In this document: positions 1 to 33,823 of the stretch, in pieces | Position numbering within the stretch: the stretch's first letter is position 1 | Layout: each line of letters opens with the position of its first letter | Origin: Nitrososphaerota archaeon | GTDB lineage: Archaea > Thermoproteota > Nitrososphaeria > Nitrososphaerales > Nitrosopumilaceae | Assembly: GCA_027315065.1 (NCBI GenBank) | Contig: DAHUYT010000003.1 | Location: 1-33,823 of the forward strand | Direction: 5' to 3' | Length of the DNA: 33,823 bases | Notes under the pieces: model-generated | The model's database searches: none | Told to the model about the DNA's origin: nothing | Seen by the model: only the letters and a program-made list of their open reading frames with translations | Program-made: the position numbers and the translations under genes

Positions 1-1173
1 TATCCCATGATAGATGCAACGGTAGTTGATTCAAAAATAAAATTATCACAAAAGAGATTTTTGCTTGAAAATGACGGCAAGTCACGTCCAGAAAACTGGA
101 TAATTCCAATCTCAATTAGGATGGAATACAAGGTAGTAACAAAGATGATGATGCGTGACTCTGTCACTATTCCATATACACGAGGTTGGTTCAAGGTAAA
201 TGATGGTCAGAAGGGATTCTACAGGGTAAGGTATGATGAATCTACGTTAGATGAACTAGGAAGACTTGTGGAGGAAAAAAAGATATCAAATCTTGACCGC
301 TGGAGCATACATCATGACCTGACAGCACTGGTAATGTCAAACCAGTATTCTATCAAGCACTATCTGGACTTTGTAAGACATTATGAAGAAGATGATGACT
401 ATGTTGTGCTATCTGACATAATTGGATTTCTGAACTTTTTGTATGTCTTGTTATCAGGCGAAAAATTCTGGGATGAGATAAAAGAGTTCAACCAATATTT
501 CATGAACGTTATATTCCAAAGGATAGGGTGGGATCCAATCAAGGGTGAAAAGTCTACATATGCTCTATTGAGAGGTAGTCTGATAAACTCTCTTGCAAAA
601 CTAGACGATCCAGAGGTATTGAAAGAAGCCAAATCTAGATTTTCAAATCTTCTCAGATCAGGTTCCCTAAGTCCAGATCTAAGAAACGCGATATACTCTA
701 CTGTTGCATGGGATGGAAACTCTGACACATATCAACAATTCATTGGTTTGTATCGTAAGGCATCCACCCAAGAAGAAAAATTAAGGTTTCTTGGTTCACT
801 TGCAAACTTTAAGGATGAACGATTACTTGCCAAGACTCTAGACTTTGTTTTATCAAAGGATGTAAGGACACAGAATCTCTTCATGCCAGTTGCAAGAATG
901 ATTGCAAATCCATATGGAAAAGAGTTGGTATGGCCATGGATTAGAAAGAACTGGAAGTATCTTATCACAAAATTTGGTGTAGGTAATCCATTACTTAATA
1001 GAATAATTGGAAGTGTATCTGTTATGGCAGATATGGAAAGTGAAAAAGAAGTTCGTGGTTTTTTTGCAAAACATCATGTCCCAGGAACTGAAATGAAACT
1101 TGCTCAGAGTCTTGAAAGAATCAGAATCCATGCCAAGTTTCTTAAAAACATAAGAAAAGAATTTGGACAATAG
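1..1173 (+). CDS. M1 family aminopeptidase, C-terminal part (5' end outside window)
   Basis: The reading frame is open from base 1, and the first codons read Y-P before the first Met, which fits the GYP...F-L-L...W-I-P-I stretch that opens the C-terminal (ERAP1_C-like) part of M1 aminopeptidases such as tricorn-interacting factors F2/F3. The gene is therefore cut by the window edge and the Met at base 7 is internal. The visible roughly 390 residues are the helical C-terminal domain; landmarks are W-I-I-P-I near residue 30 and F-K-V-N-D-G-Q-K-G-F-Y-R-V-R-Y near residue 65. The zinc site (HEXXH) and GAMEN motif would lie upstream and cannot be checked. Family members trim short peptides left by the proteasome in the cytoplasm. 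Confidence 0.88.
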   Translation, partial: YPMIDATVVDSKIKLSQKRFLLENDGKSRPENWIIPISIRMEYKVVTKMMMRDSVTIPYTRGWFKVNDGQKGFYRVRYDESTLDELGRLVEEKKISNLDRWSIHHDLTALVMSNQYSIKHYLDFVRHYEEDDDYVVLSDIIGFLNFLYVLLSGEKFWDEIKEFNQYFMNVIFQRIGWDPIKGEKSTYALLRGSLINSLAKLDDPEVLKEAKSRFSNLLRSGSLSPDLRNAIYSTVAWDGNSDTYQQFIGLYRKASTQEEKLRFLGSLANFKDERLLAKTLDFVLSKDVRTQNLFMPVARMIANPYGKELVWPWIRKNWKYLITKFGVGNPLLNRIIGSVSVMADMESEKEVRGFFAKHHVPGTEMKLAQSLERIRIHAKFLKNIRKEFGQ

Positions 1174-1482
1174 CACTTCTTTTTTGAAATAATACTCTCA
1201 ATGTTCAAGTCCCAAGTCAGCAACACTGATAGGCAATCTCTTCACAAAAACTAAAGGCAATATCGATGATGTTCCGTGTATTGGTTCTTGATGGCTCTCA
1301 ATGGGAATGTTTTATTCCACAAATCTGTTTTCCTCTTGATGCACTGAGGGTGATAAACATAACCCATGGAGTCTTTCTGGTATTTTGACAGCTAAGAAAA
1401 AACAATAGCATCAAAATCCGAAAAAAAGAAAAGTAAAAAGAGATTAACCCACATTTTGGAACTGTTTTTATAATTTGATACC
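1174..1482. other. Intergenic, no recognised gene
   Basis: About 310 bases between the aminopeptidase and the antiporter. A 40-codon plus-strand frame at 1266-1388 (starting M-M-F-R-V-L-V-L-D-G) is open but I do not recognise it and it has no clear ribosome site; it may be chance or a gene relic. The last 60 bases are A/T rich and probably hold the antiporter promoter. Confidence 0.4.
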
Positions 1483-2775
1483 ATGAAAGTAAAGATGGTT
1501 GGCATAAGCATAGACACATTGCTTAGAACAGAATGGATCTTTCCTATATTTCTCGGTGTGATCTTCCTTGCCTCATTGTTTGCCAAAAAGATTCGGCTAC
1601 CGTATACCATGGTTCTGGTAGGAATAGGAATAGCAGTATCACTTATACACACATCAGGATTTGGCATTTTTAATACTTCTAAGTTCCATGTGAATCCAAA
1701 ATTAATTCTGTATTTCATTGTACCGCCCTTAATCTATGAAGCTATGATGAAAATAGATCGTGAGCAATTCAAGACAGTAAGAATATCATCATTATTGCTT
1801 GCCACTCTTGGTGTGGTTCTTGCGACACTAGTAGGAGGATTATTACTTTCTTATGTTGCGGGATTGCCAACTATTGTCGCTTTTGCATTTGCAGCGCTGA
1901 TTGCACCCACCGATGCTGCAATTGTAATTCAAGTATTCAAAAAAGTCAAGGTACCAGGGGCACTGGCAATGCTTATGGAGTCAGAAGCTAGTTTTAACGA
2001 TGCAGTCGGTCTTATCCTGTTTTCTTCTATTATAGCAATAGCTGCAGCTCAAGGTTCCGTACTGGGATCATCGGATACTATCGGGCAGATAAATATCAAT
2101 ATTCCGGAACAGATGGTACACTTTGCTATTGTATTTTTTGGTGGAATAGCTGTAGGTCTTGGGTTTGCAGTGGGCGCAAGATTCCTCATCAAACTTATGG
2201 ATGAACCGTTAGCAGAGACTGCTCTTTCTGTTGCTGTCTTGTTCGGCTCTGTGGTTGTTGCAAATTCATTGCAATTTTCTGGTCTAGTTGCAGCAGCTGC
2301 TTCTGGTCTATACTTTGGTAACTTGGTTATGAAGGGAAAGGGAATAATGAGCGAAAAAACACTAGTGTACAGTTCAAACTTTTGGGAGATGATTGCTTTT
2401 TTTGCAAATTCTGTAGCGTTCCTGTATCTTGGATTAAGTATGGATATTCAAAACATGGGAAAAAATCTGCCATTGATTGCAATGGCTTTTGGTGTGGTAT
2501 TGGCAGCACGAGCTGCATCCACATATCCAATACTTGCTGCAACTCATAGATTTACACACGAAAAATGGCCAAGTGCATGGAGACATGTAGTAATGTTAGG
2601 CGGAATGCGGGGGGCTCTGTCCGTTGCACTTGTAGCAACTCTACCAGACAGCAATTTCAAAAATATATTGGAACCGATAACATTTGGAGTCGTACTCTCA
2701 TCTCTAATAATTCAATATCCATTGCTAGCAAGATACATCAAGAAAGCATTTCCAGAAACTGCAATGCCTCAATAA
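1483..2775 (+). CDS. Na+/H+ antiporter, CPA1 (NhaP-like) family
   Basis: A 430-residue polytopic membrane protein with about 12 hydrophobic segments. CPA1 hallmarks are visible: A-P-T-D-A-A near residues 141-146, the E-S-E-A-S-F-N-D-A-V-G block with the Asn172-Asp173 ion-binding pair, and G-G-M-R-G-A-L-S-V-A-L near residue 373. The length fits archaeal NhaP transport domains without a long cytoplasmic tail. It should exchange external protons for internal Na+ (or K+), supporting pH and salt homeostasis. The ATG at 1483 follows an A/T-rich stretch (ttttataatttgatacc), suggesting a short or absent leader. Immediately after its stop codon lies the right-end fragment of a tnpB element. Confidence 0.88.
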   Translation: MKVKMVGISIDTLLRTEWIFPIFLGVIFLASLFAKKIRLPYTMVLVGIGIAVSLIHTSGFGIFNTSKFHVNPKLILYFIVPPLIYEAMMKIDREQFKTVRISSLLLATLGVVLATLVGGLLLSYVAGLPTIVAFAFAALIAPTDAAIVIQVFKKVKVPGALAMLMESEASFNDAVGLILFSSIIAIAAAQGSVLGSSDTIGQININIPEQMVHFAIVFFGGIAVGLGFAVGARFLIKLMDEPLAETALSVAVLFGSVVVANSLQFSGLVAAAASGLYFGNLVMKGKGIMSEKTLVYSSNFWEMIAFFANSVAFLYLGLSMDIQNMGKNLPLIAMAFGVVLAARAASTYPILAATHRFTHEKWPSAWRHVVMLGGMRGALSVALVATLPDSNFKNILEPITFGVVLSSLIIQYPLLARYIKKAFPETAMPQ

Positions 2776-2799
2776 GTTCTGTCAAGCTATAGGCTCATG
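2776..2799 (-). repeat. Right-end fragment of tnpB element, inverted copy
   Basis: GTTCTGTCAAG-CTATA-GGCTC matches, in the same orientation, the right end beyond the intact tnpB (18640-18660, GTTCTGTCAAG-TTATC-GGCTC), and is inverted relative to the right end at 3076-3100. It abuts the antiporter stop codon directly. It looks like the tail of a second, otherwise lost, element copy facing left. Confidence 0.65.
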
Positions 2800-2835
2800 A
2801 ATCATGCATAGATCGCAGTTATTGCAAAATAACCC

Positions 2836-3100
2836 CCACTGGGTCCTAATATGCGGAAGTATAATCCAAGAGGACAGGTACTAATCTCGTTAATTGTGGT
2901 GCAATAGTTGTAGGAAATCATGGGCAGAGATGTTTTAGATGTCATGAACCTATCTCACAAGGGATTGCAAAGGTTCTGCAATCCCAATGGGCTCAGTTGA
3001 AGCAATGAAGGGAATCTGGGTAATGTAATGTCAGTGATTCTCTGAATGGATGGAAACAAGTTGGGTTTAAATGCATGAGCCGTAAGACCTTGACAGAACC
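2836..3100 (+). pseudogene. Decayed tnpB C-terminus with right end (IS200/IS605 family relic)
   Basis: Translating the plus strand in shifting frames gives L-I-C-G-S-I-I-Q-E-D, then L-W-C-N-S-C, then G-R-D-V (frameshift) and M-N-L-S-H-K-G-L-Q-R-F-C-N-P-N-G-L-S, followed by K-L-G-L-N. These align in order with the zinc ribbon, last RuvC Asp region and C-terminal tail of the intact TnpB at 18651-19826. There are several stops and at least two frameshifts, so it is non-coding now. It ends with the same TTGACAGAACC as the intact element (3090-3100). No N-terminal or central part of the gene remains. Confidence 0.82.
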
Positions 3101-3140
3101 AATCATAAAATAATCCATCGATACTAATCACAGTATTAAA

Positions 3141-3953
3141 TTGACACAAAATCAGAGCGAATCTACTGGAATAATATCTGAAGGCAAGAGCTATGCCAAA
3201 CTAGGCAAGCACAAGAATGCAGTATCTTTTTTTGACAAGGTTCTAAAGGACGATCCACAAAATGTAGATGCATTGTATCATAAAGGATTGTCTCTTATTC
3301 AATTAAGGAAAAATAAAGATGCAGTTGTATGTTTTGAAAAAATACTTGAAAAAGACCCAAATCATGTATTATCTCTGAACAACCTAGGAAATTCATATGC
3401 TGAACAACAGCAGTTTGAGCGAGCAATAAACTTCTACGAAAAGGCATTGAAGGTGGATCCAACTTTTGTGCCAGTTATCTACAACAAGGGCATTGCAGAA
3501 ATAGGAGTTGGAAAGTATGACGAAGCATTGCGATGTTTTAACCAATCTTTGTCTGTCGAGCCTGAAAATGTTTCTGCCACTTACTTTAAAGGTCTTGTAC
3601 TTGGAAAGCAGAAAAAACACAATGACGCATTATTGTGTTTTGATAAGGTGATGGAAAAGGAACCTGAAAATTTTGAAGCCTTGTTTTACAAGGCCACTAG
3701 TCTTGCAGAGCTTGGCAAACACCAAGATGCGCTCATACTGTTTGATAAAGTACTAAAAGACAATCCAAAAAATGGTACAGTAATCTACTCCAAGGCAAGG
3801 AGTAAGGCAGAACTTGGACTGGACAGTGAAGCACTCGAGTTGCTTGCACAGGCAATATCGTACTACGGAAAGACAATAAAGGGATGGGCGGTCAAGGACT
3901 CTGTATTTAATCGATTAAAAGACGATCTACGATTCAAGGCAGTAGTGAAATAA
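3141..3953 (+). CDS. TPR-repeat protein
   Basis: A 270-residue soluble protein made almost wholly of about seven tetratricopeptide repeats of 34 residues; the recurring pattern is A-L-x-x-F-D-K-V-L-x-x-x-P-x-N-x-x-A-L. The repeats run from about residue 10 to 250, with no signal peptide or membrane segment. TPR solenoids bind peptides or proteins, so a scaffold role is likely; the partner is unknown. The start is TTG at 3141, with an A/T-rich TATA-like element around 3104-3114, about 27-37 nt before it, consistent with a leaderless message. The next gene starts 3 nt after its stop, so the two probably form an operon. Confidence 0.8.
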   Translation: MTQNQSESTGIISEGKSYAKLGKHKNAVSFFDKVLKDDPQNVDALYHKGLSLIQLRKNKDAVVCFEKILEKDPNHVLSLNNLGNSYAEQQQFERAINFYEKALKVDPTFVPVIYNKGIAEIGVGKYDEALRCFNQSLSVEPENVSATYFKGLVLGKQKKHNDALLCFDKVMEKEPENFEALFYKATSLAELGKHQDALILFDKVLKDNPKNGTVIYSKARSKAELGLDSEALELLAQAISYYGKTIKGWAVKDSVFNRLKDDLRFKAVVK

Positions 3954-3956
3954 TAC

Positions 3957-4259
3957 ATGTCTGAAGATTTACTAAAAGATGTGAAAACTCTTCTTGCGTC
4001 TGGTAGGGGAGATGCAAAGAGACTATGTGAAATATTGAATTCGATAAAACAGAAAAACCCAGTCTACATGTCAGATTACAAGTACGTTCAAAGCTTAATT
4101 TCTGGTGAATCGGAGGAACATAAATCAGAAACTGAATCGAAAATGCCGGAAAAAGTAAAAATAGACAATCCGTTGTATCTTCTCAGGATACGGCTTGCAG
4201 AAGGAAAAATAACGGTAGATGAGTTCAGAGGGCTGAAAAAAGCTATAACTGAGATATAA
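3957..4259 (+). CDS. Small protein: thaumarchaeal N-terminal domain plus SHOCT-like C-terminus
   Basis: 100 residues. Residues 1-50 (M-S-E-D...V-K-T-L-L-A-S-G-R-G-D...R-L-C-E-I-L) match the N-terminus of the protein at 15673-16470 position by position. Residues 70-97 (D-N-P-L-Y-L-L-R-I-R-L-A-E-G-K-I-T-V-D-E-F) have the SHOCT form, a short C-terminal helical motif thought to mediate oligomerisation. Between them is a charged linker. There is no membrane segment, unlike the paralogue. The gene lies 3 nt downstream of the TPR gene and is probably co-transcribed; the pair may form an adaptor complex (inference). Confidence 0.7.
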   Translation: MSEDLLKDVKTLLASGRGDAKRLCEILNSIKQKNPVYMSDYKYVQSLISGESEEHKSETESKMPEKVKIDNPLYLLRIRLAEGKITVDEFRGLKKAITEI

Positions 4260-4427
4260 ATTCTTTAAAAGAATGATTTCTTCTTAAATTTTAAATTAAA
4301 AAAAGAGATAACTGTTATACACACGATGCATTCAAGGGTAATAATCTCATTTGTATGTCTAGAACAATCAAGTATAGACTTTACAATCTTACACTATCCG
4401 ATTAAAGTGAGATGTTCTCTGTAATAT

Positions 4428-4433
4428 GGTGAT
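4428..4433 (+). promoter_or_regulatory. Shine-Dalgarno site fixing the artubulin TTG start
   Basis: GGTGAT is complementary to the 16S 3' end seen in this window (GATCACCTCC) and lies 5 nt before the TTG at 4439. It supports that non-ATG start over other codons. Confidence 0.6.
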
Positions 4434-4438
4434 TAGTA

Positions 4439-5833
4439 TTGTCAAATCTTAATGCTCCTCTACCGCCAGCGCCTGTGTTGATGACATGTTTTGGTCATTG
4501 CGGAATAGGTTTGGGTGCGGAGGCATACAGAAGACTGTTGATTGATGTAGGAGCTAATCCTCTCAAGCCTACGCTAAAAGGAGAAAAGGAAGAATCCCGC
4601 GTTTTGAAAAGATATGGTAGCACAATTCTACGATTTCCAAATTCTTATGGAGGAAACGATATACCGCTGATCCCTAGGGCATTGTTGGTTGACTTGGATC
4701 CAAGAGCAGCTAACCTGATATTGCAATCATATCCTGATCTGTTTGCACTCCGCGATAAGCATGTAATCCATGGGGCAGGAGGTGCTGCAAGAAACTGGGC
4801 TGAAGGACGAAGTAGATTTACCAATGAAGTCACTCAAAAGTTTGATTTGCAAAAACAACTGTCTGGTCTATCGCCCGAACCAGTAAGGGGTTTTACAATA
4901 CCTTTTGCAATGGGTGGGGGAACCGGAAGTTCATTTGCTAGTGCGTTTATGCAATATATAAAAAAGGATTCCAAGGAGCATGCAACAATAGCATCATTTG
5001 GACTCTTGCCCGAATTTGGATGGGACCCGGTGATCTTCGAAGCGGCTGCAATTAACATCGTAATGAATCTTGAATACCAGATAAAATATAGTGACTGTTC
5101 GATTCTATTCTCTAATAAAAAACTAAGGGAGGTGGCTCATAAAAATGAGAAAAGAATTGAAAAAATACCGTCAATTATTGATGATCTTCCAAAAGAGCAT
5201 GAAATAGGCTGGAAGGATTACAAAGGCATGAACTTGATCGCTGCAAACGCAATATCCATGTTCATCGCGTCGTTTGCAAGAGAGACAGAATGGGATATGT
5301 CAAATTATAGGACATGGCTTGCAACAAAGAAGCCGAGATTTGCAGTATCATGGGTTATTCCAGTAATGCCAGATGAAAAACAATGGGGAGATGACTTGAT
5401 GTCTGCAGGCAAGGGAAATACCATGAATGCAATTATAGACCACATCCACAAGAAAAATGATGCGGTATTGTTTGATATAGACGAAAATGACATAAGAGAC
5501 AAAGGAGGACAACGCGACTCTTGTGTCGCGCTAGTCAAAATCAAGGGAGAATTTGATGTAAAGGAAAGAGAGGTTCTAAAGAACATGATAAAGGATAGGT
5601 TTCATATTGAAGACTCTAGAATGATATTTGTCAAGATTCCAATACTAGAAACAGAACAAGCCAATGTTACAATACTTGTAAACACCAAGGCAATCGGGCC
5701 TAAGATTTTGGAGATAGCAAGTGAGGCAGAAGCATCCTGGGATAGTTACAAGGAAGAATATGGAAAATGGGGGCTAACAACTGAAGAGTTCAAACAAAGC
5801 CTAATGGACGTCGTTCATCAGTTTAGTGCTTAG
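4439..5833 (+). CDS. Artubulin-type tubulin/FtsZ superfamily GTPase
   Basis: 464 residues, close to eukaryotic tubulin length (about 450) and longer than FtsZ. Tubulin landmarks appear in order: a G-box-like N-terminus (F-G-H-C-G-I-G-L-G, residues 18-26), V-D-L-D-P-R (like the D-L-E-P of tubulin), A-G-G-A-A-R-N-W-A-E-G (tubulin N-N-W-A-x-G; Asn119-Trp120), the T4 signature G-G-G-T-G-S-S (159-165), N-L-I-A-A-N-A-I (helix H8 region), and K-P-R-F before a beta strand as in tubulin Y-P-R. This fits artubulin, described from Nitrosoarchaeum (Yutin and Koonin 2012), rather than FtsZ or CetZ. It should bind GTP and form cytoplasmic filaments; its cell role is not known. At the T7/H8 site the sequence is W-D-M-S-N-Y (285-290): an Asp is kept but Asn289 may replace the catalytic acid. 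A coiled-coil gene starts 2 nt after the stop. Confidence 0.85.
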   Translation: MSNLNAPLPPAPVLMTCFGHCGIGLGAEAYRRLLIDVGANPLKPTLKGEKEESRVLKRYGSTILRFPNSYGGNDIPLIPRALLVDLDPRAANLILQSYPDLFALRDKHVIHGAGGAARNWAEGRSRFTNEVTQKFDLQKQLSGLSPEPVRGFTIPFAMGGGTGSSFASAFMQYIKKDSKEHATIASFGLLPEFGWDPVIFEAAAINIVMNLEYQIKYSDCSILFSNKKLREVAHKNEKRIEKIPSIIDDLPKEHEIGWKDYKGMNLIAANAISMFIASFARETEWDMSNYRTWLATKKPRFAVSWVIPVMPDEKQWGDDLMSAGKGNTMNAIIDHIHKKNDAVLFDIDENDIRDKGGQRDSCVALVKIKGEFDVKEREVLKNMIKDRFHIEDSRMIFVKIPILETEQANVTILVNTKAIGPKILEIASEAEASWDSYKEEYGKWGLTTEEFKQSLMDVVHQFSA

Positions 5834-5835
5834 GT

Positions 5836-6387
5836 ATGGTAGACTTTAATTTCTTGGAACAAGTTGCAACCCAAATCAAGAGAAATAGGCAACAACTAAC
5901 CGATGTTGAAGATGAACTATCCACAATAAGTTTTAGAATTCATGAGATTCCACTCAAGATATCAACTGAATCAAATTTTGCAAAGATGATTGGTGAACAA
6001 TACAACGATGCCACCAAAGAATTAGAATCTGCAAAGGAACGACTCATGGCAGAAAAGGAAACTCTAACAACTAAGATAAACGAAGACATTTCTACGTTTA
6101 TCACTGAATTTACATCGCAAGAACTTGTAATTCCGCTGGAACCTAATCCAAAAATTGCGGATGGTAACACTCTTTTCAAATACAAAGGTGATTCAGCGTT
6201 TAGGAACATATTTGATATATTAAGCGAGCTTTTAGGATTAAGTTCGCCCATCCTTGTAAAAGATGTTATGTTCTCTCCTACTGAGATTGTAATCAAAGTA
6301 ACAGATGAATATGAGGCAAAGCAAAAGTTCCTGAGCAGTATTAACGAAGTACAGAAGACTCTCTTAATCAAACGAAGAAAGAACTAG
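5836..6387 (+). CDS. Coiled-coil protein coupled to artubulin, function unknown
   Basis: 183 residues. Residues 1-90 are helical, charged and heptad-like (Q-V-A-T-Q-I-K-R-N-R-Q-Q-L..., A-K-E-R-L-M-A-E-K-E-T-L), as expected for a coiled coil. Residues 95-183 look like a compact alpha/beta domain ending in a basic tail (K-R-R-K-N). There is no signal peptide or membrane segment. The ATG lies 2 nt after the artubulin stop, so the two are almost certainly co-transcribed and made together. I do not recognise the family. The arrangement suggests a filament-binding, capping or tethering partner of the artubulin; that is inference from position and coiled-coil content only. Confidence 0.75.
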   Translation: MVDFNFLEQVATQIKRNRQQLTDVEDELSTISFRIHEIPLKISTESNFAKMIGEQYNDATKELESAKERLMAEKETLTTKINEDISTFITEFTSQELVIPLEPNPKIADGNTLFKYKGDSAFRNIFDILSELLGLSSPILVKDVMFSPTEIVIKVTDEYEAKQKFLSSINEVQKTLLIKRRKN

Positions 6388-6427
6388 CCCTATAGATAAA
6401 TTCAGGTTCTCTAATGTCTACTACAAA

Positions 6428-6442
6428 CCCTAAAAAATAGGG
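6428..6442. terminator. Possible hairpin after artubulin operon
   Basis: CCCTA-AAAAA-TAGGG is a 5-bp stem with an A5 loop 40 bases after the coiled-coil gene stop and just before the next gene. No strong T-run follows, so it is a weak candidate for a terminator or RNA 3'-end element. Confidence 0.25.
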
Positions 6443-6460
6443 ACTGACAATGAAATCCAG

Positions 6461-6862
6461 ATGAAAAGTAGACTTGCTCTTATGGTCATAACAATAATTG
6501 TCTTGTCATCAACAGTACAGTTAGCTCACTCGCAGCTTTCTGGGGGAGTGTCAGCCAGATTGCAAAATGGTGTCTGGACAGTACCTACAAATAAACAGGT
6601 GCAAATTTCGGCTGACGTCGTAAATGGCCTTGATCGAGATCAATCGTTTGCATATATCGTTCAAATATTGGACAAGAACGGAGTTGCGATTCAGCTTTCA
6701 TGGCTTACTGGAACACTTAGTGCTGGGCAGTCACTTAACCCGTCACAATCTTGGACTCCTACCGTGCCTGGAAATTATACAGCCCAGATCTTTGTTTGGT
6801 CAGGAATAAACAATCCTGATGCCTTGTCATCCCCTCTTGTCATGAAGGTAACAGTAACCTAG
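6461..6862 (+). CDS. Secreted beta-sandwich-like protein
   Basis: 133 residues with a clear Sec signal peptide (M-K-S-R-L-A-L-M-V-I-T-I-I-V-L then A-H-S, likely cleaved before Gln25). The mature part, about 108 residues, is rich in beta-strand patterns and Thr/Ser/Asn, with W-T-P-T-V-P-G-N-Y-T-A-Q-I-F-V-W near the end, typical of an Ig/FN3-like extracellular fold that binds or spaces other surface proteins. There is no membrane anchor or Cys. An out-of-frame ATG lies just upstream (6450), so the start at 6461 is chosen from the signal peptide. Neighbours give no specific role. Confidence 0.65.
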   Translation: MKSRLALMVITIIVLSSTVQLAHSQLSGGVSARLQNGVWTVPTNKQVQISADVVNGLDRDQSFAYIVQILDKNGVAIQLSWLTGTLSAGQSLNPSQSWTPTVPGNYTAQIFVWSGINNPDALSSPLVMKVTVT

Positions 6863-6902
6863 TTCCACATCTGTTATAATTTGGAGGATATACGACAAAC
6901 TT

Positions 6903-7250
6903 ATGGACAGAAAGGGAGGAATCATTACTGGAGTCATTCTTGCCATCTCATCAGCTTTTTTCTTTATTTTTATTAGTTTTCCACTTTTAAATCAACAGCC
7001 AAATGATCAAGGAAACTCGCCATTTTCTACTAGTACACAATCCCCTGATACTATAAGCACAATTGCAAGTGACATAGACTCATGTATGTCCAACCCCTCA
7101 TCGTATTGTGATCAAGAAATGTTACAGATATCAAAATTCTGCGAACAAAACAAGGGTCAAGAACAAACATATTCGTTTTGTTCGGATAATAGAGTACAGA
7201 TGTATATAGAACAGCGCAATGTGGCTCAGATTAAAGTCAATGGTGGCTGA
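6903..7250 (+). CDS. Small membrane-anchored protein with four extracellular Cys
   Basis: 115 residues: an N-terminal membrane anchor or uncleaved signal (residues 8-28, I-I-T-G-V-I-L-A-I-S-S-A-F-F-F-I-F-I), a Ser/Thr/Pro/Gln-rich spacer (30-55), then a domain with Cys at about 60, 68, 80 and 92 (S-C-M-S-N, Y-C-D-Q, F-C-E-Q, F-C-S-D). Even Cys number and outside location suggest two disulfides. I do not recognise the family. It is 40 nt after the secreted protein and may share its transcript. Confidence 0.6.
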   Translation: MDRKGGIITGVILAISSAFFFIFISFPLLNQQPNDQGNSPFSTSTQSPDTISTIASDIDSCMSNPSSYCDQEMLQISKFCEQNKGQEQTYSFCSDNRVQMYIEQRNVAQIKVNGG

Positions 7251-7297
7251 GGTTAACCTTTAGGATTTTATCCTATATTTTATCTTGGTCTGTAGAT

Positions 7298-7711
7298 TTA
7301 TCTTTCGGTAGCCATGAGAAACTTACCCATGTTTTTTGCAACCATGGGGATTATCTTCTTCGTAATTATCTGGTGAAAATTATCGGCATCGGAGTCAAAT
7401 GAGAGCAACAATACATGTGCCAGCCTGCTGTTCTCGTCTGCAATGGGAATAGTAGCTCTTATCAATTTTGTATAATGAGAACTTGCATATAGTATCTTTC
7501 CAAGTCTGTATTCCCATCTCAATCTGGTGTATTGTCTTGTTGCGGCAGTGATTGCATACTGGGCTCTTTCTTCTGCGTTTAGCAATGGCACGAGCCCTTT
7601 TCTATCTGCTGTGGATTCTAGCTTCCCGTCTACATCTGCAATTCCTGCAAATCTTATTTTAGGATCTAGTTCAACCACATCCCTGCAAAACTCTTCAAAT
7701 AGGCTCTTCAT
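7298..7711 (-). CDS. Roadblock/LC7-like small protein
   Basis: 137 residues, soluble. The pattern of an N-terminal helix, F-A-G-I-A-D-V-D-G-K-L (about residues 20-30), then a long helix and paired beta strands (I-L-Y-A-S-S...I-R-A-T-I-P-I-A...H-V-L-L-L-S-F) fits the roadblock/longin-type fold widespread as small thaumarchaeal proteins. Such proteins usually dimerise and regulate small GTPases or sense ligands; no GTPase gene lies next to it. It is convergent with the Cys-rich membrane protein. The next minus-strand gene upstream ends 44 nt away, so the two may form an operon. Confidence 0.55.
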   Translation of the reverse strand: MKSLFEEFCRDVVELDPKIRFAGIADVDGKLESTADRKGLVPLLNAEERAQYAITAATRQYTRLRWEYRLGKILYASSHYTKLIRATIPIADENSRLAHVLLLSFDSDADNFHQIITKKIIPMVAKNMGKFLMATER

Positions 7712-7754
7712 TCAATAGGGGTATTGTAAATAGCTATATTTGTTTTCTGGAAAG

Positions 7755-8108
7755 TCAGAGTATGTGATACAACACCTTAAAGTCTTCCGCAATTCTATAC
7801 GCTGCGTTTTGAAGCTTGGTAACCTCGGTCATGTTTTGTTTTCTAACTGCAATCTGTCTCATCATTGTCATACATTTGTGGACTCTGTTATGGTCTGCAT
7901 TGTCTTCCTTATCTGACCACATCTTAAAGCAGTCATCAAATTCAAGACAGAATCTCAATATGAATTCCTCCCAACACTGATGTGTAACGGGATATCCAAT
8001 TGCATGTGCGATCTCGCGAAATTCGTTGCTCCTGTTTATCAAGAGTCTATCTAATGAATGTCTTACCTTGAATGGATCATATTCACTTGTAACTAGTTTT
8101 GCTTGCAT
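7755..8108 (-). CDS. Conserved helical protein of unknown function
   Basis: 117 residues, all-helical by eye and rich in charged residues, with four or five Cys/His positions (C-W-E-E-F, R-F-C-L-E-F-D-D-C, H-K-C-M-T-M-M). There is no signal peptide or membrane segment. I do not recognise the family. It reads toward and probably with the roadblock-like gene. The ATG at 8108 is preceded on its strand by an A/T-rich stretch suited to a leaderless promoter. Confidence 0.55.
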   Translation of the reverse strand: MQAKLVTSEYDPFKVRHSLDRLLINRSNEFREIAHAIGYPVTHQCWEEFILRFCLEFDDCFKMWSDKEDNADHNRVHKCMTMMRQIAVRKQNMTEVTKLQNAAYRIAEDFKVLYHIL

Positions 8109-8177
8109 GATTTTTTATGGTGTATGTAAATGATAAACACGGGGAATATAGTGCAATACACTGCAAACACGATAAAA

Positions 8178-8390
8178 TTAGTTATCATCTGATATGCTTT
8201 GTGGCTTGGTTCTTTGAAATACAAAATTCACTAAAAGCATAAAACTAATCCATATTGCAAGAAATAGAATGGTAGTATATGATCCAAGACATCTATGACA
8301 AAAGAACTTTGAAATGAGAAATACAACACCCCCTCCGACAAATACTCCAGTTGCGTAATCTAAGAATCTCCACCAAAAATACTTCATCAT
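8178..8390 (-). CDS. Small two-helix membrane protein
   Basis: 70 residues with two hydrophobic segments (about 8-28 and 36-58) separated by a short loop containing F-C-H-R-C-L, a possible metal or disulfide Cys pair. The C-terminal tail is polar (R-T-K-P-Q-S-I-S-D-D-N). No family recognised. It is the first of three consecutive minus-strand genes and 69 nt upstream of the next. Confidence 0.5.
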   Translation of the reverse strand: MMKYFWWRFLDYATGVFVGGGVVFLISKFFCHRCLGSYTTILFLAIWISFMLLVNFVFQRTKPQSISDDN

Positions 8391-8535
8391 ACAATGGCGT
8401 CATGTCTACAATAAAGACATTTTCAGATTATGTTGAAACTCTGGTGCGACTGTTGCCATAAGATATGGCAGATCCAATTTTTATAAAATGAAGACATTTA
8501 TGACATTAGAGTTTGAGGTGAGTTAATACACGTAC

Positions 8536-8745
8536 ATTGATTGGACTATTCCTTTATTCATTGTATTCGTTGGAGGTCCTCTTACACTGATTTTCAGATT
8601 CTGGTACAAAAAGAAAGAAGACAACCCAAGCAAGTTTGCTGACAATGGAACTTATGTACGAGATGACTCTTTGTATTCGTACGATGAATCTGACCGCATC
8701 TTATCAGAAGATAAAGACAACGAGAATAGCAAAAACAACTCATGA
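8536..8745 (+). CDS. Small single-span membrane protein with no ATG/GTG/TTG start
   Basis: The frame reads I-D-W-T-I-P-L-F-I-V-F-V-G-G-P-L then F-R-F-W-Y-K-K-K-E-D-N-P and a polar acidic tail ending S-K-N-N-S; one membrane helix followed by a cytosolic tail, about 69 residues. It is coding-like but has no usual start codon between the in-frame TAA at 8524-8526 and the middle of the gene. A strong ribosome site (GAGGTGAG, 8514-8521) and a TATA-like TTTTATAAAA (about 8479-8488) lie just upstream, so an ATT (8536) or ACG (8530) start is possible; otherwise the gene is damaged at its 5' end. It resembles in layout the small protein at 25292. Confidence 0.45.
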   Translation: MDWTIPLFIVFVGGPLTLIFRFWYKKKEDNPSKFADNGTYVRDDSLYSYDESDRILSEDKDNENSKNNS

Positions 8746-8845
8746 ATGAATTCTATCAAACCAACAGTTGATCATAGCACATCACAACTAACCAGATTCA
8801 ATCCATTCCAAGGGCTAGTCTTATGCATTGATTTGTCATCCGCGG

Positions 8846-8868
8846 AAGGCATTTAACATGACGCCTTT
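8846..8868 (+). terminator. Possible terminator in the gap before the cupredoxin-like gene
   Basis: AAGGC...GCCTT forms a short stem with a 12-base loop and runs straight into T8. It lies about 100 bases after the small membrane gene. The rest of 8746-9040 holds no gene I can support; a 34-codon frame at 8747 is probably chance. Confidence 0.35.
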
Positions 8869-9040
8869 TTTTTGTAAATAGCGTGTTTTTACTTACTGAA
8901 TGCAATCAAATCTATACAACAAGACACAAACAAGACCGGAACTTGACGTGATCTATACTATTATCCGCCGAGTTTACGACAGAATCGTTTAGTTCGTTGA
9001 TCCACCAAATTTATTAACTAATATTTGTAGAGTCGTTCTC

Positions 9041-9844
9041 GTGTACAAAATAGTCATAGTCGTCGCAGCAGTAGTTTTGCTCATTCCTTTTGCATCTAAC
9101 TCATTTGCATCAAATATTGAGATTGACATTCATGCAGGTTCTGCCTACCAGAATCAACATCTGACATTTTATCCTCCATCGTCGTCGGCATATGTTGGAG
9201 ATACTTTAGAGTTTGGAAATGGTGATACCGTTATGCATGATGTGGTGTCAGGAACCCCAAGCACGGGTGCTGATGGGAAATTTGATAGTGGCACGTTAAA
9301 TCCAGGTCAGTACTATTCTTATACTCTTACAGAATATGATGTCGGTACACTCCACTTTTACGACAAGGCATATCCATGGATGACAGGTGATGTCATAGTT
9401 CAGGAAGCGCCTGGTGGATACAAAGTAATTCATGACGTTGGCTCAGATGTTGGTGACGGAAAGACAACGTTTGATGTCCAGTACATGTCAATAAAAAATA
9501 TAATTTCAGCCAATATCGGGACAAAGGACAAGTCCCTTAACCTAGTACTTGTCGGACAGACAAATCAGAGTAGTAATCTAGTGCTTAACCTCCCAACCGG
9601 TCTTATCACGCCTCCATTCTTTGGAGTACAGCTTGACGGACAGTTTACAAGAAACTTTACTGAAACTGATCAGCAGGGGATGACGGTTCTCACAATACCA
9701 ATTACGCCAATTACAGAGCAAGTCAGCATTGTAGGAACACATGTAGTACCAGAATTTGGTCCAATCGCTGTCCTAGTTCTTGCAATATCAATTGTCACAA
9801 TAATGCTTTTTACAAGAGTTATGCCAAACCGTATACTGGAATAG
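9041..9844 (+). CDS. Secreted cupredoxin-fold protein lacking most copper ligands, PEFG-anchored
   Basis: 267 residues: Sec signal peptide (1-23), a plastocyanin-like domain (about 25-120), a second beta-rich domain (125-230), and a C-terminal V-P-E-F-G (PEFG at 237-240) plus membrane helix and basic tail, the PEFG-CTERM-type sorting signal of Thaumarchaeota. In type-1 copper proteins of this group the last loop reads F-C-x-x-H-P-W-M; here it is Y-D-K-A-Y-P-W-M, so Asp108 and Tyr111 replace Cys and His, while the first His (H66) and Met (M114) remain. Classic blue-copper electron transfer is therefore unlikely. GTG start at 9041, with TTTATTAA at 9010-9017, suggests a leaderless transcript. 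Its 3' end overlaps the convergent SDR gene by 26 bases. Confidence 0.75.
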   Translation: MYKIVIVVAAVVLLIPFASNSFASNIEIDIHAGSAYQNQHLTFYPPSSSAYVGDTLEFGNGDTVMHDVVSGTPSTGADGKFDSGTLNPGQYYSYTLTEYDVGTLHFYDKAYPWMTGDVIVQEAPGGYKVIHDVGSDVGDGKTTFDVQYMSIKNIISANIGTKDKSLNLVLVGQTNQSSNLVLNLPTGLITPPFFGVQLDGQFTRNFTETDQQGMTVLTIPITPITEQVSIVGTHVVPEFGPIAVLVLAISIVTIMLFTRVMPNRILE

Positions 9845-10538
9845 CTGCCCCATTTATTGACCTTGCATCGTCGGATGATAGAAAAAGAATCACACGTGCA
9901 ATATCTAGTGGCATTACCCATTTTGTATGATCAGCACTTGGCATTGCTTCTCTGTTTTCTTTTGTATCAATAATACTTGGTATGATGCAGTTGACATTGA
10001 TTCCTTTCGACTTGACTTCTTCTGATATTGATTCAACCAGCCTTATCACGCCACTCTTTGATGTCACATATGCTGCATCAAATCCTGTTCCCTTGAGTCC
10101 AGACCTTGCAGCGACATGAATCACTTTGCCTACCGACTGTTTTGTCATATGTGCAATAACATGCTTGCTTAACAAAAAGGCCGCCCTGAGATTAATATTC
10201 ATCATGTCATCCCATTCTTTTTCATCGATCTCAGTCACAGGTTTTCCTGCAATATATGCACCAATCATATTTGCAAGTATGTCTATTCTTCCAAATCGAT
10301 GTATTGATTCAGAGACCAAAATTTTTACATCGTCTTCTTTTGTGAAATCCCCCCTCAACAAAAAGATGTTTTTTGACACTCCACAGATCTTTTGCAATGA
10401 CTGGAGAGAATCACTAGAATGATATGTAAGAATAACAGATGCTCCTACCTTGAGAAAGGTACGGGCCACTTCAATTCCCAATCCTCCACTACTACCAGTA
10501 ACAAGTGCAACCTTTCCTGAAAAGTCATAGTCTTTCAT
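9819..10538 (-). CDS. Short-chain dehydrogenase/reductase (SDR), possibly acetoacetyl-CoA reductase-like
   Basis: 239 residues, the usual length of classical SDRs. NAD(P)-binding T-G-S-S-G-G-L-G at 14-21, N-I-N-L near 114-117, and catalytic Tyr157/Lys161 in A-A-Y-V-T-S-K. The catalytic Ser normally sits 13 residues before Tyr; here that position is Ala144 (H-V-A-A-R-S), with Ser146 close by, so the active site may be shifted. It should use NAD(P)H on a ketone or alcohol. The divergent neighbour is phasin-like, which suggests a PhaB-like step in polyhydroxyalkanoate metabolism, but fatty-acid type or other substrates are equally possible. Confidence 0.7.
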   Translation of the reverse strand: MKDYDFSGKVALVTGSSGGLGIEVARTFLKVGASVILTYHSSDSLQSLQKICGVSKNIFLLRGDFTKEDDVKILVSESIHRFGRIDILANMIGAYIAGKPVTEIDEKEWDDMMNINLRAAFLLSKHVIAHMTKQSVGKVIHVAARSGLKGTGFDAAYVTSKSGVIRLVESISEEVKSKGINVNCIIPSIIDTKENREAMPSADHTKWVMPLDIARVILFLSSDDARSINGAAIPVYGLA

Positions 10539-10619
10539 AACAATCCAACTATGATGCTGATTTAAAAAGAATCTTTTTGCGTGATCATCTTTATCAAATG
10601 ATGCCTCTAATAGGATATC

Positions 10620-10970
10620 ATGTCAAAAGATAATAAAACTGAAGTATGGGATAGCATGTGGATTGAGTACACTCAACTGCTAAAAAAATGGATGCAGAAT
10701 TTAGAGTCTCTACAAAAAACAAGTGCCGAAGTGCAAGAAAAGTACAACGAGGTTATGTCAAAAGCAATTGGTGAATCAAGCCAAAAGACAATAAATGAAT
10801 TTCAAGAAAACTGGAAAAAGGCCATGACCAAAGCAGGTGCAACTGCCTTCCAGCAATTTGGAGAAAACTGGCAAAAATCAATCAGCGAATCAGGATTGGA
10901 TCAGCTCAAGACGTATGGCGACATGATGAACAAGTTTGCCGAGACATGGCAAAAAATGTGGCGGAATTAA
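10620..10970 (+). CDS. Phasin/PhaE-like helical protein
   Basis: 116 residues, almost entirely amphipathic helix with repeated W and F positions (W-D-S-M-W-I-E-Y, K-K-W-M-Q-N-L, F-Q-E-N-W-K-K-A-M, F-G-E-N-W-Q-K-S, F-A-E-T-W-Q-K-M-W). This pattern resembles phasins or the PhaE subunit of class III polyhydroxyalkanoate synthase, which coat or build PHA granules. No Cys, no membrane segment. A PhaC gene is not in the window. Divergent from the SDR gene across 81 bases, so the two could share regulation. The repeats of about 19 residues around E-N-W look like an internal duplication. Confidence 0.5.
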   Translation: MSKDNKTEVWDSMWIEYTQLLKKWMQNLESLQKTSAEVQEKYNEVMSKAIGESSQKTINEFQENWKKAMTKAGATAFQQFGENWQKSISESGLDQLKTYGDMMNKFAETWQKMWRN

Positions 10971-10994
10971 CTAGGTAAGACACGCACGTTATCT

Positions 10995-11687
10995 CTAGTC
11001 CACTTGTTCTCGACTGGTCTTGGACTCTACCTCCTCTGCCATTATGTCTAACTCTGACATATCGCCGAGTTTTTGATATGTCAGTTTTTCAAGTGTTCTA
11101 AGTATGCTTTTTGCAGAGCGATATTGTGGAAATTTTGGCTCGTTGAGTTCTGCATAGATACCTATTCCATGAATGCCGTTCATCTTTGCAAATCCCAATA
11201 TGAGACCATTAAATCCAGTGATTATCGATGCTTCGGGCGTTGTCTCAATTCCGAGTTTTCTTACCTGCTCTGTCATTTCTAATGATGTTGTAGTAACAAA
11301 GGTCTTGGGTTCCTTTCCAATTGGTTTTTTTGTATGAAATCCTCCTAGGGTGTAGATGAATCTTGTCGAATACTTTTTTGCGACATTTATCACATCTTGG
11401 CACAATACATTGAGTTCCTCTGTTGAAGATGGTTGACCCGAGCCTCCGCCAAAGACAATCATATTCTTGTCACATCTGTATTCCCATTTTTCTTCCGGCA
11501 AGTCAATGTATCCACCGTTATCTATCACATAAGCAGGATAAGACGGAAGAACTTCGCGAAATACGGCAGTATCTCGATTTGTGTTGATAAAATCAATAAC
11601 TATGCTTCCAACATCTCCCATATCTTGCATCGCGGCAATCATCAGCGGCTTTTGTAGATCTGGTTCTTTTATTTGTAAAAATTTCAC
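10995..11687 (-). CDS. PAC2 family protein (proteasome assembly chaperone-like)
   Basis: 230 residues. The order of G-D-V-G near residue 25, V-F-G-G-G-S-G-Q-P-S, Y-T-L-G-G-F-H-T, then I-T-G-F-N-G-L-I-L-G and a C-terminal helical tail fits the archaeal PAC2 family (COG2047/COG1938). Relatives help assemble 20S proteasomes in eukaryotes; archaeal members are mostly uncharacterised. It is cytoplasmic. Divergent from sod across about 80 bases. Confidence 0.75.
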   Translation of the reverse strand: MKFLQIKEPDLQKPLMIAAMQDMGDVGSIVIDFINTNRDTAVFREVLPSYPAYVIDNGGYIDLPEEKWEYRCDKNMIVFGGGSGQPSSTEELNVLCQDVINVAKKYSTRFIYTLGGFHTKKPIGKEPKTFVTTTSLEMTEQVRKLGIETTPEASIITGFNGLILGFAKMNGIHGIGIYAELNEPKFPQYRSAKSILRTLEKLTYQKLGDMSELDIMAEEVESKTSREQVD

Positions 11688-11769
11688 ATTGGTCCTAATA
11701 TCACTTAATCATTAATACCTTCAGTTATTTTATGGAAGATATAAGTAGCGTTTTTTTGAAATTCAAGGC

Positions 11770-12393
11770 ATGGGCAAGTATGAACTGCCTCCTCTTCCAT
11801 ATTCATATGATGCATTAGAACCGTACATCGATGAGGCCACCATGAAAATTCATCACACAAAGCACCACCAGGCTTATACTGATGGGCTAAATGATGCCCT
11901 TGTAAAGATAAACGCGTTATCGCATAAAAATTACATTGTCGGTATTTTATCCGATATGGCCACCGTCCCAGAAAATGCAAGGGATGCAATCAACTTTTAC
12001 GGCGGTGGATATGAAAACCACAGGACCTTCTGGGATAGCATGAAGCCAAATGGAGGAGGCAAGCCAGGTGGGAGACTTGCAGACGAGATAGGCGTCTATT
12101 TTGGAAGCTTTGATGAGTTTAAAAAAAAGTTCTCGGAAGGAACGGTATCAATCCAGGGAAGCGGTTGGGGATGGCTAGTGTATAATCAGACGTATGCAAA
12201 AGTGGAATTTATGACTACACAAAATCAGACAAGCCCGTGGACCCAGAGACGCGTTCCTCTCTTGGGCCTGGATGTCTGGGAACATGCGTATTACCTCAAA
12301 TATCAAAACAAGAGGGCGTCTTATGTTGAATCATGGTGGAATGTTGTCAACTGGTCCGAAGTTGAAGAGCGATTTCTCAGAGTATCTTCATAA
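11770..12393 (+). CDS. sod: Superoxide dismutase, Fe/Mn family
   Basis: 207 residues. The four metal ligands are in place: His28 (I-H-H-T-K-H-H), His84 (G-Y-E-N-H-R-T-F-W), Asp168 and His172 (D-V-W-E-H-A-Y-Y). The N-terminal helical hairpin starts Y-E-L-P-P-L-P-Y. It converts superoxide to peroxide and oxygen in the cytoplasm and fits an aerobic lifestyle. Whether Fe or Mn is used cannot be settled by eye. ATG at 11770 with a promoter-like A/T stretch (gaagatataagtagc) about 30 nt before, suggesting a short leader. Confidence 0.92.
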   Translation: MGKYELPPLPYSYDALEPYIDEATMKIHHTKHHQAYTDGLNDALVKINALSHKNYIVGILSDMATVPENARDAINFYGGGYENHRTFWDSMKPNGGGKPGGRLADEIGVYFGSFDEFKKKFSEGTVSIQGSGWGWLVYNQTYAKVEFMTTQNQTSPWTQRRVPLLGLDVWEHAYYLKYQNKRASYVESWWNVVNWSEVEERFLRVSS

Positions 12394-12397
12394 TGAC

Positions 12398-12700
12398 CTA
12401 GCTTGAGAGAATTTCCTCGAGATGTCCTGTGGCAAAAACTATTTTCTGTTTAGGATTCTTTGTCGTGATTTTCTTTGCAACTTGTATGCCATTCTTTATT
12501 GGTAGCCTGTAATCAAGTACCACAATATCAAACGGTGAATTGTTCTTTTGTTCTGATCTTGTCACTTTCATGGCATCACTGTAAGCGTTACATCCTTCTT
12601 CACCATTATGTGTGACAATCACATCGTGACTCCGCTCTTCTAGGGCAAGTTGGTATTGCATCGCAGTTTGGCTGTTGTCTTCTACTATCAGAACCTTCAT
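12398..12700 (-). CDS. Stand-alone short response-regulator receiver domain
   Basis: 100 residues, about 20 shorter than a full receiver domain. Present: acidic pocket Glu7-Asp8 (V-E-D-N), phosphoacceptor Asp63 (V-V-L-D-Y-R-L-P), and Thr91 (F-A-T-G-H). The conserved Lys that follows the Thr in full receivers is missing because the protein ends nine residues later (E-E-I-L-S-S). It has no output domain. It may be a divergent, partner-dependent receiver or a truncated one. Convergent with sod, 4 bases apart. No histidine kinase is nearby. Confidence 0.75.
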   Translation of the reverse strand: MKVLIVEDNSQTAMQYQLALEERSHDVIVTHNGEEGCNAYSDAMKVTRSEQKNNSPFDIVVLDYRLPIKNGIQVAKKITTKNPKQKIVFATGHLEEILSS

Positions 12701-12866
12701 TTTATAATGATTTTGTAATTCAATCTAAAAAAGGCTTGTATTTTTATGCAAGAAAAATAGTACAACATACGATCCATATCATACAGGGCTGTTGTTTTCT
12801 GGTGCTGTATAATCTGCGTTGATTTTTTTCCTTGTCAAAAGTAGTCTGTTATGAATTAAAATTTAC

Positions 12867-12900
12867 ACTAGACATTGACTCCATTCAGGTTGAGTCTAGT
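12867..12900. terminator. Inverted repeat after the small membrane protein gene
   Basis: ACTAGAC and GTCTAGT form perfect 7-bp arms around a 20-base loop, just beyond the stop of the minus-strand gene at 12906. It may mark a transcript end. The rest of 12701-12905 shows no gene. Confidence 0.3.
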
Positions 12901-12905
12901 TAGCG

Positions 12906-13145
12906 TTATGGAATTGTATGGTATTGGCGCCCAGCAATTCCCCATGCTATAGCAAAAGCAATTACGCCTGCCACTGTAATTGCTCCATACTGTTGTGCTG
13001 TAACTAGTGGTATGCACCCAATGTATACGTAGGGTGCATTATCTACACATGGTTTTTGTGCAAAGGCTGAGTTGGTACCTGCAACAGCAAGTATGCCAAC
13101 CACCATGATGACTCCAGACAATTTTGCCGTACCTAGGTTAACCAT
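12906..13145 (-). CDS. Small secreted/membrane protein with two hydrophobic segments
   Basis: 79 residues: an N-terminal signal-like segment (about 8-28, ending S-A-F-A-Q), a short outside stretch with two Cys (P-C-V-D-N and G-C-I-P-L, able to form a disulfide), then a membrane helix (about 51-70) and a short polar tail. This type is common in Thaumarchaeota. A TATA-like ATAAATATT lies about 25 nt upstream on its strand (13167-13176), so the message is probably leaderless from the ATG at 13145. Confidence 0.6.
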   Translation of the reverse strand: MVNLGTAKLSGVIMVVGILAVAGTNSAFAQKPCVDNAPYVYIGCIPLVTAQQYGAITVAGVIAFAIAWGIAGRQYHTIP

Positions 13146-13220
13146 ATTATAAATAGGATACCGAAATATTTATGCTTTAATTGGAACTTGCTAGTTTTTC
13201 ATCAAAACAAGATAGGAACT

Positions 13221-13257
13221 CTCACACTAGTTTACTAGTGTCAGATTTTTTAATCTG
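13221..13257. promoter_or_regulatory. Two adjacent palindromes upstream of the RHH gene
   Basis: ACACTAGT-TT-ACTAGTGT (13224-13241, 8-bp arms) is followed directly by CAGATT-TTTT-AATCTG (13242-13257, 6-bp arms). The first belongs to a 20-base box (13221-13240) that recurs with three mismatches at 15246-15265. Ribbon-helix-helix proteins bind short inverted repeats, and one is encoded just downstream, so an operator is plausible. Confidence 0.45.
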
Positions 13258-13370
13258 TCAAATATTAGAGCGGACTCCTGTTTTCTTGTAACCAAACCCA
13301 TCCAATGATTCCTTGATGTGGTAATTACAAAACAACAAACCTTTAGCGTTGAAACGCGATATTATATCAA

Positions 13371-13380
13371 GGAGGGAGAT
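13371..13380 (+). promoter_or_regulatory. Strong Shine-Dalgarno for the RHH gene
   Basis: GGAGGGAGAT pairs with the 16S 3' end and sits 6-11 nt before the ATG at 13387. It favours that start over the GTG at 13318, which would add 23 residues unlike the RHH family. Confidence 0.6.
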
Positions 13381-13386
13381 GCAAAC

Positions 13387-13929
13387 ATGCAAAATACCCA
13401 GTCTTTGACACTGCGGTTGTCCAAGTCTTCAGTGGATAAGCTGAAAAAAATATCAACAAAAAAGAACATGACCGCAAATGCGCTTGTAAGCCAGATAGTG
13501 GATTCTTTCTTGGAGTGGGAGATTAATGCAGTAGAGGCTGGATGGGTGGTCATGCCAAAACCATTCCTAATAGAGCTTTTTGAGAAACTAGACCAGGAGA
13601 TAGTAGTAAACGTCATATCGCAAATTTCCAAACGCATGGCAAAAGATATTACGCATTACATGAAAGGAAAGCATGAACTCCACGAGTGGCTCTCGATAAT
13701 AAAGGGTTGAGCAGAGCGTTCAGGATTTCACCTGACTGAACACCAACAAAACCAACATCTTATCATTATCATGCAGCACGATATGGGAGAGAACTGGTCC
13801 ATCTACTTTAAGACATTTTATGAAAATGTATTTGATGATCTTGGAGTCAAAGCCGAGTTTGATTACACAGATAAATCTCTTATAATTAAATTGCATGATG
13901 TTCCAGATCATACTTTATACCCCAAATAG
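13387..13929 (+). pseudogene. Ribbon-helix-helix protein gene interrupted by in-frame TGA
   Basis: From the ATG at 13387 the first 107 codons give an RHH (CopG/Arc-like) N-terminus (S-L-T-L-R-L-S-K-S-S-V-D-K-L-K-K, then A-N-A-L-V-S-Q-I-V-D) and a helical middle, ending I-I-K-G at TGA 13708-13710. The same frame stays open afterwards: A-E-R-S-G-F-H-L-T-E-H-Q..., then M-Q-H-D-M-G-E-N-W-S-I-Y-F-K-T-F and V-F-D-D-L-G-V-K-A-E-F-D-Y to TAG at 13927-13929. The second part looks like the C-terminal domain of the same protein, giving about 180 residues in all. TGA could come from CGA (Arg) by one change. The truncated 107-residue RHH protein could still bind DNA. Confidence 0.6.
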
Positions 13930-14064
13930 AGATCTACATTATACCTTGAATCTGTATTGTGAATCTGTATCTTTATGAATTAAAAACATCCTCAATTGGC
14001 GCATTTCTTCCAGTTCAAACTTGTAATTTTTAAAATTAAAAGCCAAGTGAGACTATTATACAGT

Positions 14065-14268
14065 ATGAAAGATCTCGAAAAGGCCATGATGCGCCAATAC
14101 AACTACCAATTGCTAGGAAATCAGGGAAAAGGAATTACCGCAGAACTAGCTACATTGCAAGAGTGGGCAGAAGAATGGGTATTGAAGAAGAATGGCAAAT
14201 TGACAATATCTGTCGAGAATGAAATCAAGCAGGTATTGGACAAACTACGAAGTCAGCAGTACGCCTGA
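14065..14268 (+). CDS. Small helical protein, unknown
   Basis: 67 residues from the ATG at 14065 (M-K-D-L-E-K-A-M-M-R-Q-Y), soluble and helical, ending L-R-S-Q-Q-Y-A. A longer frame opens at 13996, but an A/T-rich TATA-like tract (14026-14042) lies about 25-38 nt before 14065, which fits a leaderless start there and makes the longer N-terminus unlikely. I do not recognise the family. Confidence 0.5.
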   Translation: MKDLEKAMMRQYNYQLLGNQGKGITAELATLQEWAEEWVLKKNGKLTISVENEIKQVLDKLRSQQYA

Positions 14269-14403
14269 CCTTGTATCTATTTGACTTCTTTTCGTTACCT
14301 TTACGGTCACGAAAGGACGGTAATGATATTTCCAAATGATCCTTATTTTCTCATTAAATCATTTTTCAGCAGGTAAAATCAGGCCAATAATTATACCCAA
14401 CCA

Positions 14404-14985
14404 TCAATTATTTATCTTTGACAGCATTTTTGTCACGCTGGCACCGATCATCTTGATTTGCCCTTCTTGGTTCTTGTCCTTCAGTGTTCCATCCGAATTG
14501 AATGCTTCATTGGCTTTTACAACCGCAACCTGGTCTGGTATGACAATCACCCCTATGTTTCCAAGTATGGATCTGACATGAACCAATCCTCTAAGACCGC
14601 CTAGTATTCCTGTAGAAGTACTCATGATGCCTGCGACTTTTCCTTTAAAACAAGCTAAACTGGCTTCACCCTCAGACTGTCGTGATGTCCAATCAATTGT
14701 ATTTTTAAGAACTGCGGAGATGGAGCTGTTGTATTCTGGCGAAGAAATGAGAAAGCCTTGATGCTCCAACATGATATCTTTTAGCTTGCGCGCATTAGGA
14801 GGCAATCCTTCTTGCTGTTCCAAATCTCCATCATAAAGTGGCATTGGAAAATCTCGAAGATCAATCACGGTTACGTCAGCACCTGCTTCTGTCGCACCAG
14901 TTGCAGCTATCTTGACTAGTTTTTTATTAAATGAATCAATACGGGTACTTCCTGCAAATGCAAGGATTTTTGGTTTTGACATCAT
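14404..14985 (-). CDS. NADPH-dependent FMN reductase family protein
   Basis: 193 residues with a flavodoxin-like fold. The phosphate-binding loop A-G-S-T-R-I-D-S-F-N (11-20) and the second flavin loop S-P-E-Y-N-S-S (82-88) are both present, as in ArsH/YieF/azoreductase relatives. It should bind FMN and reduce flavin, quinones or metals with NAD(P)H in the cytoplasm, possibly as a stress defence. Start: the first Met at 14985 or the second codon Met give the same protein. Confidence 0.85.
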   Translation of the reverse strand: MMSKPKILAFAGSTRIDSFNKKLVKIAATGATEAGADVTVIDLRDFPMPLYDGDLEQQEGLPPNARKLKDIMLEHQGFLISSPEYNSSISAVLKNTIDWTSRQSEGEASLACFKGKVAGIMSTSTGILGGLRGLVHVRSILGNIGVIVIPDQVAVVKANEAFNSDGTLKDKNQEGQIKMIGASVTKMLSKINN

Positions 14986-15082
14986 GATATAATCTGCTGG
15001 CGTAGGTGCTGTTTTAACATATTGTTCAACATTTCTTTATCTTTAATCCCTGATATTTCAGTCCTGTAAAGACTCGACTAAT

Positions 15083-15214
15083 TTAGTTAGCAACAGCAAC
15101 CAACGATTCTTCTTCTGCCTGTTCCTCATGCATTTCTTTTCGTGCTCTTGTAAGTACCATCCTAAGGTGCTCAATTTCAATATCCTCAATCATCTCGCAC
15201 ATGAGTGTAAGCAT
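15083..15214 (-). CDS. Small acidic helical protein (about 43 residues)
   Basis: Reads M-L-T-L-M-C-E-M-I-E-D-I-E-I-E-H-L-R then a charged helix R-A-R-K-E-M-H-E-E-Q-A-E-E-E and V-A-V-A-N at the end. Internal Met at 15202 is an alternative start (39 residues). An A/T-rich TATA-like element lies at about 15229-15238 on its strand, and a degenerate palindrome sits just upstream of that (15246-15265). Codon pattern and promoter suggest a true small gene; function unknown. Confidence 0.5.
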   Translation of the reverse strand: MLTLMCEMIEDIEIEHLRMVLTRARKEMHEEQAEEESLVAVAN

Positions 15215-15245
15215 TCAATACACAATACTTAAGTTTTATGAACAT

Positions 15246-15265
15246 CTCACACTAATTTATCAGTG
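15246..15265. promoter_or_regulatory. Second copy of the CTCACACTA palindrome box
   Basis: This 20-base site matches 13221-13240 at 17 of 20 positions; the shared form is CTCACACTARTTTAYYAGTG. It lies just upstream of the TATA-like element of the small gene at 15083-15214, where a regulator could act. Confidence 0.4.
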
Positions 15266-15275
15266 CATGAAAAAC

Positions 15276-15524
15276 TCATGCAAGAATTCTATGAGATGTT
15301 TTTTCTTTTAGTGAAATAAGATTTGTATCGTGTTCCTTCCACTGACGTGTAACAAGAATCTTGTCTCCATGAACATGACAGCCAGTGAGAAATTTGTTTC
15401 CATCCTCTAATGAAAAGTCTACAACGAATTTCTCCTACTTGTTTGCCTTTCTAAAATACGCAGATCCAAATCCAATTGAATATAGGTAATTGGGCCTCTG
15501 ATTCTTGCATCTTGAGGATGTCAT
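15276..15524 (-). pseudogene. Small gene interrupted by in-frame TAG
   Basis: From an ATG at 15524 (minus strand) the frame reads M-T-S-S-R-C-K-N-Q-R-P-N-Y-L-Y-S-I-G-F then F-R-K-A-N-K, meets TAG at 15435-15437, and continues without a break in the same frame as E-K-F-V-V-D-F-S-L-E-D-G-N-K-F, G-C-H-V-H-G-D-K-I-L-V-T-R-Q-W-K-E-H-D to TGA at 15276-15278. The whole would be about 82 residues and reads like one compact protein. One base change (CAG, AAG or GAG to TAG) would explain the stop. No start codon opens the second half. Probably a recent pseudogene; recoding is less likely. Confidence 0.5.
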
Positions 15525-15659
15525 TGACAGGTTAGGCCAAGGCTAGAAAAAGTCACAGTGCACTGTTGATACTAATGGGAGGTGCTCATACCGTAAATAG
15601 TATCTGTAATATTGCCAAAGTCGATATGGGCATACCTAACCCTTTAAATTGAGCAGATC

Positions 15660-15665
15660 GGAGGT
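15660..15665 (+). promoter_or_regulatory. Shine-Dalgarno for the membrane-anchored LEA-like gene
   Basis: GGAGGT, 7 nt before the ATG at 15673, is complementary to the 16S 3' end. It selects this ATG over the out-of-frame ATG at 15669. A TATA-like CTTTAAAT (about 15642-15649) is so close that a transcript starting about 25 nt later would omit the site, so a farther promoter may also exist. Confidence 0.5.
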
Positions 15666-15672
15666 TAAATGA

Positions 15673-16470
15673 ATGTCAGACGATACAATTAGGCTAGTCC
15701 GATCACTTATTGATGCTAAAAAAGGAGACACCGCAAGATTACAGCAAATACTCGATATATTGCAACAAGGTAACGCTATTGATATTTCTGATCAAACCTA
15801 CCTACGAGAGCTTTCTGGAGAATCAGAATCCAAAGACTCTGCAATCATTTCAGATTTTTCTGATAAAAAAACACTCACGCAAGAGCCTTTTGATTCTCTA
15901 GAAGTTGCGCCTAAAGAGGAAGAAGCCAGCGAAAGTCTAGATGATGATGCAGGAATACGTGATACTAGAAATGCGCCTTCAAGAAAAAAAATTGCGATAG
16001 TAACGGCTGTGATTGTTGCAATAGTTGTGGCATATGTTGGACTTGACTCATATGCAGTCAGTACGCTTCAATTCCGCCCTAATACCAGTAATGACTATCA
16101 AATATCCCCAACGGAGGTTCACATACAGGCCGATGTATGTAATCCATCCTTCTTTCCTGCCAGTTTTAACAAGTATGTGATAACGGCATTTTACAATTCA
16201 AGCGTTATAGAAAAGGCCGAAATTGAAGGAAGCACGTTATCCTCCAAAACAATGACCACAGTCGATGGCGTCTTTGCATTAAATACAACCGCCATATTAA
16301 AACTAAAGCAAGAGAATGCCACATTTGATCCAACACTTGCAAGAATTACCACAAGTGTTGACGCCCCGATATTTGGAGTTATTCCGTTTTCAGTAGTAAA
16401 ACAGTACTCTGCTGTGCAATTCAACGATGTGCTCAAAAACGGCCCTCCAGGATCTTTTAGTTGTAACTAA
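15673..16470 (+). CDS. Membrane-anchored protein: shared N-terminal domain plus LEA14/WHy-like outer domain
   Basis: 265 residues. Residues 1-50 (V-R-S-L-I-D-A-K-K-G-D-T-A-R-L...Y-L-R-E-L-S-G-E) match the N-terminus of the protein at 3957. Next an acidic linker (55-100), one membrane helix (about 107-124), and an outer domain whose V-H-I-Q-A-D-V-C-N-P-S-F-F-P-A and later strands resemble LEA14/WHy domains. Topology is likely N-in, C-out, so it could pass signals or tether a cytosolic partner through the shared domain. Its stop overlaps that of the convergent thioesterase gene. Confidence 0.65.
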   Translation: MSDDTIRLVRSLIDAKKGDTARLQQILDILQQGNAIDISDQTYLRELSGESESKDSAIISDFSDKKTLTQEPFDSLEVAPKEEEASESLDDDAGIRDTRNAPSRKKIAIVTAVIVAIVVAYVGLDSYAVSTLQFRPNTSNDYQISPTEVHIQADVCNPSFFPASFNKYVITAFYNSSVIEKAEIEGSTLSSKTMTTVDGVFALNTTAILKLKQENATFDPTLARITTSVDAPIFGVIPFSVVKQYSAVQFNDVLKNGPPGSFSCN

Positions 16471-16979
16471 CTGTGTCTTATTTTCTCCCGTTCCTTGAGC
16501 CTTTGTAGCATTCTTTTTTCTCCATCCGCAAATCTTCGTTTGTCTTCTTCGGTTTCAAGTAAAAGTGGCGGAACCTCGGTGGTCTTACCGTCAGGTCCCA
16601 ACGCAACAATCGTAACATAGGCGGTATTTGTCAGGGTTTTGGTTCCAGTCAGTAAATCTTCTGCCTCTACCTTGATCTCTATTTCCATTGATGAACGATG
16701 AACATAGTTTAGCCTCGCATTGATAATAAGCGCGTTTCCAACGTACACTGGTTTTAGAAAATTTACCCTGTCTATACTTGCAGTTACAGTGTTGGTTCGT
16801 GAATGTCTCTGCGATACCAGTCCTGCAATCAAATCGATCTGTTTTAGTATCTCACCACCAAAAACGTTTCCTGCAGGGTTTGCATCTGACGGAAACATCC
16901 TGACAGTCATTTCTGCTTTTGACTCGTTTGGACTTTTTGGTGAAAGGACCATATTGTTGTCAAAAATCAAAACATGCAT
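16467..16979 (-). CDS. Acyl-CoA thioesterase, hotdog fold (YciA/BACH-like)
   Basis: 170 residues. The hallmark D-A-N-P-A-G-N-V-F-G-G-E-I-L (32-45) followed by Asp49, then strands (V-T-A-S-I-D-R-V-N-F-L-K-P-V-Y-V-G) identify the acyl-CoA hydrolase hotdog family, which cleaves acyl-CoA to free acid and CoA in the cytoplasm. A downstream Met10 (M-V-L-S-P-K) is an equally good start and would remove a hydrophobic nonapeptide. The tail is charged and helical (K-R-M-L-Q-R-L-K-E-R-E-K). Confidence 0.85.
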   Translation of the reverse strand: MHVLIFDNNMVLSPKSPNESKAEMTVRMFPSDANPAGNVFGGEILKQIDLIAGLVSQRHSRTNTVTASIDRVNFLKPVYVGNALIINARLNYVHRSSMEIEIKVEAEDLLTGTKTLTNTAYVTIVALGPDGKTTEVPPLLLETEEDKRRFADGEKRMLQRLKEREKIRHS

Positions 16980-17058
16980 TTATTGGTTCTGTTAAATCTG
17001 TGATGATCCTGACAATGTTTGTATAATCACAATTCATTTTCATGCCACAACTCGTAAT

Positions 17059-17077
17059 GTTGTGATGCGTGATAAAA
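17059..17077. repeat. Short inverted repeat in hemL downstream gap
   Basis: A CACAAC/GTTGTG repeat with a 7-base spacer lies near here in the 272-base gap (16980-17251) between the thioesterase and hemL. The gap holds no gene I can support; the repeat may be part of a promoter or be chance. Confidence 0.2.
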
Positions 17078-17251
17078 TCAATAAAACAAAGCTGCACATT
17101 AGACAATAACCTATGGAATACCATTACAGCTGAATCTATCGGGGAACGGATAAATCACAACTGATAATACTTGTAGTTGGATATAAGCTACGGATTTAAA
17201 AATAATGCTATGTATCATCAGTAAGATTTGTTGCAGAACAGGTATCGTTAT

Positions 17252-18559
17252 TTACTTTAGCGAATCTGAAAATCTACTTGATGCTTCAATCAGACCCTTG
17301 ATGTCTGATTCGTCGTGGGCATATGAGATTGCCCCAAGCTTTCCTGGCAGGAAAAATATTCCATCTCTTGCAATCATCTCGAAGTGATATTGATGTAATA
17401 GATCAATGTTACACTTTGCAGCATCTGACGCATTTTTTACCTCCGTTACTCCGTTTGCCAAAAAGTGTGGCATAAAAAGGGATCCCATTCCGGTAATGAC
17501 AGCCTTATCATTGAAAATTTTACCAAGTTCACTTCTTGCCAGATCTCCAAGCTTTCCTATCTTCTTGTACACGCCGGGATTTTTTTTGAGGAATTGTAAC
17601 ATTGCTCTTCCTGAAGTCATTGTAATGGGATTTGCAGAAAATGTTCCACCGCCAACATATGATCTATCAAATCTTGTATGAGTCTGTGTATCGGAAATTT
17701 TCATTACTTCTTCTTTTCCACATATGACACCAACTGGAAATCCACCGCCAACAATCTTTCCAAGTGTTACAATATCAGGATCTAGTCTCATGGAAGTGTA
17801 CATACATCCAAATGAAAATCGAAATCCTGTTACAATCTCATCAAGCAAGAATAATGCATTATTTTTATGGGCAAATTCCTGTATGCCTGATAGGTATTCT
17901 CTTGTTGCAGGAATGCATCCTCCGCCGCCTAGCACTGGCTCAATGATCACACCTGCAAGATCATCTTTTACTGATTGTAATATCTGAACTGACTTTTCAA
18001 GATCGTTATATGGTATTGATACGATGTGAGAATCATCTGTCAGGCCAAGACTTTCTGGCTGCTCAAATGGCCAGTTGACTGACTTGAGCAGGTCTGTGGT
18101 ATAACCATGCCAGCCCCCATCAACTTTGGCAATTATCTTTTTTCCAGTAACAGCTCGTGCAATCCTTACTGCGTACATTGTAGACTCGGTACCGGTAGAA
18201 ACATACCGAATTTTTTCAGCTACTGATACTGCATTTTGTATTACTTCGGAGAACAATACTGTCATCTCATTTACAGTACCATGCATCCAGCATGACGGCA
18301 GCTGTTTTTTGACAAGACTTGCAACAGGCGGTGCGGCGTGTCCTAGTATGAGACTCCAGTGTCCCATCCAGTAATCTGTATATCGGTTTCCATCGATATC
18401 TGAAATGAACTTGCCCTTTGCAGACTTGGTAACAAACGGATATGGCTTGAAAAATCTTATGTTATGGCTTACGCCATTGACGTGAAACTTTTTTGATTTC
18501 TCAAACACTTGGGCAGATTTTCTAGTTTTTTTCTTGTAGATTTCAACTGCAGAAGACAA
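17252..18559 (-). CDS. hemL: Glutamate-1-semialdehyde 2,1-aminomutase
   Basis: 435 residues, the normal length. Pyridoxal-phosphate Lys268 lies in [14 protein letters not shown]; other hallmarks are [22 protein letters not shown] and [10 protein letters not shown]. It turns glutamate-1-semialdehyde into 5-aminolevulinate, the C5 route to tetrapyrroles (haem, cobalamin). The start is TTG at 18559. Position next to the rRNA operon is conserved in many Thaumarchaeota; here a tnpB element lies between. A class III aminotransferase of other substrate is possible but less likely. Confidence 0.85.
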
Positions 18560-18638
18560 TGAACAAACTAGAGTTGAGGACCAATATTATTGATCGGAAA
18601 AAAATGCAGATTTTGAGCGTCGATTTGTGAATGGTTTA

Positions 18639-18760
18639 GGTTCTGTCAAGTTATCGGCTCCGTGCCTTCAAACCCAACTTGCTTCCATCCGCTCTGAGGA
18701 TTACCGGCGTTCCCAGGTTCCCCTTCATCGCTTCATCTGAGAGCCCACTAGGATTGCAGA
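18639..18760 (-). ncRNA. Probable omega-RNA scaffold / right end of the tnpB element
   Basis: On the minus strand the last part of tnpB and its right end (to TTGACAGAACC at 18639-18649) are strongly conserved with the decayed copy at 2970-3100 although that copy no longer codes, which suggests selection or recent shared origin at the RNA/DNA end. In IS200/IS605 elements the omega-RNA covers this region, with a guide of about 16-20 nt just beyond the element (18638 down to about 18620). The 5' limit given here is approximate. Confidence 0.5.
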
Positions 18761-19826
18761 ACCGTTGCAACCCCTTGTAAGATATGTTCATGGCAGCTAC
18801 GACGTCACGGTCTATTGTTCTCTTACAACTACTGCACCACAATTGACGATGTTGAAACATGTCCTCTTGGGTTCTACTCCCGCATATTGGACACAGTATG
18901 CTGGTGCGCACCGGTGATACGAATCGTACTGGTATTCCTTCCCATGCTGATTTGTATTGTATCTGTCTTTGCAGCTCATAGAAAGGCCAAGAGTTCATCA
19001 TGCCTCTGTACTTTCTACCTTGATAGTTTCCTTTTCTGTACAGTTTTCTAATTCCCTTGATATCTTCCAATACAATCATGGAGCGAGATTCTCTTGCTTT
19101 ACTTACAATATCTTTTGAGATTCGGTTTAGAAACTGTCTTACTCTTCTTGCCATTCTGTTACCTAATTTTGAATAGACTTTCTGCCTTATCCTGTGGTCA
19201 TTGCGTTTGAATGATGATGTTACTTTTTTGGTTCGATATGTGATCTTTGGAAGGTCCTCCATGTTATACATTGTTACTTTATCAGAATTTCCAACTGTAA
19301 CATTTCGTAGGTTCCTGTCTATTCCGACTACATTATCGCATTTAGTTTCATCAATTTCCTTTTGTATGCCAAGACTGATTGAATCTGGCGTGATTACAAA
19401 TGACTTGACCTTGAGTGACTTGTCTGAGAGAATTGCTTGTGTATGGTGGTTAAGTATAATGTGAACATATCTTCTATCTCCCACTGGAATTGAAAGTAAC
19501 ATTCCATTTATCTTGAAGCCGTAACATGAAACAAGATATGGTTTTTGTACGTATGGAGATTTTGGAGTCCTGCCTTCTCTAATTGAGCGCTTCATTTGGG
19601 CTAGCCTGCCACAGGCCTGAGAGATGGCGGTAAGCTTGTATCTTGACTGGATATCATATTTTTTGAGATCATGGTAGTGATTTGATGAGAATTTTTTCAG
19701 TGTTGATATCTTGTTATCAAGACCTATTCTGATACATTCGTTTACCATTTGACGGAATGTTTCCATCATGGTACAAAGTTCTTGGTTTTGTGCAAATCGT
19801 TGTCTTACTGCTTTGTATACTAACAA
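18651..19826 (-). CDS. tnpB: RNA-guided nuclease TnpB, IS200/IS605 (IS1341-type) element
   Basis: 391 residues, full TnpB length. RuvC residues are intact: Asp170 (V-V-G-I-D-R-N), Glu254 (I-V-L-E-D-I), and Asp339/Asp341 (I-D-R-D-V-V-A-A-M-N). The zinc ribbon C-P-I-C...C-S-S-C is complete, and the N-terminal half has the basic helical character of the family. TnpB uses an RNA from the element's right end to cut DNA at the donor site and favours retention of the element. No TnpA transposase is present, so movement would need one in trans. TTG start at 19826. It lies between hemL and 16S, divergent from the rRNA operon. A decayed relative is at 2836-3100. Confidence 0.9.
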   Translation of the reverse strand: MLVYKAVRQRFAQNQELCTMMETFRQMVNECIRIGLDNKISTLKKFSSNHYHDLKKYDIQSRYKLTAISQACGRLAQMKRSIREGRTPKSPYVQKPYLVSCYGFKINGMLLSIPVGDRRYVHIILNHHTQAILSDKSLKVKSFVITPDSISLGIQKEIDETKCDNVVGIDRNLRNVTVGNSDKVTMYNMEDLPKITYRTKKVTSSFKRNDHRIRQKVYSKLGNRMARRVRQFLNRISKDIVSKARESRSMIVLEDIKGIRKLYRKGNYQGRKYRGMMNSWPFYELQRQIQYKSAWEGIPVRFVSPVRTSILCPICGSRTQEDMFQHRQLWCSSCKRTIDRDVVAAMNISYKGLQRFCNPSGLSDEAMKGNLGTPVILRADGSKLGLKARSR

Positions 19827-19925
19827 GGTGCCAGTTCTACTGACATCGCATAATAAATCAGCAGGTTATTTCATAATAACGCGATCTATCAATTTACAAA
19901 CCGAAAATCAGACCGAACCCTAATG

Positions 19926-19936
19926 GTTTATATTAT
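19926..19936 (+). promoter_or_regulatory. Probable rRNA operon promoter (TATA box)
   Basis: TTTATATTATT, about 240 bases before mature 16S, is the best TATA box in the 343-base gap 19827-20169. Initiation would fall near 19955. The rest of the gap is the 16S leader, with no protein gene I can support; a minus-strand frame there is a shadow. Confidence 0.5.
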
Positions 19937-20076
19937 TTCGCTTTGATCCCATTTTTGCATACGTAACAGCAAGGCGGCGCTTGTGATGACAACTTGGTAT
20001 TGTACCATCGTATGATTCACAGGCCTCCAGTTGCGCATACAAGATGTGGGTATGACCTAACGGTTTTATCTGAAAT

Positions 20077-20111
20077 TTGAAGAAGTGTGTGAATCCACCA
20101 ATTCCCAATAT
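20077..20111 (+). other. 16S rRNA processing stem, 5' strand
   Basis: TTGAAGAA-GTGTGTGAATCCAC and a further CCCAAT pair with 21649-21681 downstream of 16S, with one bulged base and an internal loop of 4-5 bases. This encloses all of 16S and is the precursor stem cut by the archaeal splicing endonuclease; the internal loop is the likely cut region. Confidence 0.8.
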
Positions 20112-20169
20112 AATGTGTGAATTAAAAGTCGTACTTCGACAAGGTACTTGAAAAAGTACCGATTAAACG

Positions 20170-21640
<1,471 letters not shown>

Positions 21641-21648
21641 AGAAAATA

Positions 21649-21681
21649 ATTGGGTTGTGTGGATTCACACACTTTCTTCAA
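21649..21681 (+). other. 16S rRNA processing stem, 3' strand
   Basis: Pairs with 20077-20111 (GTGGATTCACACAC is the core of this strand). It begins a few bases after the 16S 3' end. The 16S-23S spacer that follows (to about 21787) has no tRNA-Ala, unlike most euryarchaeal operons. Confidence 0.8.
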
Positions 21682-21753
21682 CAAAAGATGCAACTGGATA
21701 GGAAACTATCCGGTGAAGGATGTAGCTGGTAGTCGAGACCCGGCACTAGCGAT

Positions 21754-21787
21754 GATCGTCGTGTATAGTCGTGTAATATGTGACTGA

Positions 21788-21788
<1 letters not shown>
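21754..21788 (+). other. 23S rRNA processing stem, 5' strand
   Basis: GATCGTCG-TGTATAGTC and ATGTGACTGAA pair with 25178-25213 after 23S. Together they enclose the whole 23S including its intron. Confidence 0.75.
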
Positions 21789-25177
<3,389 letters not shown>

Positions 25178-25180
<3 letters not shown>

Positions 25181-25213
25181 AGTCACATACATAGAGACTA
25201 TATGCGACGATTC
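25178..25213 (+). other. 23S rRNA processing stem, 3' strand
   Basis: TTCAGTCACAT, GACTATA and CGACGA pair with 21754-21788. It closes the 23S precursor; transcription probably ends soon after, though no clear T-rich terminator is visible before 25290. Confidence 0.75.
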
Positions 25214-25291
25214 ATTTTATTTTGAATCCTAGTGGATACTATATTGGAATAATTGCAGGAACTTTTTATGGTATAATGGTACCTGTATGTC

Positions 25292-25450
25292 ATGGTACTT
25301 GGCATGATCTGGATTCTTCCAGGAATGATTCTTTTGGGGGCAATGCTCTTTGGCGGAATTCATTTGTGGATTAAAAGAAGAAGGGAAGCCCAAAATCCTG
25401 ACTTGTATGGTTCAAAGATTCGGCCTGATTTTTACGAAGATGAAAAGTAA
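25292..25450 (+). CDS. Small single-span membrane protein
   Basis: 52 residues: M-V-L-G-M-I-W-I-L-P-G-M-I-L-L-G-A-M-L-F forms one membrane helix, followed by basic R-R-R-E-A-Q-N-P-D and an acidic end (Y-E-D-E-K). A TATA-like ACTTTTTATG (25261-25270) about 25 nt before the ATG at 25292 supports a leaderless start; Met5 (25304) is the alternative. The next gene begins 2 nt after its stop, so the two form an operon. Confidence 0.6.
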   Translation: MVLGMIWILPGMILLGAMLFGGIHLWIKRRREAQNPDLYGSKIRPDFYEDEK

Positions 25451-25452
25451 TT

Positions 25453-25800
25453 GTGTGTCCAGTGGAAACATTTGAAAAATACCAAAGTTACCAAATACAT
25501 GACATGAATGAATTAAAAATACCTGGAAACAGAATTCCAAAAGATTCCGTTTACAAGAAAAGAAACTGTGATAAAGAAAAATGCGGTAAAGAAGGCAGTT
25601 ACTCTTCAAAGCGAGGATACTTTTGTTTGGATCATATACTAGATTATGATATGCCATGCCACAATGATGACTGCCCAAGAAAGGGGCTTGCCATGGACAA
25701 ACTAGTTTCAGAAATTAAAAAAGACATCAAGGGAGACTTGCATCAGATATTTTTGTGTCAATCCTGTGGTTATAGACACGATCATACAGTAAATGTTTAG
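25453..25800 (+). CDS. Small Cys-rich, probably zinc-binding protein
   Basis: 115 residues with four Cys groups: N-C-D-K-E-K-C-G, Y-F-C-L-D-H, P-C-H-N-D-D-C-P-R and L-C-Q-S-C-G-Y-R-H-D-H. This gives seven Cys and several His, enough for two zinc sites of ribbon type. It is soluble, with a basic Lys-rich middle, so nucleic-acid or protein binding is plausible. Family not recognised. GTG start at 25453, 2 nt after the small membrane gene. Confidence 0.6.
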   Translation: MCPVETFEKYQSYQIHDMNELKIPGNRIPKDSVYKKRNCDKEKCGKEGSYSSKRGYFCLDHILDYDMPCHNDDCPRKGLAMDKLVSEIKKDIKGDLHQIFLCQSCGYRHDHTVNV

Positions 25801-26187
25801 TTGAGACTCAAAAATATTGGAAGTCTTGAAGACAGGGATAACAGTTTGCAAGTCTTACAGAACTCAAACCAAAATGGAGGCGTCTTTGTATTTCAGTCTG
25901 ATCAACTAGATAAAATTGTAAAAACTGGAAAATCTATGGATGAACGGCGTTTGGTACTTGCTTTGGATGTCTAACTGATATCAAGGTGGAACCAGACGGT
26001 CTTATCTACATTGTATCTTATTCTGATGGCAATATATAGAATAATTCTAAAACAGTCTCTTGAATCAAACCATCTCTCTGAAAGGCTTCAGTATCTTGTA
26101 TATGCTGCACCAGTTACAGCTGGGACTATGTTTGTGCGATATCATACAAAATCAAAGAAAGAATCTATGCCAAATAGAACAGAATAA
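25801..26187 (+). pseudogene. Decayed beta-propeller gene (sorbosone/glucose dehydrogenase-like tail)
   Basis: Translated fragments in changing frames read G-G-V-F-V-F, L-D-K-I-V-K-T-G, F-G-T-C-F-G-C-L-T-D-I-K-V-E-P-D-G-L-I-Y-I and S-D-G-N-I, then I-Y-R-I-I in another frame. T-D-I-K-V-x-P-D-G-x-I-Y-I-V-S-Y-S-D-G-x-I-Y-R-I is typical of the last propeller blade of PQQ-type sugar dehydrogenase-like proteins. Frame changes near 25950 and 26030 break it. The last 53 codons (ATG at 26026) are open and include a hydrophobic stretch (L-V-Y-A-A-P-V-T-A-G) that may be a C-terminal anchor, or a small gene of its own. Confidence 0.5.
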
Positions 26188-26279
26188 AACAAATCTCTTG
26201 ATACATTACATGTTTGTCTCTAAATAAATTTCATATGTGAAATGACAAGCAATTTTAACAATGCGGTTGAACTCAAGTA

Positions 26280-27749
26280 GTGTATCAAATCAATTCCCAT
26301 AGAGCTAACTGGATTCTTTTAGGATTACTAGTGTTATCTGGATTTACTCATATTTGGAACGCTGTAGAATTTCCAGCGATTTTCTTCGACGAGGGTGTAT
26401 ACATGAGGAGGGCCATGCATGTATTAGCAGGTCTTGGTCCGCAAGAATCATTTTTCTATGATCATCCTTACTTTGGTCAAATGTTTCTGGCATCAGTTCT
26501 AGGTTTGATTGGGTTTCCAGGCTCTCTTCATGTATCTACAAGCCCAAATTCCATATCCATGCTATATCTAGTGCCCAGAGTTATAATGGGAATACTTGCA
26601 ATAGTTGATACATTTCTAATTTACAAGATTGCGGAAAATCGCTATGGCAAAAAAGTTGCATTAATTTCATCCATGCTGTTTGCTGTCATGCCAATCACAT
26701 GGCTTGTGCGGGAAATACTTCTTGATTCGATATTGCTACCGTTTCTCCTGTTGTCCATTTTGCTGGCCCTAAATTCAAAAAACTCTAATCACAAAAGCTT
26801 GATGGTTTTGCTTTCAGGCGTTTGTATGGGGTTGGCGATATTTACCAAAATTCCGGCATTTGCTATGATGCCGCTGATTATAGGTATTGTATACTTCAAT
26901 GAAAAAAAACCAAAACTTGTGGGGCTTTGGCTAGTTCCAGTGATTCTGATTCCATTTCTCTGGCCTCTTCAGAGTATAGAAACTGGACAGTTTGATCTCT
27001 GGACTAAAGATGTCCTTGGACAAACAGAAAGGCATAGTTATGGCTTGCCATACATATCATACCTTTTTTTCCAGATGGATCCCATTTTATTTATTTTGGG
27101 AATTGGAGGTATTGCTTTTTGTATTTACAGAAAAGACTATTTTATTTTGATGTGGTTCATACCTTTCATAATTTTTCTTCTTGCCATAGGATATAGCCAA
27201 TATTTTTATTGGATTCCTGTCTTGCCCGTATTTTGTATATCTGCATCTATTCTAATAGTACAATCTCTTGGACGAATCAAAAGAGTAAATCTAAGAAAAA
27301 GTTTTCCAATTGTTGTAGTTTTGGGTATAGGAGTATTCGGCCTGGGAGGAACTTTATTGCTCATAACTACAAATATGTCATCAAGCGAGTTCCAGGCGGC
27401 TTCATTTGTCTTGCAACACGTAAAGGATAATGACAACAAGACCACAATCCTTGCAAGCCCTGTGTATTCTTGGATATTTAATTATGTATTTCACAAACAA
27501 AATGTGTTTATTGACTACTCTCTTGCCCTCTTTGAACCAATAACTACTGAAAAAATTGTATTGATTGCAGATCAACATTACGTGATGGTAGATATGAGCA
27601 GAGGAAAACAACTTCAACAATTGTACAATGACTCAAAGACGATCGCTACGTTTGCAGGTAACACTCAAGGGTATAATATTTCGCTTTATCCTTATACGAG
27701 TCTCAAGGTAAACTATGAAGAAAATCCCATCAAGATTAAGGAAAAGTGA
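26280..27749 (+). CDS. Membrane glycosyltransferase, GT39/ArnT-PMT-like (GT-C fold)
   Basis: 489 residues with about 11-12 membrane helices. The first outer loop carries F-F-D-E-G-V-Y (Asp37-Glu38), the catalytic acidic pair of GT-C enzymes, and a later loop reads F-F-Y-D-H-P-Y-F-G-Q as in the family. It should move a sugar from a polyprenyl-phosphate donor onto a protein or lipid on the outer face. The convergent neighbour encodes a DPM1-like enzyme able to make such a donor. GTG start at 26280. Confidence 0.8.
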   Translation: MYQINSHRANWILLGLLVLSGFTHIWNAVEFPAIFFDEGVYMRRAMHVLAGLGPQESFFYDHPYFGQMFLASVLGLIGFPGSLHVSTSPNSISMLYLVPRVIMGILAIVDTFLIYKIAENRYGKKVALISSMLFAVMPITWLVREILLDSILLPFLLLSILLALNSKNSNHKSLMVLLSGVCMGLAIFTKIPAFAMMPLIIGIVYFNEKKPKLVGLWLVPVILIPFLWPLQSIETGQFDLWTKDVLGQTERHSYGLPYISYLFFQMDPILFILGIGGIAFCIYRKDYFILMWFIPFIIFLLAIGYSQYFYWIPVLPVFCISASILIVQSLGRIKRVNLRKSFPIVVVLGIGVFGLGGTLLLITTNMSSSEFQAASFVLQHVKDNDNKTTILASPVYSWIFNYVFHKQNVFIDYSLALFEPITTEKIVLIADQHYVMVDMSRGKQLQQLYNDSKTIATFAGNTQGYNISLYPYTSLKVNYEENPIKIKEK

Positions 27750-27792
27750 TATTTACCCTAAAAAGGGAAAATGTGTAAATATAAAAAAAGCA

Positions 27793-28962
27793 CTAGCTCC
27801 AGATTTTTTCCTTGAAGGTCCATTTCTTATTGAGTATAAAGTTACCAATCGATGCGATTGCAACAGATATGAATAAAGCTAACGCATAGTTCATGTGTTC
27901 TGTTTCTATCATAAAGTATACCATTCCAAGTTGGAACCCTGCGCCAATTCCACTAAATGTCAAAAATGAACCATACTGCAAAAGGGTTCTCTTCAGGTTC
28001 ATGTTTCTGTCTTCAAACGTCCAGATCTTATTTAGAATAAAGTTTGATGTCATTGAAAACATGATTCCAATCATAGTTGCGTAAATATACCAAAGATTAG
28101 ACAGAACTGCGCCAAAGAGGAACGAGACAAGATAGTTTACAAGCAATCCAGTAGCTCCAACGGTGTAGAATCGTCCTGCCTTTGATAGAAAGTGAACCGA
28201 AGTCCTCCTCTCCCTTACGGACCTGCCATACCTGTATAGCCTCCACACAGATTTTGTATAATCCAGTATTACCGCTGCATCTAGTTTGCTTGTACCTTCT
28301 CTCCTGTCTGTGAAATTGTATGGTATCTCTCTGACCTTGGCTCCTCTTGCCTTGACAAGTATCTCCAAGAGTATCTTGTATCCTATTGCATCAAAGTTGA
28401 TGTTTCTAACAACATGTCGACGAAACGCAAAGAATCCAGACATTGGGTCCTTTATTTTTATTCCAAGGCTTTTCTGTGCTATTTTTGTTGCCCCCTTGCT
28501 AATCAGCTTGCGCTTGAATGGCCATCCGGTGATGGAGCCACCTTTGACATATCTTGATGCTACCACAATGTCACAATCAGATTTTTTCATCTCTTCTATC
28601 ATCTTTGTTATGGTCTCAGGAGGATGGGAGAAATCACTATCCATTACTACCACCGACTCGCCGTTTGATGCCCTTATGCCTGCAAGTATTGCCGAGCTAA
28701 GGCCCTTCTTATCCTTGCGATTTATTATCTTGATTTCACAACAGCCACAATCTCTTGATTTTCTTGCATATTCATCTGCTATTCTCCCTGTGCCATCTGG
28801 AGAATTGTCATCAACTACAATGATCTCGGCATTTGTTTCTGGGAGGAGACACGCTGAGACAATACCTAGCATTCTTGCAATGTTCTGGGATTCATTGTAT
28901 GTTGGAATTATGACTGAAAGAGATCTTGAACGAGTAGAAATTTCGGTTTTTGTTAACGACAT
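27793..28962 (-). CDS. Polyprenyl-phosphate glycosyltransferase: GT2 (DPM1-like) fused to GtrA domain
   Basis: 389 residues. N-terminal GT2 domain (about 14-245): S-V-I-I-P-T-Y-N-E-S, V-V-D-D-N-S-P-D-G-T-G (50-59) and the D-S-D metal motif (108-110, V-M-D-S-D-F-S-H-P-P), as in dolichol-phosphate mannose synthase. The C-terminal 130 residues form four membrane helices of GtrA type with the N-F-I-L-N-K-x-W-T-F pattern occurring twice, common in archaeal fusions. It should transfer a hexose from a nucleotide sugar to polyprenyl phosphate at the inner membrane face. Faces the GT39 gene 43 bases away. Confidence 0.87.
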   Translation of the reverse strand: MSLTKTEISTRSRSLSVIIPTYNESQNIARMLGIVSACLLPETNAEIIVVDDNSPDGTGRIADEYARKSRDCGCCEIKIINRKDKKGLSSAILAGIRASNGESVVVMDSDFSHPPETITKMIEEMKKSDCDIVVASRYVKGGSITGWPFKRKLISKGATKIAQKSLGIKIKDPMSGFFAFRRHVVRNINFDAIGYKILLEILVKARGAKVREIPYNFTDRREGTSKLDAAVILDYTKSVWRLYRYGRSVRERRTSVHFLSKAGRFYTVGATGLLVNYLVSFLFGAVLSNLWYIYATMIGIMFSMTSNFILNKIWTFEDRNMNLKRTLLQYGSFLTFSGIGAGFQLGMVYFMIETEHMNYALALFISVAIASIGNFILNKKWTFKEKIWS

Positions 28963-29265
28963 GGTATGTTACTTCTGCACTCTTTCGAGTCTCATGCCTA
29001 TTAAAATTTTGAGTTTAATGATTTACATTCCTGCATTTACCAACTAGTATCTTGGGTCGCATTACACACATCCATAGAATCTTACCAATTTTTGGATGCC
29101 TTATTTTTGTACCAATTCATAGCCATCTCAATTCCTACTTCTATGGTATCACGGGATTACCTGTAAATTCCTCAAAAAATCACTACAACAGAATTAACTC
29201 ATGGTTTCATTTTTTCTTAAAAATACTGACAAAGACTATAATTGATGTCAAATCAAAAGTAAGAT
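28963..29265. other. Intergenic with possible small gene relic
   Basis: About 300 bases with no intact gene I can support. On the minus strand two adjoining frames read F-F-E-E-F-T-G-N-P-V-I-P and then T-I-E-V-G-I-E-M-A-M-N-W-Y-K-N-K (about 29085-29190), which looks like a frameshifted end of some gene, identity unknown. A 73-codon plus-strand frame opposite is probably a shadow. Confidence 0.3.
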
Positions 29266-29682
29266 GTGACTGATTCCACTCTTAGGACAAATATTCTGCA
29301 TGATCTGAGCCATTTTGGATTGAGAATTGTAGTCGGGGTCTTTTTCATGGTGCACAGCCAGATAAAGTTTGGTAGTGGATTTGGAAAATTTCTTTCAAGT
29401 ATAGGCCTTCCAGCTGAGCTGGCAGTTTTTGTAGGTTTGCTTGAACTGGTAGGTGGTGTCCTTCTTGTAGTGGGCGTACTGTCTAGGATTGCAAGTAGCC
29501 TTATTGCAATTGACATGCTTGGAGCAATATTCTATGTAAAAAAGTTAAAGGCGTTCTCTGGCAATGAAGGAATCGAACTTGAACTCTTGGCGTTTATCAT
29601 ACTGCTGACAATCATAGTTTTGGGACCTGGCAGGATATCTATATCACATATTGCAAAAAAGATTCCAAGATTTCTGCAATAG
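29266..29682 (+). CDS. DoxX family membrane protein
   Basis: 138 residues, four membrane helices. F-M-V-H-S-Q-I-K-F-G near residue 30 and G-L-L-E-L-V-G-G-V-L-L-V-V-G near 60 are DoxX/DoxD family features. Relatives are linked to quinone or thiosulfate oxidation and redox stress; the exact role here is open. GTG start at 29266. No partner gene is adjacent. Confidence 0.8.
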   Translation: MTDSTLRTNILHDLSHFGLRIVVGVFFMVHSQIKFGSGFGKFLSSIGLPAELAVFVGLLELVGGVLLVVGVLSRIASSLIAIDMLGAIFYVKKLKAFSGNEGIELELLAFIILLTIIVLGPGRISISHIAKKIPRFLQ

Positions 29683-29987
29683 TCTTTTCAAACTATCGTT
29701 TTCTGGCTTGAATGTATTTAGGTCGGTGCCAGACACTAAAAAACGAATTTTTCATATTTTTGGGTAATACACAAAATAATGAGGTTGTTTTTAACATATA
29801 TTGTGCAGATTATATCTAATTAAAAATTAAGGCCTATCTTCAGATATTATCCGTCCAAGTGATATGAAATCCATACTGCTTTTCATCTGATGCCCAACTA
29901 ATTTCAGGATAATACATTTAAGGATAATAGACAACTAATTTAGTAGGGGCAAAAGTTACATAATCACCAAATTGAAATTAGCGTTAA
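29683..29987. promoter_or_regulatory. Repeat-bearing region upstream of the 452-residue gene
   Basis: A/T-rich, no gene seen. Close to its end, CAACTAATTT occurs twice (29895 and 29930 regions) and AGGATAATA occurs twice between them, giving a small nested direct repeat about 60-90 bases before the downstream start, suitable for a regulator or an upstream activator. TAATTTCAGGATAATA (29899-29914) recurs once more at 33318-33333. Confidence 0.35.
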
Positions 29988-31346
29988 TTGGGTGCAAATA
30001 TAGTGAAGAACCAAAATGACGCCAATCCACTTGAATTCTGTGATCTTTGTTTTAAACAGGAAAAACCAAATCTTTGTGAGACATACAAAAATACGTTTAC
30101 GAAAATAAATTCAATACACTTCTCACAGCAGGCTAAATTGGATAGAATCCTCAATAAATTACAAGTAATGCCAAGAATGGTGGATAGGCGCTGGGCCTGT
30201 ACATTGGATAACTCTACACGAAAGGAGTTTCTTGACTCATTGTGGGGAATTGGGGTCTCTGTTCATACATTGGATGATCATGCCAAGGTGCTGACCAGGC
30301 TATACAAGCCGGAAATAAGAAAATTGGGGGCTCTTGATAGTATCGATCTTTCTACCATGGATACATGGGAAGAATTTGACCCTAAAACCAGAACTTGGAT
30401 TCAAGTAAAAGTTGGCAATAAAAATGAAAAATCTACCGCCAAAGTCAACCTTGGCAACATCTTAAAGTGTACTGGCGTTGAGGGAGTAAGATATCATCGT
30501 ACAAACAGGGATAGTAATGGTTCCATGACCCTTGTGCCAATGGAAAAACGTGCTGCATACAACATAATGTGTACTGTGGCAGAACCAACCGTATCTCATT
30601 GGAGATCCGATGATTTGGAAAAACATGTTTTCATCGAACTCAAAGAAATGGACAACATACCTGAGGAGATTTTCAGCTTTTTGAGCAGACTTGGGTCCAA
30701 AGACAAAAGAATTCCTGGCACCTTGATCTTTGAAAACGATGACATTGAACTTGTAAGATCAGTACTAAGCTGTATTAAGATAAATTTAGAAAAATCATCT
30801 GAGGTTGTAATAATAAAATCCAATGATAAACACGATGACATGATATTGATTAAAAAAATAACAAAAGAGAGATTACAAGTCCTATTTGACATCATAAAAG
30901 AGATGGGAGGTATGGTTGAAAGCAAAGAAGACCATGTTGTCATCTCGGGAAAGCGCGGCTCTGTCAAGCTAACTTTTTCAGATGATGACAAGAGTGTGCA
31001 GGACGGAAACACAATAAAGATTTCAATTTCTGCGCTCGAAGATCCATCTAGATTTTCTGAAATCTTATTGATGGTAAAGAAACGGCTAGGACTTTTGGAT
31101 ATGTCGCTTGAGAGCGCAATTGGCAGGCACTGGCCAATATTGACAGACACTGACTTGCAGTATGTTGTCCAGTCTGCAATATCTTGGTATAATTCCAACC
31201 CATTTCTTGCTGTAAAGATAATCAGTGAACACGACAAACTTGACAAGGTAAAGGAATGGCACATCAAAATAAAAGAAGGAAAGACTCGATCAAATCTGGA
31301 TACGATAACACTTGGAAAGATAATAAAACGAATGGAATCAATCTAA
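29988..31346 (+). CDS. Large soluble protein of unknown function
   Basis: 452 residues, no signal peptide or membrane segment. An N-terminal Cys cluster (F-C-D-L-C-F and L-C-E-T-Y, about residues 18-30) could bind metal. Then R-M-V-D-R-R-W-A-C-T and a basic region; residues 205-370 look like two alpha/beta modules with alternating strands (H-V-F-I-E-L-K-E..., V-V-I-S-G-K-R-G-S-V-K-L-T-F), and the C-terminus is helical. I do not recognise the family; nucleic-acid or protein binding is a guess. TTG at 29988 is the first start; GTG at 30003 in frame is as likely. The region upstream carries short direct repeats. Confidence 0.65.
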   Translation: MGANIVKNQNDANPLEFCDLCFKQEKPNLCETYKNTFTKINSIHFSQQAKLDRILNKLQVMPRMVDRRWACTLDNSTRKEFLDSLWGIGVSVHTLDDHAKVLTRLYKPEIRKLGALDSIDLSTMDTWEEFDPKTRTWIQVKVGNKNEKSTAKVNLGNILKCTGVEGVRYHRTNRDSNGSMTLVPMEKRAAYNIMCTVAEPTVSHWRSDDLEKHVFIELKEMDNIPEEIFSFLSRLGSKDKRIPGTLIFENDDIELVRSVLSCIKINLEKSSEVVIIKSNDKHDDMILIKKITKERLQVLFDIIKEMGGMVESKEDHVVISGKRGSVKLTFSDDDKSVQDGNTIKISISALEDPSRFSEILLMVKKRLGLLDMSLESAIGRHWPILTDTDLQYVVQSAISWYNSNPFLAVKIISEHDKLDKVKEWHIKIKEGKTRSNLDTITLGKIIKRMESI

Positions 31347-31411
31347 ATATCTGCGATTGCCAAGTTTCAGTAAAAATCACAAATAGTACTTTATGTTAGT
31401 CTCGTACATTA

Positions 31412-31552
31412 TCATCCTTCCCAGTACCATTTTTGTCTAAAGCCACTATGTTTTTGGGGGTGTGCTGCCTTGAAATGTCTCTCCAATCTTATAGGGTCAT
31501 CAAATTCCATTTTGCATTCTTTACACTTGAATTTTTTTTGCTCATCTTTCAT
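31412..31552 (-). CDS. Single C2H2 zinc-finger protein (46 residues)
   Basis: The minus strand reads M-K-D-E-Q-K-K-F-K-C-K-E-C-K-M-E-F then L-E-R-H-F-K-A-A-H and a basic, aromatic tail (R-Q-K-W-Y-W-E-G). C-x2-C-x12-H-x4-H is a proper C2H2 finger with the usual aromatic (Phe) and Leu core positions. Small one-finger proteins of this kind occur in archaea and may bind DNA, RNA or protein. It is below common gene-length cut-offs. A palindrome GTAAC-TGT-GTTAC lies upstream at 31605-31617. Confidence 0.72.
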   Translation of the reverse strand: MKDEQKKFKCKECKMEFDDPIRLERHFKAAHPQKHSGFRQKWYWEG

Positions 31553-31604
31553 ATGTCGTCACTATACCGCTATTATCTGATATAATCTGAATTTAATGTA
31601 TTGT

Positions 31605-31617
31605 GTAACTGTGTTAC
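31605..31617. promoter_or_regulatory. Palindrome upstream of the zinc-finger gene
   Basis: GTAAC-TGT-GTTAC, 53 bases before the minus-strand start at 31552, with a related TGTAACAC about 30 bases farther. A possible operator. The remainder of 31553-31920 shows no gene. Confidence 0.3.
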
Positions 31618-31922
31618 TTGTTGATGATTAACCTGCAGTCAATGTAACACAAGGCTTGGTATGTGTGTCTTAAAAGGGCTGAAAATGACTTGTTAGGTAC
31701 AGTTTAGGCTAGAAGACAGGCGGTATGGGTATTTTGTATGGGCAGGAGATGATGTTCTGACATGTAGGGTGAGAATTCATTATAACTCTACGCGTCATTA
31801 TGTTCATATCGCAAAAAAGTTATTTTGAGATGATATTCTTATTATTGTTGTATTCTATATTATTAGAATCACTATTTGTTTTCATGAGTAATTTTTATTT
31901 GATAAATTAAATACATGCTTGA

Positions 31923-31938
31923 ATTAGGTCAACCTAAT
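31923..31938. promoter_or_regulatory. DtxR/MntR-type operator upstream of the ZIP transporter
   Basis: ATTAGGT-CA-ACCTAAT is a perfect 7-bp inverted repeat. Its TTAGG...CCTAA core matches the form of operators bound by DtxR/IdeR-family metal repressors. It lies between an A/T-rich TATA candidate (about 31888-31912) and a second one (GTATAATTTT, 31951-31960), 80-95 bases before the transporter start, so bound repressor could block initiation. Confidence 0.6.
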
Positions 31939-32018
31939 GAGATACACGAAGTATAATTTTGTAACAAAAGATGCCAGGTCTTGCTATAGTGTTCTACTTG
32001 AATAGGAGTTAGCAAATC

Positions 32019-32864
32019 ATGGAATACTCTCAACTCTTGATACTTGGCGCAATAGCTGGTTTTACTATCTTCTTGGGCTTGCCGCTAGCTGTGATGAAGA
32101 ACCTTAGTGCGACAAAGAAAGGATTCCTCAATGCAGTCGCTCTTGGAATACTGGTATTTCTCATAATTGATGTATTTAGTCATGGTTATGAGACTGCTTC
32201 TAATGCTGCAACTGCTGCATTTGCAGGAAAAGGATCACTTGGAAATTCCATACTTGACCTTTTGGCACTCTTTGGCGGTATAGCAATTGGGTTACTTGGA
32301 CTTGCATTGTATGAGCACAAGACCATGACAAAAAATGTTCCAGATATACTCTCACTTGAAAATATCAAAGCTGGCGATGATCATCTAAAAAGAATATTTC
32401 ATGATACGAATGCATACCGGCTTGCAATGATGATTGCGGTAGGAATAGGAGCCCACAACTTTAGCGAGGGACTAGCTATAGGGCAATCGTATGCTGCAGG
32501 AGAGATAGGGTTGGCGATTCTTTTGATAATTGGATTTGGGGCACACAACACAACAGAGGGATTTGGAATTGCAGGACCGCTTACCAGCGTCTTAAAAAAA
32601 CCTACTGCAAAATTTTTACTTGTGGTTGGTCTTGTGGGGGGCGGCCCTACATTTCTTGGAACTGTTCTGGGAAGCCTTGTTTTCTCAAATATCGCATACA
32701 TACTGTTCTTGTCAATCGCGGGAGGCGCGCTGATTTATGTGACCATGCTGATGTATCATTCTGGAAGAAAACAGACCACAAACAATATTCTCATGATAGG
32801 AATTTTTGTTGGTGTGTGCGCAGGTTTTGCTACAGATCTCATTGTTACATTAGGGGGGGCTTGA
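32019..32864 (+). CDS. ZIP family divalent metal transporter
   Basis: 281 residues, about eight membrane helices. The metal-binding motifs are intact: H-N-F-S-E-G (His146, Glu150) and H-N-T-T-E-G (His176, Glu180). A cytosolic loop between helices 3 and 4 holds charged and His residues (K-A-G-D-D-H-L-K-R). It should bring Zn2+, Fe2+ or Mn2+ into the cytoplasm. GGAG at 32005-32008 serves as ribosome site for the ATG at 32019. The DtxR-like operator upstream points to Fe or Mn control. Confidence 0.88.
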   Translation: MEYSQLLILGAIAGFTIFLGLPLAVMKNLSATKKGFLNAVALGILVFLIIDVFSHGYETASNAATAAFAGKGSLGNSILDLLALFGGIAIGLLGLALYEHKTMTKNVPDILSLENIKAGDDHLKRIFHDTNAYRLAMMIAVGIGAHNFSEGLAIGQSYAAGEIGLAILLIIGFGAHNTTEGFGIAGPLTSVLKKPTAKFLLVVGLVGGGPTFLGTVLGSLVFSNIAYILFLSIAGGALIYVTMLMYHSGRKQTTNNILMIGIFVGVCAGFATDLIVTLGGA

Positions 32865-33110
32865 ATTCCTAACTCTTCAGAACCTTGCAATGTTTGACGT
32901 ACTTTTGTACTGTCAATGCATTAACTGTTCATGTCTGTTCACTGTAAAATATAAAATATAAAATATTACACGTAAAAGAGCTAAAATAATTCAGATAACC
33001 ACATTCATTTATGATAACTATTGTACTTGTTATCTGGAACTTTTCAACTAACAATATTCCTTAACAAAGTAGCACAATTTTTTATAAATCATTTGTATAC
33101 TGAAATTAAT

Positions 33111-33254
33111 ATGAGGATAACAAACAATGTGATGATTGCATCAGTCATTACGATGATTACACCTTTTTATGGTGATGTATTTTCGGCTATAGCGCAGGTT
33201 TCGTCCAAATCGATAATGCCTATGTTATTGGTAACGCTTGGAATTGCTTCATGA
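33111..33254 (+). CDS. Small hydrophobic, probably secreted or membrane peptide
   Basis: 47 residues from ATG 33111 (M-R-I-T-N-N-V-M-I-A-S-V-I-T-M-I-T-P), with an N-terminal signal-like segment and a second hydrophobic stretch at the end (I-M-P-M-L-L-V-T-L-G-I-A-S). TTTATAAATC at 33081-33090 lies 21-30 nt before the ATG, a good leaderless promoter, so the longer frame opening at 33021 is not the real start. Function unknown. Confidence 0.5.
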   Translation: MRITNNVMIASVITMITPFYGDVFSAIAQVSSKSIMPMLLVTLGIAS

Positions 33255-33524
33255 TATGGTAGCGCGCGCTTCCACTCCATATCAATCCTATTCCACTCTC
33301 TTGACTATGGAACGAGATAATTTCAGGATAATAGAATTCTGCATATTATGAAACTGGAAATATTTGATCATATTTGAAACTATGATATGTAAGTTATTAC
33401 ACAAGATCCGCGAAGAATATCCAAGTTCTAAATTATTTGGAATGGATTCTTTTTTTTTCATGCTATTGCTAGTATGTTAACGAATGAGGCTGGCTTGAGT
33501 AATTTGTATTATTCATCTATTAAT

Positions 33525-33823
33525 TTATCGAAGTTTTTGAAAAATACTTTCTATTATTGTAATTACTTTGCTGAATATTTCTTCTGGCATGTTCATTACT
33601 TGGTTGACAACTGTAGCGGAATTATGCTGCTGTGGCTGGTTAGGGTTTGATGAAATAGTTTTACTTGATTCGCTTTGTTGGTTAGAGGATGTAGTAGTTG
33701 GAGTATTTTGTGTAATTGAAGACGGAGTTGTACTTGGTGTATGTAAAGTTGTAGTGGACGGTGTAGATGGAGTAGACTGGGTGGTTGATGGTGAAGTTGT
33801 AGTGGACGGTGTAGATGGAGTAG
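33525..33823 (-). CDS. Thr/Ser/Pro-rich surface protein, C-terminal end (gene runs off the window)
   Basis: The minus strand is open from the window edge to TAA at 33525-33527. It reads T-P-S-T-P-S-T-T-T repeatedly, then a Gln/Asn/Ser-rich part, and ends V-V-N-Q-V-M-N-M-P-E-E-I-F-S-K-V-I-T-I-I-E-S-I-F-Q-K-L-R, an amphipathic helix. Such Thr-rich low-complexity stretches are typical of heavily O-glycosylated extracellular proteins. There is no PEFG signal at this end. The nucleotide repeat (see repeat entry) shows recent unit duplication. The start and N-terminal domains lie beyond base 33823. Confidence 0.65.
   Translation of the reverse strand, partial: TPSTPSTTTSPSTTQSTPSTPSTTTLHTPSTTPSSITQNTPTTTSSNQQSESSKTISSNPNQPQQHNSATVVNQVMNMPEEIFSKVITIIESIFQKLR
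33746..33823. repeat. 30-bp direct repeat, period 48
   Basis: 33746-33775 and 33794-33823 are identical over 30 bases, offset by 48 (16 codons), in frame within the Thr/Ser/Pro-rich gene. More copies may follow beyond the window. Confidence 0.8.

Follow-up and report, generated by a model that had tools for sequence, protein, structure and literature searches.

Artubulin and its downstream neighbour are a co-inherited gene pair across an order-level clade of archaea

Artubulin and the gene directly downstream of it, here called gene 2, are inherited together, side by side, throughout an order-level archaeal clade, changing genomic context and duplicating together, and the status of gene 2 as a conserved artubulin partner is strongly supported. 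The pair was analyzed in a stretch of 33,823 nucleotides (the window) that makes up a single contig (G000:C33) in the genome of an archaeon congeneric with Candidatus Nitrosotalea devanaterra. Judging from sequence, we hypothesize, with a probability of about 0.68, that the two genes encode one small system, in which a GTP-binding artubulin would be acted on by an obligate accessory protein, the product of gene 2. Artubulin itself has been known since 2012; in the literature that was searched, neither its obligate partner nor the likely absence of the catalytic T7 acid appears to have been described before.

The artubulin locus

The arrangement reported in the earlier note, a tubulin-like gene with a coiled-coil gene 2 nt downstream, agrees with the ORF coordinates (Table 1), and in relatives the spacing between the two genes ranges from 2 to 18 nt. 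The distance from artubulin to the preceding gene is 179 nt and that from gene 2 to the following gene is 73 nt; because of this spacing, the pair looks like a self-contained two-gene operon. Strong purifying selection acts on both genes (dN/dS ~0.02-0.08 in the cases that allowed an estimate of dS), and therefore neither is a chance ORF.

Table 1. Features of the artubulin–gene 2 locus, in window positions
Feature	Positions	Strand	Basis or description
Artubulin	4439..5833	+	TTG start, 464 aa, complete tubulin fold
T1-like nucleotide loop, G19-H-C-G-I-G24 (tubulin G-Q-A/C-G)	4493..4510	+	Alignment to alpha-tubulin
Tubulin signature loop T4, G159-G-G-T-G163	4913..4927	+	Motif conservation
Segment aligned with the tubulin T7 loop and the beginning of helix H8, R-E-T-E-W-D-M-S-N (281-289)	5279..5305	+	Alignment
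Intergenic gap, artubulin stop to gene 2 start	5834..5835	+	2 nt
Gene 2, artubulin-associated protein	5836..6387	+	ATG start, 183 aa, no Pfam/NCBIfam family
N-terminal helical hairpin of gene 2 (helices 4-52, 60-92)	5845..6111	+	AlphaFold2 model, pLDDT 90.5
Proline element of gene 2, I-P-L-K (38-41)	5947..5958	+	Sequence comparison of gene 2 proteins
C-terminal alpha/beta domain of gene 2 (106-182), basic helix at end	6151..6381	+	AlphaFold2 model

Elsewhere in the window, 16S and 23S rRNA genes occupy positions 20170-25181, where the many listed ORFs are spurious, and no tRNA was found between the two genes. Group I introns are a known but uncommon feature of archaeal rRNA. One such intron (Rfam RF00028, 54.8 bits) is located at 23800-24146 (+) inside the 23S rRNA gene (21789-25181). 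The rRNA operon is adjoined by a gene for a TnpB/IS605 OrfB-like protein (18651-19826, -) with a Cas12f1-like TNB domain (E = 3.7e-19).

ORF 4439-5833 encodes a full-length artubulin, whose sequence and predicted fold both place it nearest to Asgard and eukaryotic tubulins and not to FtsZ. The Pfam Tubulin model PF00091 matches it with E = 2.1e-17 and 64.4 bits against a cut-off of 33, and its identity of 76-81% to the Nitrosarchaeum and Nitrosotenuis copies that were fetched makes it an orthologue of the described artubulins. The nearest solved structures by sequence are Asgard tubulins (Heimdall, Loki; E = 6e-18), followed by gamma-, alpha- and beta-tubulin; the best 60 PDB sequence matches are all tubulins, and FtsZ is absent among them. 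Foldseek aligned the whole chain of the predicted structure with beta-tubulin (E = 5e-20, TM ~0.70), pointing to a complete tubulin fold, C-terminal domain included, in a model of modest confidence (pLDDT 72).

In a GTPase-domain tree that took in artubulins, tubulins and FtsZ, artubulins and tubulins split from FtsZ with support of 100/98. The grouping with FtsZ considered in the earlier note thus did not occur, and its assignment of the gene to the artubulins is upheld by Pfam, PDB matches, fold and tree alike. The alpha-tubulin reference sequence was identical to a PDB chain, and the other tubulin and FtsZ stretches were taken from HMMER alignments. Artubulins formed one clade on a long branch of 2.34 changes per site, with their place inside the tubulins unresolved, as has also been reported (PMC13394414); they have been described as nearer eukaryotic tubulins than CetZ-like proteins (PMC9871819). 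A search of 72,556 plasmids gave no artubulin relative. Weak matches were seen on two viral contigs (L185 933-1256 and L186 3123-3446), covering 99 residues with ~29% identity to artubulin residues 95-193.

Judged by its sequence, artubulin retains intact nucleotide-binding loops. The T1, T3 and T4 motifs are conserved across artubulins: G19, H20, G22 and G24 of the T1-like loop are found in 75 of 75 proteins, and the T4 loop is invariant in 77, save for one G159A substitution. Y261, N226 and N265 are conserved as well.

The T7 acid, Glu254 in alpha-tubulin and Asp in FtsZ, drives hydrolysis in tubulin and FtsZ, and beta- and gamma-tubulin do without it. In an alignment of moderate quality, based on a profile of low diversity, Glu254 falls on N289 of artubulin, where Asn is present in 76 of 77 artubulins, and the catalytic acid has likely been lost. 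The invariance of residues 281-287 is partly ascertained, because these residues also served as a retrieval pattern. Since Asn289 occupies the Glu254 position, and the acid is missing from gamma- and beta-tubulin too, hydrolysis by artubulin may be slow or may need another factor.

Conservation and genomic context of the pair

In each of the 76 named loci with a continuing contig, gene 2 comes immediately after artubulin; the named-genome set comprises 80 loci, the remaining 4 of which end at contig ends. In a 400-genome sample of the class, which overlaps with the named set, the artubulin profile matched 88 genomes. One match (G066, E = 9e-6 over 61 residues) was discounted as non-artubulin, and the other 87 genomes all carry gene 2. 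A gene 2 missing beside other artubulins, the outcome envisaged in the earlier note, was therefore not encountered, and the former description of artubulins as rare is out of date. The two genes are on separate contigs in G002, G262 and G307; both are cut at contig ends in G002 and G307, and in G262 artubulin ends ~48 nt before the contig end. Outside the class, no artubulin was found in a 398-genome sample of the phylum.

Two complete artubulin–gene 2 pairs are present in each of two genomes (G062 and G384). Artubulin is gone from G018 (Nitrosotalea) and G178, where a gene 2 fragment remains at the expected position, and from G072, where gene 2 is frameshifted. These co-losses are supportive, not decisive: a single deletion could account for each of the first two, and the frameshift might stem from an assembly error. 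Two further genomes, G186 and G257, have an artubulin without its N-terminal GTPase part, whose C-terminal half stays open (L135 3810-4883 and L136 2871-4206), next to an intact gene 2; gene 2 may therefore outlast artubulin, or need only its C-terminal half.

The flanking genes differ in at least 10 contexts while the pair stays together, and these shuffled flanks are an internal control for chance synteny. The pair is flanked by Na+/H+ exchanger, TPR and small-protein genes in Nitrosotalea, by Nre and an exosortase-like protein in Nitrosotenuis, by Snf7 and an MscS-type channel in Nitrosarchaeum, by VWA and an unknown 314-aa gene in family f10, and by AAA-associated and other genes in family f13. 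In the deep f10 lineage, the 314-aa gene (L122 9928-10869 and equivalents), which has a weak PaaX_M match only, follows gene 2 and may be a lineage-specific third member.

Snf7 was proposed as the artubulin partner in 2012, for Nitrosarchaeum (Yutin and Koonin, PMC3349469); were ESCRT-III (Snf7/CdvB) the true partner, gene 2 would be incidental. The Nitrosarchaeum group does carry Snf7 directly upstream of artubulin (Pfam E = 8e-8), but it is the only group to do so: in the neighbourhoods that were read, Snf7 is not beside artubulin in Nitrosotalea, Nitrosotenuis or deeper lineages, both Snf7/CdvB genes of the window's genome are on other contigs, and Snf7 was likewise reported apart from artubulin in Nitrosotenuis uzonensis (PMC3835317). 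With this distribution, we consider an ESCRT-III partnership that leaves gene 2 incidental very improbable. A conserved hypothetical gene, not further specified, appears in the neighbourhood figure of PMC3349469 and could be gene 2 or a different gene.

The gene 2 protein and its relatives

The coiled-coil character first ascribed to gene 2 is matched by a high-confidence helical AlphaFold2 model, in which helices 4-52 and 60-92 precede a beta-beta-alpha-beta-beta-beta-alpha domain. The two helices are read as a hairpin, with a conserved turn between them (G53, D58), and the last 15 residues of the protein have a net charge of +1 to +6 in each of the 75 complete proteins. For gene 2, every Pfam and NCBIfam model stayed below its cut-off, Snf7 was absent from the Pfam matches listed for it and from the families listed for 25 relatives, and no DNA-binding HTH was recognized. 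A PDB sequence search gave coiled-coil matches only, and a search with the predicted fold against solved structures gave no match at E <= 0.001. Pcc1/KEOPS (PF09341) was considered for the C-terminal domain, which is similar in topology, and was rejected at an hhalign probability of 0.2%; the scattered Pfam matches of gene 2 relatives to ZapB, MAP65/ASE1, Mis12, Dam1, PqqD and HMMR (best E ~0.0006-0.2) were attributed to chance coiled-coil similarity.

Within the family of the window's genome, every full-length gene 2 is accompanied by artubulin. G085, where gene 2 is at a contig end, was left out of judgement. Six sampled genomes of family f2, probably Nitrosocaldaceae, carry a full-length homologue without artubulin; it comes after a radical SAM gene in the three f2 genomes whose ORFs were read. 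A further 28 sampled genomes of family f8, probably Nitrososphaeraceae, carry a ~130-aa C-terminal form, again without artubulin. Four f8 loci were read (L037, L038, L141, L142), and in L037, L141 and L142 the short form lies near rpS19e-like, RNase P Rpr2 (Pfam E = 1.2e-13) or Nep1-like genes. The term "dedicated", applied to the protein earlier, holds in part: gene 2 is found beside artubulin wherever this could be checked, but its family also exists without artubulin in f2 and f8, and its core function may therefore predate artubulin.

The placement of the short forms beside Rpr2 and rpS19e-like and Nep1-like ORFs, and the position of the full-length homologue behind a radical SAM gene in the Nitrosocaldus-like family, would suit an older protein with a function of its own, perhaps related to RNA or the ribosome, that shares a promoter with artubulin by co-transcription habit. 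However, mere habit should break at least once, and the window's family has full-length gene 2 only with artubulin, though all other neighbours shuffle; we regard a shared promoter without a shared function as quite improbable. Another reading is that gene 2 acts on artubulin before or after assembly, either as a folding or stability factor or as a GTPase-activating protein replacing the missing T7 acid. The Asn at the T7 position and the tight genetic coupling of the two genes are consistent with such a role, but homologues of gene 2 occur where no artubulin exists to fold, and no Pfam match of gene 2 to tubulin cofactors or prefoldin exceeded the cut-off, so that we hold this role to be unlikely.

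The proline element, four residues with an invariant Pro39, is present in 76 of 76 artubulin-linked gene 2 proteins and missing in 6 of 6 f2 homologues. This pattern makes it the most specific candidate contact with artubulin.

Proposed role and comparison with known systems

It is strongly indicated that gene 2 acts with artubulin, and direct binding of its protein to artubulin is likely. We hypothesize that artubulin would assemble head-to-tail into protofilaments, and that these filaments would turn over slowly or need help, because the T7 acid is replaced by Asn. The gene 2 protein would bind artubulin via its helical hairpin, with the proline element of the first helix as the best candidate contact. 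The basic C-terminal domain might then anchor, bundle or cap the filament, a guess drawn by analogy from Bklc with bacterial tubulins (PMC5372463) and TubY with TubZ (PMC7762940); the more general role of a filament partner (linker, cap or nucleator), suggested beforehand, is a reasonable one.

The window genome's own FtsZ homologue (L132 1021-1974, -, G000:C8) has a degraded GTP motif, AGKSGSA instead of GGGTGTG, and in this resembles the FtsZ of N. maritimus, whose motif is AGKAGSA and which does not polymerise (PMC3684127). Cdv proteins would probably stay the division machine, with the artubulin pair as an add-on for shape, positioning or segregation. In its fullest form, to which we give an even chance, the proposal is a two-protein cytoskeleton: a tubulin without the usual T7 acid would depend for assembly or anchoring on a hairpin protein from an older family, recruited through gain of the proline contact element, and would form the sole tubulin-superfamily polymer with a working GTP site in these cells.

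Several known systems resemble the pair in part. BtubA/B of Prosthecobacter are prokaryotic tubulins encoded in an operon with a non-tubulin protein, Bklc, which binds filaments and membranes (PMC5372463); that system has two tubulins, whereas here there is one, and Bklc consists of TPR repeats, whereas the gene 2 protein is predicted to combine a hairpin with an alpha/beta domain. TubY of the TubZRY plasmid partition system (PMC7762940) is, like gene 2, a coiled-coil accessory protein with a basic C-terminus that adjoins a tubulin-like GTPase. In contrast to that system, gene 2 is without a recognized HTH and the artubulin pair is chromosomal; no TubR-like gene was seen among the artubulin neighbours, and with no plasmid relative either, the pair does not qualify as a type III partition system. 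OdinTubulin and Asgard AtubA/B (PMC13394414; PMC9871819) are also archaeal tubulins, and coiled-coil neighbours have been noted for archaeal tubulin-like genes in general (PMC9871819), OdinTubulin among them; however, the neighbours of OdinTubulin are reported to be genome-specific, whereas gene 2 is conserved across an order, and artubulin sits on a very long branch.

Artubulin was described in Nitrosarchaeum in 2012 (Yutin and Koonin, PMC3349469) and in Nitrosotenuis uzonensis (PMC3835317). Published accounts stress the Snf7 neighbour, whereas the analysis here identifies gene 2 as the conserved partner and shows artubulin to be much more widespread than was then known. The literature search, which left most subscription journals and preprints outside, returned no paper naming gene 2 as a conserved artubulin partner, and no function or polymer of artubulins is reported in the literature examined. 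Because it is always encoded directly beside artubulin in ammonia-oxidising archaea and their relatives, gene 2 is the best new lead to the function of these archaeal tubulins. The obligate partner offers a concrete handle for experiments on the right protein pair, instead of the Snf7 suggested earlier. A possible kinship between artubulins and the ancestor of eukaryotic tubulin has been under discussion since 2012, and if the pair makes filaments, it would show how, in the dominant ammonia oxidisers of soils and waters, a single accessory protein controls a lone tubulin close to the eukaryotic family.
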